Shown here piece by piece: positions 1-64,000 of a DNA stretch of 64,000 bases (position 1 is the first letter of the stretch; every line of letters starts with the position of its first letter). Position numbers and translations under genes: made by a program. The DNA lies in the NCBI GenBank assembly GCA_023259065.1, contig JAHFQY010000001.1, positions 66,072 to 130,071 on the forward strand. Direction: 5' to 3'. A model generated the notes under the pieces. It had not been told where the DNA came from. It made no database searches and worked only from the letters and a program-made list of their open reading frames with translations. The DNA comes from Nitrosomonadales bacterium. Lineage in GTDB: Bacteria > Pseudomonadota > Gammaproteobacteria > Burkholderiales > Gallionellaceae.

Positions 1-18
1 CAGCTGGTTTACTCTGCG

Positions 19-40
19 TAAATCTGTTTAATCTGTGGAC
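19..40. repeat. Partial copy of a dispersed AATCTG-type repeat
   Basis: This stretch reads like one arm of the inverted-repeat element found complete at 6485-6595 and 61573-61695 (shared core TAATCTG...GGAC). Only one arm is visible because the window begins here, so the partner arm may lie upstream. Confidence 0.55.
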
Positions 41-73
41 AACAGCAGTTTTGTTCTATTCAGGAGACGCAAC

Positions 74-772
74 ATGATTACCTTGCGCAAGGCATCAGAG
101 CGCGGCTACGCCAATCACGGCTGGCTGGAAAGCTGGCACAGTTTTTCCTTTGCCGATTACCATGATCCGGCGCATGTGCACTTTGGCAGCCTGCGCGTCA
201 TCAACGACGATACGGTGCAGGCAGGATACGGTTTCCCGACGCACGGCCACCGCGACATGGAGATACTCAGCTATGTGCTGAGCGGCACGCTGGAGCACAA
301 GGACAGCATGGGCAACGGCACGCAGATGCGTTATGGCGAGGTGCAGCTGATGTGCGCGGGAACAGGTGTGCAGCACAGCGAGTTCAATCCCTCGCATGAA
401 GAAGCAACACATTTCCTGCAGATATGGATCATGCCAGGGCAGCAGGGATTGGCGCCGGGATATCAGCAAAAAAGCTTCACGGTGGAAGAAAAGCAGGGGC
501 GCTGGTGCTTGCTGATTTCACCGGATGCGGCAGAGGGTTCATTGCTGCTGCATCAGGATGCCCGCGTCTATGCCACGATCTTAAAAGCACGGGAGAGTTT
601 GGGCTACGCACTGCAAAGCGGGCGCAAGGCCTATCTGCATGTGGTGCGCGGAAGTGTGACCGTGGCTGGAGAGCGCTTGCAGGCAGGCGATGCGGTAATG
701 GTGAACAATGAGACCGGGCTGCAGGTGCGGGCAGAAGAGGGTGCGGAATTACTGCTGTTTGACCTGGGTTAA
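74..772 (+). CDS. Pirin-family cupin protein
   Basis: This is a bicupin of about 232 aa in the pirin/YhhW family; known members bind a metal ion and some act as quercetin 2,3-dioxygenases. The N-terminal cupin carries the expected histidine-rich metal site (FPTHGHRDME, then GVQHSEFN), and a second cupin follows. I chose the ATG at 74 because AGGAG lies 8-12 bp upstream; the ORF-track start at 35 has no such signal. The 3' end overlaps the convergent spoT by 24 bp. The physiological substrate cannot be read from the sequence. Confidence 0.88.
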   Translation: MITLRKASERGYANHGWLESWHSFSFADYHDPAHVHFGSLRVINDDTVQAGYGFPTHGHRDMEILSYVLSGTLEHKDSMGNGTQMRYGEVQLMCAGTGVQHSEFNPSHEEATHFLQIWIMPGQQGLAPGYQQKSFTVEEKQGRWCLLISPDAAEGSLLLHQDARVYATILKARESLGYALQSGRKAYLHVVRGSVTVAGERLQAGDAVMVNNETGLQVRAEEGAELLLFDLG

Positions 773-2890
773 CGGCATGCTGCCTTTCATGCGCGTGATG
801 CGCACCACTTCGGGTATCTGGCGTAGAGCTCTGAGCACCTGCGCCATATGCAGGCGATTATTGACTTGCAGACAGAAGTACAGCGTGGTGTAGTCGCCCT
901 CGTTGCTGAATTGGGCATTCTCGATATTGGAGCCGGCATCGGCAATCGCCGATGCCACCTTTGCCAGCACACCGCGCTGGTTGGCGACGATGAGCTTGAT
1001 GCTGACATCAAACAGCTTGTTGATATTCTTGTCCCACGCCACATCCAGCCATTCGTCCGCGCCTGCACGGCCTTTGCGCAAGACAGGGCAGTCGTGAGTG
1101 TGCACTACCAGTCCCTGCCCGCTCTTCAGCACGCCGATAATGGGGTCGCCCGGAATCGGGCGGCAGCACTTGGCAAATTGCACGGCGGTTCCCTCGGTGC
1201 CGAGTATGGTGATGACATTGTTGGCGCCACTGACATGCGCAGTGTTTTCGTCACCCACGCGTGCCAGTTTGCGCGCGATCACCATATTGAGGCTGCGCCC
1301 CAGGCCTATATCGGCAAAAACTTCCTGGCGTGATTTGGCGCCGGTTTCCTTGAGCAGCTTGTCCCAGTGTGCATCATCCATCTCCGAGAGTTTTAAGCCT
1401 AGGGAGCCGAGTGCCTGATTGAGCAGGCGTTCGCCCAACGCCGCGGATTCGTCCAGGTGCAGGGTTCTCAGCGCGTAGCGTATCTGGCTGCGCGCCTTGC
1501 TGGTCACCACATAACTGAGCCAGGAGGGATTGGGGTGGGCGTGCGGCGCGGTAATGATTTCCACGCGGTCGCCATTTTTCAGCTCGGTGCGCAGGGGCAC
1601 CAGTTCGAAATTGACCTTGGACGCCACACAGCGGTTGCCGATGTCGGTGTGCACGCTGTAGGCAAAATCAACCGCGGTGGCCCCGCGCGGCAGGGACAGG
1701 ATTTTCCCCTGCGGCGTGAATACATAAACTTCGTCCGGAAACAGGTCAATCTTCAGGTGCTCCAGAAACTCCACCGAGTTGCCGCTTTGGCTCAGGCTTT
1801 CCAGCAGGCTTTGCAGCCATTGGTGGGTTTTGACATGCAGCTCGTTGATGGGCGCGTCCGCCGTCTTGTACAGCCAGTGCGAGGCAACGCCGGCTTCCGC
1901 AATCCGGTCCATTTCCACCGTGCGTATCTGCACCTCGATCGGTGTGCCAAAGGGGCCGAACAGGGTGGTATGCAATGACTGGTAACCGTTGGCCTTGGGA
2001 ATGGCGATGTAATCCTTGAACTTGCCCGGGAAGGGCTTGTACAGGGCGTGCAGCGCGCCCAGCGCCACATAGCAGGCCGGCACATCATCCACCAGCACGC
2101 GGAAACCATAGATATCCAGCACCTCGGAAAATGCCAGCGACTTGGCCTGCATCTTCTGGTAAATGCCATACAGGTGCTTTTCGCGCCCGCGCACTTCGGC
2201 GTGAATCTTGAACTCTTCAAGGCGGTGGCGGATGGCATCCAGGATTTTTCCCACCACCTCGCGCCGGTTGCCGCGCGCCACCTTGAGCGCCTTGGACAGC
2301 ACCGAGTGGCGGTTGGGGTGCAGGTGCATAAAGCTCAAGTCCTGCAGCTCGTGGTATATCTCGTTCAGCCCCAAGCGATTGGCGATGGGTGCGTAAATCT
2401 CCATGGTTTCGCGGGCAATGCGTTCGCATTTTTCGCGCGACATCGCATCCAGCGTGCGCATGTTGTGCAGGCGGTCCGACAGCTTGATCAGGATCACGCG
2501 CACATCGCGCGCCATCGCCATCAGCATCTTGCGGAAGTTTTCCGCCTGCGCATCCTCGCGTGTTTCAAACTGCAGCTTGTCCAGCTTGCTCAGGCCGTCC
2601 ACCAGCTCGGCAACCGGTTTGCCAAACTGCGCGGCGACATCGTCGGTGCTGACATCGGTGTCCTCGATGACGTCGTGCAACAGTGCCGCGATAATGGCCT
2701 GGGTATCCAGATGCAGGGCGGTAAGGATGCGGGCTACGGCGATGGGGTGGGAAACGTAAGCATCACCGGACTGGCGCAGTTGACCATGGTGTGCTGCTTT
2801 GCTGAATGCGACGGCGCGCTGGATGTTTTCAACATCCTCGGGTTTCAGGTAGGCTGAAACTTCCTGTAGCAGCGCCTCGGCATCGGACAT
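749..2890 (-). CDS. spoT: Bifunctional (p)ppGpp synthetase/hydrolase, SpoT type
   Basis: This 713-aa RelA/SpoT homologue controls the stringent-response alarmone (p)ppGpp. The N-terminal HD hydrolase domain is intact (LLHDVIEDTD, about residues 71-80), so hydrolysis is expected. The synthetase domain follows (YIAIPKANGYQSLHT and EVQIRT, about 290-330), then a TGS domain (about 385-430) and a C-terminal ACT domain. The synthetase charge motif reads KFKD where bifunctional enzymes usually have RFKD, a conservative change. It is the last gene of yicC-gmk-rpoZ-spoT, a familiar proteobacterial order that favours SpoT over RelA. Confidence 0.96.
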   Translation of the reverse strand: MSDAEALLQEVSAYLKPEDVENIQRAVAFSKAAHHGQLRQSGDAYVSHPIAVARILTALHLDTQAIIAALLHDVIEDTDVSTDDVAAQFGKPVAELVDGLSKLDKLQFETREDAQAENFRKMLMAMARDVRVILIKLSDRLHNMRTLDAMSREKCERIARETMEIYAPIANRLGLNEIYHELQDLSFMHLHPNRHSVLSKALKVARGNRREVVGKILDAIRHRLEEFKIHAEVRGREKHLYGIYQKMQAKSLAFSEVLDIYGFRVLVDDVPACYVALGALHALYKPFPGKFKDYIAIPKANGYQSLHTTLFGPFGTPIEVQIRTVEMDRIAEAGVASHWLYKTADAPINELHVKTHQWLQSLLESLSQSGNSVEFLEHLKIDLFPDEVYVFTPQGKILSLPRGATAVDFAYSVHTDIGNRCVASKVNFELVPLRTELKNGDRVEIITAPHAHPNPSWLSYVVTSKARSQIRYALRTLHLDESAALGERLLNQALGSLGLKLSEMDDAHWDKLLKETGAKSRQEVFADIGLGRSLNMVIARKLARVGDENTAHVSGANNVITILGTEGTAVQFAKCCRPIPGDPIIGVLKSGQGLVVHTHDCPVLRKGRAGADEWLDVAWDKNINKLFDVSIKLIVANQRGVLAKVASAIADAGSNIENAQFSNEGDYTTLYFCLQVNNRLHMAQVLRALRQIPEVVRITRMKGSMPLTQVKQQ

Positions 2891-2935
2891 GAAAAGTCGG
2901 GAATGAACAGATTCAAGACTGTAAAGCCTGAAAGA

Positions 2936-3142
2936 TCAGGCCATGCCGCGGTTGAGCATTTCCAGGCCGACCTTGCCTTCGCTGATTTCGCGCAGGGCGA
3001 TCACGGTGGGCTTGTCATTGCTCTCGTCCACCAGGTAGCCGGCGCCATTGGCCAGCTGACGGGCGCGGTAAGCGGCGGCCAGAGTCAGTTCAAAACGGTT
3101 GGGGATGTGTTTCATGCAGTCTTCAACGGTAATGCGGGCCAT
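2936..3142 (-). CDS. rpoZ: RNA polymerase omega subunit
   Basis: This 68-aa protein matches RpoZ in length and in its MARITVEDC start, [16 protein letters not shown] core and [11 protein letters not shown] segment. Omega chaperones beta-prime in RNA polymerase and, in proteobacteria, contributes to a ppGpp site. It lies 2 bp downstream of gmk and 45 bp upstream of spoT, so alarmone metabolism and an RNA polymerase partner of the alarmone are co-transcribed. Confidence 0.96.
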
Positions 3143-3144
3143 GA

Positions 3145-3762
3145 TTACTCCTGTTTCTGTAATTGATTGATTAAATTTGCCTGGCGTACGAGTTGCCGAT
3201 CGCGACGCAATCCGGCGGCGACGACGACGGCATTGAGTTGTTGCAGAGCCTCGTCCAGCTTGTCGTTAATAATAACATAGTCAAACTCGGCGGCATGGGC
3301 GATGTCCTCCTGCGCGGCCTGCAGGCGGCGGGTGATCACCTCCTGGCTATCCTGGCCGCGTCCCTTGAGACGGGTTTCCAGCGCTTGCAGGGAGGGCGGC
3401 AGTATGAAAATCGGGATGCACAGCGGGAACTTGTTGCGCACCTGGGCGGCGCCCTGCCAATCTATTTCCAGCAGGATGTCGCGGCCGCTTTGCAGCTCCT
3501 TGTTCAGCCAGGATTGTGATGTGCCGTAAAGATTGCCGTACACCTCCGCGCTTTCCAGGAAGTCGCCATGCTGGATCATGCCCAGAAAGGCTTCACGGCT
3601 GACAAAGTGGTAGTCCTTGCCGTGTACCTCGCCGGGGCGCGGTGCGCGCGAGGTGTAGGACACGGACAAGTCGATATTTTTATTGATCTCCAGCAGCGCC
3701 TTGATCAGGCTGGTCTTGCCGGCGCCCGAGGGGGCGCTTACGATAAACAGGTTTCCGCTCAT
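3145..3762 (-). CDS. gmk: Guanylate kinase
   Basis: This 205-aa enzyme phosphorylates GMP to GDP with ATP in the cytoplasm. The P-loop [10 protein letters not shown] is near residue 9, followed by the GMP-binding region ([20 protein letters not shown]) and [10 protein letters not shown]. Its length is standard for bacterial Gmk. It sits between yicC (4 bp upstream) and rpoZ (2 bp downstream), so tight co-translation is likely and links guanine-nucleotide supply to the SpoT operon. Confidence 0.97.
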
Positions 3763-3766
3763 GTCA

Positions 3767-4633
3767 TTACTCCAGGTTTTGAATTTGTTCGCGCATTTGT
3801 TCGATCAGGATTTTCATTTCCATGGAGGCGCGCGAGACTTCGGCATCCACGGATTTTGAGCCCAGTGTGTTGGCTTCGCGGTGCAACTCCTGCATCAGGA
3901 AATCCAGGCGCTTGCCCACGGCGCCGCCCTTGTCCAGCACGCGCTCCATCTCGACGAGGTGGGTGTGCAGGCGGGACAGCTCTTCATCCACATCGATCTT
4001 GCTGGCAAACAGGGAAATTTCCTGGTGCAGGCGCTCGGCGTCAGCGTTGCCCAGGATCTCTTGCAAGCGTGCCTGCAGTTTTAGTTCATAAGCCTTGATG
4101 GCGGCGGGAATACGCGGTGCAACCGCAGTGCGTAATGCGTTGATTTGCGCGATGCGCTGCAGCAAAAAGTCCTTCAGTTTGGCGCCTTCGCGTTCCCGCG
4201 ATGCGGAGAAGTCGTGCAGTGCCTGCTGCAACAGGCACTGCACGCTGGTGCGCAGGGTGTCGGCGCTCAGGCTGTCGCTCTCCAGTATGCCGTTCCAGCG
4301 CAATACGTCGGCCACGCTCAGCTCCCTGGCATTGGGCATGACGGCGCTGACTTCGCTGCTCCACTGTGCCAGCTGTTGCAACAAAGGCTGGTTGATGCTG
4401 GCGGGCTTGCTGACAGAGGCGCGCGCGGCAATGCCGATGCGGCATTCCACTTTGCCGCGGCTCACCGCGGCGGCAATGGCTACACGCAGCGCTTGCTCCA
4501 GCCCGCGCAACTCGTCGGGGAGGCGCAGCTGCAAATCCAGGTAGCGCGAGTTGACTGCGCGAACCTCCAGCGTCAGCGAGCCGGCATCCAGTTCCGCTGT
4601 GGCAGCTGCAAAGCCGGTCATGCTGTAAATCAT
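3767..4633 (-). CDS. yicC: YicC-family endoribonuclease-like protein
   Basis: This 288-aa protein has the YicC N-terminal signature MIYSMTGFA and the conserved C-terminal part KRLDFLMQELHREANTLGSK, which belongs to the DUF1732 half. YicC proteins are linked to RNA turnover and stationary-phase survival in other bacteria; that role is transferred from the family. It is the first gene of the operon and is divergent from the PP2C phosphatase at 4764. Confidence 0.93.
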   Translation of the reverse strand: MIYSMTGFAAATAELDAGSLTLEVRAVNSRYLDLQLRLPDELRGLEQALRVAIAAAVSRGKVECRIGIAARASVSKPASINQPLLQQLAQWSSEVSAVMPNARELSVADVLRWNGILESDSLSADTLRTSVQCLLQQALHDFSASREREGAKLKDFLLQRIAQINALRTAVAPRIPAAIKAYELKLQARLQEILGNADAERLHQEISLFASKIDVDEELSRLHTHLVEMERVLDKGGAVGKRLDFLMQELHREANTLGSKSVDAEVSRASMEMKILIEQMREQIQNLE

Positions 4634-4683
4634 CGCGTTCTCCGAAACGGGTGGGGGAAATAAATCTGGGCTGAACCGGCTGC

Positions 4684-4689
4684 ATTATA
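4684..4689 (-). promoter_or_regulatory. Possible -10 element for yicC-gmk-rpoZ-spoT
   Basis: On the minus strand this reads TATAAT, about 50 bp upstream of yicC in the 130-bp divergent gap shared with the PP2C gene. I could not find a convincing -35 at 16-18 bp, so this is a weak call. Confidence 0.35.
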
Positions 4690-4763
4690 TTACGATAACG
4701 CTTAACCCCTGATTTCAGTATGAACATTTTGACCAAGGCCGCCAAAACCATTCCAGACTCCAG

Positions 4764-5558
4764 ATGAATTTTGCTGTTTACCAAGCTACCTACCAAGGGG
4801 GGCGCAAATATAACCAGGACCGTGTGGCTTACGCCTACACGGACCAGGCCTTATTGCTGGTACTGGCTGACGGCATGGGGGGGCATTCCCATGGCGAGCT
4901 GGCGGCACAGATCACGATACAGACTTACATGCAGGCGTTTTCCGTGGCGGCCAAGCCGCGCATACAAAACCCTGAAGGGTTTCTGGGTAGAATCATGCGC
5001 CATGCGCATCAAACCATAGGCCAGTTTGCCATAGACCAGGGCTTGAGCGGCAATCCGGGCACCACCTGTGTGGCGGCGCTGGTGCAGGACGGCCAGGTGT
5101 GCTGGGCGCATGCGGGCGACTCGCGCTTTTACCTGTTGCGCGATGCTGCCGTGGCCGCGGTGACAACCGATCACTCGGTGGTGCAACAGTGGGCGGACTG
5201 GGGTCTGATTACCCATGAGGAAATGCGGACGCACCCGGATCGCAACAAGATCACCAACTGCCTGGGTGGTTCGGATGAGCAGTTCTTTGTGGAGACGGTG
5301 CCGGAAATTCCCCTGATGCAGGGGGATGTCCTGTTGTTGTGCAGCGACGGCCTGTGGGGGCCGTTGTCTGAGGACGAAATTGCCAAGGCGCTGGATTCCG
5401 CGCCTTTGCACACAGGGCTTGAGCAGCTGATGGGGCTGGCCCTGTTTCGCGAAAATGTCAGCGCCGACAACACCACTGCCGTGGTGGCGCGCTGGGGGGC
5501 TGCCGAGCAGGATCACAGCGTGACGGAACCTTTCTTTGGCGTGCTCGACGAGCGCTGA
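4764..5558 (+). CDS. PP2C-family serine/threonine phosphatase
   Basis: This 264-aa protein consists almost entirely of a PPM/PP2C catalytic domain. Metal-binding motifs are in the expected order: NQDR near residue 17, LADGMGG near 35-40, HAGDSRFYLLRD in the middle and LLCSDGLWG late. There is no transmembrane or sensor domain, so it is probably a soluble phosphatase for Ser/Thr phosphoproteins. No kinase lies next to it, so its target is unknown. It is transcribed divergently from yicC, and a MITE-like repeat begins right after its stop codon. Confidence 0.92.
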   Translation: MNFAVYQATYQGGRKYNQDRVAYAYTDQALLLVLADGMGGHSHGELAAQITIQTYMQAFSVAAKPRIQNPEGFLGRIMRHAHQTIGQFAIDQGLSGNPGTTCVAALVQDGQVCWAHAGDSRFYLLRDAAVAAVTTDHSVVQQWADWGLITHEEMRTHPDRNKITNCLGGSDEQFFVETVPEIPLMQGDVLLLCSDGLWGPLSEDEIAKALDSAPLHTGLEQLMGLALFRENVSADNTTAVVARWGAAEQDHSVTEPFFGVLDER

Positions 5559-5698
5559 GGGCATCTCTAAAAGTTCAGATTTCATCCCAACTGCTGTGTT
5601 GCGGGAAAAATTTCTTGCTTACATATTGTTCATATCTGCGCGGCGAGATTTTTTCCACGCCTTGCATTTGGGCGAACTCTTAACTTTTAGAGGCGCCC
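5559..5698. repeat. MITE-like element with 17-bp terminal inverted repeats
   Basis: The left end GGGCATCTCTAAAAGTT (5559-5575) and right end AACTTTTAGAGGCGCCC (5682-5698) are inverted copies matching at 15 of 17 positions. They enclose about 105 bp without an ORF. The element starts at the base after the PP2C stop codon and ends about 20 bp before the rph -10 box. It encodes no transposase. Confidence 0.7.
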
Positions 5699-5720
5699 AT
5701 ATGTGATTACCTCTCCGCGC

Positions 5721-5726
5721 TATAAT
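5721..5726 (+). promoter_or_regulatory. -10 box for rph
   Basis: A perfect TATAAT lies 34 bp upstream of the chosen rph start. The -35 position falls at the edge of the preceding MITE-like element and shows no good consensus. Confidence 0.45.
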
Positions 5727-5759
5727 GCGCAGCGTTTTCAACTTCCCGAGATTCCTGCC

Positions 5760-6476
5760 ATGCGTCCCAGCCAGCGTCAGCCCAACCAGTTACGTTCCAT
5801 CCGCATTACCCGCAACTACACCAAGCATGCCGAAGGCTCGGTGCTGATCGAGTGCGGCGACACGAAAGTGATTTGCACCGCCAGCGTGGAAGAGCGTGTG
5901 CCGGGCCACAAGAAGGGCAGCGGCGAAGGCTGGGTGACCGCCGAATACGGCATGCTGCCACGCTCCACCGGCAGCCGCATGGACCGCGAGGCTGCGCGCG
6001 GCAAGCAGTCCGGGCGCACCCAGGAAATCCAGCGCCTGATCGGGCGCAGCCTGCGCGCCGTGGTTGACCTCAAAAAACTCGGTGAGCGCACCATACAGAT
6101 AGACTGCGACGTAATCCAGGCCGATGGCGGCACGCGCACCGCCAGCATCACCGGCGCCTATGTGGCGCTGCAGGATGCGGTAAGCGGCCTGCTGCAAAAA
6201 GGCCTGATCGCAGAAACTCCGCTGCGCGATGCCGTGGCGGCAATTTCAGTGGGCATCTATCAGGGCACGCCGGTGCTCGATCTCGACTACGTTGAGGATT
6301 CCGATTGCGATACCGACATGAACGTGGTGATGCTGGGCAGCGGGAATTTTGTCGAGGTGCAGGGCACGGCGGAAGGCCATGCTTTTTCTCGCGCCGAGAT
6401 GGATGAGCTGCTGGAGCTGGCCAAGCACGGCATTACACAGCTGATAGAAATGCAGCGCGCGGCGTTGGCGATTTAG
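5760..6476 (+). CDS. rph: Ribonuclease PH
   Basis: RNase PH trims the 3' end of tRNA precursors by phosphorolysis. The start [16 protein letters not shown] and motifs such as [16 protein letters not shown] and [14 protein letters not shown] are typical. The ATG at 5760 gives 238 aa, the normal family length, so the upstream part of the ORF-track entry is rejected; that extension would also run through the TATAAT box. It is followed by rdgB and hemW, a common proteobacterial order. Confidence 0.96.
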
Positions 6477-6484
6477 GGAAAGCG

Positions 6485-6595
6485 CTCATCCGCAGATTAC
6501 ACAGATACACGCAGATTCCCCCGGTGAACTTTGCAATGATGCGCTGAAATATGCCTTATGATTAATCTGTTCCATCTGTGTAATCTGCGGATGAG
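6485..6595. repeat. Intergenic element with perfect 22-bp inverted repeats
   Basis: CTCATCCGCAGATTACACAG... at 6485-6506 is exactly reverse-complemented at 6574-6595. The 67-bp interior contains further AATCTG-type fragments. The element fills the rph-rdgB gap. A related copy is at 61573-61695 and a half copy is at 19-40. Confidence 0.75.
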
Positions 6596-6609
6596 AAGGT
6601 TTTGAAGAT

Positions 6610-7200
6610 ATGAAAAAACTCGTTATCGCCTCCAACAACTCCGGCAAGCTGCGCGAATTCCAGGCCATGCTGGCGCCTCTGGGTATCGAGGTGCTGACGC
6701 AGGCGCAGCTCGGTATTTCCGAGGCCGAGGAGCCGCATTGCACCTTTGTGGAAAATGCCCTGGCCAAGGCGCGCCATGTCAGCAAGGCAAGCGGGCTGCC
6801 CGCGCTGGCGGATGATTCCGGCATTTGCGTTGCCGCGCTGGGCGGCGCTCCCGGCGTGTATTCCGCGCGCTATGCGGGTGACAATCCCAAGTCCGATGCG
6901 CGCAACAACGAAAAATTGCTGCAAGTCATGCAGGGCGTGGCTGACCGGCGTGCGCACTATTATTGCGTGCTGGTGCTGGTGCACCACGCCGATGACCCGC
7001 AGCCGCTGATTGCGGAAGGGGAGTGGCATGGCGAGATCGCGCACGAGGAGCGCGGCGCTGGCGGCTTTGGCTATGACCCCATGTTCTGGCTGCCCGAGCA
7101 GGGCAGGATGAGTTCGGAGCTGACGCATGATGAAAAAACATTGCTCAGCCATCGCGGCAAGGCGATGAGAATTTTGCTGCAGAAGCTGAAGCTCGAATGA
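6610..7200 (+). CDS. rdgB: XTP/dITP pyrophosphatase (RdgB/HAM1)
   Basis: This 196-aa house-cleaning enzyme hydrolyses non-canonical purine triphosphates (dITP, XTP) and keeps them out of DNA. The signature SNNSGKLREF is at the N-terminus, LADDSGICVAALGGAPGVYS is in the middle, and GGFGYDPMFWLPEQG and LSHRGKAM are near the end. All are standard. Its stop overlaps the hemW start by 4 bp (ATGA), indicating translational coupling. Confidence 0.96.
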   Translation: MKKLVIASNNSGKLREFQAMLAPLGIEVLTQAQLGISEAEEPHCTFVENALAKARHVSKASGLPALADDSGICVAALGGAPGVYSARYAGDNPKSDARNNEKLLQVMQGVADRRAHYYCVLVLVHHADDPQPLIAEGEWHGEIAHEERGAGGFGYDPMFWLPEQGRMSSELTHDEKTLLSHRGKAMRILLQKLKLE

Positions 7201-8390
7201 GCGTGCAAGCGCTGCATCCCGTCGGCCTCGCTGCGCAGGCTGTCAACTTCCAGGCCTTGCCTCCGCTGTCCCTGTACATCCACATTCCCTGGTGCGTGCG
7301 CAAATGTCCGTATTGCGATTTCAATTCGCACGAGGCGCGCAATGGCTTGCCTGAAGATGACTATGTTGCCGCACTGACCCGCGACCTTGAACTGGCGCTG
7401 CCCCTGGTGTGGGGGCGCAGGGTATACAGCGTGTTTATCGGCGGCGGCACGCCCAGCCTGTTTTCTGCGCAGGCGATGGAACGCATCCTCGGCACGGTGC
7501 GCATGCTGCTGCCGCTGGACGTGAATGCGGAAATCACCTTGGAGGCCAACCCCGGCACAGTGGAAGCGGAAAAATTCGCCGGCTTCCGCGAGGCAGGCGT
7601 GACGCGTTTGTCGCTGGGCATCCAGAGCTTCAACGAGACGCATCTCAAGGCATTGGGGCGTATTCATGATGCGTCTGAGGCGCGCCGTGCGGTGGAGATT
7701 GCGCAGCAGCACTTCGACAACATCAACCTCGATCTGATGTATGCCCTGCCGCAGCAGACGCTGGCGGAGGCGGAGCAGGATGTGAGCACCGCCTTGAGTT
7801 ATGCGCCGCAGCATCTGTCCTGTTACCACCTGACGCTGGAACCCAATACCCTGTTCTACCGCCACCCGCCTGCCTTGCCGGACGACGATGCGAGCAGTGA
7901 AATGCAGCAGCGCATCGAACAGCCGCTGGCTGCACACGGCTACCTTCATTACGAAACCTCCGCCTTTGCGCAGCCCGGCAAGCAGTCGCGCCACAATCTC
8001 AACTACTGGCAATTCGGCGATTACCTCGGCATCGGCGCAGGTGCGCACAGCAAGCTGAGTTTCCACGACAAGGTGATAAGGCAGGCGCGCTACAAGCAGC
8101 CGCAAGCCTATATGGAGCAAGTGCGGCAGGGTGCGCCGGTACAAAGCGAGCAGACGCTGACGCGCGATGACCTGTGCTTTGAATTTATGATGAATGCCTT
8201 GCGCCTGAATCAGGGCTTTGACGCCAATCTGTTCAGCGAGCGCACCAGCCTGCCCTTGTTGCTAATACGCAAGGAGCTGGAGCAGGCCGAGCAGCGCGGC
8301 TTGCTGTCGCGTGACCAGCAGCGCATTGCGCCGACCGAGCAGGGGCGGGTATTTTTGAATGATTTGCTGCAGATGTTTTTGCGTGACTAG
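7197..8390 (+). CDS. hemW: HemW, radical SAM haem chaperone
   Basis: This 397-aa radical SAM protein has the cluster motif CVRKCPYC without the extra fourth cysteine that marks true HemN; compare CFYCAC in the hemN at 21955. That supports HemW, a haem-binding chaperone that delivers haem to respiratory enzymes, rather than a coproporphyrinogen oxidase. The SAM-binding GGGTPS and the C-terminal HemN_C domain are present. It follows rdgB in the usual order and overlaps the convergent trmB by 4 bp. Confidence 0.93.
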
Positions 8391-9061
8391 ATCTTTTGGA
8401 ATACCAGATCCCATACCCCGTGGCCTAGCTTTAATCCGCGATTTTCAAACTTGGTGAGCGGGCGGTAAGCGGGTTTCTCGGCGTAATCCGTGGCGGAGTT
8501 CTTGAGAGCGGGTTCTGCACTGAGCACCGCCAGCACCTGCTCGGCGTAGTCCTGCCAATCGGTGGCGACGTGAATATACCCGCCCGTTTTGATTTTCTTC
8601 ACCAGTTGCGCCACAAAAGGCGCTTGTATCAAGCGCCGCTTGTTATGGCGCGCCTTGTGCCACGGGTCGGGAAAAAAGATGTGCACGCCATCGAGTGATT
8701 CATCCTGCAGCATGTCACGGATGACTTCGACGGCGTCGTGCTGGATGATGCGAATGTTGCCCAGGCCCTGTTCGTCGATTTGCTTGAGCAGGCTGCCGAC
8801 GCCGGGCGGGTGTACTTCCAGCGCCAGGTAATCATTCTGCGGATGATGTCTGGCGATGTGCGCGGTGGGTTCGCCCATGCCAAAACCGATCTCCAGTATC
8901 TTGGGGGCGGCGCGCCCGAAGCTGGTATCCAGATCCAGCAACTGTGCTGCATATGAGATGCCGAAGCGTGGCATCAGCGTGTCCAGGCTGCGTTGCTGGG
9001 CGGCGGATACGCGCCCCTGGCGCAGCACGAAGCTGCGTATGTGTCGATCTCGAAGTTCCAT
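8387..9061 (-). CDS. trmB: tRNA (guanine-N7-)-methyltransferase
   Basis: This 224-aa SAM-dependent enzyme makes m7G46 in tRNA. Motif I reads [11 protein letters not shown] and the family-specific [16 protein letters not shown] is intact, followed by [10 protein letters not shown]. Its start overlaps the last base of thiG, and it is probably co-transcribed with thiS-thiG, an unrelated but common pairing in betaproteobacteria. Confidence 0.95.
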
Positions 9062-9861
9062 CAGGACTTGTTTGCCGTGCTGATCATGCCGCTGGTGGGC
9101 GAGCTGGGGGAGGCGCTGTAGAGTTTCCTGGGCATGCGGCCGGCAAGGAAGGCTGCGCGCCCAGCTTCAACGCCCAGCTTCATGGCAGATGCCATCAATA
9201 CAGGGTCTTGCGCGGCGGCAATCGCGGTGTTCATCAGCACGCCGGCGCAACCCAGCTCCATTGCGACTGCGGCATCGGAAGCGGTGCCCACGCCGGCATC
9301 GACGATGACTGGCACCTGCACGCGATCCATGATGAGCTGCAGATTCCACGGGTTGAGTATGCCCATGCCCGAGCCTATCAGCGAGGCCAGCGGCATGATG
9401 GCGACGCAGCCGATGTCTTCCAGTTGTTTGGCGATGATGGGGTCGTCCGAGGTGTACACCATCACCTGGAAGCCGTCCTTCACCAGTGTCTTGGCGGCAG
9501 CGATGGTTTCCACCACGTTGGGGTAGAGCGATTGCGGATCGCCCAGTACTTCCAGCTTCACCAGGCTGTGCCCATCCAGCAGTTCGCGCGCCAGGCGCAG
9601 GGTGCGCACCGCATCATCGGCGCTGTAGCAGCCCGCCGTGTTGGGCAGCAGGGTGTATTTGGACAGCGGCAGGATGTCGAGCAGGTTGGGTTCGTTCGGG
9701 TTCTGGCCAATGTTGCTGCGGCGTATGGCGATGGTGATGATTTCCGCGCCGCTGGCCTCGATGGCAGCCTGGGTCTGGGCGAAATCCTTGTATTTGCCGG
9801 TGCCCACCAGCAGGCGCGAGTTATAGGGTTTGCCTGCAATAATTAATTTATCTTGCTTCAT
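9061..9861 (-). CDS. thiG: Thiazole synthase
   Basis: ThiG (266 aa) builds the thiazole phosphate of thiamine from deoxyxylulose phosphate, dehydroglycine and the ThiS thiocarboxylate. The Schiff-base lysine region LVKLEVLGD, and [18 protein letters not shown] near the phosphate-binding end, are intact. It lies 23 bp downstream of thiS. Other thiamine genes are not in the window. Confidence 0.96.
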
Positions 9862-9884
9862 CGGTATTTTGACTCTTTCATGAG

Positions 9885-10094
9885 TTAGCCGCCGCCGACA
9901 GCAACGACGACTTCAAGTTTGTCGCCGTCAGCCAGCATTTGTTGATTGAATTGTCCGCGCGGAACGATTTCTCCGTTGCGCTCAAGCGCGATGCGTTTGC
10001 CACCCAGTTGCATTTTCTCCAACAGTTCGGTGATGCTGAGAGGCTGGTCAAATGTAGAGGGCGAGCCGTTGATGGAGACTGAAATCACTTTCAA
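9885..10094 (-). CDS. thiS: Sulfur carrier protein ThiS
   Basis: This 69-aa ubiquitin-fold protein ends in the GG needed for thiocarboxylation (AVGGG; a family member typically ends GG). It donates sulfur to ThiG. The ORF start is a TTG with a possible GTG two codons downstream; no clear Shine-Dalgarno is visible, so the start is uncertain. Only 36 bp separate it from the divergent tRNA-Gly, which leaves no room for the TPP riboswitch often found ahead of thiamine genes. Confidence 0.88.
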
Positions 10095-10130
10095 AGTTAT
10101 GAGTGGTTAAGGTAACATTGCATTCTACAT

Positions 10131-10204
10131 GCGGGTGTAGCTCAATGGTAGAGCAGAAGCTTCCCAAGCTTACGACGAGGGTTCGATTCCCTTCACCCGC
10201 TCCA
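10131..10204 (+). tRNA. tRNA-Gly (anticodon CCC)
   Basis: The 74-nt cloverleaf has a 7-bp acceptor (GCGGGTG/CACCCGC), D arm GCTC...GAGC, anticodon loop TTCCCAA (CCC), a T arm with GTTCGATTC, and an encoded CCA. The anticodon stem has one mismatched outer pair. The roughly 186 bp that follow, up to 10390, show no gene or clear signal. Confidence 0.95.
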
Positions 10205-10390
10205 TGATTTTTATGCTTTATCTCATGCGATTTGCTGCTTGTTCATCAAGTATGGATTGTTAACCGGGAGCCTTTGAGGCTTGCTGAGTATCCCTTGGGT
10301 TGATGGGGTTGTGGAGCGTCGGCAGCAGCTCCTTGCTTCGCTCCGTGATAATATATCCAAGTTATCTGTGTAACCCGCCTGTCAGACTAA

Positions 10391-11125
10391 ATGCCGCGCT
10401 ATAAGACCAAAGCTGTTCCGCAATTCCCGCATGCTTCCGTAGATTGTGATAGCTGCGGAATATTTGCGCTGTGTCATGCGGTTGGTGGTGACACTGATCT
10501 CAGTGTGCTGGATACGCTGGTGAGAAGCCGTAGAACGATTAAGCGTGGAGAGGTCTTGTATCAGGCTGGGGAGCCGTTTCGGGCGATTTACGCGATCCGG
10601 GGAGGCTCCATCAAAACCTTCATCCTGGCCGATGATGGCAGGGTTCAGGTGACAGGTTTCCATTTTGTCGGTGAGGTTCTGGGGCTTGATGCCATCACCA
10701 TGGGGCGATACAACTGTACTGCAACAGCCATGGAAACAACCAGTGTTTGTGAGGCGCCTTTTGACCGGTTAAATGAGCTGGGTGAAGAGTTTCCTGATCT
10801 GCAGCACAGCATGCTGGAAGTGATGAGCCATGAAATTCTCCATTGCCATGAGCTGATGATGTTGCTGGGGAAAAAAAATGCCGAAGAGCGCCTGTCCACT
10901 TTTCTGCTGAATATGTCCCGCCGCCTTGAAAAACGGAATTTTTCGCATACCCAGTTCAGCATGAGCATGTCGCGCAGCGATATCGGCAACTATCTGGGCA
11001 TGGCAGAGGAAACGGTATGCCGTGTTTTTACCCGTCTTCAGGATGAGGGGGTGATAACACTTGAACGCAGGCAGATCACCTTGCATAGCCTTGACCAGCT
11101 TAGGGCGATAGCTACTCAAAAATAG
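10391..11125 (+). CDS. FNR-like Crp-family oxygen-sensing regulator
   Basis: This 244-aa regulator has an N-terminal cluster-ligand pattern C-X2-C-X5-C (residues 19, 22, 28: DCDSCGIFALC) and a fourth cysteine at about residue 120 in AMETTSVCEAPF, matching the [4Fe-4S] ligands of E. coli FNR. A cNMP-like beta roll, dimer helix and winged helix-turn-helix follow. The recognition helix reads EETVCR, whereas FNR has ETISR, so Cys replaces the DNA-contacting Ser212. It lies directly upstream of ccoN and is the likely local activator of the oxidase operon. No Shine-Dalgarno is obvious. Confidence 0.9.
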   Translation: MPRYKTKAVPQFPHASVDCDSCGIFALCHAVGGDTDLSVLDTLVRSRRTIKRGEVLYQAGEPFRAIYAIRGGSIKTFILADDGRVQVTGFHFVGEVLGLDAITMGRYNCTATAMETTSVCEAPFDRLNELGEEFPDLQHSMLEVMSHEILHCHELMMLLGKKNAEERLSTFLLNMSRRLEKRNFSHTQFSMSMSRSDIGNYLGMAEETVCRVFTRLQDEGVITLERRQITLHSLDQLRAIATQK

Positions 11126-11246
11126 TCTGTGAGCACTTTTTTGCCGGCCTGCCTGTGCGGGTCGGCGGCGAGTCTTGCGGGTGGCTTCGAGTGATGAGCT
11201 AAGTCAGGGTTGGGAGATACACTATTAAGGCGATAGTGCAATTTGG

Positions 11247-11285
11247 TTGACGGGCGTCAGGGTTTTTTTGACTAAAAACTATTAT
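11247..11285 (+). promoter_or_regulatory. FNR-type operator and -10 box ahead of ccoNOQP
   Basis: TTGACGGGCGTCAG (11247-11260) matches the TTGAT-N4-ATCAA dyad at most positions. A TATTAT -10 box lies at 11280-11285, putting the dyad centre near -39 to -41 from the predicted start, the class II activator position. The 328-bp gap 11126-11453 holds no gene; the rest of it is leader sequence ending in AGGAGGAG before ccoN. Confidence 0.6.
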
Positions 11286-11453
11286 GCTGGCGAGGTTATT
11301 ATGCGCAAGAGGCTAATTTGCGCAGATTTTTTGTAACATATTGAACAGTATTGTTTTTGTAGTAAAAGAGAGCGGCCGCCATGTTTATATATGCTGCACT
11401 GTAAATGTGAGGTTGCGTTTGTTTTTTGTAACTTGCTCTAGGAGGAGACTACT

Positions 11454-12884
11454 GTGGAAGCGACTCAAGCGACACCAGTAAAATATGATATGGACGTAGT
11501 CCGATGGTTTACCATCATGGCCGTCGTTTATCTGGTTGTGGGGACCCTGGTCGGTGTGTATATCGCATCCGAATTGGCGTGGCCATTTTTGAACTTTGAC
11601 ATTCCTGAAATTACCTTTGGTCGTTTGCGTCCGCTGCATACCAATGCGGTGATTTTTGCGTTCGGCGGCTGTACCTTGATGGCGACCGGTTATTACATGG
11701 TGCAACGCACCGGTGCCACCAAGCTGTGGAGCAACGGTCTGGCATGGTTCACCTTCTGGGGCTGGAACCTGATTATCGTTCTGGCCGTGATCACTCTGCC
11801 GCTGGGTATTACCCAGTCCAAGGAGTACGCCGAGCTGGAGTGGCCGATTGACATCATGATCACGATTGTGTGGGTGGCGTTCGGCCTGAACCACATTATG
11901 ACCACCGCAATCCGCAAGACATCGCATATCTACGTTTCCAACTGGTTCACCATGGGCATGATCATCATGATCTCCTATCTGCACCTGGTGAACAGCATGG
12001 CGATTCCCGTTAGCCTGACCCAGTCCTTCTCCATTTTCTCCGGCGTACAAGACGCCATGATTCAATGGTGGTGGGGTCACAATGCGGTGGGTTTCTACCT
12101 GACAGCCGGCTTCCTTGGCATCATGTACTACTTCGTTCCCAAGCAGGCTGGTCGTCCGGTGTTCTCATACCGTCTGTCCGTGCTGCACTTCTGGACGCTG
12201 AGCTTCGGCTACGTCTGGCTGGGTGCGCACCACCTGCAATACACCGCTCTGCCTGACTGGACCGGCTCCCTCGGCGCTGCCATCTCCCTGGCCATGATCA
12301 TCCCGTCATGGGGTGGTGCGATGAACGGCATGATGACCTTGTCCGGCGCATGGGACAAGCTGCGTACCGACTACGTGCTGCGCTTCCTGGTTGTGTCGCT
12401 GGCGTTTTACGCGATGTCCACCTTCGAAGGCCCGGTAATGTCGATCAAGACAGTCAATGCGCTGTCGCACTACACAGACTGGACCGTTGGTCACGTGCAC
12501 TCCGGCGCCCTGGGTTGGGTTGCCATGGTTTCCATGGGCGCGATCTACCATATGGTGATGAAGCTGTGGAATACAAAAATGTACTCCGACAACCTGGTGA
12601 ACGTGCATTTCTGGCTGGCTACAATCGGTGCAGTGGTTTACGTTGTGGCCATGTGGGTGTCAGGAATCATGCAGGGCTTGATGTGGCGTGATTATGACGA
12701 ATACGGCACCTTGACCTACACCTTCGTTGAATCCGTGTCTGCCATGCATCCGTACTACGCGATGCGCGCTATCGGCGGCATGATTTACAACCTGGGCGCC
12801 TGGATCATGCTGTTCAACGTGGTGATGACTGTGCGTCAGGCAACTGCTGCGCGTAGTGTTAACACTGCTACAGCTAACGCATAA
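11454..12884 (+). CDS. ccoN: cbb3-type cytochrome c oxidase subunit I
   Basis: CcoN (476 aa) is the catalytic haem-copper subunit that reduces oxygen to water in the inner membrane with high oxygen affinity. About twelve transmembrane segments are visible. Likely haem/CuB histidines appear in [27 protein letters not shown] and [13 protein letters not shown]. The start is GTG at 11454, behind a strong AGGAGGAG. It heads ccoNOQP and is preceded by an FNR-box-like palindrome, consistent with microaerobic induction. Confidence 0.98.
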
Positions 12885-12898
12885 GGAGCGAAATAATC

Positions 12899-13660
12899 AT
12901 GGCTGATAAAATTTATTCAACCAAGTTTCAGGACAAGCTGGAACGCAGCACTATCCTGATGTTCATCGTGTCCGCCATTGCAGTTGCTGTTGGCGGTATC
13001 GTGGAAATCGTGCCTTTGTTCTACCTGCCAAATACCGGCATGGGCAATGGAACGGCGCACAAAGACCAGAATGGCAACGTGATTGCCAGCGTGGTGTGGC
13101 AGCCCAAAGCCGGCCAGTCGCTGGATGACTGGCAGCCAGGCGATGGCGTGCGTCCATACAAGGCTCTGGAACTGGCTGGCCGCAGCGTATACCTGCGTGA
13201 GGGTTGCTACCTGTGCCACTCGCAGATGATCCGTCCGTTCCGCGACGAGAAAGACCGTTATGGCCACTACTCCATCGCTGAAGAGTCCATGTACGACCAT
13301 CCGTTCCAGTGGGGTTCCAAGCGTACAGGTCCTGACCTGGCTCGCGTAGGCGCCAAGTATTCCGATGAATGGCACCGCCGCCATCTGAAGTATCCACGTG
13401 ACGTTGTGCCTGAGTCTGTCATGCCTAACTTCTTCTTCCTCGACAAGAAGCCGGTTGATGTGGATAACACCGTAAAGACCATGCAGGTCATGACCAAGAT
13501 GCCTTTCAATCCTGTGCCCAAGGACATTTACACCGCGGATTACATCGCCGGTGCCAAGGCCCAGCTGGAAGGCAAGACAGAAATGGATGCAGTTATTGCT
13601 TACCTGCAGTCCTTGGGTAATCACGTCAAGTTCCAGGAAGGTGTGAACTACCGTGACTAA
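12899..13660 (+). CDS. ccoO: cbb3 oxidase monohaem subunit II
   Basis: CcoO (253 aa) is a membrane-anchored c-type cytochrome that passes electrons from CcoP to CcoN. One N-terminal transmembrane helix (about residues 18-40) precedes the single haem motif CYLCH. The axial methionine is probably in VPESVMPNF. It begins 14 bp after ccoN behind AAGGAG, and its stop overlaps the ccoQ start. Confidence 0.98.
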   Translation: MADKIYSTKFQDKLERSTILMFIVSAIAVAVGGIVEIVPLFYLPNTGMGNGTAHKDQNGNVIASVVWQPKAGQSLDDWQPGDGVRPYKALELAGRSVYLREGCYLCHSQMIRPFRDEKDRYGHYSIAEESMYDHPFQWGSKRTGPDLARVGAKYSDEWHRRHLKYPRDVVPESVMPNFFFLDKKPVDVDNTVKTMQVMTKMPFNPVPKDIYTADYIAGAKAQLEGKTEMDAVIAYLQSLGNHVKFQEGVNYRD

Positions 13661-13865
13661 GCTGATGGAGTACCTGCACACAGACTGGATGCAGATGACC
13701 TTGAATGACTGGCTGGGAGTGGCTTATACCGTGCTGGGCCTTCTGGCGATGATCGTGGTCTATGTAATGGTGCTCCATCCCAAGAACAAGGAGGCGTACA
13801 ACTCGCAGAGCGATATGGCGCTGCGTGATGACGACGAGCACAACAATTTGGGAGATAAACAATGA
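13653..13865 (+). CDS. ccoQ: CcoQ/FixQ, small cbb3 oxidase subunit
   Basis: This 70-aa single-pass membrane protein fits CcoQ, which stabilises the cbb3 complex. The hydrophobic helix (GVAYTVLGLLAMIVVYVMVL) is followed by a short charged tail. The GTG at 13653 overlaps the ccoO stop by 8 bp; an ATG four codons later (13665) is an alternative. It overlaps the start of ccoP by 4 bp, so translation of O, Q and P is coupled. Confidence 0.93.
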   Translation: MTKLMEYLHTDWMQMTLNDWLGVAYTVLGLLAMIVVYVMVLHPKNKEAYNSQSDMALRDDDEHNNLGDKQ

Positions 13866-14812
13866 GTGACAATCATAAATCCGCTGGTGGCGTGCCTACC
13901 ACCGGACACGTATGGGATGACGATCTGGCCGACCTGGTCAATCAGCCGCCAAAATGGTGGATGCTGGGCCTGACCGCCAGTGCAATCTGGGTAGTGGTGT
14001 ACTGGCTGATGTATCCGGCTGTTCCCGTTGCGTTGAACGGCAACTACTTCAAGGGCGTGGGCTTGCCAGGTTCCGGTCAGTGGACTGCTATCAAGGAACT
14101 GGAGGCTGACCAGAAGGAAGTGGATGCTGTGCGCAGCAAGTACGAGAACAAGCTGAAGGACATGACTCCTGCGGCGATTCTTGCTGACAGTGAGCTGACC
14201 GAGTACGTGACACGTTCCGGCAAGGTGCTGTTCAGTGACAATTGCGCGGCTTGTCATGGCCAGAACGGCGCTGGCACCATTCAAAAGGGCGGCAAATTCG
14301 CCATGCGCGAGCAGGGCTATATGGCGCCAATGCTGAATGACGATGACTGGCTCTTTGGCGGCACCATCGACAAGATCCATGAAACCGTTTCCGGCGGCCG
14401 CCAGGGCGTGATGACGGCGCACAAGGATACCTTGTCGGGGCAGCAAATCGACGACGTGGCCAAGTGGGTGCTGGCCAGCAGCGAAGGCAATGGCAATGCG
14501 CCTGAGTTTGCAGCCGGCAAGAAGGTATTCGCAAGCAGTGACTGCGCATCCTGTCATGGTGCTGATGGCAAGGGCATGCAGGCCATGGGCTCTGCCAACC
14601 TGACAGACAAGATCTGGCGTTTTGACGGCTCTCTGGAAGGCATCAAGCAGACCATTACCTACGGTGTAAACGTGGGCCCTGACGCTCGCAACGCGGTAAT
14701 GCCAAACTTCACCGAAGCCGGCAAGCTGACACCGGCCGAGATCAAGAAGCTGGCTGTGTATGTCTACAAGCTGGGCGGTGGTAAAGCCGACGCTGCTGTA
14801 GCTGCTAAATAA
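13862..14812 (+). CDS. ccoP: cbb3 oxidase dihaem subunit III
   Basis: CcoP (316 aa) is the electron-entry subunit. After a cytoplasmic N-terminus and a transmembrane helix (WWMLGLTASAIWVVVYWLMY), two cytochrome c domains carry CAACH and CASCH. The start overlaps ccoQ. A GC-rich hairpin follows the stop, then a 42-codon membrane ORF. Confidence 0.98.
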   Translation: MSDNHKSAGGVPTTGHVWDDDLADLVNQPPKWWMLGLTASAIWVVVYWLMYPAVPVALNGNYFKGVGLPGSGQWTAIKELEADQKEVDAVRSKYENKLKDMTPAAILADSELTEYVTRSGKVLFSDNCAACHGQNGAGTIQKGGKFAMREQGYMAPMLNDDDWLFGGTIDKIHETVSGGRQGVMTAHKDTLSGQQIDDVAKWVLASSEGNGNAPEFAAGKKVFASSDCASCHGADGKGMQAMGSANLTDKIWRFDGSLEGIKQTITYGVNVGPDARNAVMPNFTEAGKLTPAEIKKLAVYVYKLGGGKADAAVAAK

Positions 14813-14826
14813 ATGCCCCAATAACT

Positions 14827-14844
14827 GCACGGCGCAAGCCGTGC
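14827..14844 (+). other. Intercistronic hairpin after ccoP
   Basis: GCACGGC-GCAA-GCCGTGC is a perfect 7-bp stem closed by a GNRA-type loop, with no T-tract. This resembles an mRNA-stabilising or processing hairpin rather than a terminator. It sits between ccoP and the small ORF at 14866. Confidence 0.5.
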
Positions 14845-14865
14845 GGTATTCTCAAGGAGATTTAA

Positions 14866-14994
14866 ATGCATACACATGACATGGTATTTTGGGGCGTGAT
14901 GATCGCCTTTGGTGGTTCTGCCCTGGTTCTGGTCTGGTTGGGATTCATGTTGTGGCGCAACATGAACGACAAGAGCAAGAACGACGGCAAGTAA
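14866..14994 (+). CDS. Small single-pass membrane protein in the cco cluster
   Basis: A 42-aa ORF too short for the ORF track: it begins MHTHDMVFWGVMIAFGGSAL and ends NMNDKSKNDGK. An AAGGAGA Shine-Dalgarno sits 5 bp before the ATG, and a strong terminator follows the stop by about 20 bp. One transmembrane helix spans about residues 8-29 with a positively charged tail. It has the size and position of an extra small cbb3 subunit, such as the 37-residue CcoM of Pseudomonas stutzeri. That equivalence is inferred from position and size only; I do not recognise sequence homology. Confidence 0.75.
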   Translation: MHTHDMVFWGVMIAFGGSALVLVWLGFMLWRNMNDKSKNDGK

Positions 14995-15013
14995 GCCTGG
15001 CTGCGCCAGAAAC

Positions 15014-15041
15014 AAAGAGGAGCTAACACTCCTCTTTTTTT
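15014..15041 (+). terminator. Rho-independent terminator after ccoNOQP-small ORF
   Basis: AAAGAGGAG-ctaaca-CTCCTCTTT followed by a run of T. It separates the oxidase structural genes from the assembly genes ccoGHIS. Confidence 0.88.
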
Positions 15042-15160
15042 CATTTTGCAATTGATCAGGGCAACTCTGTTTCTGTTTCGCGGCTGATTCGCGGAATAAA
15101 AACAAAGTTATCTTGGAATACAGCGCCCTGGTTCACAGGGCATAATCTTTTGGAGTCATT

Positions 15161-16588
15161 ATGAGCAATCCTGCAACAGGCACCGAGTCCGGTCATGTAA
15201 CCGGACTATATCGCGAACACGAGGAATGGACAGTCAATACCGGCGGGAAAACCATCCACGCCAAGCGCATGCCGGGTTTCTTCCGCACAATGAAATACTT
15301 TACCGCGTTGACGTGGCTGGTTTTCTTCCTCGGCGCCTATCCGCGTTGGCATGGCAAGCAGGCCATTCTTTTTGATGTCACCAATCGCCAGTTTCATTTC
15401 TTCAACATTACCATCCTGCCACAGGATATCTGGATGCTCTCCCTGCTGTTGTTGCTGATGGCGATGACCCTGTTTGCCGTGACCTCGGTGGCTTCGCGCG
15501 TATTTTGCGGATACTTCTGCTTTCAGACGGTATGGACAGATGTGTTTACCTGGATAGAGGAAAAAATCGAAGGTCAGCCCGGGCAGCGCCGCAAGCTGGA
15601 TGGGGCGCCCTGGAGCGTGACAAAAGTCCGCTTGAAGCTGATGAAACATGCAGCCTGGCTGGCGATCTCGGTGCTGACGGGCATCAGCTTCTCCATATGG
15701 TTCGTGGATGCGTTTGACTACTGGCATGACCTGCTCACGCTCAACTTGCCTGTCATAGGCTGGGCGACACTGGTCGCCTTTATTCTCGGCACCTACATCC
15801 TCGCGGGATTCTTGCGCGAGCAGACCTGCTTCTGGCTCTGTCCTTACGCACGCATTCAAGGCGTGATGACAGATGCGCAAACCATCCTGCCTACCTATGA
15901 TGAAAACCGCGGTGAACCGCGCGGCAAATTGCGCCGCCATGAAGAAGGCGCGGCGAAACAGGGGGATTGCATCGACTGCTTCCAGTGCGTGCAGGTATGC
16001 CCAACCGGTGTGGATATACGCCAGGGGCAGCAGCTTGGATGCATTACCTGCGGGTTGTGCCTGGACGCCTGTGACTCAGTCATGGACAAGATCGGCCGTC
16101 CACGCGGCCTGATACGTTATGCCTCGCTGGACGAGATGGAAGGGCGCCCGGTCAAGAAGCTGTACCAGCATCCGCGCACCTTTGTGTACATCGGCATTAT
16201 CCTGCTGGCACTGAGTGGAATCATCTACGGCCTGACTCACCTCGGGGCACTGGTGCTGAGAGTGGCTCCGGAGCGCCAGCCCCTGTTTGTGCGCATGAGT
16301 GACGGCTCAATCCAGAACAAATACGTGTTCAAGGTGCTGAACAAGACCAACAAGGACATGTATGTGACAGTCAAGGCTGAAGACGGGATCAGCGGCCAGC
16401 AGATCATCGGCGCTGAACAGCCAATACTTGTGTATCACGGCAGGGCAACGCCATTCACGATTTTCGTGAAGGCGCCGGAGAAAAATATTCACGAGGAAAT
16501 TACACCTATCGAATTTCGTGTGGAGGGTGTGGACCACCCTGAAATTTCTTCCGAATACCAGACCATGTTCAATGGCCCCAAGCCATGA
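15161..16588 (+). CDS. ccoG: CcoG, cbb3 oxidase accessory ferredoxin-type protein
   Basis: This 475-aa membrane protein of the RdxA/RdxB/FixG family has several N-terminal transmembrane helices, cysteine sites GYFCFQ and CFWLCPY, and a two-cluster ferredoxin segment (CIDCFQCVQVCP, then CITCGLCLDAC). It ends in an Ig-like periplasmic domain. The family reduces Cu(II) to Cu(I) during copper delivery to CcoN. It starts a new transcription unit after the 15014 terminator, followed by ccoH, ccoI and ccoS. Confidence 0.96.
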   Translation: MSNPATGTESGHVTGLYREHEEWTVNTGGKTIHAKRMPGFFRTMKYFTALTWLVFFLGAYPRWHGKQAILFDVTNRQFHFFNITILPQDIWMLSLLLLLMAMTLFAVTSVASRVFCGYFCFQTVWTDVFTWIEEKIEGQPGQRRKLDGAPWSVTKVRLKLMKHAAWLAISVLTGISFSIWFVDAFDYWHDLLTLNLPVIGWATLVAFILGTYILAGFLREQTCFWLCPYARIQGVMTDAQTILPTYDENRGEPRGKLRRHEEGAAKQGDCIDCFQCVQVCPTGVDIRQGQQLGCITCGLCLDACDSVMDKIGRPRGLIRYASLDEMEGRPVKKLYQHPRTFVYIGIILLALSGIIYGLTHLGALVLRVAPERQPLFVRMSDGSIQNKYVFKVLNKTNKDMYVTVKAEDGISGQQIIGAEQPILVYHGRATPFTIFVKAPEKNIHEEITPIEFRVEGVDHPEISSEYQTMFNGPKP

Positions 16589-16622
16589 TGCCGGGTAATC
16601 GGACAACAGTGGAGAGCATGAA

Positions 16623-17174
16623 ATGATTTCGCAAAAGAACAAACAGGGCTGGCGCAACCCGTGGGTGTTTGCACTGGTGGCGATTATCCTGGTGGCGCTG
16701 CTGAACAACGGGCGCATGCTGTGGGATGCCTTTCACCATCGTGTGCGCATGCTGGATGAGAGCTACAGCGTGAAGAGCCACAAGGATGAGGCCAAGTGGG
16801 TGCAGCAGCAGGCTGAGCGCACAACGCTGGGGTGGCAGGCCAGCCTGCGTTCCGCGCAGCAGTTGAAGAATGACAGCATGGCCACGCCAAGCGCCGCCAG
16901 ATTCATCCTGGTGGCCAGCCCGGCCGTGTTCCAGTTCGACCTGAAAGACCGCGATGGCAAGCCTTTGCAGGGCGCCCAGGTGCAGGTCAATGCACAGTGG
17001 CCGGGCAGCCAGACCTTCGACTTCAACGGCACACTGCAGGAATCCGCACCGGGCCATTATGTGGGCAGCATGACCTTCCCGCGTACAGGTAACTGGGATC
17101 TGGTGATCAATGCCCGGCAGGACGGGCGCCTGTTCGATCTGGAACAGAAAGTGTTTGTCGCAGTCGCGCAATAA
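16623..17174 (+). CDS. ccoH: FixH/CcoH, cbb3 oxidase assembly protein
   Basis: This 183-aa protein has one N-terminal transmembrane helix (NPWVFALVAIILVALLNN) and a periplasmic beta-rich FixH domain (FQFDLKDRDGKPLQGAQVQV, NWDLVINARQDG). CcoH stays with the assembling cbb3 complex in other species. GGAGAG precedes the ATG by 5 bp. It lies between ccoG and ccoI, the conserved order. Confidence 0.93.
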   Translation: MISQKNKQGWRNPWVFALVAIILVALLNNGRMLWDAFHHRVRMLDESYSVKSHKDEAKWVQQQAERTTLGWQASLRSAQQLKNDSMATPSAARFILVASPAVFQFDLKDRDGKPLQGAQVQVNAQWPGSQTFDFNGTLQESAPGHYVGSMTFPRTGNWDLVINARQDGRLFDLEQKVFVAVAQ

Positions 17175-17191
17175 TTCAAGCAGCAAATCTG

Positions 17192-19654
17192 ATGCAGCAA
17201 ACAAGCAGCAACTCACAAGCGCACGCCGGCTGTTTCCACTGCGGGCTGGCGATTCCCGATGACGCAAATTATCACCATCGCCTGGATGGCGAGTTGCGTG
17301 ATTTCTGCTGCTTCGCGTGCCAGTCGGTATGCGAGGCAATTTATGATGCCGGCCTGCAGGGCTATTACCAGCGCACGCCGGAGGGAGTGCTGCTGGCGCC
17401 GCCGCCGACGCCGCCCAAAGATATCGAGATGTATGACCTGGAGGATGTGCAGCAGGAGTACGTGACCTGCCAGGGCGAGATACGCGACATACACCTGCTG
17501 GTCGAGGGCATCCATTGCGCAGCGTGCGTGTGGCTGATCGAGCGCGGCATGATGCGCACGCCGGGAGTGCAGCAGGCCAACGTAAACATGGCCGGAAAAC
17601 GCCTGCACCTGCGCTGGGATAATCAGCGCGTCAAACTTTCCGCCATCATCCGCCTGCTCTCAAAGATCGGCTATGCCGGCGTCCCTTACGACCCGGAAGC
17701 GGCCGAAGGGTCGATCAAGAAGACCAATCGCGCCATGCTGTTCCGCCTGATTTTTGCAGGCTTCACCATGATGAACCTGATCTGGATTTCCATCGCGCTA
17801 TACAGCGGTGCGAACGATGGAGAGTTCAGGAATTTTTTCCACTGGATGGGCTGCGCTCTCGCCACGCCCACCCTGCTTTACTCCGGTTACCCCTTCTACA
17901 AGGGCGCGTGGAGCGGCTTGCGCAATGCTCGCCTGACCATGGATCTGCCCATCGCCATCGGGCTTAGCGTGACCTATACCTACTCGCTGTATGTCACCAT
18001 CGCGGGCAGCAAGGCGGGCGAGGTGTATTTCGACACGGTGACCAACCTGATCTTTGTCATTCTGGTGGGGCGCTATCTGGAAGGCATGTTCCGCCACCAG
18101 GCAGTGTCCGCGACCAACCGCCTGATGGAACTGCAGCCGCGCGTGGCGACTGTGCTGAACAATGGAGAGGAAAAAATAACCTCGATACGCGCGGTTAAGA
18201 TAGGTGATCGCCTGCTGGTCAAGCCGGGCAGCAAGATTCCCATGGACGGCATTGTGTGCGAGGGGCGCAGCTCGGTCGATGAATCCATGCTCAGCGGCGA
18301 GTCCATGCCGGTTTCCAAGCATGCAGGCGACCACGTTGCAGCGGGCACATTGAATACCAGCGGCGCGCTGGTGATGGAAGTGCAGGCCAGCCTGCAGGAT
18401 TCCACCCTGTCCAAAATCATCCGCCTGGTCGAGGAGGCGCAGTCATCCAAGGCGCCGATACAGCGCCTGGCGGACACGATAGTGCCGTGGTTTGTGCTGG
18501 TCACGCTGATATGCGCGGGGCTTACATTCTTCGCCTGGTCGGCGCATTTCGAGCTGGGCTTGATGGCGGCCACATCCGTGCTGATTATTACCTGCCCCTG
18601 CGCGCTGGGCATGGCCACCCCCATGTCCATTGCAGTGGCCTCGGGGCTGGGAGCCAAGCACGGCATTCTGATCAAGAACGGCGTGGTGCTCGAAACATTA
18701 TCCAGGGTCACCCATTTTGTTTTTGACAAAACCGGCACCCTCACCGAAGGCAGGATGCGGGTGGAGCGCACCCTCGTCGTTGCCGGGCAGGATGCCGGCC
18801 AGCTGCTGGCTGATGCGGCAGCGGTGGAGCGTTTTTCCGAGCACAGCGTGGCGCAGGCCATCGTGCGCGAGGCAGACGAACAACAGCTGCCTTACCGCAA
18901 TATGGATGTGACAGGATTCCATGCCAGCGCAGGCTTGGGGGTGGAGGCGCAGCTAGGTGGCAAGCGCATGTTGTTGGGCACGCTGGAGTGGCTCAGGCGC
19001 AAGGAAGTGGCGCTGGATGAGGGCTTGCTGGCGCAACTGCCCGCGTTGGAAGCGGAGGCAAAAACCTGTGTGCACTGCGCCGTGGCCGGGCGTCATGTTG
19101 CCATGCTGGTGCTGGCCGACACCCTGCGCCCGGATGCGCCGGGCCTGATCAACACCCTGCGCGAGGCCGGCATAGGCATGACCCTGTTGAGCGGTGATCG
19201 CAAGCCCGTGGCGGAAGCCATTGCGCGCCAGCTGGGCGGCATGGAGGTGATCGCCGAGGTGCTGCCGCAGGACAAGGACAGGGTGATACAACAGTTGCAG
19301 CAGCGCGGCGAGTGCGTGGCCATGGTGGGTGACGGCATCAACGATGCGCCGGCGCTGATCCGCGCCGACGTGGGAATCGCGCTGGGCTCGGGCACGGATG
19401 TGTCGGTGGAAAGTGCGGACATCGTGCTGATGAAAAACGAGCTGGACAAGGTGCGCTTGGCCACCCTGCTGTCGCGCCGTACCCTGCGCACCATCAAGCA
19501 GAATATCGGCCTGTCGTTCGTGTATAACAGCATCATGGTGCCGCTGGCGATGATGGCCCACGTCACCCCGCTGGTGGCTGCCATCACCATGCCGATCAGC
19601 TCCTTGCTGGTGATAGGCAATGCGGCGCGCATCCGCAATTTGTTCAGGCAATAG
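17192..19654 (+). CDS. ccoI: CcoI/FixI copper-translocating P1B-type ATPase
   Basis: This 820-aa copper-exporting ATPase supplies copper for CuB of the cbb3 oxidase. Domains in order: a Cys-rich N-terminal metal-binding module (CFHCGLAIP...CCFACQSVC), an HMA domain with GIHCAACVW, transmembrane helices, the TGE actuator region (LSGESMPVSKHAGD), the membrane CPC motif (TCPCALGMATP), the phosphorylation site DKTGTLT and the hinge GDGINDAPAL. All catalytic residues are present. It is 18 bp downstream of ccoH and 10 bp upstream of ccoS. Confidence 0.97.
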   Translation: MQQTSSNSQAHAGCFHCGLAIPDDANYHHRLDGELRDFCCFACQSVCEAIYDAGLQGYYQRTPEGVLLAPPPTPPKDIEMYDLEDVQQEYVTCQGEIRDIHLLVEGIHCAACVWLIERGMMRTPGVQQANVNMAGKRLHLRWDNQRVKLSAIIRLLSKIGYAGVPYDPEAAEGSIKKTNRAMLFRLIFAGFTMMNLIWISIALYSGANDGEFRNFFHWMGCALATPTLLYSGYPFYKGAWSGLRNARLTMDLPIAIGLSVTYTYSLYVTIAGSKAGEVYFDTVTNLIFVILVGRYLEGMFRHQAVSATNRLMELQPRVATVLNNGEEKITSIRAVKIGDRLLVKPGSKIPMDGIVCEGRSSVDESMLSGESMPVSKHAGDHVAAGTLNTSGALVMEVQASLQDSTLSKIIRLVEEAQSSKAPIQRLADTIVPWFVLVTLICAGLTFFAWSAHFELGLMAATSVLIITCPCALGMATPMSIAVASGLGAKHGILIKNGVVLETLSRVTHFVFDKTGTLTEGRMRVERTLVVAGQDAGQLLADAAAVERFSEHSVAQAIVREADEQQLPYRNMDVTGFHASAGLGVEAQLGGKRMLLGTLEWLRRKEVALDEGLLAQLPALEAEAKTCVHCAVAGRHVAMLVLADTLRPDAPGLINTLREAGIGMTLLSGDRKPVAEAIARQLGGMEVIAEVLPQDKDRVIQQLQQRGECVAMVGDGINDAPALIRADVGIALGSGTDVSVESADIVLMKNELDKVRLATLLSRRTLRTIKQNIGLSFVYNSIMVPLAMMAHVTPLVAAITMPISSLLVIGNAARIRNLFRQ

Positions 19655-19664
19655 GAGGCAGCAA

Positions 19665-19877
19665 ATGGAAGTGATTTACAGTTTGATCCCGGGCATGACC
19701 TTCTTTGGGCTGATCATGGTTGCCGTGCTGATCTGGGCGGTGCGCAAAGGGCAGTATGAGGACATGGAAGGAAACGCCAGCCGCATACTGCTGGATGACG
19801 ATGAAGACGCCATGTTGACCAAGCAGCCGGAAGAGGCTGCCAAGCAGAAGGACATGCCGTCAGGCGGCAAGCAGTAG
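19665..19877 (+). CDS. ccoS: CcoS, cbb3 oxidase maturation protein
   Basis: This 70-aa single-pass protein has an N-terminal helix (FFGLIMVAVLIWAV) followed by KGQYEDMEGNASRILLDDDE, the family hallmark. CcoS is needed for cofactor insertion into CcoN. AGGAGG lies 8 bp upstream of the ATG. It is the last gene of ccoGHIS and is convergent with the unknown gene at 19881, with a 3-bp gap. Confidence 0.95.
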   Translation: MEVIYSLIPGMTFFGLIMVAVLIWAVRKGQYEDMEGNASRILLDDDEDAMLTKQPEEAAKQKDMPSGGKQ

Positions 19878-19880
19878 GCC

Positions 19881-20552
19881 TTACTTCAGCACCTCGCCAC
19901 TGGCCAGCAGCGGTGCGCGCAATTGCTCGAAATCCCTGGGTGACACATACTGCAACAAGGGTTTTTCATCGCCGCCCAGGGTGACATCCAGCCCGTGCTG
20001 CGGATACAGCCAGTGCACCGCGCCACTCTTGTTCTCACGTATGCGCTCGGCAGGCGTGCCAAAGCGTTTATTCAGGACTGCTTCTTCCAGACGCACAGTG
20101 GGCAAATAACTCAGGCTGGAAATCGGCGCCTTGCGCACCCTGGCTAGGTCATCGGTATTCAGCGTGATGCGCTTGCCGCTGGCAGTCGCATTCATGCGCA
20201 AGCCCCGATCAAACATACCCTGTAATTCCTCGGCAGGCACGGCGATGGTCAGCACGATTTTTGCCTTCAGCCCGTTCATTTTGACTTCTTCAAAGAAAGC
20301 CTCGACCACCATCTTGCCCGCGCTGGCCTTGAACAGGCTGACTTCGGCGGCCTCCTGGTAAATTTGCTCGGCATCGCTCAGGTTGCTTGAGCCCAGGGTT
20401 ACGCCGAGAACATGGGTGGTGTCCGGGGTGGGGTGGGTGATACGCCAAGGCAGCGTGTCGCCCGTGTTGGCGGTTTTGTCCGGCAACAGCCAGGCTATGG
20501 TGATCAATGCAAGCAGCAGGCCGGCGATGCCCAGAATAATTCTTTTATCCAT
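19881..20552 (-). CDS. Unknown protein with N-terminal membrane anchor
   Basis: A 223-aa protein I do not recognise. The N-terminus MDKRIILGIAGLLLALITIA is one membrane anchor or uncleaved signal, and the rest looks like a soluble periplasmic domain. I start at the ATG at 20552, since the upstream ORF extension overlaps the neighbouring gene and lacks an anchor. It is 8 bp downstream of another unknown membrane gene (20561) in the same direction, wedged between ccoS and fnr. A role in oxidase biogenesis is only suggested by position. Confidence 0.7.
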   Translation of the reverse strand: MDKRIILGIAGLLLALITIAWLLPDKTANTGDTLPWRITHPTPDTTHVLGVTLGSSNLSDAEQIYQEAAEVSLFKASAGKMVVEAFFEEVKMNGLKAKIVLTIAVPAEELQGMFDRGLRMNATASGKRITLNTDDLARVRKAPISSLSYLPTVRLEEAVLNKRFGTPAERIRENKSGAVHWLYPQHGLDVTLGGDEKPLLQYVSPRDFEQLRAPLLASGEVLK

Positions 20553-20560
20553 GGTGTGGC

Positions 20561-21061
20561 TTATTCCTGTGGTGCGGGGTAGGCGGCCGCGGCCGAGGGC
20601 GGGACCTTGCCGATCTTGCACTGGTGTTCGGCATCAAACTCAAGCACCACCAGCACCAGCAGGGTCACCATGAACGGCAGCAGCCCCACGCCGAAGGTGA
20701 GCGCCTTGGTGGTCAGTGTGGTCAGGCCCATGGCGTGGCCGCCAAAATAAATTGCGGCGCTGAAGGTTCCTACCACCAGGAACAACAGCAGGAATGTGCG
20801 TGCACGTTTGGCGGCCAGTTGCCAGTGGCAGCGTACAAACCACGACGCTTCGCGCGTCAGCGCGCGCCGGGCGTTGATCAGGATGTAGCCCAGAATGGCA
20901 ATCGAAATGACGGGCACCAGCAGGGTGGGAATGAGGCTTTGTTTCATCATGCTGACAGCGACCAGAAACAGGAAAATATGATTCACGATCAGGTTGAACA
21001 GCAGCGCTGCATGTAAATGCCGGGCGCGTTTCATTTCTGCGCCACTGATTTGCTCACTCAT
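20561..21061 (-). CDS. Unknown multi-pass membrane protein
   Basis: A 166-aa protein with four predicted transmembrane helices in two pairs (about residues 19-39, 43-63, 89-110 and 119-141), separated by a charged loop. It ends in an Ala/Pro-rich tail. I recognise no family motif. It is likely co-transcribed with the gene at 19881 and lies 60 bp downstream of fnr on the same strand, which makes membership of the FNR regulon plausible. Confidence 0.7.
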   Translation of the reverse strand: MSEQISGAEMKRARHLHAALLFNLIVNHIFLFLVAVSMMKQSLIPTLLVPVISIAILGYILINARRALTREASWFVRCHWQLAAKRARTFLLLFLVVGTFSAAIYFGGHAMGLTTLTTKALTFGVGLLPFMVTLLVLVVLEFDAEHQCKIGKVPPSAAAAYPAPQE

Positions 21062-21121
21062 TTGATTTCCTTAATGTTGAATGGGATTGGGACAGGGAGG
21101 GATTCTTGCGTGCTGCGGGAA

Positions 21122-21841
21122 TCAGGATTTCAGGGTGGATTGCAGTCCGGCCAGGTCCATGATGTCCAGCGATTTGTTGTGTATCTGAATCAGGCCGCGT
21201 TGCTGCAGCAATGACAGGGTGCGGCTGACTGTTTCCAGTTTGAGGCCGAGATAGCTGCCGATTTCCTGGCGCGTCATGCGCAACTGGAACGAATTGGGCG
21301 AGTAGCCGCGTGCGGCATAACGCTGCGACAGGTTGAGCAGAAAGGCCCCCAGGCGCTCCTCGGCGCGCATGGACCCCAGCAACAGCATAATGCCCTGGTC
21401 GCGCACGATTTCGCGGCTCATGATCTTGTGCAGGTGATGTTGCAGGCTGGGGATGTCGCGGCTTAACTCTTCCAGGCTGCTGAATGGCATTTCGCAGATT
21501 TCACTGTCTTCCAGCGCAATTGCATCGCAAGTGTGCACGTCAGTGCTGATGGCATCCAGGCCTATGATTTCGCCGGCCATCTGGAAGCCGGTTACCTGCT
21601 CGCGGCCATCCTCATGCAGTACCTGGGTCTTGAAAAATCCGGTGCGGATGGCATATAAGGACTGGAACCTGGAGCCGCTGCGATACAGGTACTCGCCGCG
21701 GCGATAGCTGCGCTTCTGCTGGGTCAGGTTTTCGACCTGCTCAACCTCGGCACTGCTCAAGTTGACGGGCAGGCACAACTCGCGCAAATTGCAGCTGGAG
21801 CAGGCGATTTTCAAGGAGGATTTGGAGATGGCTTGTTGCAC
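21122..21841 (-). CDS. fnr: FNR, oxygen-responsive transcription regulator
   Basis: This Crp/FNR protein of about 239 aa has the [4Fe-4S] ligand pattern CSSCNLRELC plus the central cysteine in ALEDSEICEMPF, and a recognition helix LETVSR with the classic FNR E-xx-SR contacts. The ORF-track start at 21898 cannot be used because it lies inside the palindrome TTGACATATATCAA. The first plausible start is the GTG at 21841, without a clear Shine-Dalgarno. It is divergent from hemN and shares the FNR box with it, so autoregulation is likely. Confidence 0.9.
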   Translation of the reverse strand: MQQAISKSSLKIACSSCNLRELCLPVNLSSAEVEQVENLTQQKRSYRRGEYLYRSGSRFQSLYAIRTGFFKTQVLHEDGREQVTGFQMAGEIIGLDAISTDVHTCDAIALEDSEICEMPFSSLEELSRDIPSLQHHLHKIMSREIVRDQGIMLLLGSMRAEERLGAFLLNLSQRYAARGYSPNSFQLRMTRQEIGSYLGLKLETVSRTLSLLQQRGLIQIHNKSLDIMDLAGLQSTLKS

Positions 21842-21884
21842 GATTACGGCTGAATAACAACACCCGCCAAATATGACATGGTTC

Positions 21885-21898
21885 TTGACATATATCAA
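21885..21898. promoter_or_regulatory. FNR box between fnr and hemN
   Basis: TTGACATATATCAA matches TTGAT-N4-ATCAA at 9 of 10 defined positions. It lies 57 bp before the hemN ATG and about 44 bp before the inferred fnr start, so one site may control both divergent genes. Confidence 0.8.
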
Positions 21899-21954
21899 AT
21901 GAAATCAATAGATGTACCCTCATAGTTTCAGCCGCAAACAACGGATATAAAATC

Positions 21955-23358
21955 ATGCAAACAGGCAGCAAAGCCCCTACAGAACTAGAGGTTGATCTCG
22001 ATCTGATTCGACGCCTCGACAAGAACGGCCCGCGCTATACCTCGTATCCCACGGCGGACAGGTTTGTGGAAGCGTTCAATGCGGAAAGCTACAGCAACTG
22101 GGCCTCCAAGCGCGAAATCGGCGGCATCAGCCGCCCGCTGTCGCTGTATGTGCACATACCTTTCTGCAACACACTGTGCTTTTACTGTGCCTGCAACAAG
22201 GTTATTACCAAGGATCGCAGCAAGGCCGAAAAATATGTGCAATACGTGGTCAAGGAGCTGGGGATGCAGGCCGCCTTGCTGGGCGAAGGGCAGCGCGTGG
22301 AACAGCTGCACTGGGGCGGCGGCACGCCCACCTTTCTGAGCGATGAACAGATACGTGAATTGATGGGCGCCATCCGCAAGCATTTCAAGCTGGTGGAAAA
22401 TGGCGAGTATTCCATCGAGATCGACCCGCGCAAGGTGAGTGACGCAACCATCGCACTGCTCGGTGAGCTGGGCTTCAATCGCATCAGTATCGGCGTGCAG
22501 GATTTTGATGCCGAAGTGCAGAAAGCGGTGAACCGCATCCAGAGCGAGGCGGAAACGCTGCAGGTGATACGTGCGGCACGCGCACACGGTTTCAAATCGG
22601 TGAGCATCGATTTGATCTATGGTCTGCCCAAACAGAACCTGGCCGGATTCAAGGCGACCCTGGACAAGGTGATCGCCGCCAATGTCGACCGCGTTTCCAT
22701 CTACAACTACGCGCACATGCCGGCCCTGTTCAAGCCGCAGCGTCGCATCAATGTCGAAGACATGCCGGAGCCGCAGCTCAAGCTGGACATCCTGAGCCTC
22801 GCAGTCAAAACACTCACCGACGCGGGCTATGTCTACATCGGCATGGATCACTTTGCCAAGCCGGATGATGAGCTGGCAGTGGCGCAACGCCAGGGCAGGC
22901 TGCACCGCAATTTCCAGGGCTACTCCACGCATTCCGATTGCGATCTGGTGGCTGTCGGTGTCAGCTCGATCGGCAAGATAGGCCCCACCTACAGCCAGAA
23001 TTTCCGCGAGCTGGATGACTACTACGATGCGCTGGATCGTGACGAATTGCCCATCATGCGCGGCATGGAGCTGAATGCCGATGATCTGGTGCGGCGCGCC
23101 ATTATCCAGGCGTTGATGTGCCACTTCGAGATCTCCAAGGAATCCTTCAACATCGCTTACCTGATCGATTTTGACCAGTATTTTGCCACCGAGCTGGCCG
23201 GGCTCAAGGAATACGAGCGCGAAGGCCTGCTGAAAATCTCCCCGCAGTGGATCAGTGTCACTCCCAAGGGGCGCATGTTAATCCGCAATATTTGCATGGT
23301 TTTTGACAAATATCTGCGCACCAAACAGGAACATGCGCGCTATTCCAAGGTAATATAA
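21955..23358 (+). CDS. hemN: Oxygen-independent coproporphyrinogen III oxidase
   Basis: This 467-aa radical SAM enzyme converts coproporphyrinogen III to protoporphyrinogen IX without oxygen. It has the full HemN cluster motif CNTLCFYCAC and GGGTPTFL. N-terminal residues such as GPRYTSYPTADRF, which bind substrate in HemN, distinguish it from the HemW at 7197. The FNR box in the promoter fits induction when oxygen falls, matching the haem demand of the cbb3 oxidase. Confidence 0.97.
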   Translation: MQTGSKAPTELEVDLDLIRRLDKNGPRYTSYPTADRFVEAFNAESYSNWASKREIGGISRPLSLYVHIPFCNTLCFYCACNKVITKDRSKAEKYVQYVVKELGMQAALLGEGQRVEQLHWGGGTPTFLSDEQIRELMGAIRKHFKLVENGEYSIEIDPRKVSDATIALLGELGFNRISIGVQDFDAEVQKAVNRIQSEAETLQVIRAARAHGFKSVSIDLIYGLPKQNLAGFKATLDKVIAANVDRVSIYNYAHMPALFKPQRRINVEDMPEPQLKLDILSLAVKTLTDAGYVYIGMDHFAKPDDELAVAQRQGRLHRNFQGYSTHSDCDLVAVGVSSIGKIGPTYSQNFRELDDYYDALDRDELPIMRGMELNADDLVRRAIIQALMCHFEISKESFNIAYLIDFDQYFATELAGLKEYEREGLLKISPQWISVTPKGRMLIRNICMVFDKYLRTKQEHARYSKVI

Positions 23359-23388
23359 CGCCTTGATTCAGGAAATTTAAGGACCGTA

Positions 23389-24633
23389 ATGAAACGAGTG
23401 GACGATTTTCGCCTGCGCTTTGGTAAACAGGAATTAGTGCCGATCATGATTGGCGGGATGGGAGTGGATATTTCCACCGCCGAATTGGCTCTGGAAGCGG
23501 CGCGTTTGGGCGGAATCGGGCATATATCCGATGCCATGTTGCCTACTGTTGCTGATCGGCGCTATGACACCGATTTTGTCAAAGAGAAGCTCAAGCAGTA
23601 CAAATACAATATCGATAACTCTGACAAGTCCGCAGTGAAGTTTGACCTGGGACAGGTTGCCGAATCGACCCGATTGCATGTGAGCAAGACCATGGAAGCC
23701 AAGCGTGGCTCCGGCATGGTGTTTATCAACTGCATGGAAAAACTCACCATGAACGCGCCGCGCGAAACGCTTACCGTGCGTCTGCGCGAGGCGCTCAATG
23801 CCGGCATTGATGGCATCACGCTGGCCGCCGGTTTGCACCTGGGCTCGCTGGCGCTGATCGAGGACCATCCGCGCTTTCGCGATGCCAAGATCGGTATTAT
23901 CGTGTCATCCGTGCGCGCACTGCAGCTGTTCCTGCGCAAGAATGCCAAGCTCAATCGCCTGCCCGATTACGTGGTGGTGGAAGGCCCGCTGGCTGGCGGC
24001 CATCTCGGTTTCGGCATGGACTGGGCGCAGTATGACCTGCGCACCATCACCCTCGAAGTCATGGAATATTTGCGCACCGAGAAGCTGGATATTCCGGTGA
24101 TTCCGGCGGGCGGGATTTTCACCGGCAGCGATGCCGCCGGCTACCTGGACATGGGCGCTGCAGCGGTGCAAGTGGCCACCCGTTTCACCGTGGCGCAGGA
24201 ATGCGGTTTGCCCAAGGATGTGCAGCAGGAATACTTCAAGGCCAGCGAGGATGAGATCGAGGTCAATACCATCTCGCCCACCGGCTATCCCATGCGCATG
24301 CTGAAGAGCAGCCCCGCCATCGGTTCCGGCATACGCCCGGGCTGCGAATCCTACGGCTACATTCTGGATGCCAACGGCAACTGCGCCTACATCGATGCGT
24401 ATAACCGCGAGGTGGCCCTGCATCCGGACGAGAAGAAAATTTCCGTGATGGACAAGACCTGCTTGTGCACCCATATGCGCAACTTCAAATGCTGGACTTG
24501 CGGTCACTACACCTACCGCCTGAAAGACACCACGCGCAAACTGGCGGATGGCTCGTACCAGGTGCTGACGGCAGAACATATTTTCCACGACTACCAGTAC
24601 AGCACGGACAACAAGATAGTCCTGCCAGCCTAG
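23389..24633 (+). CDS. Nitronate monooxygenase-like flavin oxidoreductase
   Basis: This 414-aa protein has the FMN-binding TIM-barrel pattern of the nitronate monooxygenase/2-nitropropane dioxygenase family: VPIMIGGMGVDIS at the start, VEGPLAGGHLGFG in the middle, and IPVIPAGGIFTGSDAAGYLDMGAA at the phosphate site. A C-terminal extension carries cysteines in CLCTHMRNFKCWTCGHYTY, possibly a metal or Fe-S site and unusual for plain nitronate monooxygenases. It is 30 bp downstream of hemN in the same direction, so it may share the FNR control. The substrate is unknown. Confidence 0.82.
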   Translation: MKRVDDFRLRFGKQELVPIMIGGMGVDISTAELALEAARLGGIGHISDAMLPTVADRRYDTDFVKEKLKQYKYNIDNSDKSAVKFDLGQVAESTRLHVSKTMEAKRGSGMVFINCMEKLTMNAPRETLTVRLREALNAGIDGITLAAGLHLGSLALIEDHPRFRDAKIGIIVSSVRALQLFLRKNAKLNRLPDYVVVEGPLAGGHLGFGMDWAQYDLRTITLEVMEYLRTEKLDIPVIPAGGIFTGSDAAGYLDMGAAAVQVATRFTVAQECGLPKDVQQEYFKASEDEIEVNTISPTGYPMRMLKSSPAIGSGIRPGCESYGYILDANGNCAYIDAYNREVALHPDEKKISVMDKTCLCTHMRNFKCWTCGHYTYRLKDTTRKLADGSYQVLTAEHIFHDYQYSTDNKIVLPA

Positions 24634-24664
24634 GCATTGGTCCGCGATAAAGCTGCTGCATCCT

Positions 24665-24707
24665 GACGAAGCGCAAACCGCAACCCGGTTTGCGCTTCGT
24701 CTATAAT
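24665..24707 (+). terminator. Perfect 15-bp hairpin abutting a -10 box
   Basis: GACGAAGCGCAAACC and its exact complement flank a 7-nt loop (24665-24701). TATAAT begins at the next base (24702-24707), 29 bp before asmA. The hairpin is likely the terminator of the upstream gene and forms the upstream half of the asmA promoter. Confidence 0.6.
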
Positions 24708-24735
24708 TGAGCCAGTATTTCCAAGGGGTGAGAAC

Positions 24736-26973
24736 ATGAAAAAATACTTCAAATATGCCTTGTGGACGCTGGCAGGCTTGCTGGTAATCCTGGTGGCGTC
24801 CACGTCATACATTGCCGCAACCTTTGACAGCAATGCCTATAAGGCGCAGGCCATCCAGCTGGTAAAAGAACAGAGGCAGCGCACCCTGAAGCTGGATGGC
24901 GACATCAAGCTGACGTTCTTTCCCAGTATCGGCGCCCGCCTGGAAAAAATCTCCCTCTCCGAATTCAACAGTGAAAAAGAATTTGCCGCGGTGGATACGG
25001 TAGGCGTATCGGTCGCGTTGTTGCCCTTATTCACCGGCAAGCTGGTGGTGGACGAGGTTGAGTTAAGCGGCATGAAAGTGCAGGTGGTGAAATTAAAGGA
25101 TGGCAGCAACAACTTTGACAGCCTGCTGGGTGCGCCCGCCAAAACCGAACCCGCCGCAGAAAAGCAGCAAGAGGCCAGGCCGTCCGCCCCCGTGGCCTTT
25201 GATATTGCATCCGTGACCATTACCAGGACAGAGCTGAACTACCGGGACGAAGCCAAAGGTGCACAGTACTCGCTCAAGGACCTCAACCTGAAAACCGGAC
25301 GCATTGCCAATAACACCCCGAGCAAGATCGACTTCGCCGTGGCAATACAAGCCAATGCCCCGAAGGTGGATGTCACTGCGCACATCAACACCATACTGAA
25401 TTTTGACCTGGAGAAAACGAGTTACAAGGTGGAAGCGCTGGATATGCAGGTCAAGGGAACCGTGCTGGATATCAGCAACCTGGATCTGCAGGCCTCGGGT
25501 GATGCCAGTGCCAATCTTTCCACCCAGGAATACAGCGCCAGGAAACTGCAGTTGAGTGCCAGCGGCGACAAGGGTAAAGATCGCTTTGAAGCTAAATTTA
25601 ATATGCCCGAGTTAAGTTTGACCAAGGACAAATTTTCAGCAGACAAATTGACACTCAAGGCCAAACTGGATGGCGAGGCGGGCAAGGTGGATGCCATGCT
25701 GGCCCTGCTCGACCTGCAAGGCAACGCGCAATCATTCAAGAGCAGTGCGCTCACCCTTGATGCAGACCTGAAGCAGCCGGAACAGGCATTCAAGCTCAAA
25801 CTTGCCACGCCCTTGGTGGGCAGCGTGGAAGCCAAACAAATCAACCTGTCGGACCTGGTGTTTGCGCTGAGTGCCAGCGGCGACAAGCTACCCAACAAAG
25901 CCATCAGCAGCGAAATGAAGGGCAGCGTGCAGATAGACGCAGGCAGGCAGAGCCTGCAGCTGAACCTTGCCGGCGGCCTGCTGCAAAGCCAGGTCAAAGC
26001 CAAGCTGGCGGTAAATAACTTCAGCAATCCGGCAATACGCTACGACCTGGATATTGACCAGCTGGATGCGGACCTGTATCTGCCGAAGAAGGCAGCGCCT
26101 GCAGCCAAGGTTGAGAGCGCAGCCACTCCCGAACAGCGGTTTGATCTTTCCGCACTGCAGAAGCTCAACCTGGAAGGCGGCCTGCGCATAGGCAAGCTGA
26201 AGGTGGCTAATATCCAGTCCTCACAATTGCGTGTGGACGTGAAGGCGCATAACGGGCAGGTCAACGTCAGTCCTGTTTCAGTCAATCTGTATCAGGGCAG
26301 CGTAAGCGGCAGCATTGCCATCAATGCGGCGCAGAAAATCCCCGGCTTTGTCGTCAAGCAGAATCTGGAAGGCATAGACATCGGCCCGTTGTTGAGAGAC
26401 GCCGTTAACCTCGACATGCTGGAAGGCAAGGGCGATGTGGATCTCAATATCACCACCCAGGGAAATACAGTGAGCGCGCTGAAGAAGGGCTTGAACGGAG
26501 CAGTTGCCCTCAACCTGGCGGACGGTGCCGTCAAAGGCATCAATATCGCCAAAAAGCTGCGTGAATTTGGCAAGGGCGGATCGGATACAGAGAGTGCCAA
26601 CAAAGACGAGAAGACTGATTTCAGCGAAATGAAAGCCACCTTCAAGATCAAGAACGGTGTTGCGCACAACGAAGACCTCTCGCTCAAATCGCCGCTGCTG
26701 CGCCTGTCCGGCAAGGGTGATATCGACATCGGCAACGACAGCCTCAATTATCTCGCCAAAGCCACCCTGGCCGGCACGCTGGAGGGGCAGGGCGGCAAGG
26801 ATGTGGTCGGCGGCGTCACCGTGCCGGTGCGGCTGAGCGGGCCGTACACCGACCTCAAATACAAGTTCGAGTTTGGCTCGCTGATTTCTGATAGCGCCAA
26901 GCAGAAGGTCGAGAGCAAGAAAGAAGAACTGAAGAGCAAGCTGCAGGACCAGCTCAAGGGCTTCCTCAAGTAA
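24736..26973 (+). CDS. asmA: AsmA-family protein
   Basis: This 745-aa protein has an N-terminal transmembrane helix (ALWTLAGLLVILVASTSYIA), an AsmA N-terminal domain and a C-terminal AsmA_2 domain (GKGDVDLNITTQGNTVSALK, LSLKSPLLRLSGKGDIDIG). It ends in a Lys/Glu-rich helix. AsmA-like proteins are thought to bridge the envelope and influence lipid and outer-membrane homeostasis. It is followed 6 bp later by mutY, a common betaproteobacterial pairing. Confidence 0.92.
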   Translation: MKKYFKYALWTLAGLLVILVASTSYIAATFDSNAYKAQAIQLVKEQRQRTLKLDGDIKLTFFPSIGARLEKISLSEFNSEKEFAAVDTVGVSVALLPLFTGKLVVDEVELSGMKVQVVKLKDGSNNFDSLLGAPAKTEPAAEKQQEARPSAPVAFDIASVTITRTELNYRDEAKGAQYSLKDLNLKTGRIANNTPSKIDFAVAIQANAPKVDVTAHINTILNFDLEKTSYKVEALDMQVKGTVLDISNLDLQASGDASANLSTQEYSARKLQLSASGDKGKDRFEAKFNMPELSLTKDKFSADKLTLKAKLDGEAGKVDAMLALLDLQGNAQSFKSSALTLDADLKQPEQAFKLKLATPLVGSVEAKQINLSDLVFALSASGDKLPNKAISSEMKGSVQIDAGRQSLQLNLAGGLLQSQVKAKLAVNNFSNPAIRYDLDIDQLDADLYLPKKAAPAAKVESAATPEQRFDLSALQKLNLEGGLRIGKLKVANIQSSQLRVDVKAHNGQVNVSPVSVNLYQGSVSGSIAINAAQKIPGFVVKQNLEGIDIGPLLRDAVNLDMLEGKGDVDLNITTQGNTVSALKKGLNGAVALNLADGAVKGINIAKKLREFGKGGSDTESANKDEKTDFSEMKATFKIKNGVAHNEDLSLKSPLLRLSGKGDIDIGNDSLNYLAKATLAGTLEGQGGKDVVGGVTVPVRLSGPYTDLKYKFEFGSLISDSAKQKVESKKEELKSKLQDQLKGFLK

Positions 26974-26979
26974 GCATCC

Positions 26980-28053
26980 ATGCAGCCATTCGCACAGCGC
27001 CTTATCGCGTGGCAACGCCTGCACGGCCGCCACAGCCTGCCCTGGCAGCATGCTTCCGCCTACCATGTGTGGCTGTCCGAGATCATGCTGCAGCAGACCC
27101 AGGTTGCCACCGTCATCCCCTATTACCAGCGTTTCATTTCTGCCTACCCTGACGTAAATGCACTGGCAACTGCGAGCATGGATGACGTGCTGGCGCACTG
27201 GAGCGGCCTGGGCTACTACGCCAGAGGACGCAACTTGCACCGCGCGGCGCAGATCATCGCAGAGAATTTTGGCGGTGAATTTCCGCGCAACTTCGAGCAC
27301 ATCATCGAGTTGCCCGGCATAGGCCGCTCCACCGCTGCCGCCATCTGTGCGCTGGCCTACCATGAGCGTCGCGCCATACTGGATGGCAACGTCAAGCGCG
27401 TGCTGGCGCGCTATTGCGGCATCGAGGGCTGGGCAGGTGACAAGAAGGTAGAAGAAAAACTCTGGCAACAAGCCGAAAATCTACTCCCTCTCCCCTCGCG
27501 GGAGAGGGTTGGGGAGAGGGGGGCTGACGATCACGACATCGCCACCTACACCCAGGCCCTGATGGACATGGGCGCAACAGTCTGCACGCGCAGCAAACCC
27601 AGGTGTGAGGCGTGCCCGGTGCAAAGCGACTGCGTTGCGCTGGCGACTGATCGCATCAGGCAATTACCCACGCCCAGGCCGCGCAAGGCAATACCGGAGC
27701 GCCATGCGACCATGCTGCTGTTGATGCATGGCAATGACATCCTGCTGGAGAAGCGCGCCTCAGTTGGCATCTGGGGCGGGATGTGGAGCTTGCCGCAGTT
27801 TGATGATGAGGCATCAGCGCGAAACTGGTTTGTGCAACAGGACTTGGCAGCCGACAACGGCGAGCGCTGGGCGACCTTCACTCATACCTTTACGCACTTC
27901 AAATTGCATATCAGCCCGTTGCAGATTTATCTGCAGCGCAAACCTTCCATGGTTGCTCAGGCTGGCAATGTCTGGTTGAGTGTGGATGAGGCTATGGGGG
28001 CGGCGATACCTAAGCCGGTTAGGGTGTTGTTGGAGAAGTATTGCCTGGGGTAG
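26980..28053 (+). CDS. mutY: A/G-specific adenine DNA glycosylase with a repeat-derived insert
   Basis: MutY (357 aa) removes adenine mispaired with 8-oxoguanine. The catalytic Glu region SEIMLQQTQV, the helix-hairpin-helix LPGIGRSTAAAI, the catalytic Asp in LDGNVKRVLARY and the cluster cysteines (C-X6-C-X2-C-X5-C in CTRSKPRCEACPVQSDC) are all present. A C-terminal NUDIX-like domain recognises 8-oxoG. Between the glycosylase helices there is an extra LPSRERVGERGADDH, encoded by a palindromic repeat (27486-27523) with no counterpart in E. coli MutY. The frame is kept, so the enzyme is probably active. Confidence 0.95.
   Translation: MQPFAQRLIAWQRLHGRHSLPWQHASAYHVWLSEIMLQQTQVATVIPYYQRFISAYPDVNALATASMDDVLAHWSGLGYYARGRNLHRAAQIIAENFGGEFPRNFEHIIELPGIGRSTAAAICALAYHERRAILDGNVKRVLARYCGIEGWAGDKKVEEKLWQQAENLLPLPSRERVGERGADDHDIATYTQALMDMGATVCTRSKPRCEACPVQSDCVALATDRIRQLPTPRPRKAIPERHATMLLLMHGNDILLEKRASVGIWGGMWSLPQFDDEASARNWFVQQDLAADNGERWATFTHTFTHFKLHISPLQIYLQRKPSMVAQAGNVWLSVDEAMGAAIPKPVRVLLEKYCLG
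27486..27523. repeat. CCCTCTCCC-type palindromic repeat inside mutY
   Basis: CCCTCTCCC (27486-27494) pairs with GGGAGAGGG (27500-27508), followed by a GGGGAGAGGG tail. Related units occur at 30023-30107 and 55459-55486. Here the unit lies wholly within a coding sequence and keeps the frame open. Confidence 0.8.
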
Positions 28054-28146
28054 ATATTCAGTTGCGTATGAGTTGCGAGCTAAGTTCCCCACTTTGGAAA
28101 AAGGGGGGGTAGGGGGGATTTGAGGTGTGGAGGAGCGCGGGGTTTT

Positions 28147-28744
28147 GTCGGGGGCAGCCCGACAGCTGCTTACCTTTCTTGCTTCGCCAAGAAAGGTAAG
28201 CCAAAGAAGGCGACCCCAGATCCGCCACCTCTTCGAGGTTCCCTGCGTGGCTCGTCCGGTCAGGCGGCTGCGGAACTCGCACGATCCGCTACGCGGCCAC
28301 GTGCTCAAACAGTCCTCGCCGACATCCCCTGACCGGACTCCGCTACTCGGTGGCGGATAAGGGGAGTTGAAAAGCAAACCCACTCCATCTCCCCCTTGTC
28401 AGGGAGGAGTGCCGAACCGTTCCTCCCCTGACAAGGGGAGGTTGGGAGGGGTTTGTAGCTTACGATTCAAAGCCATCTGAATTAAATCGATGCACCATGC
28501 ACTCGGGGTTTGGGCACCCTTCTGTATCGCTGAGGGCGAGGAATAAAATTGGGGGGAAGGCGAGCACTGTTCGAGCTCCGCGGTGGGGCACGGTGTGTGT
28601 GCCCCGCTAGGGCGAGTTGCGCAGCCGCCCAATTTTATTGCTCGACCGAAGGAACCCGAAGGGCGATACGGCAGGGTTCGCCTTCTTTGGGTTACCTTTC
28701 TTGGCGAAGCAAGAAAGGTAACCAGCTGTCGGGCTGCCCCCGAC
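28147..28744. repeat. Composite of nested inverted repeats (67-nt outer arms)
   Basis: The outer arms 28147-28213 and 28678-28744 are inverted copies identical at 65 of 67 positions. Each arm contains its own hairpin built on TTACCTTTCTT/AAGAAAGGTAA. A second inner inverted pair, sharing AATAAAATTGGG, lies at about 28516-28556 and 28627-28677. No transposase is present. Confidence 0.75.
28389..28440. repeat. Palindromic repeat, CCCCTTGTCAGGG type
   Basis: CTCCCCCTTGTCAGGGAGGA (28389-28408) and TCCTCCCCTGACAAGGGGAG (28421-28440) are near-perfect inverted copies, nested inside the larger composite. Confidence 0.65.
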
Positions 28745-28866
28745 GGTGTTGCTTTTGAGTTTACATGCGGCGCAATGCCCGCTGGTTATTACGACCTACT
28801 TGTTAACGAGAGTGTCGCTTTTGTGCTGCCCATTTCTGCCATTCAAATTTCCCGATAGCTGCCGTT

Positions 28867-28925
28867 CAGGAACGTGAAGTTAAGGGGCGCGCTTGAGCGC
28901 GTCCTGCTTGAACGCAGTGTTAGGC
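28867..28925 (-). other. attC-like recombination site of an integron cassette
   Basis: Read on the minus strand, R'' is GCCTAAC (28925-28919), followed by an imperfect palindrome: GTTCAAG pairs with CTTAAC with one extrahelical C, and GCGC-TCAA-GCGC forms the tip. This matches the architecture of integron attC sites, about 59 bp long. The R' end reads GTTCCTG rather than GTTRRRY, as expected when the last cassette joins a non-integron sequence after G. The stop codon of the cassette gene lies inside the site. Confidence 0.7.
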
Positions 28926-29315
28926 TGTTCAACCCTTTCTAAAGCTTGGTTAACTTTCAATGCAACATAATCATTGGTGCTCCGATACTTTGTGGATTTT
29001 CGGTATTGAGCAATGGACGAAAGCAGTTCAGAGGCTTCACACTTTAGGTCGGGTGATTCCAACATTAAAGATATTCCAATGACATCACCATCGAGCTTAT
29101 TTTCAAGTAATAGAACAGCCTGCTTTTGATTTGAATTGTGCATATCCGTTAAGAGAGAAATGTGGAACTTTGTATCGGATAACATACGTGACGCCATACT
29201 TTCATCGTCAGCACTTTGCCAAAATCGAATGCCAGCCCATCCCCCGGCAAGAAAACCGAGTACTAAAGTTATGCTCGCAATCAAAAATATCCATCGCCTC
29301 TTCATAATGGCCTAA
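28874..29315 (-). mobile_element. Solitary integron-type gene cassette
   Basis: The unit is bounded on its gene-start side by the core site GTTAGGC (29316-29310, minus strand) and on its 3' side by the attC-like palindrome. It carries one promoterless ORF that starts 4 bp after the core, the compact layout of integron cassettes. Base composition is visibly AT-richer than the neighbours. No integrase gene or other cassette is in the window, so this is an orphan cassette, probably inserted at a secondary site downstream of ubiX. Confidence 0.68.
28880..29305 (-). CDS. Cassette-encoded membrane-anchored protein of unknown function
   Basis: A 141-aa protein with a basic N-terminus and one membrane helix (WIFLIASITLVLGFLAGGWA), then a largely helical soluble part with a single cysteine. 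The last residues, NTAFKQDALKRAP, are the translation of the attC palindrome, so the natural fold probably ends before them. I recognise no family. Codon use is AT-rich compared with neighbouring genes. The ATG is 4 bp from the cassette border, so any ribosome-binding site comes from flanking DNA; expression may depend on read-through from ubiX, 97 bp upstream on the same strand. Confidence 0.72.
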   Translation of the reverse strand: MKRRWIFLIASITLVLGFLAGGWAGIRFWQSADDESMASRMLSDTKFHISLLTDMHNSNQKQAVLLLENKLDGDVIGISLMLESPDLKCEASELLSSIAQYRKSTKYRSTNDYVALKVNQALERVEQPNTAFKQDALKRAP

Positions 29316-29350
29316 CAGTTATTAGACTGACCCACCGGTCAGTACTGTTA
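29313..29350. other. Imperfect hairpin abutting the cassette core site
   Basis: TAACAG/CTGTTA and ACTGACC/GGTCAGT form a two-part stem with unequal arms, and the outer stem includes part of the GTTAGGC core. It could be the ubiX terminator or a degenerate attC/att-like structure used as the insertion target. There is no T-tract. Confidence 0.45.
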
Positions 29351-29401
29351 ATAATAGTGCGTGCAACAATCGAAGGGCAGCAATTGGGGTGTTGCAGACA
29401 C

Positions 29402-30001
29402 TCATTCCCCCCACTTCTTCACCAACGTATGCTCCACCCCAAGATGGTCGAGTATCCGCGCCACCACAAAATCCACCAGCTCCTGCACGCTCTGCGGATG
29501 ATAATAAAACCCCGGATTAGGCGGCAAAATAACTGCCCCGGCATGCGCAAGTCTGAGCATATTCTCCAGATGTATCGCAGAGAACGGTGACTCTCGCGGC
29601 ACCAGTATCAACGGCCGTTTCTCCTTGAGCATCACATCCGCACCACGCGCGATAAGGTCGTCGCTCAGCCCCGCAGCAACTGCGGCCAGCGTGCCCATGG
29701 TGCAGGGGCAGATCACCATGGCGTCGCCGGGGTTGGAGCCGGAGGCCATGGGGGCGAACCAGTCGTCCTTGCCGTAGACCTTGAGTGTGCCGCTGAATTT
29801 TCCGAAGCGTTCGTGCAGGAATTTTTCCGCATCCTGCGGGCGCGAGGGCAGCACGAAATCCATTTCCTGCTTGGCGACGATCTGCGCGGCTTGCGAATAC
29901 ACCAGCTGCACGCGTATACCGCTTTGCAGCAGGCATTCCAGCAGGCGCATGCCATAGGGCATGCCGGAGGCGCCGGTAAAGGCCAGGGTGATTGTTTTCA
30001 T
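29402..30001 (-). CDS. ubiX: Flavin prenyltransferase UbiX
   Basis: This 199-aa enzyme makes prenylated FMN, the cofactor of UbiD decarboxylase in ubiquinone synthesis. It has the N-terminal FTGASGMPYGMRLLE, the conserved MVICPCTMGTLAAVAAGLSDDL and the C-terminal PPNPGFYYHPQSVQELVDFV. Length and motifs are normal. No ubiD is in the window. Downstream on the same strand lies the integron-like cassette. Confidence 0.95.
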   Translation of the reverse strand: MKTITLAFTGASGMPYGMRLLECLLQSGIRVQLVYSQAAQIVAKQEMDFVLPSRPQDAEKFLHERFGKFSGTLKVYGKDDWFAPMASGSNPGDAMVICPCTMGTLAAVAAGLSDDLIARGADVMLKEKRPLILVPRESPFSAIHLENMLRLAHAGAVILPPNPGFYYHPQSVQELVDFVVARILDHLGVEHTLVKKWGE

Positions 30002-30022
30002 AAGTTGTGTGCTGAGTTAAAT

Positions 30023-30107
30023 CCCCTCTCCCCCAGCGGGAGAGGGGTAGGGGAGAGGGGGCAAAATCATCACCCTCTCCCTAACCCTCCCCCGTCAAGG
30101 GGGAGGG
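30023..30107. repeat. Two adjacent palindromic repeat units
   Basis: Unit one: CCCCTCTCCC (30023-30032) with GGGAGAGGGG (30038-30047). Unit two: CCCTCCCCC (30085-30093) with GGGGGAGGG (30099-30107). They lie between ubiX and the Gx-type gene, and the second unit is translated as the tail of that gene. Confidence 0.8.
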
Positions 30108-30627
30108 AATGGATTTGAGTATTATCCATGAAACGCGCGGCGATTAAACCGTTCACCGTGCCAAATACCAGGGCGGCCGTGGCGAAGATGGGGAAGAGAT
30201 AGGCAATGCCCGCGTGCGGAATCAGCCATAAATACACCACGATCATCTGCCCGGCGATGTGCGCGTAAGCCGCGGCCACGCTGTGCGTGACTGCGCCAAA
30301 CCAGCGTGCCGGCAAGTGCTGGCTCACGGCGAGGATGGCCAGGCTGCACACGGCGCCGGACAGGCTGAGAAAGAATCCGGGGGAGAGGAAGCTGCCCATT
30401 AGCAGGCTGCCTGCCAGCACGCGCAGCAGCGAGACCCATGCGGCGGTGCGCCAGCCGTATCTGGCTAGCACGATCAGGGTGACGATGTTGGCGAGGCCGG
30501 GTTTGACGCCGGGCAGGGGCGAGGGAACGGCGGCTTCGAGCACGGTCAGGCCCAGTGCCAGCGCTGCCATGCGCGCGATGTGGTGGTCTTCTGCCGTGGT
30601 GGCGAGTTTAATAACTGAGGCTGTCAT
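30070..30627 (-). CDS. Gx transporter family / heptaprenyl diphosphate synthase component I-like membrane protein
   Basis: This 185-aa protein has about five hydrophobic helices and the family start (LGLTVLEAAVPSPLPGVKPG, LANIVTLIVLARYGW), matching the PF07456 type. Members often accompany NusG domain II proteins, as here, where the 20-bp overlap with the gene at 30608 implies co-translation. The real transport or prenyl function is not established. The last residues (HSLPLDGGGLGRG) come from a palindromic repeat that also provides the stop codon, so the native C-terminus has been replaced. Confidence 0.82.
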   Translation of the reverse strand: MTASVIKLATTAEDHHIARMAALALGLTVLEAAVPSPLPGVKPGLANIVTLIVLARYGWRTAAWVSLLRVLAGSLLMGSFLSPGFFLSLSGAVCSLAILAVSQHLPARWFGAVTHSVAAAYAHIAGQMIVVYLWLIPHAGIAYLFPIFATAALVFGTVNGLIAARFMDNTQIHSLPLDGGGLGRG

Positions 30628-30985
30628 AGCGTTTGTTGCTGCCGCTGAGTTCGACGCTGACCTGGTTGGGCAGGCAGATGGCGATTTCGCCCGCCTGCTT
30701 CAGCCAGCCCTGGCGCACACAGTACTGGCGCGGGCTGGGGTCGGCGGCGATGCGTGCCTGTTTGTTGTGGATGGCGATCTGGCTCAGGCCCAGCGGGCCG
30801 GGAACCTCGATCAGCGTGTCGCGTGACAGGGGCACTTCACGGAATATTTTGCCGCCGCTGCGGATGATGGCCTTGTCGGCAGAGCCCCCGTGCCAAAGCG
30901 TTGCTGCGAGCCAGGCTGTGAATATTGCCCCTGACAGCAGTACCAGCCAGTCACCGGGCTTGATGGATTCCAGAGCGTTGCGCAT
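30608..30985 (-). CDS. NusG domain II-containing membrane-anchored protein
   Basis: A 125-aa protein with one N-terminal helix (DWLVLLSGAIFTAWLAATLW) and a small beta domain (IEVPGPLGLSQIAIHNKQARI, QGWLKQAGEIAICLPNQVSV) typical of NusG domain II proteins outside the transcription factor NusG. I start at the ATG at 30985; the ORF extension upstream overlaps rapZ. In other bacteria such proteins pair with the Gx membrane protein, as here. The exact function is unknown. Confidence 0.85.
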   Translation of the reverse strand: MRNALESIKPGDWLVLLSGAIFTAWLAATLWHGGSADKAIIRSGGKIFREVPLSRDTLIEVPGPLGLSQIAIHNKQARIAADPSPRQYCVRQGWLKQAGEIAICLPNQVSVELSGSNKRYDSLSY

Positions 30986-30989
30986 GGGC

Positions 30990-31859
30990 TTAGTGTGCGG
31001 CAACGAGTTCGCGGTGACGCAACAGCACTTGCTGCTGTGCTTCGAAATGGCGCGCAAGTTTTTCGGCAAGATAAACCGAGCGATGTTGTCCGCCGGTGCA
31101 GCCTATTGCCACGGTGAGGTAGCTGCGGTTATCGGCGATAAAGCAGGGCAGCCAGTTGGCGACAAAGGTGCTGATGTCGGCAAACATTTGCTGTGCAGCT
31201 GGCGTGTGTTCCAGAAAGTCGATGACCGGCGCATCGCAGCCGGTGAGCGGGCGCAGCAGCGGGTCGTAGTGCGGGTTGGGCAGACAGCGCACGTCAAACA
31301 CCAGGTCGGCATCCAGCGGAATGCCATGCTTGAAGCCGAATGACTGGAACAGCAGGGTGAGGCGCGCGCGGTCTACGCGGATGAAGTCCTTGATCCAGGC
31401 TTGCAGGGCATTGGCGCGCAGGTCGCTGGTGTCGATGCGATGGCCGATGCTGGAAATGTCGGCAAGCAAGTCGCGTTCGAGCTGCACGCACTCGGGCAGA
31501 GTGAGGGCTTGCTTATTGCCTGCCGGGGGTGTGGCGTCGCTCAGCGGGTGACGGCGGCGCGTTTCGGAAAAGCGTTTTACCAGGGTGTCGCTCTGCGCGT
31601 CGAGAAACAGCAGGTGCACATCGATGCCGCGCAGCTTGAGCTGCTCGATTTGCTGCGGCAATTGCTGCACGCTGTTGCCGCTGCGCACGTCTATGCTGAC
31701 GGCGGTGCGGTTGTAACCGGCGCCGTGCAGGTTTTCCATCAGCGCAGGCAGCAGCTCGGCGGGCAGGTTGTCCACGCAGTAAAAACCGCTGTCTTCGAGC
31801 ACCTTGAGCGCCACGCTCTTGCCGGAGCCGGACAGTCCGCTGATGAGGAATAACTGCAT
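30990..31859 (-). CDS. rapZ: RapZ, RNase adapter protein / nucleotide-binding protein
   Basis: This 289-aa protein has the P-loop [16 protein letters not shown] followed by GFYCVDNLP, and a C-terminal [14 protein letters not shown], all diagnostic. In E. coli RapZ directs RNase E to the sRNA GlmZ and senses glucosamine-6-phosphate; in betaproteobacteria its target is inferred only. It is 1 bp downstream of hprK in the rpoN-hpf-ptsN-hprK-rapZ block. Confidence 0.95.
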
Positions 31860-31860
31860 T

Positions 31861-32799
31861 TTATTGTTCCTGCATATGCTGGTCGTGACGCATCATGAAC
31901 TCCTGCATGGTGTCGATGCCACGTTGCTGCAATACAAAGTTGCGCGCGGCGGCCTCAACCAGCACAGCCAGGTTGCGCCCGGCCATCACCGGTATGCTGA
32001 CGGTGCGTATCTTGACGCCGAGGATTTCCTGGTAGCTGTCATTGCGCGGCAGGCGTTCCAGTTGAGAGATGTCGCCGCCGGGCGGGCGGTGCAGGTGGAC
32101 TATGAGTTTCAGGCTTTTTTTGCGGCGCACGGAAGTTTCACCGAACATGGTGCGGATGTTGAGCATGCCAAGGCCGCGCACCTCCAGGAAGTCGCGCAGC
32201 AGCTCGGGACAGCGTCCTTCCAAGGTCTCCGGCGAGATGCGGAACAGCTCGGTGACATCGTCCGCCACCAGGCCGTTGCCGCGGGTGATCAGCTCCAGCC
32301 CCAGCTCGCTCTTGCCCACGCCGCTGTCGCCGGTGATCAGCACGCCCACGCCCAGCACATCCAGAAATACGCCGTGGCGGGTGGTGGACTCGGCCAGCGC
32401 CTTGGTGATGTAGTGGCGCACCAGCCACATCAGGTGCACGCTGCCCTGTGGCGAACTGAACAAGGGGGTCTGCGTGCGGTTGGCGTAGTCTATCAGCGCG
32501 GGTGGAACCCTGTCGGCGCCGGCCACGATCAGGCACAGCGAACCGCCGCGTTCGAGTTGCAGCAGCGCCTCGTCACGCTCCGCAGGAGGGAGCTTGCACA
32601 GGTAGTCGATTTCAATGCTGCTGAGCACCTGCACCCAGTTGGGGTGAATCAGGTTGAGGTGGCCGACCAGGCCGCGGTTTGAGGCATTGACCAGGTCGCT
32701 GTCCAGTATGTTGTCGGCGCCGTTGGCGCCGGCCACCCAGGTCAGTGCCAGGCGTTCCTGCTTGTCTTCAAAAACCTGCCTGATATTGACCTGTGCCAT
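31861..32799 (-). CDS. hprK: HPr kinase/phosphorylase
   Basis: This 312-aa protein has the Walker [15 protein letters not shown] and the HprK signature [15 protein letters not shown]. The N-terminal DRTGG-like domain covers about the first 130 residues. HprK phosphorylates and dephosphorylates HPr of the phosphotransferase system. No HPr or enzyme I gene follows rapZ here, though betaproteobacteria often have them next. It starts 2 bp after ptsN. Confidence 0.96.
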
Positions 32800-32801
32800 G
32801 C

Positions 32802-33260
32802 TTATTCCGCCTTCCAGTCGCTGAACAAACGGTGAAGTTCAGCCGCGTCATTGCTGTTCTGCAATTGTTCGCGGAAGGCCTTGTTGCTGAACATCTGCGC
32901 CAGTTCGGCGAGCAGTTGCAGGTGCAGGTCGGTGGCGCGTTCAGGCACCAGCAGCACAAAGATCAGGTTGACGGGTTGCCCATCCGGGGCATCAAAGGGG
33001 ATGGGGTTCTGGGTCTTGACGAAGGCGGCAACGCCATCCTTCAACCCCTTTACGCGGCCATGCGGAATCGCCACACCCTGGCCTAGGCCGGTAGATCCCA
33101 GTTTTTCGCGTGCAAACAGGCTGTCGAACACCTGGCTGCGGGCAATCTTCTGGGAGTTTTCGAATAACAGCCCCACCCGTTCGAAGACACGCTTCTTGCT
33201 GGTTGATTCCGCATCCAGCAGGATGTTTTCAGAGGGCAGGAGTTTGCTGATCAGGTTCAT
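32802..33260 (-). CDS. ptsN: Nitrogen-PTS EIIA component
   Basis: This 152-aa EIIA-Ntr protein has the phosphorylated histidine in VAIPHGRVKGL (about residue 67). It is a regulatory phosphoacceptor of the PTS-Ntr, which in other proteobacteria tunes potassium uptake and nitrogen/carbon balance. It lies downstream of rpoN and hpf, but a terminator hairpin separates it from hpf, so partial read-through is expected. Confidence 0.95.
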   Translation of the reverse strand: MNLISKLLPSENILLDAESTSKKRVFERVGLLFENSQKIARSQVFDSLFAREKLGSTGLGQGVAIPHGRVKGLKDGVAAFVKTQNPIPFDAPDGQPVNLIFVLLVPERATDLHLQLLAELAQMFSNKAFREQLQNSNDAAELHRLFSDWKAE

Positions 33261-33274
33261 TGTTTAAACCGCAG

Positions 33275-33302
33275 AAAAATAAAGAGCGGTCAAAGACCGC
33301 TC
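33275..33302 (-). terminator. Terminator between hpf and ptsN
   Basis: On the minus strand, GAGCGGTC-TTT-GACCGCTC is followed by a T-rich tract (TTTATTTTT). It may attenuate transcription into ptsN-hprK-rapZ. Confidence 0.75.
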
Positions 33303-33311
33303 AGGTAATGG

Positions 33312-33635
33312 TTACTCGGCTGCAGCGTGTTTGCCGGACTCATCATGGCGGCGTGCGGCATTCTTTTCCTTGTGCTTGAGGATCTGGCGATCCAGCGAGT
33401 CGATCAGGCTGTCGATGGCGACGTACAGGTTGCTGTCCTCGGTTTCGGCAAAGATGGTCTTGCCGCTCAGGTGCACGCTGGCCTCGGCCATCTGTTTGAG
33501 TTTGTCTACCGACAGGATGACGTTGATGTCGATCACGTTGTCGAAGTGGCGCTTGACCTTGTCGAGTTTGGATATCACGTGTTCACGGATGGCTGGGGTG
33601 ATTTCAAGGTGACGTCCGGTGAGGTTGAGGTTCAT
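33312..33635 (-). CDS. hpf: Ribosome hibernation-promoting factor (short form)
   Basis: This 107-aa protein fits short HPF/YfiA-type factors: MNLNLTGRHLEITPAIREHV at the start, the basic KLDKVKRHFDNV, and a C-terminal acidic/Ala-rich tail. It binds the 30S decoding site to inactivate ribosomes in stationary phase. It directly follows rpoN, the conserved proteobacterial order. Confidence 0.94.
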   Translation of the reverse strand: MNLNLTGRHLEITPAIREHVISKLDKVKRHFDNVIDINVILSVDKLKQMAEASVHLSGKTIFAETEDSNLYVAIDSLIDSLDRQILKHKEKNAARRHDESGKHAAAE

Positions 33636-33652
33636 GGCCTGCTCCTATTAGG

Positions 33653-35065
33653 TTATAAAGACTTACGAAGATTTACCGGGAGGATGCTCAACAGTTCCCG
33701 GTATTTTGCCACGGTACGCCGGGCAACCAGTATGCCCTGCTGTGCCAGGATTTCGGACATACGACTGTCGGTAAGCGGATGTTTGGCATCCTCTTCCTCG
33801 ATCAGTTGCTTGATTAATGCGCGGATGGCCGTGGATGAACATGAGCCGCCGCTTTCGGTAGTCAGCCCGCTGCCAAAGAAGTATTTAAGCTCGTAAATGC
33901 CCGCCGGGGTGAGCATGAACTTCTGCGTGGTGACGCGCGAAATGGTGGACTCGTGCAGCTCCAGCTGCTCGGCAATTTCACGCAGCACCAGGGGGCGCAT
34001 GGCGATGTTGCCGTGCTCGAAAAATTTGTGCTGGCGTTCCACGATGGCCTGGGATACGCGCAATATGGTGTCAAAGCGCTGCTGCAGATTCTTGATGAAC
34101 CAGCGCGCCTCCTGCAGCTGCCCCGCCATTTCCTGCGCATTGTTCTCGCCGCGGCGTTGCAGGATGTTGGCATACAGCTGGTTGATGCGCAGGCGCGGCA
34201 TGGCCTCGGGGTTGAGGCGCGCGCGCCAGATGCCGCCCTGGCGCTCCACCAGCACATCGGGCACCACATAGTCGGCGGCGCGCTGTTCAAATGACGATCC
34301 CGGCCGGGGCTGTAGATGCACGATAAGGTCCTGCGCAACACGCAGTGCGGCGTCGTCACAGTGCAGCGCTTTCTTCAACTTGTTGAAGTCGTGCGCGCCC
34401 AGAAGATCAAGGTGTTTTTCTACCAGGCGCAGCGCCAGATCGCGGCCTGGGATGTCTTCCGGCATGGCTTGCAGTTGCAGCGCGAGGCATTCGCTCAGGT
34501 TGCGCGCGCCGAGTCCGGGTTCGTCCAGGTGTTGCAGCTGTATCAGCGCGGTTTCCAGGTCATCCAGGGAAATGTCGAGCTGCTCCGGCAGCAGCTCCAG
34601 TATTTCTTCCAGGGGCTGGGCCAGGTAGCCGTTGTCATCGAGTGCGTCGACCAGCAGGCTGATGATTTTTTTGTCACGCTCATCCAGCTGGCTAAGGTTG
34701 ACCTGGCTGATCAGATGTTCGCGCAGGCTGGGCCTTTCCGCCGCGACTTCGGCATAACCCTCGTCTTCATCGTCGTGACTGGCGGAGCCGGAAGTGCTAA
34801 AGCTGGGCTCCGCCCACTCTGTATCTGCGGGAGCATTGTCGCTTTCGGTTTTGTCTGCTGCGCTGCTGCTGGAAGTTTGCGGCGTTGTTTGGGTGAATGA
34901 AAAACCTGCGTCTTCCTCGCGCTCAAGAAAGGGATTTTCATCCAGCAGTCGCGCGGATTCCTGATTCACTTCCAGCGTGGACAGCTGCAACAGGCGAATA
35001 GCCTGCTGCAGCTGCGGTGTAAGCGTCAGCTGCTGGGACTGCCTGAGTTGTAGGACTGCTTTCAT
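33653..35065 (-). CDS. rpoN: RNA polymerase sigma-54 factor
   Basis: This 470-aa sigma-54 has region I with a Gln-rich start (LRQSQQLTLTPQLQQAIRLL), an acidic region II, the core-binding region, and the C-terminal RpoN box ARRTVAKYRELL. It directs polymerase to -24/-12 promoters with enhancer-binding ATPases. It sits between lptB and hpf, as in most proteobacteria. Confidence 0.97.
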   Translation of the reverse strand: MKAVLQLRQSQQLTLTPQLQQAIRLLQLSTLEVNQESARLLDENPFLEREEDAGFSFTQTTPQTSSSSAADKTESDNAPADTEWAEPSFSTSGSASHDDEDEGYAEVAAERPSLREHLISQVNLSQLDERDKKIISLLVDALDDNGYLAQPLEEILELLPEQLDISLDDLETALIQLQHLDEPGLGARNLSECLALQLQAMPEDIPGRDLALRLVEKHLDLLGAHDFNKLKKALHCDDAALRVAQDLIVHLQPRPGSSFEQRAADYVVPDVLVERQGGIWRARLNPEAMPRLRINQLYANILQRRGENNAQEMAGQLQEARWFIKNLQQRFDTILRVSQAIVERQHKFFEHGNIAMRPLVLREIAEQLELHESTISRVTTQKFMLTPAGIYELKYFFGSGLTTESGGSCSSTAIRALIKQLIEEEDAKHPLTDSRMSEILAQQGILVARRTVAKYRELLSILPVNLRKSL

Positions 35066-35134
35066 ACTGGGGTGTCTGGCTTCTGCGATATCCGGCGGCC
35101 GGGAGTGCCTGGCTTGCGCGCTGCCCTTGCGGCT

Positions 35135-35857
35135 TTATAGTTTGAAGTGCTCGCCTAGATATACTTTCCTCACGCCTTCATTATAGATGATTTCATCGGG
35201 TTTGCCTTCCGCCATAACCGTGCCGGCATTGATGATATAGGCGCGGTCGCAGATGCCCAGGGTCTCGCGCACGTTGTGGTCGGTAATCAGCACGCCGATG
35301 TCGCGTTCCTTGAGAAAGCCGATGATTTTCTGGATGTCCAGCACGGCAATCGGGTCTACGCCGGCAAACGGCTCATCCAGCAGGATAAAGCGCGGATTGC
35401 TGGCCAGGGCGCGGGCGATTTCCACGCGCCGCCGCTCGCCGCCGGACAGGCTGATGGCCGGATTGTTGCGGATGTGGGTGATGTGCAGGTCGTTCAGCAG
35501 GCTTTCCAGGCGCGCCTCCAGCTCTTCCTTTACATAGCCTTGCAGCTCCAGCACCGCCTGGATGTTCTCGGTCACGGTGAGGCGGCGGAAGATGGAGGCT
35601 TCCTGCGGCAAATAACTCAGTCCCAGCCGCGCGCGGCGGTGTATCGGGAAGTGGGTGATGTTCTTGTCGTCGATGAAGATGTCACCGCCATCGGCGGCAA
35701 CCAGGCCTACAATCATGTAGAAGCTGGTGGTCTTGCCGGCGCCGTTGGGGCCTAGCAAACCGACAACCTCGCCGCTTCTGACCGACAAGGAAACGTCCTG
35801 CACCACGGTGCGTGAGCGGTAGCGTTTTTTCAGCGAAGTGGTGCGTAGTTCACTCAT
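35135..35857 (-). CDS. lptB: LPS export ABC transporter ATP-binding protein LptB
   Basis: This 240-aa ATPase powers lipopolysaccharide extraction from the inner membrane. Walker A is GPNGAGKTT, the signature is [15 protein letters not shown] and Walker B is [12 protein letters not shown]. It is 2 bp downstream of lptA, completing lptC-lptA-lptB. Confidence 0.97.
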
Positions 35858-35859
35858 GG

Positions 35860-36459
35860 TTATTGCTTGGGTTGGGTAATCGTAGTGGAGGGTGTGATGG
35901 GCAGGGGCGGCTCTGCAGCTTCCACCCCGGAAGCCTTGTTCTGCGGCTGTATCACCACGGTGACGCGGCCCGTGCCGGTAGGCTCCGCAGTCTTGTCGGC
36001 GGGGGCGCCGCTTACCTGGAACACTTCAGTCCTGGTGTTGTAAATAATGTGCTCGCCGCGCACATCGTCGCCTTCGCGCCTGATGCGCGCCTGCCCGAAA
36101 AATTCGGCAACTTCGCTATGGGTGTCGTATTCGATGCGCTCGCCATAGGCTTCCACATATTCATTGACCGAGTCGCGCTTCTGGCGGAAGTGGGCGAGGC
36201 GGCCGCTTGCCGTGCAATGCTGGAAGCCGTCCTTGTCCTGCACCACGACTATCTTGTCGGCCTGTATCGACAGCGTTCCCTGCAGCAGCTGCACATTGCC
36301 GTCAAACGAACTGGTGCGGCTCGTGTCGTCCACAAAGACACTGTTTGCCTCCATGTGCATGGGTTTGTTGCGATCGGCGCGTTCGGCCAGGCTCAGCCCC
36401 GTGTGGCAGAGCAGCAGCAGGCCAAGCAGCCATGCGGATTTATTTCTTGACTGGTTCAT
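35860..36459 (-). CDS. lptA: Periplasmic LPS-transport protein LptA
   Basis: This 199-aa protein has a signal peptide ([18 protein letters not shown]) and an OstA-like beta-jellyroll ([36 protein letters not shown]). LptA forms the periplasmic bridge carrying lipopolysaccharide. The Pro-rich tail is longer than in E. coli LptA. It overlaps the lptC stop by about 20 bp. Confidence 0.95.
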
Positions 36460-37012
36460 AAGTGCTTTTTACGCGTGACAGCAACTTGATGGTGCGTGCC
36501 TTGTTGTCGAGTTCCATGCCCACGGCCTGCATGCTGGCGCTGGCGTTGGTCATGGTGACCAGATGATCGGTGTCGGCAGTATCCTTGTCCGGGGTGACGT
36601 GCAGATAGTTGGTGCTGAAGGTTTGCTTGCTCTGGTTGGCGTAAGCGGGGCGGACAATCAGCACATCGTCATACAGGAAAACTTCCTCACCCTTGCTGGA
36701 AACGGTTCCCCTGAGTGCCGAGGTGCGCATGGGCGGGGCGCCGGCAAGCATGCTGATGAGCTGCGGTGCTTCCAGGTGGGTGCTGTCATCGTCGGGGTAG
36801 TGCCACATTTTTTGCGCCGACATGGTGAAGCGCGGCTTGCCCTGCTCGTCCAGCGTGGTGGCGGTGAAATTGTTGATGACGTAGTCTGGGTCGTGGCGCA
36901 GGTTGGCGTTTGATGCCACGGGTGGGCGCACCTGTTTGTTCAGCCAGTAGGTTGCCGCCAGCAGCAGCAGCAGCGGCAGCAAAGGCAACCAGGCGAACAG
37001 GCGTTCTTTCAT
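36440..37012 (-). CDS. lptC: LPS export protein LptC
   Basis: This 190-aa protein has a single N-terminal membrane helix (LFAWLPLLPLLLLLAATYWL) and a periplasmic LptC domain. I use the ATG at 37012, which overlaps the kdsC stop by 4 bp; the ORF-track extension would run deep into kdsC. LptC couples the LptB2FG transporter to LptA. Confidence 0.93.
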   Translation of the reverse strand: MKERLFAWLPLLPLLLLLAATYWLNKQVRPPVASNANLRHDPDYVINNFTATTLDEQGKPRFTMSAQKMWHYPDDDSTHLEAPQLISMLAGAPPMRTSALRGTVSSKGEEVFLYDDVLIVRPAYANQSKQTFSTNYLHVTPDKDTADTDHLVTMTNASASMQAVGMELDNKARTIKLLSRVKSTYEPVKK

Positions 37013-37527
37013 TTCAGGTAAGGCGCCAGCTGTGTGTCTAGAGTACCCTGCGCCGACATGATCAGCTCGCATGCTTCGCGCACGGCTCCATGGCCGCCCT
37101 CGCGCTGGCTGACGTAATGGGCATGGTCGCGCACGATTTGCGGGGCGTTGGGCACGCTGATCGCCAGCCCCGAGCGGCGCATGACCGGCAGATCCACCAC
37201 GTCGTCGCCCATGTAGGCGGAGGCTTCAGGCGCGAGTTGCAGTTTGGCCAGCAGCGCCTGCATGACTTCCAGCTTGTTCTCCACACCCTGATACAGGTGG
37301 GTGATGCCCAGGTTCTTCGCGCGCAGTTCGACGCAGCGCGAGGTGCGTCCGGTGATGATGGCCAGCTCCACGCCGGAAGCCTTGAGCATTTTCAGGCCGT
37401 GGCCGTCGAGCGAGTTGAAGCGCTTGAACTCCTCGCCGGAGTCGGCCAGATAAAGGCCGCCATCGGTAAGGATGCCGTCCACATCGAAGGCGATCAGGCG
37501 TATGGATTTTATTTGTTCGGCTAGCAT
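37009..37527 (-). CDS. kdsC: KDO-8-phosphate phosphatase
   Basis: This 172-aa HAD-family phosphatase releases KDO from KDO-8-phosphate for lipid A core synthesis. It has the nucleophile motif FDVDGILTDGGLYL, the second motif AIITGRTSRCVELRAKNLG, and MGDDVVDLPVM. The gene lies 22 bp downstream of kdsD and is coupled to lptC, a continuous KDO-to-LPS export operon. Confidence 0.96.
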   Translation of the reverse strand: MLAEQIKSIRLIAFDVDGILTDGGLYLADSGEEFKRFNSLDGHGLKMLKASGVELAIITGRTSRCVELRAKNLGITHLYQGVENKLEVMQALLAKLQLAPEASAYMGDDVVDLPVMRRSGLAISVPNAPQIVRDHAHYVSQREGGHGAVREACELIMSAQGTLDTQLAPYLK

Positions 37528-37549
37528 TCAGTTATTCCTTGATATTCGG

Positions 37550-38536
37550 TCAGATCACCTTGGCGCGCAGCAGGTCGCCCATGTTCAATGCGCCCACCAG
37601 CTTGTTGTCGCTATCCACCACCAGCATCTGGCTGATGTTGCGTTCTTCCATGATGCGCACCGCCTCCACGGCCAGGGCATTGGCCGTGGTGCATTGCGGC
37701 TTGCGTGTCATCACCGCGCTGACCGGAGTGGTGGCAAAGTCCAGCTGCTTTTCCAGGGTGCGGCGCAAGTCGCCGTCGGTGTAGATGCCCAGCACCTGTT
37801 GTGCCTCGTCCACGACGGCAGTCATGCCCAAGCCCTTGCGTGACATCTCCATGATGGCATCCGCCAGCGTGGCATTCTGCGGTACTGCGGGCACTTTCTG
37901 TCCGGTGTGCATGATGTCGCGCACATGGGTGAGCAGGCGCCGTCCCAGGCTGCCGCCGGGGTGCGAGCGGGCAAAGTCTTCTTCGCCGAAACCCTTGGCG
38001 TCGAGCAGCGCCACCGCCAGCGCATCGCCCAGGGCCAGGGCCGCTGTGGTGCTGGCCGTGGGGGCGAGGCCCATCGGACAGGCTTCCTTGTCGACTGCGC
38101 CATTGAGGTGGGCGTCCGCTGCCAGGGCCAGGCTGGAGCGCGGGTTGCCGGTCAGGCTGATGAGTTTCGCGCCCTGGCGTTTGATCACCGGCACGATGGT
38201 CATCAGCTCGTCGCTCTCACCCGAATACGACAGCGCAATAAACACATCCTGCGAGGTGATCATGCCCAGGTCGCCGTGGCTGGCTTCGCCGGGGTGCACG
38301 AAATAAGCGGGGGTGCCGGTGCTGGACATGGTGGCGGCAATCTTGCGCGCGATATGGCCGGATTTGCCCATGCCGCTGACGATCACGCGTCCTTCACAGG
38401 CGAGGATGATGTTGAGTGCGCGCAGGAAGTTGTCATCAATGCGTTGGGTGAGCGCCTGTACGGCGGCGGCCTCGGTAATGATGACTTCGCGTGCCAGGGC
38501 CAGCGCGTGGGGAGCGGCAGAGAGGGGTTTTTTCAT
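37550..38536 (-). CDS. kdsD: Arabinose-5-phosphate isomerase
   Basis: This 328-aa protein has an N-terminal SIS domain (VIVSGMGKSGHIARKIAATM, HGDLGMITSQDVFIALSYSG) followed by two CBS domains. It makes arabinose-5-phosphate, the first KDO precursor. The chosen ATG at 38536 gives the standard length; the ORF-track extension crosses the promoter region shared with the divergent antiporter at 38637. Confidence 0.95.
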   Translation of the reverse strand: MKKPLSAAPHALALAREVIITEAAAVQALTQRIDDNFLRALNIILACEGRVIVSGMGKSGHIARKIAATMSSTGTPAYFVHPGEASHGDLGMITSQDVFIALSYSGESDELMTIVPVIKRQGAKLISLTGNPRSSLALAADAHLNGAVDKEACPMGLAPTASTTAALALGDALAVALLDAKGFGEEDFARSHPGGSLGRRLLTHVRDIMHTGQKVPAVPQNATLADAIMEMSRKGLGMTAVVDEAQQVLGIYTDGDLRRTLEKQLDFATTPVSAVMTRKPQCTTANALAVEAVRIMEERNISQMLVVDSDNKLVGALNMGDLLRAKVI

Positions 38537-38636
38537 GCGGCCAATTATATCAGTGCACCTGACCGGCCGCGAAATTTTGAATGCGCGCCCGACTTGAGGC
38601 ATTATCGGGGCATGTTTACCTTGAGTGTGCTTGTTG

Positions 38637-40607
38637 ATGAATAATGCCCTGACCCTAGTCTTGATTTTGCTGGCCGTTGCTGTGGTGGTGGTTGTGCTGT
38701 TCCGCATCCTGCGCCTGCCAGTGATGCTGGGTTATCTTATTGTCGGCATTCTGATCGGCCCGCACGCGCTGGGCTGGATACCGGAAACGGCGGAAACGCG
38801 CCATCTGGCGGAATTTGGCGTGGTGTTCCTGATGTTCAGCATCGGCCTGGAGTTCAGCCTGGGCAAGCTGCGCAGCATGCAGCGCCTGGTATTCGGGCTG
38901 GGCACGGCACAGGTGGCGGCCACCATAGTGCTGGTGATGCTGACCTCGCTGTTTTTCGGGCTGGACTGGCGTGCCGGCCTCGCCCTGGGCGGGGTGCTGG
39001 CCATGTCTTCCACCGCCATTGTCAGCAAGATGCTGGTGGAGCGTGCCGAGCTGAACATGTCGCACGGGCAGAAAATCATGGGAGTGCTGCTGTTCCAGGA
39101 TCTGGCCGTGGTGCCGCTGATTATTGTCATCCCCGCACTGGCCAGCACGTCCGGTGATTTGTCGGTCACCTTGGGGCTGGCCTTGCTCAAGGCTACCGTG
39201 GTGCTGGCCGCGTTGCTGATCTTCGGCCAGCGCCTGCTACGCCCCTGGTTTCACCTGGTGGCACGGCAAAAATCCTCCGAGCTGTTCATGCTCAACGTGC
39301 TGCTGTTTACCCTGGGCATGGCCTTTTTCACCGAATTGAGCGGGCTGTCCATGGCGCTGGGCGCGTTCGTCGCCGGCATGCTGATCTCGGAAACCGAATA
39401 TCGTTACCAGGTGGAAGAGGACATCAAGCCTTTCCGTGATGTCCTGCTCGGCTTGTTCTTTGTCACCGTCGGCATGATGCTGGACATGGGCAGCCTGATT
39501 GCGGGCTTTGGCTGGGTGCTGCTGGTTTTGCTGATCCTGCTGCCGTTCAAGGCCATGGTTGTAGCCTTGCTGGCGCGCGGGTTTACCGGTGATTGGGGTG
39601 TGGCGATACGCACCGGCCTGGGCCTGGCGCAGGCCGGTGAATTTGGCTTTGTGTTGCTGACCCTGGCCGGTGGAGTGAATATCCTGCCTGCAGATGTGAT
39701 GCAGAATGTGCTGGCGGCGATGCTGATTTCCATGCTGCTGGCGCCCTTCCTGATTCAGCATGCAGAAGCGATAGTGCGGCGTATTTCACCCAATGAATGG
39801 ATGAATCAGGCCATGCATATGCACCAGATTGCGGTGCAAAGCATGTGCGCGGACGAGCATATCATCCTGTGCGGTTATGGACGCAGCGGGCAGGCGCTGG
39901 GGAAATTCCTGAAACGCGAAGGCATTGCTTTCGTCGCGCTGGAGCTGGATTCGCGCAATGTGCGCGAAGCGCTGGCCGCCGGGGAAAGCGTGGTGTATGG
40001 CGATGCCGGCAAGCGCGAGGTGTTGCTGGCGGCAGGGCTGATGCGCGCCAAGGTGCTGGTGATCACTTATGCCGACCAGCATTCGGCGCTGAAAATCCTG
40101 CACCACGTCAAGGTATTGCGCCCCGGTCTTTCCGTGGTGGTGCGCACCACCGACGATACGCATGTGGAAGCACTCAGGCGTGCCGGGGCTGCCGAGGTGG
40201 TGGCCGAGGTGCTGGAAGGCAGCGTGATGCTGGCCTCGCAGGCGCTGATACTTTCTGGCGTGCCGCTCAACCGCGTGATCCGTCGCATCCAGGAAAACCG
40301 CGCACGTCGTTACAGCGTGTTCAGCGGCTATTTTCGCAGCGGCAATGACGTGGACGATACTGTCGACACGGGGCAGCCGCGCATACGCAATGTGCTGTTG
40401 GGGCAGGATTGCGGTGCGGTCGGCAAGACGCTGGATGAGATGGAGCTGGATGAATTCAATGTCGAAGTGAATGCCGTGCGCCGCCACAATGTGCAAGGCA
40501 GCCAGCCGGCAGGAGACATGGTACTGCATGCGGGTGACGTGCTGATGCTGCAGGGGCAGCCGGAAGAGTTGGCGGCTGCGGAGAAGCGGCTGCGCGAAGG
40601 GCGATAA
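38637..40607 (+). CDS. CPA2-type monovalent cation:proton antiporter (KefB/YbaL family)
   Basis: This 656-aa protein has about twelve transmembrane helices (LPVMLGYLIVGILIGPHALG near the start), an RCK N domain with the Rossmann motif ILCGYGRSGQALGKFL, and a C-terminal TrkA-C domain. The family exports potassium or sodium in exchange for protons and responds to nucleotide or glutathione ligands. The ion and trigger here are not determined. It is divergent from kdsD, a common arrangement. Confidence 0.92.
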   Translation: MNNALTLVLILLAVAVVVVVLFRILRLPVMLGYLIVGILIGPHALGWIPETAETRHLAEFGVVFLMFSIGLEFSLGKLRSMQRLVFGLGTAQVAATIVLVMLTSLFFGLDWRAGLALGGVLAMSSTAIVSKMLVERAELNMSHGQKIMGVLLFQDLAVVPLIIVIPALASTSGDLSVTLGLALLKATVVLAALLIFGQRLLRPWFHLVARQKSSELFMLNVLLFTLGMAFFTELSGLSMALGAFVAGMLISETEYRYQVEEDIKPFRDVLLGLFFVTVGMMLDMGSLIAGFGWVLLVLLILLPFKAMVVALLARGFTGDWGVAIRTGLGLAQAGEFGFVLLTLAGGVNILPADVMQNVLAAMLISMLLAPFLIQHAEAIVRRISPNEWMNQAMHMHQIAVQSMCADEHIILCGYGRSGQALGKFLKREGIAFVALELDSRNVREALAAGESVVYGDAGKREVLLAAGLMRAKVLVITYADQHSALKILHHVKVLRPGLSVVVRTTDDTHVEALRRAGAAEVVAEVLEGSVMLASQALILSGVPLNRVIRRIQENRARRYSVFSGYFRSGNDVDDTVDTGQPRIRNVLLGQDCGAVGKTLDEMELDEFNVEVNAVRRHNVQGSQPAGDMVLHAGDVLMLQGQPEELAAAEKRLREGR

Positions 40608-40609
40608 AA

Positions 40610-40629
40610 AAGCCCGCCGAAGCGGGCTT
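40610..40629. terminator. Terminator between the antiporter and pseudopilin genes
   Basis: AAGCCCGC-CGAA-GCGGGCTT is a perfect 8-bp stem. On the minus strand it is followed by T6, so it best terminates the pseudopilin gene. The stem may also serve the convergent antiporter gene. Confidence 0.8.
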
Positions 40630-40651
40630 GAATGTCACGCCGGGTTAATGT

Positions 40652-41320
40652 TTATACGCCCATGCAGACGGTGTAGGCCTGACCATCATTTATGCCGGCA
40701 GAGGTAACCGATTGTCCAGCCGCAAGTGGATCTGCAGCTCGCATGGAGCCTGTGTTGGCTTCGCCATCGTCCATTGTTATGTCCAGTTGCTTGACATATT
40801 TACCCAAAATGCCGGTGGAGCAGATTATGTAAGTGCCAGACATAAGGCTGGCAGCGCCTGCGGCGTTTTTAGTGATGGTGACGAAAGTGCCATTGTTGCT
40901 CTGGATGCCAATGGTGCCGCCATCGGCGTTGGTTGGGCGGTAGTCAGCGACGCCAGTGGTGGGGCCATTTGCAAGGCCAGCAAGGCGGATATGTTGCCAA
41001 AAAATTTGAGACTCATCAGTCGCACTTACTGAAGACCACAATCCGTCTATCGAACCATTTCCGGCAACTGCAGAAGCTGGCACAAGGGCGGCGGCGCCCA
41101 AATGAGTGGCTGCATTTGCATCATCTCCAGGCAGTGCACGGTATTTGTCTTGGTAACCGTAGATAAAGACAGGGATGTTGCGGAAGTCGTTGGCAATATT
41201 TTTTACCTTGGCGCTGTTGATCAGCTCCTGGCCCTTGAGTACGCCGCCGAGCAGCAGGCCGATAATCACCAGCACGATGGCGATTTCGATTAGAGTAAAG
41301 CCGGATTGATTGTGTTTCAT
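40652..41320 (-). CDS. Type IV pilin-like protein (solitary)
   Basis: This 222-aa protein starts with a short basic leader and the prepilin processing site G-FTLIE, followed by a hydrophobic helix (IAIVLVIIGLLLGGVLKGQE). Further on, a PGDD motif and two late cysteines suggest a major- or minor-pseudopilin fold. No other pilus genes are nearby, so it may be a cargo or adhesion pilin assembled by a remote type IV pilus system. Confidence 0.88.
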   Translation of the reverse strand: MKHNQSGFTLIEIAIVLVIIGLLLGGVLKGQELINSAKVKNIANDFRNIPVFIYGYQDKYRALPGDDANAATHLGAAALVPASAVAGNGSIDGLWSSVSATDESQIFWQHIRLAGLANGPTTGVADYRPTNADGGTIGIQSNNGTFVTITKNAAGAASLMSGTYIICSTGILGKYVKQLDITMDDGEANTGSMRAADPLAAGQSVTSAGINDGQAYTVCMGV

Positions 41321-41491
41321 GATGGTCTCCAGTTGATAATTTTTCGCATTATATAGCCTTGTGTTTGATTTAAAGCAATAGCTGTGCCAAATTTAAAATC
41401 GCATTGATTATTAATAAATTTCATGCGGTATTCAAGAGTTGTGTCAATTGGCTAACAACTGAAATGACGAAATTCTGACAGGGGTGACGAG

Positions 41492-43177
41492 ATGGCGACA
41501 AGAGTGCTGCGGTATTTGCTGGGATCCAGTCGCTGGTGGTCCCTGGTCATGTTGGCCACTTTGCACCTTGCCTTGTTGGTGGGGGTGCAGTCGCTTTTGG
41601 CGAAGTCGTTGCTGTTGACGCACCTGGGCTTATTCCTGCTGTGGCAGCCACTGTGGCGGGGTGAAAGCAATTTAAGCCGGGGGAATGCAGTATTTATTCT
41701 GGCCTCTGGCATCGTGCCCGTGATCTGGCTTAACTGGTGGATGCTGGCATTCTGGGTGTCGGGCTTGTTCGCTCTGGTGGGAGGGCGGGTGCTGGTGTAT
41801 CAATCCAAGTGGCAGCGCCTGCATTACCAGCTGACGATGGTTTATCTGCTGGCGGTGCTGCTGTTCTGGATCACGCCGCACTTGTTTGATTTACCCTCTG
41901 TGGGCGAGGCGACCAGCGATCTAATGGAACTGGCCTTGCCATTGCTGTTGCTGGGCATGGCGCTGGTGCCGCACGAGCATGAGCATGTGGGCAAGGCGCA
42001 GGCTGTGGATTTTGTATATGTCATCATGTTATTTATGATGTTGATTTTGCTGGTGTTGGGCAGCCTGGTGGTGATGAGCCAGGCCAACCTGGATTATTTC
42101 GGGGCCCTGCTGCGCACCGTGTTCATCATGGCGTTGCTGCTGTTTCTGCTGGGGTGGCTGTGGAGCCCGCGCATGGGATTTTCGGGCCTGCAACCGCTTT
42201 TTTCACGTTACTTTCTCAATATTGGCACGCCGTTTGAAGAGTGGCTGGGGCAGCTTGCTGTTACTGCCCAGCAGGAGCAAGGCGCGGCTAGCTTCATGTT
42301 GCGCGCCATGGATCAGCTTGCCAAGTTGCCCTGGGTAACAGGCTTGTCCTGGGAGTGCGAAGAAGGACATGGCACGCTGGGCGTGTCATCGCCACACCGT
42401 ATTGAAATGAGCGATAACGATCTGCGCTTGACACTGTTCAGCCGCCAGTCAATAGCACCTTCAGTGCTGGTGCATATTCATCTGCTGATTCAGCTGCTCG
42501 GTCACTTCTACCAGGCCAAGCGGCGCGAACAAAGCCTGCGTGAAATGGCGCGTCTGCAAGCCGTGTATGAAACCGGCGCCAGGCTCACGCATGATTTGAA
42601 GAACATGCTGCAGTCCCTGCTGGCGCTAACCTCCATTGCCGAACACCAACCCGACCAGGCCCAGCCGGTATTGCAACAGCAATTGCCGGTGCTGACGCAG
42701 CGCATCGAGCTGACCCTGGCCAAGCTCAAGGCACCGCAACTGACAGCTGACGCAACCACTTTGACCCTGGCACGCTGGTGGGGAAATTTACGTTTGCGCC
42801 AGCAGCATCGCCAGATAGAGTGGCTGAGCTCAGGCAGTCCGGGCCAGCAGCTGGTTCCGGCAGCGCTGCTGGACAGCGTCGCGGATAACCTGATTGATAA
42901 TGCCTGCAACAAGTTGTTGCGCGAGCCGGATATCAGGATCAGCGTGATCCTGCGCGCGAATCCATTGAGCTTGTCGGTGTGCGATAGCGGCAGCGCCATT
43001 CCCGACATCGTTGCAGAGCAGTTGCTGCGCACTGTGGTGGCATCCGAAGACGGCTTGGGTGTGGGCCTGTTTCAAGCAGCACGCTGGGCAGAGCAATCCG
43101 GCTATCACATCAGCTTGCGCGAGAATGTGGACGGAGCGGTTTGTTTTGAATTGCGGCAGTCGGATGATGTGTCCTAG
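41492..43177 (+). CDS. Membrane sensor histidine kinase, orphan
   Basis: A 561-aa protein with about eight hydrophobic N-terminal helices (to about residue 230), a GAF-like middle region, and a kinase core. The probable phosphorylated histidine is in LTHDLKNMLQSL; the ATPase domain has DNLIDNACNKLL and a glycine-rich EDGLGVGLFQ. No response regulator is next to it. It lies 206 bp upstream of the cytochrome-porin gene on the same strand, which makes a link possible but unproved. Confidence 0.85.
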   Translation: MATRVLRYLLGSSRWWSLVMLATLHLALLVGVQSLLAKSLLLTHLGLFLLWQPLWRGESNLSRGNAVFILASGIVPVIWLNWWMLAFWVSGLFALVGGRVLVYQSKWQRLHYQLTMVYLLAVLLFWITPHLFDLPSVGEATSDLMELALPLLLLGMALVPHEHEHVGKAQAVDFVYVIMLFMMLILLVLGSLVVMSQANLDYFGALLRTVFIMALLLFLLGWLWSPRMGFSGLQPLFSRYFLNIGTPFEEWLGQLAVTAQQEQGAASFMLRAMDQLAKLPWVTGLSWECEEGHGTLGVSSPHRIEMSDNDLRLTLFSRQSIAPSVLVHIHLLIQLLGHFYQAKRREQSLREMARLQAVYETGARLTHDLKNMLQSLLALTSIAEHQPDQAQPVLQQQLPVLTQRIELTLAKLKAPQLTADATTLTLARWWGNLRLRQQHRQIEWLSSGSPGQQLVPAALLDSVADNLIDNACNKLLREPDIRISVILRANPLSLSVCDSGSAIPDIVAEQLLRTVVASEDGLGVGLFQAARWAEQSGYHISLRENVDGAVCFELRQSDDVS

Positions 43178-43282
43178 GCGTGTTAACCCACCCTGGCACA
43201 TCAAAAATAGCAAACTTGATAATGACATCTTGCAGTGCTGCCGAAGCCTTTGTTTATTAGGGTTCTATTATGCTTGAATTTT

Positions 43283-43311
43283 TTGACAGTCGATTTTAGC
43301 TTCTGTATGTT
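43283..43311 (+). promoter_or_regulatory. Sigma-70-type promoter for the cytochrome-porin gene
   Basis: TTGACA (43283-43288) and TATGTT (43306-43311) are separated by 17 bp, a near-consensus arrangement about 75 bp upstream of the gene. This gives the gene its own promoter, independent of the kinase. Confidence 0.65.
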
Positions 43312-43386
43312 TCGCCGCGAGTAGTCATAATCAAGAACATTGGCTGCGGGGATAATAATTAAGATTCTTAATCAGGGAGATTAATG

Positions 43387-44676
43387 ATGAAAAAAATAGT
43401 TATTGCACTGGCTGCAATATTGGTGAACGCAATATTTGCGCCGTCAGCCTCCGCGTTGCCCGTGTTCGCACGTCAAACAGGCTTTGCATGTAATCAGTGC
43501 CACTTTCAGCATTATCCCATGCTGAATGCCTTTGGACGCTCCTTCAAGGCGGGTGGCTTTACCATGATAGGCGCACAACCCAAAGTGGAAGGCGATGGCC
43601 TGTCAATGCCTGATCGTTTGAACCTTGGTGTGCTGACAACTCTGGGCATTGAAAAGGTAAGCAATGGTGGTGGATTGAGTACTGACGGAGTAACACCCGT
43701 CGATGATTCGGTGAATACTCCTGCGGGTGGCGGTGAGCTGTCCCTGTTCTTCGGTGGTCGTATCAGTGAAAACGCAGGTTTTCTTGCTGAGATGGGCACG
43801 GCCGGCACGGCTGGCGTGACTGCTGCCAAATTGCCCATGTTTTATGACATTGCAGAAGGCACTCATGCTGGTTTGGTATTCGTGACAACCGATGGCCAGG
43901 GCGCGGCGCACAGCTATGAAACGATGAATACGGGCGCGTCAGCCGTGCACAAACTAATGAACATCCCGGGCCAGGTAAATCAATATGTTCGTGCGTTTTC
44001 AGCGGCTCAATACCTGAACACTGCCACTGCGGCACAAGGTGCCTCCTTCGTGGTTAACAATGACAACTACTTTGTCAACGTGGGCAAGTATGCGATTCCA
44101 GCAGCTATGGGGGCATCAACGAAAGGCGGCAGCATGCGCATGACCTACATGCGTGCGGCAGCCATGTTTGATGTGGCCGGCTTTGATTCCGGGGTGGGTG
44201 TACAGGCATTCCGGGGTGATGACGGAGTGCTCGCAGTTGCTACTGGAACTGAGGCCACGATGGTCGACGGGCAGATGCAAGGCCAGGTAGGCACCATGCC
44301 ATTGGGTGTCTATGTTTCATATGGCGTGGCGCCCGTTGTGAACTTCACCGATGCTGTTGGAAACCACTTCAACATGGGTGGTGTCGTGGATGCCAAATCG
44401 CTGAATATTGCTGCGGAGGTGGGGGTGGTTCCTGGCATCGTAACGCTAATGGCCTCATGTCGTGCCGCGAATGACGGCAGGGTGAGTGCCGCAAATGAAA
44501 ATCTGACAGACAATGCCGTGATGGTGGGTCTGACTTACACTCTGGCCATGAATATGCAAATCAGCCTCGCATACACGGCCCAGTCTGGTACCGCATGGGA
44601 TGCGGCAAATAATGTGGGCGGTGTAGAGCCTGCCGGCAAAACAACTACTGCTCTTGCGATGATGGTGCTGTTCTAA
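43387..44676 (+). CDS. Cyc2-like fused monohaem cytochrome c/outer-membrane porin
   Basis: This protein of about 429 aa has a signal peptide (cleavage near ASA-LPV), one haem c motif CNQCH (residues 35-39) in the sequence ARQTGFACNQCH, then LNAFGRSFKAGGFT. A long beta-rich region follows, ending in LF, the usual C-terminal aromatic of outer-membrane barrels. The order (RQTG, one CXXCH, FGR-FK-GG, barrel) resembles Cyc2, the outer-membrane Fe(II) oxidase of Acidithiobacillus and Gallionellaceae. The second ATG (43387) fits the AGGGAGA spacing better than the first. Iron oxidation is inferred, and other cytochrome-porins share this layout. Confidence 0.75.
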   Translation: MKKIVIALAAILVNAIFAPSASALPVFARQTGFACNQCHFQHYPMLNAFGRSFKAGGFTMIGAQPKVEGDGLSMPDRLNLGVLTTLGIEKVSNGGGLSTDGVTPVDDSVNTPAGGGELSLFFGGRISENAGFLAEMGTAGTAGVTAAKLPMFYDIAEGTHAGLVFVTTDGQGAAHSYETMNTGASAVHKLMNIPGQVNQYVRAFSAAQYLNTATAAQGASFVVNNDNYFVNVGKYAIPAAMGASTKGGSMRMTYMRAAAMFDVAGFDSGVGVQAFRGDDGVLAVATGTEATMVDGQMQGQVGTMPLGVYVSYGVAPVVNFTDAVGNHFNMGGVVDAKSLNIAAEVGVVPGIVTLMASCRAANDGRVSAANENLTDNAVMVGLTYTLAMNMQISLAYTAQSGTAWDAANNVGGVEPAGKTTTALAMMVLF

Positions 44677-44735
44677 GGTGGTTTAATGATGTGAATTGCT
44701 GTCGCTAATAACATCCAGGCGCGCAGCAATAAAGC

Positions 44736-44771
44736 AAACAGGGGAGACTTCGGTCTCCCCTGTTTTTTTTT
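44736..44771 (+). terminator. Terminator after the cytochrome-porin gene
   Basis: AAACAGGGGAGA-cttcgg-TCTCCCCTGTTT followed by a long T-tract: a very strong Rho-independent terminator. Confidence 0.93.
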
Positions 44772-44803
44772 GTGCCTGCGGCTTTCGGGTACAATCGCGC
44801 GCC

Positions 44804-47800
44804 ATGAATTTACCTCCCGACTCCGCAACACCTGAAGCTCCTCCCGCCAATTCGCCGCAGGCGCGCCGTGCCGCGCGCATCGCGGCGGTGCAACCGATAG
44901 AGTACCCGGCCGAGCTGCCGGTGGTGTTGCGGCGCGAGGATCTGGCACAGGCCATCGCGCAGCATCAGGTGGTGATCGTGTGCGGCGAGACCGGCTCGGG
45001 CAAGACCACGCAACTGCCCAAGATTTGCCTGGCGCTGGGGCGCGGGGTGCAGGGCGTGATTGCGCATACGCAGCCGCGCCGCGTGGCGGCGCGCACGGTG
45101 GCGGCCCGCGTGGCGCACGAGCTCAAGACCGAGCTGGGCGGGCTGGTCGGTTACAAGATACGCTTCAACGACCGCGTGTCGCCCGACACTTGTATTAAAT
45201 TAATGACCGACGGCATTTTGCTGGCGGAAATCCAGAGCGACCCCAGGCTCAGGCATTACGACACCATCATCATCGACGAGGCGCACGAGCGCTCGCTCAA
45301 TATCGATTTCCTGCTCGGCTATTTCAAGCAGCTGTTGCCCAGGCGGCCCGATCTCAAGCTCATCATCACCTCGGCCACGCTGGATGCGGAGCGCTTCTCC
45401 AAACACTTTTCCGGCGCGCCGGTGCTGCAGGTATCCGGCCGCAGCTATCCGGTGGAGGTGCGCTACCGCCCGCCGCAGGTGAACGAGGAGGGCGAGGTGC
45501 AGGATGTGCCACAGGCGGTATGCACTGCACTGGACGAACTCTCCGTGGGCGGTTTGCGCGGCGATGTGCTGGTGTTTTTGCCGGGCGAGCGCGAGATACG
45601 CGACACGGCGGAAGCGCTGCGCAAGCACCACCTCCCTCAGAGGAAACAGGGAGGTGTGGAAATCCTGCCGCTGTTTTCACGCCTCTCCGCGGCCGAGCAG
45701 GACCGCGTATTCAAGCCCGCAGGCGGCACGCGCCGCGTGGTGCTGGCCACCAACGTGGCGGAGACTTCGCTCACCGTGCCCAATATCGGCTACGTGATTG
45801 ACTGCGGTACGGCGCGCATCAACCGTTACAGCATCCGCCAGAAAGTGGAGCAGCTGCGCGTGGAAAAAATTTCACGCGCTGCGGCCAACCAGCGCGCCGG
45901 CCGTTGCGGACGCGTGATGAGTGGCATCTGCGTGCGCCTGTACGACGAGGCGGACTTTATCGCACGCGCCGAATACACCGATGCGGAAATCTTCCGCGTG
46001 TCGCTGGCCACCGTCATCCTGCGCATGAGCGCCCTGCGCCTGGGCGAGGTGGAGAAATTCCCCTTTATCGAGCCGCCGGGTTCACGCTCGATTGCGGATG
46101 GTTACCAGTTGCTGGGTGAGCTGGGCGCGATTGACGCGGAACGCCAGCTTACCCCCTTGGGGCGCGAGCTGGCCCGCCTGCCGCTGGACCCCAAGATTGC
46201 GCGCCTGCTGCTGGCCGGGCGCCAGTATCAGTGCCTGCAGGAAATCCTCATTATCGCCAGCGCGCTGTCGCTGCAAGACCCGCGCGACCGCCCTGCGGAG
46301 CGGCGCGAGGCGGCGGATAACGCACACCAGCGCTTCAACGACGAGCGCTCGGATTTTCTCGCCTACATCAAATTGTGGGCGTGGTTTCAGGAAGCCTTGC
46401 GCCACAAGAAAACCAACCGCCTGTGGGCGAACGAGTGCCGCGAGAAATTCCTTTCGCCCATGCGCCTGCGCGAATGGCATGAGCTGTACCAGCAGCTGCA
46501 TGCGCAGGTGGTGGAAATGGGCATGCGCCTGAACGAGCAGCCAGCCAGCTACGAGCAGGTGCACAAGGCCTTGCTCACCGGCCTGCTCGGCAACATCGGC
46601 TGCAAGGGTGTGGAGCGCGAGCCGTATTATCTGGGGCCGCGCGAGATCAAGTTTTTCATCGCGCCGAATTCGGTGCTGGCGAAGAAGGGGACGAAATGGG
46701 TGGTCGCCGCCGAGATCGTGGAGACTACCAAGCTGTATGCGCGTTGCGTTGCGCGCATCGAGCCGGAGTGGCTGGAGGAAGTGGGCGCCCATATGATCAA
46801 GCGCACCTACTACGATCCGCACTGGGAAAAGAAGGCGGCGCAGGTGGCGGCGTTCGAGCGCAGCACCCTGTACGGCCTGCTGATCAACCCGAAGAAGCGG
46901 GTGAACTACGGGCCGATGAATGTGGCCGAGTCGCGCGCGGTGTTTATCCGCCAGGCGCTGGTCGAGGGCGAGTTCAACACCATGGCGCCGTTCTTCGCGC
47001 ACAACCAGAAATTGATCCGCGACATCGAGGCGCTGGAGCACAAGTCGCGCCGCCCCGATGTGCTGGTGGATGACGAGCTGATCTTCGCCTTTTACGACAG
47101 CCGCATCGCTGCACATATTCACAACGGTGCGGCATTCGAGGCATGGCGCAAGGAGGCGGAGCGCGACAAGCCGAAGCTGCTGTACCTGCAGCGCGACGAT
47201 TTGATGCGCCACGAGGCGGCTGGCATCACCACCGACCAGTTTCCGCCACAGCTGGTGATGAACAACGTGAGCTATGCGCTGGCCTACAATTTTTCTCCCG
47301 GCAAGAGTGACGATGGCGTCACGCTCTCCGTGCCGCTTGCGCTGATCAACCAGGTGTCGGCGGCACGCTGCGAATACCTGGTGCCGGGTGTGCTGGTGGA
47401 GAAAGTGGTGCAGCTGCTGAAAACCCTGCCACAGAAAATACGCCGCAACCTGGTGCCGGTGCCGGAGTTCGCGGCAACTTTCTGCAGCGAGGCCGGGCCC
47501 TCCGACACCGGCTTGCTGCTGGCGCTGGCGCGTTACATCCGCAGCAAGAAGCAGCTCGATGTGCCGCTGGATGCCTTCCGCATCGAACAGCTGCCGCAAC
47601 ACCTGCTGATGAATTTTGCGGTGGTGGATGAGCACGGGCGTCAGCTGCGCATGTCGCGCAACTTTGGGCAGCTGCGTGCGGAGCTGGCGCCGAAGCAGGC
47701 CGCGGTTGCCATTGCCGCGCCAGCAACTGCCGCGCCCGGAGCCGCGCCGCTTGCGGCAAGCGCGCGCTTTAGCGAATGGAATTTTGGCGAGTTCAAGACT

Positions 47801-48613
47801 ACCACCGAGATTGTCCGCGCCGGCCAAACCATCACCCTGTTCAATGCGCTGGTGGATGACAGTGACGCCGTGGTGCTGCGCGCCTACGACACGCGCGAGG
47901 AGGCGCAAGCCGCACACAGGCTGGGCCTGCGCCGCTTGTTCATGCTGGCGCTGAAGGAGCAGGTGAAATTCCTGGAGAAGAACCTGTTCTCCAGCAAGGA
48001 ATACGGGCAGACCATGACCATGCAGTTCCTGCCCTTCGGCAGCGCGCAGGATTTGCAGCGGCAGATTTTTGCCGTCACCTTTGACCGCTGCTGCCTGGGC
48101 GACCCGCTGCCTGGCAACGACAAGGAATTCGCCACGCGCTGCAAGGAGGCGAAGAGCCGGCTGAACCTGGTGGCGCAGGAAATTGCGCGCCTGCTCAGCA
48201 CCATCCTGCAGGAATATCACACCCTGCAAAAAGCGCTGCCCGCATTCAAGGCGCATGGTGCGGCTGTGCAAGACATACGCGCGCAGTGCGAATGGATGCT
48301 GCACAGGGAGTTTGTCGGGCGCACGCCGTATGAGCGCCTGCAGCACATGCCGCGCTACCTCAAGGGCATCAACATGCGCCTGGAAAAACTGCGCGCCGAC
48401 CCCGCGCGCGATGCGCGCCAGTATGCGCAAATGGCCGCGCTGCAACAGGCATGGCAGCGCAAGCTGACAGCACAGCAGGGCAATGTGGATGGCAAGGTGG
48501 AGGAGTTCGGCTGGCTGCTGCAGGAACTGCGCGTGTCGCTGTTTGCGCAGGAGCTGAAGACGCCGGTGATCGTGTCGGTAAAGCGCTTGCAGAAGATGTG
48601 GGAAGGACTATAA
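44804..48613 (+). CDS. hrpA: ATP-dependent RNA helicase HrpA
   Basis: This 1269-aa DEAH-box helicase has Walker A GETGSGKTTQ, the DEAH motif IIDEAHERSLN, SATLDAERFS, and motif VI QRAGRCGR. HA2/OB-fold and HrpA C-terminal domains follow. The ATG at 44804 lies after the upstream terminator; the ORF-track start would read through it. HrpA rescues stalled ribosomes in E. coli. After EALRKH there is a short insert LPQRKQGG, encoded by a palindrome (45629-45656), where relatives go directly to the EILPL motif. Confidence 0.95.
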   Translation: MNLPPDSATPEAPPANSPQARRAARIAAVQPIEYPAELPVVLRREDLAQAIAQHQVVIVCGETGSGKTTQLPKICLALGRGVQGVIAHTQPRRVAARTVAARVAHELKTELGGLVGYKIRFNDRVSPDTCIKLMTDGILLAEIQSDPRLRHYDTIIIDEAHERSLNIDFLLGYFKQLLPRRPDLKLIITSATLDAERFSKHFSGAPVLQVSGRSYPVEVRYRPPQVNEEGEVQDVPQAVCTALDELSVGGLRGDVLVFLPGEREIRDTAEALRKHHLPQRKQGGVEILPLFSRLSAAEQDRVFKPAGGTRRVVLATNVAETSLTVPNIGYVIDCGTARINRYSIRQKVEQLRVEKISRAAANQRAGRCGRVMSGICVRLYDEADFIARAEYTDAEIFRVSLATVILRMSALRLGEVEKFPFIEPPGSRSIADGYQLLGELGAIDAERQLTPLGRELARLPLDPKIARLLLAGRQYQCLQEILIIASALSLQDPRDRPAERREAADNAHQRFNDERSDFLAYIKLWAWFQEALRHKKTNRLWANECREKFLSPMRLREWHELYQQLHAQVVEMGMRLNEQPASYEQVHKALLTGLLGNIGCKGVEREPYYLGPREIKFFIAPNSVLAKKGTKWVVAAEIVETTKLYARCVARIEPEWLEEVGAHMIKRTYYDPHWEKKAAQVAAFERSTLYGLLINPKKRVNYGPMNVAESRAVFIRQALVEGEFNTMAPFFAHNQKLIRDIEALEHKSRRPDVLVDDELIFAFYDSRIAAHIHNGAAFEAWRKEAERDKPKLLYLQRDDLMRHEAAGITTDQFPPQLVMNNVSYALAYNFSPGKSDDGVTLSVPLALINQVSAARCEYLVPGVLVEKVVQLLKTLPQKIRRNLVPVPEFAATFCSEAGPSDTGLLLALARYIRSKKQLDVPLDAFRIEQLPQHLLMNFAVVDEHGRQLRMSRNFGQLRAELAPKQAAVAIAAPATAAPGAAPLAASARFSEWNFGEFKTTTEIVRAGQTITLFNALVDDSDAVVLRAYDTREEAQAAHRLGLRRLFMLALKEQVKFLEKNLFSSKEYGQTMTMQFLPFGSAQDLQRQIFAVTFDRCCLGDPLPGNDKEFATRCKEAKSRLNLVAQEIARLLSTILQEYHTLQKALPAFKAHGAAVQDIRAQCEWMLHREFVGRTPYERLQHMPRYLKGINMRLEKLRADPARDARQYAQMAALQQAWQRKLTAQQGNVDGKVEEFGWLLQELRVSLFAQELKTPVIVSVKRLQKMWEGL
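45629..45656. repeat. Short palindrome inserted in frame within hrpA
   Basis: CACCTCCCT (45629-45637) and AGGGAGGTG (45648-45656) flank a 10-nt loop. It encodes residues absent from typical HrpA proteins. Confidence 0.6.
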
Positions 48614-48707
48614 ACAGGACTGAGGATCGAGGACTGAGGACTGAGTTCAGGGTGCGGGTTGCTCAGCACTCAGTCCTCAGCACTCAGTCCTCAGCACTCA
48701 GTCCTGT
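48614..48707. repeat. GGACTGA heptad-repeat palindrome downstream of hrpA
   Basis: Repeated GGACTGA units at 48614-48645 are followed after a short spacer by the inverse units CTCAGCACTCAGTCC, ending in CAGTCCTGT. The outer ends ACAGGACTGAG and CTCAGTCCTGT are exact complements. The array starts at the base after the hrpA stop codon. A relative lies at 51036-51107. Confidence 0.8.
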
Positions 48708-48760
48708 ATTGAATCTGAGGTATATAATCCCCTCAACCATCAACACGAGTGAGAACGAGC

Positions 48761-51031
48761 ATGGACAAGCAATTACGCGAAGCCGCGCTGCAGTACCACC
48801 GCCTGAGCCCGGCAGGAAAAATCTCCGTGGTGTCCAGCAAGCCGATACAGACCCAGCGCGACCTGGCACTGGCCTATTCTCCCGGCGTCGCCGCAGCGTG
48901 CGATGCCATCGTGGAAAATCCTGCCGAAGCGCTTAATCTCACCGCACGCGGCAACCTGGTGGCAGTCATCACCAATGGCACGGCGGTGCTGGGGCTGGGC
49001 GCGATAGGTCCGCTGGCGGCCAAGCCGGTGATGGAGGGCAAGGGCGTGCTGTTCAAGAAATTTGCCGGCATCGACGTGTTTGACCTGGAGATAGACGAGC
49101 GCGATCCGGACAGGCTGGTGGACATCATCGCCGCACTGGAACCCACCTTCGGCGGCATCAATCTGGAAGACATCAAGGCCCCCGAGTGTTTCTACATCGA
49201 GCGCAAGCTGCGCGAGCGCATGCACATCCCGGTGTTTCACGACGATCAGCACGGCACCGCGATCATCGTGGGCGCGGCGCTGCTCAACGGCCTCAAGGTG
49301 GTGGGCAAAGAAATCGGACAGGTCAAGCTGGTGGTGTCGGGCGCGGGCGCTGCGGCGCTGGCCTGTCTGGACATGCTGGTAAGCCTGGGTGTGTGCATGG
49401 AAAACATCGTGGTTACCGACATCAAGGGCGTGGTGTACCAAGGCCGCAGCGAAGAGATGGACGACAACAAGGCGCGCTATGCCGTGAATACCAGCGCGCG
49501 CACGCTGGCTGAAGTGATCGCGGGCGCCGACGTGTTTCTGGGCTTGTCGGCTGGCGGGGTATTGAAACCGGAGATGGTGAGGTTGATGGCAAAGCAACCG
49601 CTGATCTTTGCCCTGGCCAATCCGGAGCCGGAGATTTTGCCGGCGCATGCCAGGGCCGAGCGCCCCGATGCGATTCTGGCCACCGGTCGTTCCGACTTTC
49701 CCAATCAGGTAAACAATGCCCTGTGCTTCCCCTACATGTTTCGCGGTGCGCTGGACGTGGGGGCGACCACCATCAATGAAGAAATGAAGCGCGCCGCTGT
49801 CTACGCGATTGCGGCGCTGGCAGAAGCCGAGCGCTATGATGCGGTCAGCACTGCCTACGGTGAGGGCAGTCCCGGCTTTGGCCCGGATTACCTGATTCCG
49901 CGGCCATTTGATCCGCGCCTGATCACCCTGATCGCGCCTGCCGTGGCGCAGGCGGCGATGGACAGCGGCGTTGCCACGCGGCCGATAGCCGACATGGCCG
50001 CGTATCGCGAGCACATTTCAAACTTCGTCAACCACTCCGGCCTGCTGATGAAACCGGTGTTTGATGTGGCGAAAAAATTCCCCAAGCGCCTGGTGTATGC
50101 CGAGGGTGAGGACGAGCGCGTGTTGCATGCCGTGCAAACGGTGGTGGATGACGGGCTGGCCTTTCCCATTTTGATCGGCCGTCCTGCCGTGGTGGAGAAG
50201 CGCATCGCAAAGCTGGGCTTGCGCATCCGGGCCGGTGAGCATTTCGAGCTGGTCAACCCGGAAGACGACCAGCGCTACCGCGAATACTGGGTGGAGTACC
50301 ACCGCATGATGCAGCGTCACGGGGTGACGCAGGAATACGCCAAACGCGAGATGCGGCGCAGCACCACGCTGATCGGGGCGATGCTGATGCGCATGGGCGC
50401 GGCAGATGCCATGATCTGTGGCACTTTTTCGCAGCCGCGCGAGCATCTGCGCTATGTCAGCGACGTCATCGGCCTGCGCCCGGGGGCCAGCGTGTTCGCC
50501 GCGCTGAATATATTGCTGCTGCCCAACCGCACCCTGTTCATCTGCGACACCCATGTCAACCTGGACCCGAGTGCCGAGCAGGTGGCCGAGATGACCCTGC
50601 TGGCGGCGGAGGAGGTCAGGCGTTTCGGCATAGTGCCGAAAGTTGCCCTGCTGTCGCACTCCAGCTTTGGCAGTGTGGACGACGCCTCCGCGCGCAAGAT
50701 GGCGCGTGCACGCGAGCTGCTGGAGCAAACCGCTCCGGAACTGGAGGTGGAAGGCGAAATGCACGGGGACGCGGCCATCTCCGAGCAATTGCGCCTGCTG
50801 GCATTTCCCAACTCCCGCCTGAAGAGCGAGGCCAATCTGCTGATCATGCCCAACCTGGATGCGGCGAATATTTCCTTCAACCTGCTCAAGATGATCGCGG
50901 GGGAGGGTATAACCATAGGCCCGGTGTTGCTGGGTGCGGCGAGGTCGGTGCATATAATGACTTCTACCGCAACAGTGCGGCGTATTGTTAATATGAGCGC
51001 GCTGGCAGTGGCTGGGGTGAAGACGCATTAA
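48761..51031 (+). CDS. maeB: NADP-dependent malic enzyme with phosphotransacetylase-like domain
   Basis: MaeB (756 aa) decarboxylates malate to pyruvate with NADP. The malic domain (about residues 1-160) has [11 protein letters not shown], the NAD-binding domain contains [19 protein letters not shown] and [13 protein letters not shown], and from about residue 430 there is a phosphotransacetylase-like regulatory domain ([15 protein letters not shown]). I use the ATG at 48761; a TATAAT lies about 38 bp upstream. The gene is flanked on both sides by GGACTGA palindromes. Confidence 0.96.
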
Positions 51032-51035
51032 ATTA

Positions 51036-51107
51036 ACAGGACTGAGGACTGAGAGTTGAGGACTGAGTAATGAGCACTCAGTCCTGAGTCCTCAGCACTC
51101 AGCCCTG
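51036..51107. repeat. GGACTGA heptad-repeat palindrome downstream of maeB
   Basis: ACAGGACTGAGGACTGAG is followed by inverse units (CACTCAGTCCTGAGTCCTC) ending CAGCCCTG. It is the same family as 48614-48707, starting 4 bp after the maeB stop. Confidence 0.8.
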
Positions 51108-51123
51108 ACTAGAGGAGGAGATC

Positions 51124-51375
51124 ATGCCGGACACATTGAACAAGCAGGAAGTCGCCATGTTGCGCAGTGAACTGGAAATGATGATGAACGAGCGCAACAG
51201 CCTGCTGAAGGTGGTGGGGGCCGCCGCCGTGCTGATGGCGAACACCGACGGGCGCGCCCTGCCGGCCGAGGCGGCAGAGGCCGCCGAAATGCTGTCGACG
51301 CTGGTGAACAAGCTGCCCGAAGAAACATTGCGCGAGGCGCTGGTGAGTGTGCATGCCGAAGTGGGAATAGGATAA
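51124..51375 (+). CDS. Small helical protein of unknown function
   Basis: An 83-aa protein behind a strong AGGAGGAG Shine-Dalgarno. The N-terminal half is a likely coiled coil (MLRSELEMMMNERNSLLKVV), followed by a hydrophobic AAAVLMAN patch and an Ala/Glu-rich helix. I recognise no family. It ends 14 bp before the patatin gene and is probably co-transcribed with patatin-birA-coaX-SPOR. Confidence 0.75.
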   Translation: MPDTLNKQEVAMLRSELEMMMNERNSLLKVVGAAAVLMANTDGRALPAEAAEAAEMLSTLVNKLPEETLREALVSVHAEVGIG

Positions 51376-51389
51376 CAGTAACTTTTTGA

Positions 51390-52571
51390 ATGGCCGCTCT
51401 GAGCATGGATAAAAAAATCGGTTTGATACTGTCGGGTGGCGGTGCGCGCGCAGCCTATCAGGTGGGGGTGTTGAAGGCGATCTCGGAAATTATTCCGCGC
51501 CAGGCGCGCAGTCCATTTTCGATCATCTGCGGTACTTCTGCCGGCGCAATCAACGCTGTTACCCTGGCGGTGAATGCGGGAAATTTCCGCCAGGGCGTGC
51601 AGTATCTGCTGAGTTTCTGGAAGCATGCGCAGGTCGATCATATTTATCGGGCTGATCCGGTGGGCGTGTTCAGCAATACCTCGCGCTGGATTGCCGGGCT
51701 GATCTTGAGCAGCATGGGCAGCAACAAGCTGAACCGGGTATCGTTGCTGGACAATGCGCCGCTGGTGGATCTGCTGAATGAAACGCTGCCCTGCGACAAG
51801 ATCCAGGACAGCATCGAGAGCGGACATCTGCATGCATTGAGCATTACTGCATCCGGCTATACCTCCGAACAATCGGTGACATTCTTTCAGGGGGTCAAGG
51901 GCATACATCCCTGGCAACGCGCACGCCGCCTGGGCATCCCTGCCAGAATCGAGGCGCGGCATTTGCAGGCATCCTCCGCCATTCCCTTCCTGTTTCCCGC
52001 GGTGCGCATCAACCGCGAATATTTTGGCGATGGCTCGATGCGCCAGATTGCACCGGTCAGTTCGGCCTTGCATCTGGGGGCGTGCCGGGTGCTGGTGATA
52101 GGCGTGGGGCAAAGCGTGAATGAGCAAAGCAAACGCCGCCGCAGTTATGAATATCCCTCGCTGGCGCAGATTGCCGGGCATGCCATGAACAGTATTTTTC
52201 TCGACAGTCTGGAGCTGGATCTGGAGCGCTTGCGCCGCATCAATCACACCGTCAGCATGCTGAGCGAGGACAAGCGCCGGGATATCAATCTGCAGCACGT
52301 GGATGTGCTGGTGATACAGCCCAGCGAGTCGATAGAGAAAATTGCCCAGCGCTATGCCGGCAACCTGCCCTGGGCGATACGCTTCCTGCTGCGCCTGGTG
52401 GGGGCAATGCGGCGCAGCGGGGCAAACCTGGTGAGCTACCTGCTGTTTGACAAGGCGTTCTGCCGTGCCTTGATTGATCTGGGCTATCAGGATGCCATGC
52501 GGCGCAGGGAGGAAATACTGTTGCTGCTGGATACGCGAGTTGAAATTCCCGAGGGCAAGCTGCAGCAATGA
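51390..52571 (+). CDS. Patatin-like phospholipase
   Basis: This 393-aa patatin-domain hydrolase has the oxyanion-hole motif LSGGGARAAYQVG, the nucleophile GTSAGAIN and the catalytic Asp in DGSMRQ, so the Ser-Asp dyad is complete. The family cleaves acyl esters of phospholipids. No signal peptide is seen, so it is likely cytoplasmic or membrane-associated. An alternative ATG at 51405 (MDKKIG) would remove five residues. It overlaps birA by 4 bp. Confidence 0.92.
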   Translation: MAALSMDKKIGLILSGGGARAAYQVGVLKAISEIIPRQARSPFSIICGTSAGAINAVTLAVNAGNFRQGVQYLLSFWKHAQVDHIYRADPVGVFSNTSRWIAGLILSSMGSNKLNRVSLLDNAPLVDLLNETLPCDKIQDSIESGHLHALSITASGYTSEQSVTFFQGVKGIHPWQRARRLGIPARIEARHLQASSAIPFLFPAVRINREYFGDGSMRQIAPVSSALHLGACRVLVIGVGQSVNEQSKRRRSYEYPSLAQIAGHAMNSIFLDSLELDLERLRRINHTVSMLSEDKRRDINLQHVDVLVIQPSESIEKIAQRYAGNLPWAIRFLLRLVGAMRRSGANLVSYLLFDKAFCRALIDLGYQDAMRRREEILLLLDTRVEIPEGKLQQ

Positions 52572-53605
52572 GCAAGATCATCGAGACTGTTGCTGTGCCC
52601 AAGCCGCTGACCTTTGCCCTGCTGCGCTTGCTGGGTGATGGCGAGTTTCATTCCGGAGAAGTGCTGGCGCAAAAGCTGGGCGTTTCACGCGCCAGCGTCA
52701 ACAACGCATTGCACGGGGTCGGGCAATACGGGCTGACGCTGCACAGCGTGCGCGGCCGCGGCTATCGCCTGGCTGAAGCGCCGCAGTGGCTGGATGTGGC
52801 CAGTGTGCGCAAGCATCTGGGAGCGCGTGGCGGGGAATTCCACCTCGAGATTGCCGAACACGCTGCGTCCAGCAACTCGGAGATGCTGCAACGCGCCGCC
52901 CGGCAAGCCCCCAGTGGCAGCGTGCTGGCGCTGGAGTGGCAGAGCGGGGGGCGCGGCAGGCTGGGGCGCACCTGGCACTCCGGTTTGGGCAACGCCCTCA
53001 CCTTTTCCTTGCTGTGGCGCTTTGACTGCGGGCTGGCCGGATTGTCGGGATTGAGCCTGGCGACAGGCGTGGCGCTGATACGCGTGTTGCGCCAATGCGG
53101 TGTGGACAGTGCCCGCCTCAAGTGGCCCAACGATGTGCTGGGCCCCAACGGAAAACTGGCCGGCATCCTGATCGAGGCCCAGGGCGATATGCTGGGGCCG
53201 AGTGCGGTGGTGATCGGGGTGGGATTGAATTTGCGCCTGCCGCAGCAGGTTCTGCAACACATAGATCAAGCCGTGACCGACCTGTCGCAAATGACGGATG
53301 CAGTGCCCGAGCGCAATAATTTGCTGGCGCTGTTGTTGCTTGAGCTGGCAAATGTGCTGCGCGAGTTTGCACAACACGGCTTTGCCGGTTTGCATGCCGA
53401 ATGGGAAAGTTATCATGCCTGCCAGAATCAGCAGGTGCAACTGCTGTTGCCCGATGGCAAAGATATTCGCGGTACCGTGCTGGGGGTGACGCCGGAGGGT
53501 GCGCTGCTGCTGGAAACACCCTGCCGCGTAACCGGGCAGCCGGAGATCAGGGTGTTCAATGCGGGTGAAATCAGCCTGAGGAGGGTAGACAATGTTGCTG
53601 CTTGA
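52568..53605 (+). CDS. birA: Biotin-protein ligase/biotin repressor
   Basis: This 345-aa BirA has an N-terminal winged helix (EVLAQKLGVSRASVNNALHG), so it probably represses biotin genes as well as biotinylating carboxylases. The catalytic core has GGRGRLGRTWHSG and LKWPNDVL, and a C-terminal SH3-like domain follows. It overlaps the upstream patatin (ATGA) and the downstream coaX by 14 bp. Confidence 0.95.
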   Translation: MSKIIETVAVPKPLTFALLRLLGDGEFHSGEVLAQKLGVSRASVNNALHGVGQYGLTLHSVRGRGYRLAEAPQWLDVASVRKHLGARGGEFHLEIAEHAASSNSEMLQRAARQAPSGSVLALEWQSGGRGRLGRTWHSGLGNALTFSLLWRFDCGLAGLSGLSLATGVALIRVLRQCGVDSARLKWPNDVLGPNGKLAGILIEAQGDMLGPSAVVIGVGLNLRLPQQVLQHIDQAVTDLSQMTDAVPERNNLLALLLLELANVLREFAQHGFAGLHAEWESYHACQNQQVQLLLPDGKDIRGTVLGVTPEGALLLETPCRVTGQPEIRVFNAGEISLRRVDNVAA

Positions 53606-54314
53606 TGTGGGTAACAGCCGCAGCAAATGGGCGCTGCTGGAAAACGGCGCATGGGCGCAGCAGGGGGTCGCCGACAACAAGGATAGGCCCGCCTTGCGCG
53701 TTGCGCTGTCTGCCTTGCCGCCACAACAGCGGGTGCTTGCTTCCAACGTGGCGGGCGAGTCCATGGCGCAGCTGCTGCGCGAACTGGGCGAGATGTGGTC
53801 CTGCCCGGTGCAGATGGTCAAGGCGCAGGCGCAACAGTGCGGCGTGCGCAATTTGTACGAGCAGCCCGCGCAACTGGGCAGCGACCGCTGGCTGGCGCTG
53901 ATTGCGGCCTGGCGCAGGGTGGGGGGCGCGTGCCTGGTGGTGAATTGCGGCACGGCCACGACAGTGGATGCACTCTCTGCCACGGGCGATTTTATGGGCG
54001 GGCTGATACTGCCCGGCATGGACCTGATGCAGCGCAGCCTGGTGAGCAATGCGGCGCAGCTGGGCGCGGATGCGGGGAAGCTTTGCGAGTTTCCGCGCAA
54101 CACCGCAGATGCGATATATAGCGGGGTAATGCGTGCGACAATTGGCGCTGTTCAACAGCAATACGCTTTGCTGGCTGCGCGGCAGGCTGTCAGCTGCATA
54201 ATCAGCGGCGGGGCTGCCGCGGCTTTGCATCCGCATTTGGAGATGCCGTGCGAACAGGTGGATAACCTGGTGTTGCAAGGCTTGTATATAACTGCACAGG
54301 AGATACGGGCGTGA
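53592..54314 (+). CDS. coaX: Type III pantothenate kinase
   Basis: This 240-aa CoaX carries out the first step of coenzyme A synthesis. It has the N-terminal phosphate motif LLDVGNSRSKWAL, the Asp-containing GSDRWLALIAAW and CGTATTVDALS, and GGLILPGMDLM. The birA-coaX pair is conserved in proteobacteria. Its stop overlaps the next gene by 4 bp. Confidence 0.96.
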   Translation: MLLLDVGNSRSKWALLENGAWAQQGVADNKDRPALRVALSALPPQQRVLASNVAGESMAQLLRELGEMWSCPVQMVKAQAQQCGVRNLYEQPAQLGSDRWLALIAAWRRVGGACLVVNCGTATTVDALSATGDFMGGLILPGMDLMQRSLVSNAAQLGADAGKLCEFPRNTADAIYSGVMRATIGAVQQQYALLAARQAVSCIISGGAAAALHPHLEMPCEQVDNLVLQGLYITAQEIRA

Positions 54315-55051
54315 TGAGGTGGTTTGTGGTTTTGTTGGTGCTGGCTAATGTGCTGTTCTTTGCGCTGATGCAATGGGGGGGCAGGCTGGGCGGAGAGGAC
54401 AGGAATGTTCAGCCACTGGCTGCGCTCAATCCGGAGAAAATCAGGCTGATAGGCGCACCCGCAGTATCAGCCGCGCCAGTAGCGAGTGTTGCAGTGGCGA
54501 GTGTTGTCCCGCCGCCAGCTCCTCCAGTTGCGGCGCCGGTGGTGATAGCGTCCGCGCCATCACCCGTGCCTGTGGCACGCGTTGCAGAGAATAGCTGCAT
54601 GGAGTGGGGCGAATTTTCCGGGTCTGATTTGAGCCGGGCGGAAAAGGCGCTGGCCCAGCTGAAGCTGGGTGACAAGCTGGCGCAACGCACGGTGGAATAT
54701 GCGCATGGCTACTGGGTCTACATCCCACCGCTGAAGAAACATGCAAACCGGGTGAAAAAAATCCAGCAGCTGAAAGAGCTGGGCGTGGAAGATTATTTTG
54801 TGGTGCAGGAATCCGGGCAATGGCTGAATGCCATTTCACTGGGTGTGTTCAAGACAGAAGAAGCGGCAAAAAATTACCAGGCCGAATTGAACAAGAAAGG
54901 CATCAAGCCGACCAGGGTGGGCGAGCGGGCAATCAAATTGAAATTTACCGTGTTTGTGCTCAAGCATGTGGATGCTGCAGGAGCGACCCAGCTTGCGGCA
55001 TGGCAGAAAGACTACGCCGGTAGCGAGCTGAAGACGGTAGCGTGTGAGTAG
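54311..55051 (+). CDS. SPOR domain membrane protein
   Basis: A 246-aa protein with an N-terminal helix (WFVVLLVLANVLFFALM), an Ala/Pro/Val-rich linker (about residues 50-95) and a C-terminal SPOR-like domain (YWVYIPPLKKHANRVKKIQQ, ISLGVFKTEEAAKNYQAEL). SPOR domains bind denuded peptidoglycan at division sites. It is translationally coupled to coaX and ends the patatin-birA-coaX operon. Confidence 0.88.
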   Translation: MMRWFVVLLVLANVLFFALMQWGGRLGGEDRNVQPLAALNPEKIRLIGAPAVSAAPVASVAVASVVPPPAPPVAAPVVIASAPSPVPVARVAENSCMEWGEFSGSDLSRAEKALAQLKLGDKLAQRTVEYAHGYWVYIPPLKKHANRVKKIQQLKELGVEDYFVVQESGQWLNAISLGVFKTEEAAKNYQAELNKKGIKPTRVGERAIKLKFTVFVLKHVDAAGATQLAAWQKDYAGSELKTVACE

Positions 55052-55123
55052 TTTTGTTACTTACACAGCAGTCAGGAATTATCACAACAAGAATACCTAT
55101 GATATTTATTCAGGAAAATTGTT

Positions 55124-55195
55124 CTTGTAGGAGCGGGCCCTGCCCGCGAAAGCGCAGTGGGATTGCTTGTCGCAGGCATGGCCAGCTCCTACAAG
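55124..55195. repeat. REP-like palindrome, TGTAGGAGC type
   Basis: CTTGTAGGAGC (55124-55134) and GCTCCTACAAG (55185-55195) are exact complements, with an inner GGGC/GCCC stem. This resembles the Pseudomonas REP core. It lies 72 bp after the SPOR gene. Confidence 0.85.
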
Positions 55196-55412
55196 CCTGC
55201 CATGGCCCGCAAATTGAGCATTATTAATGTCGCCATACATACTGACTGCTGAGTAATTCGCGACACTTTTAATCCCACCCAGCCTCACTTTGACCCGCAA
55301 GGGGTACACCGTTGGGTGCCCGCACTGCGTGCGCCCGCGCCTCTGGCAAAAGGGAGATACGCTCTGCATACAAACCCTGGCGGGTTCCCCACTTTGTAAA
55401 AGGGGGGTATAA

Positions 55413-55527
55413 CCCAATACTGTTCGGATAAAGCTTTCCATCTCCCTCCGCTTCGCTCCCCCCTCTCCCGCTTGCGGGAGAGGGGGATGGTACGGTAGGG
55501 GAAAATTACTAACCGAACAGCATTGGG
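55413..55527. repeat. MITE-like element carrying an internal palindrome
   Basis: The ends CCCAATACTGTTCGG and CCGAACAGCATTGGG are inverted copies (14 of 15). Inside lies the 13-bp-stem palindrome CCCCCTCTCCCGC-tt-GCGGGAGAGGGGG (55459-55486), the same family as the unit in mutY. Confidence 0.7.
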
Positions 55528-56293
55528 GTATAACCAGCGACTTTGCTGTTGTTTTTTGACAGCCTAGTCGAATGGCTAGTAGTTTCATCAGGGGGAGTGG
55601 AGTTGTTTCATCTGGTTGTCATGATTTATGTAAATCTCAATAGGGCGTGTTTCCCGCCCTGGTAGACCGTCTCAGTATAACCATTACCGTTCGCAGTGAG
55701 TTTGCCTAACCATGTAGACCACACAAATGCATGCCTTCGACAAGCCCAGGCCGAGCGATACATAATTATTTTCTGAGGCGAGCTACTCGCTAGCGGTGCT
55801 GTTTTTGAATATATTGCGCGGTCTTTGCCAGAATCAGCCAAACTGCCTATGTGTTTTTTGGAATTTATGGCAGACTTGATCAAGTGAAATCAATCTGAAT
55901 TTTCTTATGCTCACGGTCATCTCTTTAACTGTTTGTGTCACCCAAGCATGGTGTATGACGCCAACCTGGTCTGTTGGTATGTTGCAACAAGAGCAGCATT
56001 TGACTGAGTTGAGGAGCGTGGCAGAATGCCGCAGAGTCTACAAAATATGGGGCGCGCAGCGATCAGGCATATGGTAGTCAGTGCGCTTGGCCACAACCCA
56101 GCCGAAAAAAACAAGCAATGCAGGGAGATAACTCACCAGACCATGCGACCCAGCCGCAGAAGCGGTAAATCGCTGGGTAAGCTTTCTACAGGGTGCGTAT
56201 CAATTCTGCAACTTTAGAGAGCACAGGCTGATAGTTCAGCGCGCAGCGAGTGACGGAATGCCGATGCTCAGGACGTGCATAGGAGTAATGTCC

Positions 56294-59200
56294 ATGACAT
56301 ACAATAGCAATAGAGCGGTACACCCCCTGTTTTCGCCTGCCATTACCCTGCTGAACCGCATAAATTATACCAAGAAATTCACGTTGCTGTGGTTGGTGTC
56401 ACTGGTTGCGATTGCGGTGGTGGTGTACAGTCTGTTCGTCAACCTCAACCGCATTATCCAACCCTCGCAGCGGCAGATTGAAGGAGTCGCGCTGATCAAG
56501 CCGATTTCCAGAACGGTGCAACTCTTCCAGCAACTCCGTGGAGTTTCGGCAGCGCTGCTTTCAGGTAACGAGTCTTTCCGCAACAGGCGCGCCGCCAAGG
56601 AAAAGGAAGCCGCCAGATTCTTTGATGAAATGGAAGCGGAGTTACCCGCCAGCTTGAGCGCAGGCGAAGACTTCCAGCGCATCAAGATAAACTGGACGAA
56701 GTTGCGAAAGGATGGGCCAGAGTGGACGGCCACCGAGAATTTCGCCGCGCATACCCGCCTGATCGAGCAGCTTCAGATGTTCGTGGTATTCGTTGCCGAT
56801 AAATATTCACTGACCCTGGATCCAGAGCTCGCCTCATTTTATTTGATCAATACTTCGCTCAACGAGCTGCCTCGCACGCTCGAACATCTGGGTAAAATTC
56901 GTGCCTACGGCACCAGTATTCTGTCTGAAAAGCGCATCAACGAGAGCCGGAAGATCGAATTGAGGATCATGATGGCCGAGCTCGATAGTTCTCTCAAATA
57001 TCTCGGCGCCAGCCTGGAGAAGACCGCTCGCCATAACCCGGCAGTGCAAAGCTCACTCCGGGCAACTTATAGGGATATTGTCAGCTCGGTGCAGCAAGTT
57101 ACCGATATTGTGACATTCGATATACTCACCAGCCATTTTTCCATGGCTCCAGAGTCCTTTCTGGATATAGCTACTGCTACGATCGACAATAGCTACGCGC
57201 AAATGTACGACTCTCTGCTGCCGATGGCCGAGACGTTGATCAAGGCGCGCATCAACCGCGCAAAGCAGGAGCTGCTTACCACTGTTGGGATATCCCTTCT
57301 GGTATTCGTGCTGGTAGTCTACCTGTCGATCAGTATCTACTACGCCATTGTCGGCAACATCAAGTCGCTCGCGCGCGCGGCCAGCGCTTTTGCCAACGGA
57401 AATCTGCAAATAAGGATCGACCTCAAGACAAAAGACGAGCTCAGTTGGGTGGGGGACAGCTTCAACGAAATGGCTGATGGATTCAACGCCATGCTTGGGG
57501 CGCAAAAGCGTGCCGAGGAATTACTTGCACGGGAAGGCCGCAAGAACGAAACCTTGTTGCGTGCCGCCAGCGACGGCATCCTCATCCTCGATCTTGAGGG
57601 TAGCGTGGTTCAGGCGAACGATGCGTTCTGCAAGATGCTCGGCTACTCAGCGGAGGAGTTGTCCGGCATGAATGCGGCACAGTGGAATGTGGAGTTTTCA
57701 GCAGCGCAGATCAAGGCGAACATCGCGGCGCTTGGGGATGCCGCCATGATGATTAAAACCAGGTATCGCCGCCGCGATGGCAGCATCATTGACATTGAAG
57801 TCAACATTGCCAAAGTGGACGTTGACGAACGGCAACTGGTGTATTGCTCGTCGCGCGATGTCACTCAGCGCAAACAGGAAGAGCGGGCGCTGGCCGAGAG
57901 CCGGGAAAAGCTCCATGCTGTTATCGAGACCGCGCTGGACGCTGTGGTGCAAATGGGTGCTGATGGCAGTATCACCGGCTGGAACAAGCAGGCGGAGAGA
58001 ACCTTCGACTGGACAGCGGAGCAGGCGGTCGGGCGGATGCTGAGCGAAACGATCATCCCGCCCCAATACCGCGAGGCGCATGTGCGCGGCTTGGAGCGTT
58101 TCCTGGCCTCTGGCAGGGGGACGGTTCTGAACACGCGCTTTGAAACTGTGGGGATGCGTCGTGGCGGTCACGAATTTCCCGTCGAATTGTCCATCACCGC
58201 AATCCATTCGGTGGATAAGTACGAATTCAACGGTTTTATTCGCGATATCACACAACAGAAAGAAGCCGAGAAGTTGATTTGGAACCAGGCCAACTTTGAC
58301 ACGCTGACCGGGCTGCCCAACCGCCATATGTTCCATGACCGCATGGAGCTGGAAATTAAGAAGGCGTTACGCACCGGGCTAAGGATGGCGCTGCTGTTCA
58401 TCGACCTCGACAAGTTCAAGGAGGTGAACGACACGATTGGGCACAGCATGGGTGACGTCCTACTGGCAGAAGCTGCGCGACGCATCAGCGGGTGCGCGCG
58501 CGAGACCGATACCGTGGCGCGCCTGGGTGGCGATGAGTTTACCGTCATCCTGGCGGAGATTGAAAATGACGGCAATGTTGAGCGGGTGGCCGAAAGCATA
58601 CTGCAAAGCCTGGCTGAGCCATTCCGGCTGGGAGACGAAACTGCCTATATTTCAGCCAGCATCGGTATCACGCTGTATCCCCTTGATGCCACCGAAATGG
58701 AAGACTTGCTCAAGAACGCCGACCAGGCGATGTATGTGGCAAAGAGCAAGGGGCATAACCGCTTCGAATATTTCACGCAATCCATGCAGCAAGCCGCACA
58801 AGCCCGGCTGCGCTTGACCAACGAGCTGCGCGGAGCATTGGCTGACGGCCAGTTCAGAATCTATTACCAGCCCATCGTGGATATGAAGACTGGGCGCATT
58901 AACAAAGCTGAGGCGCTGATCCGCTGGCAACATCCGGAGCGCGGCATGGTCAGCCCGGCCCAATTCATCCCGTTGGCCGAAGAAACCGGGTTGATCGTCG
59001 AGATCGGCGATTGGGTGTTCAGGGAGTCGGCGCAACAGGTAAAACGCTGGAGGATGATATACGATGCCGAATTCCAGATCAGTGTGAACGTGTCGCCAGT
59101 GCAGTTTTGCAGCACAACCAGTTGTGCAGGCAAGGCATGGTTCAACTATTTGCGGGAACTGGACTTGACCGGACAGGCCGTGGTTATTGAAATCACAGAA

Positions 59201-59584
59201 GGCTTGCTGTTGAATGAAGATTCAGATGCCACCGGCAAATTGCTCGATTTCCGAGACGCAAGTATTCAGGTCGCGATCGACGATTTTGGCACTGGCTATT
59301 CTTCTTTGTCCTATCTGAAAAGATTCGATATCGACTATCTGAAGATCGACCAGTCATTCGTACGCAACCTGGCGACCGATTCGGACGATATGGCTTTATC
59401 CGAAGCCATCATCGTGATGGCGCATAAGCTCGGCCTGAAAGTGATTGCAGAAGGGGTGGAGACCGAATCGCAGCGTGAACTGCTGACCCAGGCAGGCTGC
59501 GATTTTGGTCAAGGGTATTGGTTCTCCAGGCCGATTTCGGGGGAGGCGTTTGAAGATTTGTTGAAAGCTGGGATGCGGGAATGA
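56294..59584 (+). CDS. Membrane PAS-GGDEF-EAL cyclic-di-GMP enzyme
   Basis: A 1096-aa protein: membrane helix, roughly 280-residue periplasmic sensor, second helix (LTTVGISLLVFVLVVYLSIS), HAMP, two PAS domains, GGDEF and EAL. The synthase motif LGGDEF is intact, with an inhibitory I-site RETD five residues before it. The EAL half has EALIRW, DDFGTGYSSL, KIDQSF and EGVETE, so both synthesis and hydrolysis of cyclic-di-GMP are possible. I start at 56294, where AGGAG is spaced 8 bp. It has no operon partner. Confidence 0.93.
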   Translation: MTYNSNRAVHPLFSPAITLLNRINYTKKFTLLWLVSLVAIAVVVYSLFVNLNRIIQPSQRQIEGVALIKPISRTVQLFQQLRGVSAALLSGNESFRNRRAAKEKEAARFFDEMEAELPASLSAGEDFQRIKINWTKLRKDGPEWTATENFAAHTRLIEQLQMFVVFVADKYSLTLDPELASFYLINTSLNELPRTLEHLGKIRAYGTSILSEKRINESRKIELRIMMAELDSSLKYLGASLEKTARHNPAVQSSLRATYRDIVSSVQQVTDIVTFDILTSHFSMAPESFLDIATATIDNSYAQMYDSLLPMAETLIKARINRAKQELLTTVGISLLVFVLVVYLSISIYYAIVGNIKSLARAASAFANGNLQIRIDLKTKDELSWVGDSFNEMADGFNAMLGAQKRAEELLAREGRKNETLLRAASDGILILDLEGSVVQANDAFCKMLGYSAEELSGMNAAQWNVEFSAAQIKANIAALGDAAMMIKTRYRRRDGSIIDIEVNIAKVDVDERQLVYCSSRDVTQRKQEERALAESREKLHAVIETALDAVVQMGADGSITGWNKQAERTFDWTAEQAVGRMLSETIIPPQYREAHVRGLERFLASGRGTVLNTRFETVGMRRGGHEFPVELSITAIHSVDKYEFNGFIRDITQQKEAEKLIWNQANFDTLTGLPNRHMFHDRMELEIKKALRTGLRMALLFIDLDKFKEVNDTIGHSMGDVLLAEAARRISGCARETDTVARLGGDEFTVILAEIENDGNVERVAESILQSLAEPFRLGDETAYISASIGITLYPLDATEMEDLLKNADQAMYVAKSKGHNRFEYFTQSMQQAAQARLRLTNELRGALADGQFRIYYQPIVDMKTGRINKAEALIRWQHPERGMVSPAQFIPLAEETGLIVEIGDWVFRESAQQVKRWRMIYDAEFQISVNVSPVQFCSTTSCAGKAWFNYLRELDLTGQAVVIEITEGLLLNEDSDATGKLLDFRDASIQVAIDDFGTGYSSLSYLKRFDIDYLKIDQSFVRNLATDSDDMALSEAIIVMAHKLGLKVIAEGVETESQRELLTQAGCDFGQGYWFSRPISGEAFEDLLKAGMRE

Positions 59585-59740
59585 ATTTCATGTACCCCGT
59601 TTGTTTTTTTGATGATTGACAGGCGGGGCCGAAATCAGGAGAATGCTGCCTCCTTGTGATGGATTGCCGCCCTTGTTGGTGTTTTTGGTGCGCATCATCC
59701 TTATGGGAGCTGAATGCAAAATGATTCGGCAACAGTTACC

Positions 59741-59817
59741 GGTGATATAGCTCAGGTGGTTAGAGCGCAGCACTCATAACGCTGAGGTCGGTGGTTCAAA
59801 TCCACCTATCACCACCA
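59741..59817 (+). tRNA. tRNA-Met (anticodon CAT)
   Basis: A 77-nt cloverleaf with acceptor GGTGATA/TATCACC, anticodon loop CTCATAA (CAT), T-arm GTTCAAATC and encoded CCA. CAT could also be a lysidine-modified tRNA-Ile2; I favour elongator Met but cannot exclude Ile2. Confidence 0.88.
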
Positions 59818-59825
59818 AAATAAAC

Positions 59826-59858
59826 GGGCTGGCTTGATTGCCGGCCCTTTTGTTTTTT
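59826..59858 (+). terminator. Terminator after tRNA-Met
   Basis: GGGCTGGC-ttgatt-GCCGGCCC (one G-T pair) followed by TTTTGTTTTTT. Confidence 0.85.
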
Positions 59859-59916
59859 GAAGTCGTGGCAGAAGGTTTACACGGAATTTGATGCTGGCGG
59901 CAACAAGCCGGGCAAT

Positions 59917-59950
59917 AAAAAACTCCAATCCGTGCGGATTGGAGTTTTTT
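59917..59950. terminator. Bidirectional terminator downstream of the small ORF
   Basis: AAAAAACTCCAATCC-gtgc-GGATTGGAGTTTTTT is a perfect inverted repeat with A/T runs on both sides, 36 bp past the stop of the small minus-strand ORF. Confidence 0.9.
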
Positions 59951-59985
59951 ATTTCAGTACTGATTTATTTCAATACGGGAATTGC

Positions 59986-60081
59986 CTAGTTGCCTGCGAA
60001 CAGTTCTTTCAGCATCCACAGTGAAAACAGTACTGCAGCAGCAGCGGTGCCAATTGCGCATACGGTTGCGATAAGTGCCAT
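59986..60081 (-). CDS. 31-aa single-pass membrane microprotein
   Basis: Too short for the ORF track. It reads MALIATVCAIGTAAAAVLFS then ends LKELFAGN. AGGAGGAG lies upstream of the ATG at good spacing, and a perfect terminator lies just downstream, so it looks like a dedicated transcription unit. A hydrophobic helix covers about residues 3-24, with one cysteine. It sits between tRNA-Met and miaB on the opposite strand. I recognise no family; it may be a small subunit of a membrane complex or a regulatory peptide. Confidence 0.75.
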   Translation of the reverse strand: MALIATVCAIGTAAAAVLFSLWMLKELFAGN

Positions 60082-60225
60082 TTCGGTCTCCTCCTAATAA
60101 AAAACGAACGGCTGTTGAAATACAGCAGCGACAATCGTAGCACAATTTTAGCGCCGAAGATGAAAGCGGACCGTGATGCACGACTGCTTTACTCGGGTTT
60201 ACGACGGAATATTTGAAGGGTGTTC

Positions 60226-61560
60226 ATGAACAGGATTGCCAAGCTTTACATCAAGACCTACGGCTGTCAGATGAATGAATATGACACCGAGAAAATGGTG
60301 GATGTGCTGCGTGCGGGCACACAGCTGGAGCTGACAGAGCGCCCGGAAGAGGCGGATATCATTCTGTTCAACACCTGTTCCGTGCGCGAGAAGGCGCAGG
60401 AGAAAGTGTTTTCCGATCTGGGCCGGGTGGGGCCGCTGAAGAAATTGCGCCCCGATCTGCTGATCGGCGTGGGCGGTTGTGTGGCAAGCCAGGAGGGTGA
60501 CGTGATCATCAAGCGCGCGCCCTACGTGGATGTGGTGTTCGGCCCGCAGACGCTGCACCGCCTGCCCGAGCTGATTGCCGCGCGCCGCGACAGCGGGCAG
60601 CCGCAGGTCGATATCAGTTTTCCCGAAATCGAAAAGTTCGATCACCTGCCGGCCGCGCAAACCAGCGCCGGCAGCGCGTTTGTTGCCATTATGGAAGGGT
60701 GCAGCAAGTACTGCACTTTCTGCGTGGTGCCCTATACCCGCGGGGATGAGGTATCGCGCCCGTTCGCCGATGTGATGAAGGATGTGGCCGAACTGGTGGC
60801 GCAGGGGGTGGGGGAAATCACCCTGCTGGGGCAGAACGTGAATGCCTATCTGGGCGAGCATGAAGACGGCGACAGCGTGGATTTTGCCTTCCTGCTGCAG
60901 GCCATTGCCGCGCTCGACGGCGTGCAGCGCCTGCGCTTCACCACTTCGCATCCCAAGGAAATGACCCAGCGCCTGATCGATGTGTACGCCAGCACTCCCA
61001 AGCTGGTCAGCCATCTGCACCTGCCGGTACAGTCGGGTTCCGACCGCGTTCTGGCGGCGATGAAGCGCGGGTATACTGCGCTTGAGTACAAATCCATTAT
61101 CCGCAAGCTGCGCGCGGTGCGTCCCGATCTGGTGCTGACCTCGGACTTTATCGTGGGCTTCCCCGGCGAGACCGAGCAGGATTTCGAGGCAACCATCAAG
61201 CTGATCGAGGATGTGGGTTTCGACATGAGCTTCAGCTTTGTATACAGCCCGCGCCCCGGCACACCGGCAGCGGAGATGCCCGACGAGGTGACGCCCGAGG
61301 TCAAGGCCGCGCGCTTGAAGCGCCTGCAGGAACTGGTGAACCGGCAGTCGCATGCGGTGGCGCAGGGTATGGTGGGCAGCGTGCAGCGCGTGCTGGTGGA
61401 AAACGTGTCGCGTCGTGATGCGCAAGAGCTGGCAGGGCGGCTGGATAACAACCGCACCGTGAATTTCGCCGGCTCCACCGGCATGCTGGGACGATTCGTT
61501 GATGTCAGGATTACCGCGCTGGAGCATCACACCTTGCGCGGTGAAATGGTGACACTGTAA
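60226..61560 (+). CDS. miaB: tRNA-2-methylthio-N6-dimethylallyladenosine synthase
   Basis: This 444-aa radical SAM methylthiotransferase modifies A37 of tRNAs. The N-terminal MTTase domain has three cluster cysteines ([27 protein letters not shown]), the radical SAM motif is [15 protein letters not shown], and a TRAM domain closes the protein. The ATG at 60226 gives the conserved start [17 protein letters not shown]. In most betaproteobacteria phoH lies between miaB and ybeY; here a repeat is found instead. Confidence 0.96.
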
Positions 61561-61572
61561 AAACAGGTTTGA

Positions 61573-61695
61573 TCCGCAGATTAGACAGATTAGATTGATT
61601 GTCATGCAGGTGCAAAATAAATCCTGTTTACCCATTGGGTGAATCTGTAGATGCACATAATTCCTCAATCCAGATTAATCTGTTTAATCTGCGGA
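61573..61695. repeat. Inverted-repeat element between miaB and ybeY
   Basis: TCCGCAGATTAGACAGATTA (61573-61592) and TAATCTGTTTAATCTGCGGA (61676-61695) are inverted at 19 of 20 positions. Same family as 6485-6595. Confidence 0.75.
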
Positions 61696-61753
61696 CAACC
61701 AGGGTTTTGATGTTGATGCCTCACAAATACAATGAGCAGCACAAGGTAATGCC

Positions 61754-62203
61754 ATGAGCAATGCACATAAACTCTCGCTCTCCGTGCAATATGCCAGCCC
61801 CTTGGAGGGGCTGCCTACGCGCGCGCAATTTCGCCGCTGGATGCAGGCCGGGTTGCAGCAGGACTTGCAGGCCACATTGCGCATCGTCGATGAAGATGAA
61901 GGGCGCGCGCTCAACCGGGATTTTCGCGGCAAGGACTACGCCACCAATGTGCTCACCTTTGTTTACGATGATACCGAGCCGCTGTCCGGCGATATCGTCA
62001 TCTGCGCGCCGGTGGTGGCGCGCGAAGCCGCCGAGCAGGGCAAGAAACTGCTCGCGCACTATGCCCACATGACGCTGCACGCGGCGCTGCACCTGCAGGG
62101 CCATGACCATGAAAACGACGTGGATGCTGCCGCAATGGAAGCGCTGGAAACTGCGTTAATGGTCAAATTAGGGTATCCTGCTCCCTATGTAGTAACCACA
62201 TGA
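61754..62203 (+). CDS. ybeY: Endoribonuclease YbeY (rRNA maturation)
   Basis: This 149-aa metalloprotein has the zinc motif HMTLHAALHLQGHDH, the H-X3-H-X5-H arrangement of the family, and FRGKDYATNVLTFVYDD before it. YbeY acts in 16S rRNA 3'-end maturation and ribosome quality control. It is 7 bp upstream of corC, with which it is usually coupled. Confidence 0.95.
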   Translation: MSNAHKLSLSVQYASPLEGLPTRAQFRRWMQAGLQQDLQATLRIVDEDEGRALNRDFRGKDYATNVLTFVYDDTEPLSGDIVICAPVVAREAAEQGKKLLAHYAHMTLHAALHLQGHDHENDVDAAAMEALETALMVKLGYPAPYVVTT

Positions 62204-62210
62204 AGTAAAG

Positions 62211-63071
62211 ATGGACGACTCTGACAGTAACAAACCAAGCTTGCTGGAACGCATTTCCGCAATGCTGCTGCGTGAACCGGAAGACCGCGAACAACTCATC
62301 ACCCTGTTGCACTCCGCTTACGAACGCAACCTGCTGGACGCCGAAGGCCTGGCCATGATGGAAGGTGTGATCTCGGTATCCGAGCAACAGGTGCGCGAAA
62401 TCATGCTGCCGCGCTCGCAAATGGATGTCATCGACATCAGCGAGCCGCCGGAAAAATTCATTCCCTTCGTCATCGAAACCGCGCACTCGCGCTTCCCCGT
62501 TATCGACGGCAACAAGGACAACATCATCGGCATTCTGCTGGCCAAGGACTTGCTGCGTTACTACGCGGGCGAGGAGTTCGACGTGCGCGACATGTTGCGC
62601 CCTGCGGTGTTTGTGCCCGAATCCAAGCGCCTCAACGTGCTGCTGCGCGATTTTCGCGGCAACCGCAACCACATGGCACTGGTGGTGGACGAATACGGCG
62701 GCGTATGCGGCATGGTGACGATAGAGGACGTGCTGGAGCAGATCGTCGGCGAGATCGAGGATGAATATGATTTTGACGAGGACGAGGACAATATCATCCC
62801 GGTAGGCAAGGGACACTGGCGTGTGAAAGCATCCACTGAAATTGCCGACTTCAATGAAGCGCTGGAAGCGGAATTCAGCGATGAGGAAGTGGACACCGTG
62901 GGCGGCCTGGTGCTCAAGGCTGTCGGCAGGCTGCCCAAGCGCGGGGAACGCATTGAACTAGACGGCATGATATTTACCGTATTGCGCGCGGATAGTCGCC
63001 GTCTCTATTCCCTGATGGTGGAGCACAAAATCAGCACGGCCGGAGCAGGGGTGAGCGGCCAGGCTGCCTGA
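62211..63071 (+). CDS. corC: CorC/HlyC-type CBS-pair protein
   Basis: This 286-aa protein has two CBS domains (VREIMLPRSQMDVIDISEPP; VRDMLRPAVFVPESKRL) and a C-terminal CorC_HlyC transporter-associated domain (VDTVGGLVLKAVGRLPKRGE). The family is linked to magnesium and cobalt efflux. Position after ybeY is conserved; the apolipoprotein acyltransferase gene that often follows is absent here. Confidence 0.94.
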   Translation: MDDSDSNKPSLLERISAMLLREPEDREQLITLLHSAYERNLLDAEGLAMMEGVISVSEQQVREIMLPRSQMDVIDISEPPEKFIPFVIETAHSRFPVIDGNKDNIIGILLAKDLLRYYAGEEFDVRDMLRPAVFVPESKRLNVLLRDFRGNRNHMALVVDEYGGVCGMVTIEDVLEQIVGEIEDEYDFDEDEDNIIPVGKGHWRVKASTEIADFNEALEAEFSDEEVDTVGGLVLKAVGRLPKRGERIELDGMIFTVLRADSRRLYSLMVEHKISTAGAGVSGQAA

Positions 63072-63179
63072 TCAGGAATATGCAACTTGGGTAAATCGCA
63101 ATTTGAGTTTAGACTGCACTCGTCGGCTCAGCTTGTATGCGGTTTTCCTGATGTGAACATAGTCTTGAGGGGGCATGTG

Positions 63180-63599
63180 ATGGGGTTCTTTTCCAATCTG
63201 TTCAAGAAGTCCGGTTTCTTTTCTTCCGAATACACCGATAAAAGCATGATGTTGCTGACTGACGTCATGAATGCGCATGCCAACTGGAAATCGCGCATCC
63301 ACCGATTCATGGAGGGATCGCTGGGCTACAGCCTGGATCCGGAGATGGTGGCGCAGGCCGACGACACCGAGCTGGGGCGCTGGATTCTGCAGTCGGATGC
63401 GCTGGAAATGAGCAATGAGCGTAGGTTGGTGCTGGATAAATTGCACAAGGCCAACGTCGAGCTGCACCAGGTTGCGCATGCCATCGTCCGCGACGTGCTC
63501 GCCGGCAATTTGGCGGATGCCGCCATCCATGAGAAGCAGTTTGTGGCGGTGGCCAAAAGGGTGATGGTGCTGTTGATCGAAGTGGGCAGGGAAGGCTGA
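63180..63599 (+). CDS. CZB-like (chemoreceptor zinc-binding) domain protein
   Basis: A 139-aa protein whose body (HANWKSRIHRFMEG, ELGRWILQSDA, LHKANVELHQVAHAIV) matches the stand-alone CZB fold, a zinc sensor linked to chemoreceptors and cyclic-di-GMP enzymes. The Cys that usually precedes LGxW is replaced (ADDTELGRW) and one late His appears to be Asn, so zinc binding may be altered or lost. I start at 63180, after GAGGGGG; the ORF-track start lacks a signal. No chemoreceptor is adjacent. Confidence 0.68.
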   Translation: MGFFSNLFKKSGFFSSEYTDKSMMLLTDVMNAHANWKSRIHRFMEGSLGYSLDPEMVAQADDTELGRWILQSDALEMSNERRLVLDKLHKANVELHQVAHAIVRDVLAGNLADAAIHEKQFVAVAKRVMVLLIEVGREG

Positions 63600-63650
63600 G
63601 CGTAGCGAATTAAGTTATGTCCAAGTGGCGGCACTTGCTGCCACTCGGCC

Positions 63651-64000
63651 CTAGAATTTTTCGTCCTCGCGCAGATAGCGCCACTGCCCCAGCGGCAGCT
63701 CACCCAGCTTCACCTTGCCGATGCGCACGCGTTTCAACCCCGTGACCTTGAGCCCGACCAGTTCGCACATGCGGCGTATCTGGCGCTTTTTCCCCTCGCG
63801 CAACACAAAGCGCAACTGATCCTCATTTTGCCAGGTGACCTTGGCGGGCTTGAGTTTCTGCCCGTCCAGCGACAGGCCGTGGTTGAGCATGTTGAGGCCG
63901 TTGCCCACCAGCTTGCCGGTGACGCGCACCAGGTACTCCTTGTCCACTTCCGAGTTCTCGCCTATCAGCTGTTTGGCCACGCGGCCATCCTGCGTAAGCA
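63651..64000 (-). CDS. RsuA/RluB/RluF-family rRNA pseudouridine synthase (partial)
   Basis: Only the C-terminal 116 codons are in the window; the frame is open to the edge ([15 protein letters not shown]...). [20 protein letters not shown] and [18 protein letters not shown] are typical of the RluF/RsuA subgroup, which isomerises uridine in 23S or 16S rRNA. The catalytic Asp and S4 domain would lie outside. RluF is slightly favoured from the ending, but the exact target is unresolved. Confidence 0.88.

Follow-up and report, generated by a model that had tools for sequence, protein, structure and literature searches.

The window, the 64-kb stretch of DNA from a Gallionellaceae MAG analyzed here, carries a genuine integron gene cassette directly behind the 3' end of ubiX. 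Comparative sequence data make it probable that this solitary cassette occupies an integrase-less attI, which we label attI-B, and that this attI is a dispersed dock, presumably served by an integrase in trans.

A solitary integron cassette downstream of ubiX

The features of the locus are listed in Table 1. The architecture of the cassette, comprising a G/TTRRRY core (the slash marks the crossover point), one ORF, and an attC with the R''-L''/L'-R' arrangement, confirms that it is an integron gene cassette. Read along the minus strand, the order is GTCTAATAACTG/TTAGGC-CATT-ATG, 141 codons, and GCCTAACACTGCGTTCAAGCAGGACGCGCTCAAGCGCGCCCCTTAACTTCACG/TTCCTGAACG. The core runs from G29316 through TTAGGC (ending at 29310) and CATT to the ATG at 29305, the first base of the cassette being the T of TTAGGC at 29315 and the last the G at 28873. 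The first-pass annotation had recognized the GTTAGGC core 4 bp ahead of the ATG and the single ORF, both of which are present on the minus strand. It had placed the cassette at 28874-29315, with a correct right boundary and a left boundary one base short.

Table 1. Features of the cassette locus in the window
Feature	Position	Strand	Basis
ubiX, flavoprotein, 199 aa	29402..30001	-	Pfam PF02441; co-directional, directly upstream
Leader ORF, MSVCNTPIAALRLLHALLLTVLTGGSV followed by a stop	29322..29405	-	ATGA overlap of its start with the ubiX stop; ends in L box
attI-B left part, 46 bp	29316..29361	-	Ends at crossover G 29316; L box GTCTAAT; 82-copy family
Integron gene cassette, 443 bp	28873..29315	-	G/TT junction at each end; attC model match
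Cassette ORF, 141 aa, hydrophobic N terminus	28880..29305	-	Hydropathy; no known family
attC	28873..28925	-	R'' 28925-28919, L''/L' stem, end at crossover G 28873; covariance model and fold
Putative attI-B unit right end, TTCCTGAACGGCAGCTATCGGGAAATTTGAATGGCAGAAATGGG	28828..28872	-	Profile of other arrays' right ends; likeness to the C45 copy

The attC is intact. Its R'' is GCCTAAC, its end reads TTAACTTCACG/TTCCTGAACG on the minus strand with the crossover G at 28873, and its R' is a hybrid, G/TTCCTG, extending to 28867. The overlap of the attC with the ORF stop, which had also been pointed out, was borne out: the ORF stops within L', and the C terminus of its product, NTAFKQDALKRAP, is attC read-through. 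A covariance model (R1) was built from 20 attCs collected in the host genome and others of its family, with the window attC left out. In a search of the 64 kb, this attC was the sole match (44.5 bits, E 1.5e-8), far above the random score that had been named as grounds for doubting the palindrome. When R' is reconstituted to mimic the excised circle, the bottom strand adopts a standard attC fold with bulged bases; its energy of -14.4 kcal/mol (z -3.1) was equalled by 1 of 200 shuffles. A search of Rfam returned nothing attC-like, only spurious miRNA matches. GC makes up 43% of the cassette, whose ORF had been noted as AT-rich, 58% of the window, and 59% of ubiX. The cassette would be excised and integrated by an integron integrase.

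The 141-aa product has no Pfam, NCBIfam, or PADLOC match above the cut-off, and its hydrophobic N terminus is likely a membrane anchor. No homologue was found in the searches, and no relative carries the ORF; its presence at this locus in close relatives by vertical descent had been named as a finding that would speak against the first-pass reading.

Integron components of the host genome

The host assembly consists of 65 contigs and is 77% complete. An integrase gene had been predicted elsewhere in the genome, and one full-length integron integrase was indeed detected (C6:813-1799; TIGR02249, 493 bits, over the cut-off). Next to it starts a cassette array, which is truncated where the contig stops. 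This is the only intI over the cut-off in the assembly; none lies near the window cassette. The assembly contains 12 attC matches (the window attC and 11 others; a C7 array accounts for six) and five attI copies, three of the resident type (attI-A, see below) and two attI-B, versus one intI. No cognate intI-B was found in the 77%-complete assembly.

A second integrase-less host array, headed by attI-A and with at least six attCs, lies on contig C7 (L009, G000:C7, 745-4205), not beside intI. The second host attI-B (L070, G000:C45, 6240-7640, minus strand) is located downstream of an nrdG-like gene and is followed by a 413-aa ORF and an apparent truncated attC. The right end of this copy, G/TTCTTGAGTGGGTGCTTGGGGGAAAATT, is similar to that of the window.

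attI-B is a family of integron attachment sites

The label attI-B denotes the 46 bp that end exactly at the left junction of the window cassette. In a pattern search of 158 family genomes, 58 proved to carry it, with 82 copies in all, whereas the reversed-pattern control gave 0 copies. Named contigs with attI-B belong mostly to the Gallionellaceae genera Gallionella, Sideroxydans, Sideroxyarcus, Ca. Nitrotoga, and Ca. Ferrigenium; the exact pattern is absent from IMG/VR. The consensus of the longer unit (see below) reads GTGCCA.AAGGAGACATTCG..CC.G.CCGTACTATTATGCATATGCGGACA...AATGAATCAATTGGTTATCGAAAATATGC..TCACTATTTTTAATAGTAC.GACCGGTGGGTC.GTCTAATAACTG/TT. All copies end at the same point, G/TT with few exceptions, and mostly run into a TTRRRY-type core and a different, unrelated first cassette (78 distinct first cassettes among 81). 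Sequence of 1.4 kb or more is available for 73 copies; in 52 of these, attCs follow downstream in the correct orientation, one to seven per array. Many of these arrays close, after their last attC, with a conserved stretch, G/TTGAATGTCYGCTTTC..., that represents the right-hand portion of the attI region.

Four copies lie 216-240 bp from intI-B, a distinct, divergent integron integrase gene whose products share 84-96% identity with one another and about 50% with the C6 enzyme; one of the four is a pseudogene. Because these four copies adjoin intI-B, we identified attI-B as an attI. The site is conserved, has a G/TT crossover into the first cassette, and in these four copies stands beside an intI gene and divergent from it; the window copy itself has no adjoining intI. 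attI-B would be bound and recombined by IntI.

Many copies form part of a longer unit. The full unit contains a sigma-70-like sequence, GAGACA-17-TATTAT, that is only suggestive of a promoter (one match versus 0.6 expected by chance), and a short leader ORF of the type MNQLLIENMHSTLLSIVQTGGSV followed by a stop, which ends in the L box. An MNQ-type leader start is present in 46 of 81 copies, in 33 of which the ORF is intact to the L-box stop; the leader is thus common, not conserved in all copies. Three short variants (L193, L195, and L204) have the leader region deleted (GTACTATTAATGCATATGCGGACAGGTGCGTCCGTCTAATAACTG/TT in L195). They represent a natural minimal attI, and two of them have an attC behind them.

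Most attI copies have no adjacent integrase

Integrons are described as one intI and one attI in cis. Among the 82 attI-B copies, 78 have no intI within 1 kb, and contig ends do not explain its absence, as at least 1.2 kb of upstream sequence is available for 72 of these 78. A comparable picture emerged for attI-A, our label for the attI of the resident (C6) integrase type (GGTGTCTACTTTACG/TT). It occurs in 96 copies in 63 genomes, 66 of them without adjacent intI, and wherever an intI is adjacent, it is 136-164 bp away. Taken together, 144 of the 178 copies of both types lack an adjacent integrase, and the two types occur within the same genomes. Family genomes, most of those compared being MAGs, usually carry at most one intI and can hold up to eight attI docks. 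The single-contig genome G065 has one intI and four attI, and the single-contig genome G073 (C1, L254-L256) has three attI-A copies, with no integron integrase found at E 1e-60.

The attI-B copies are dispersed, with 67 distinct neighborhoods among 80 tested. Upstream genes were co-directional in 49 cases versus 31 (p 0.057), an excess that is only suggestive. Whether a genome has attI-B did not correlate with whether it has intI (Fisher p 0.51); some copies may therefore be inactive relics.

Two copies in G146, a genome matched to Ca. Ferrigenium altingense in whose assembly no intI was detected, share a stretch of exactly 155 identical bp (ATGTGCCATAAGG to AACTG/TT) and have unrelated flanks and cassettes. 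Recent copying of a discrete unit, followed by a change of cassettes at the right edge, would produce this pattern. Many intI-less attI-B copies also share a 5' end, GTGCCATAAGGAGACATTCG, that is absent from the intI-B loci.

These observations bear on the main competing explanation, in which the window holds the relic of a complete integron that once stood at this locus and from which deletions removed intI and most of the cassettes. We regard this as unlikely, even though four intI-B/attI-B integrons exist, one with an integrase that is already a pseudogene, the window unit lacks its promoter half, and degradation is the origin that IntegronFinder's authors have proposed for CALINs (PMC9024848). 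No intI-B remnant was found beside the other attI-B copies. Decay in place would also leave the shared 5' end and the identical G146 pair to be accounted for, and the congener G002 has kept mutY-ubiX without attI-B or any integron there.

The window cassette is flanked by attI-B

According to the first-pass annotation, integrase action had placed the cassette at a secondary site, in ordinary DNA. An integron-type cassette is indeed present; the site, however, is a member of the attI-B family. The best match in the window to a profile made without own-genome copies is the left flank (47.2 bits, E 1.1e-13). On the other side, a profile of 21 array ends, none from the host genome, had its best match in the 64 kb at 28868-28828, just behind the cassette; this match is modest (12.4 bits, E 0.0078), and the right flank may be where the attI-B unit ends. 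Together, the two flanks contradict the secondary-site reading. Insertion at attG-like sites is known to occur (Loot et al. 2024, as cited in PMC12901181), and the G/TTCCTG 3' junction and the missing adjacent intI would fit it. Any attI array, however, should show a hybrid R' behind its last cassette, and therefore its presence in the window does not favor a secondary site. We consider such an insertion very improbable.

An empty site had been suggested as a further check. The joined flanks were sought in 150 family genomes, and no intact empty site was found; in relatives, the region 3' of ubiX is unalignable (ubiX is at most 87% identical). The joined flanks had no plasmid match, and no vehicle was found in IMG/VR or plasmids. 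The mutY-ubiX intergenic region of the window also contains a 71-bp inverted repeat (28147-28217 and 28674-28744, 95.8% identical), and similar repeats lie downstream of ubiX in three relatives (L019, L023, and L027).

Least probable of all is that the 46 bp are a transcription-factor operator or promoter unrelated to integrons, with the cassette there by chance: the GACCGGTGGGTC-type palindrome does resemble a repressor operator, and a sigma-70-like promoter is present in the full unit, but a promoter can also be part of an attI, and the 46 bp end in G/TT, are usually followed by a cassette core, precede attCs in most testable copies, and are linked to intI-B in four genomes.

Proposed function of the dispersed sites

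We favor the explanation that the window cassette sits in a dispersed attI-B dock. According to this model, the attI of Gallionellaceae, in many cases equipped with a promoter and short leader ORF of its own, would be a separate dispersed unit, and such docks would receive cassettes at G/TT, presumably through an integrase acting in trans. The circle found in the window may have been inserted at G/TT by IntI-A or by a transient IntI-B; attI-A and attI-B have the same GTCTA-to-G/TT spacing. Both recombination in trans and the way in which the docks spread are inferred. The broader proposal, that the Gallionellaceae attI is a mobile, integrase-independent promoter-leader-attI unit of about 155 bp whose docks are served in trans by one integrase, has in our judgment an even chance of being correct.

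The leader in the window is 27 aa long (...LLTVLTGGSV) and stops 16 nt before the cassette ATG. The window copy lacks the promoter half, and its leader begins within the stop codon of ubiX; expression of the cassette is therefore likely driven through ubiX. The cassette would probably be co-transcribed with ubiX, and translation would probably be coupled from ubiX to the leader to the cassette ORF.

The class 1 attI1 offers a close parallel. Small ORFs in attI1 couple translation to the first cassette, and attI1 with Pc and ORF-11/ORF-17 resembles the attI-B unit in having a promoter, a leader ORF, an L box, and G/TT before the first cassette (PMC8876359). In contrast to attI1, the sequence of attI-B is different, its copies are dispersed with no intI in cis, its leader ends before the core, and in the window ubiX stands in place of the promoter half.

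With no intI in cis, the window does not contain a complete integron, and its single attC falls below the default CALIN threshold of IntegronFinder 2, two attCs without intI (PMC9024848). CALINs nevertheless resemble the window in having cassettes without an adjacent intI, and one with its own attI, thus also attI-headed, has been reported in Shewanella prophage M16-3 (PMC9892861); attI-B differs from the latter in being a multi-copy dispersed family. The insertions at attG described by Loot et al. 2024, as far as they are cited in PMC12901181, are likewise solitary cassettes away from an integron, whereas the window cassette is flanked by attI-B and not by ordinary DNA. In delta-attI cassettes, attI pieces are carried away from intI by IntI-mediated recombination (PMC12901181). 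This is a possible route for the spread of attI, although there the attI piece replaces the attC at the cassette end, whereas attI-B precedes the array.

In the open-access (open-licence) papers searched, we found no description of a family-wide set of dispersed integrase-less attI sites. If they are served in trans, part of the catalogued CALINs and orphan cassettes would be live expression docks and not the outcome of decay, and many loci could be affected by the capture of cassettes. If the units are mobile, cassettes could be installed behind many loci, including housekeeping operons such as ubiX. According to IntegronFinder's authors, attI is poorly described outside class 1 (PMC9024848); two attI families are now defined comparatively, making the origin of CALINs testable.

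Further features were noted. GACATTC/GAATGTC is inverted at both outer ends of some units (e.g. L079 and L213), together with ATGTGYC, and might mark mobile unit boundaries. At L079, L080, L092, L187, and L076, TTGA.GCTGTAGAAAAACC follows several attCs at G/TT, as if it were one insertion element targeting attC sites. Near a Nitrotoga intI-B integron (L074, 1007-3619), three consecutive distant tyrosine-recombinase matches are reminiscent of recombinase-in-trio elements.
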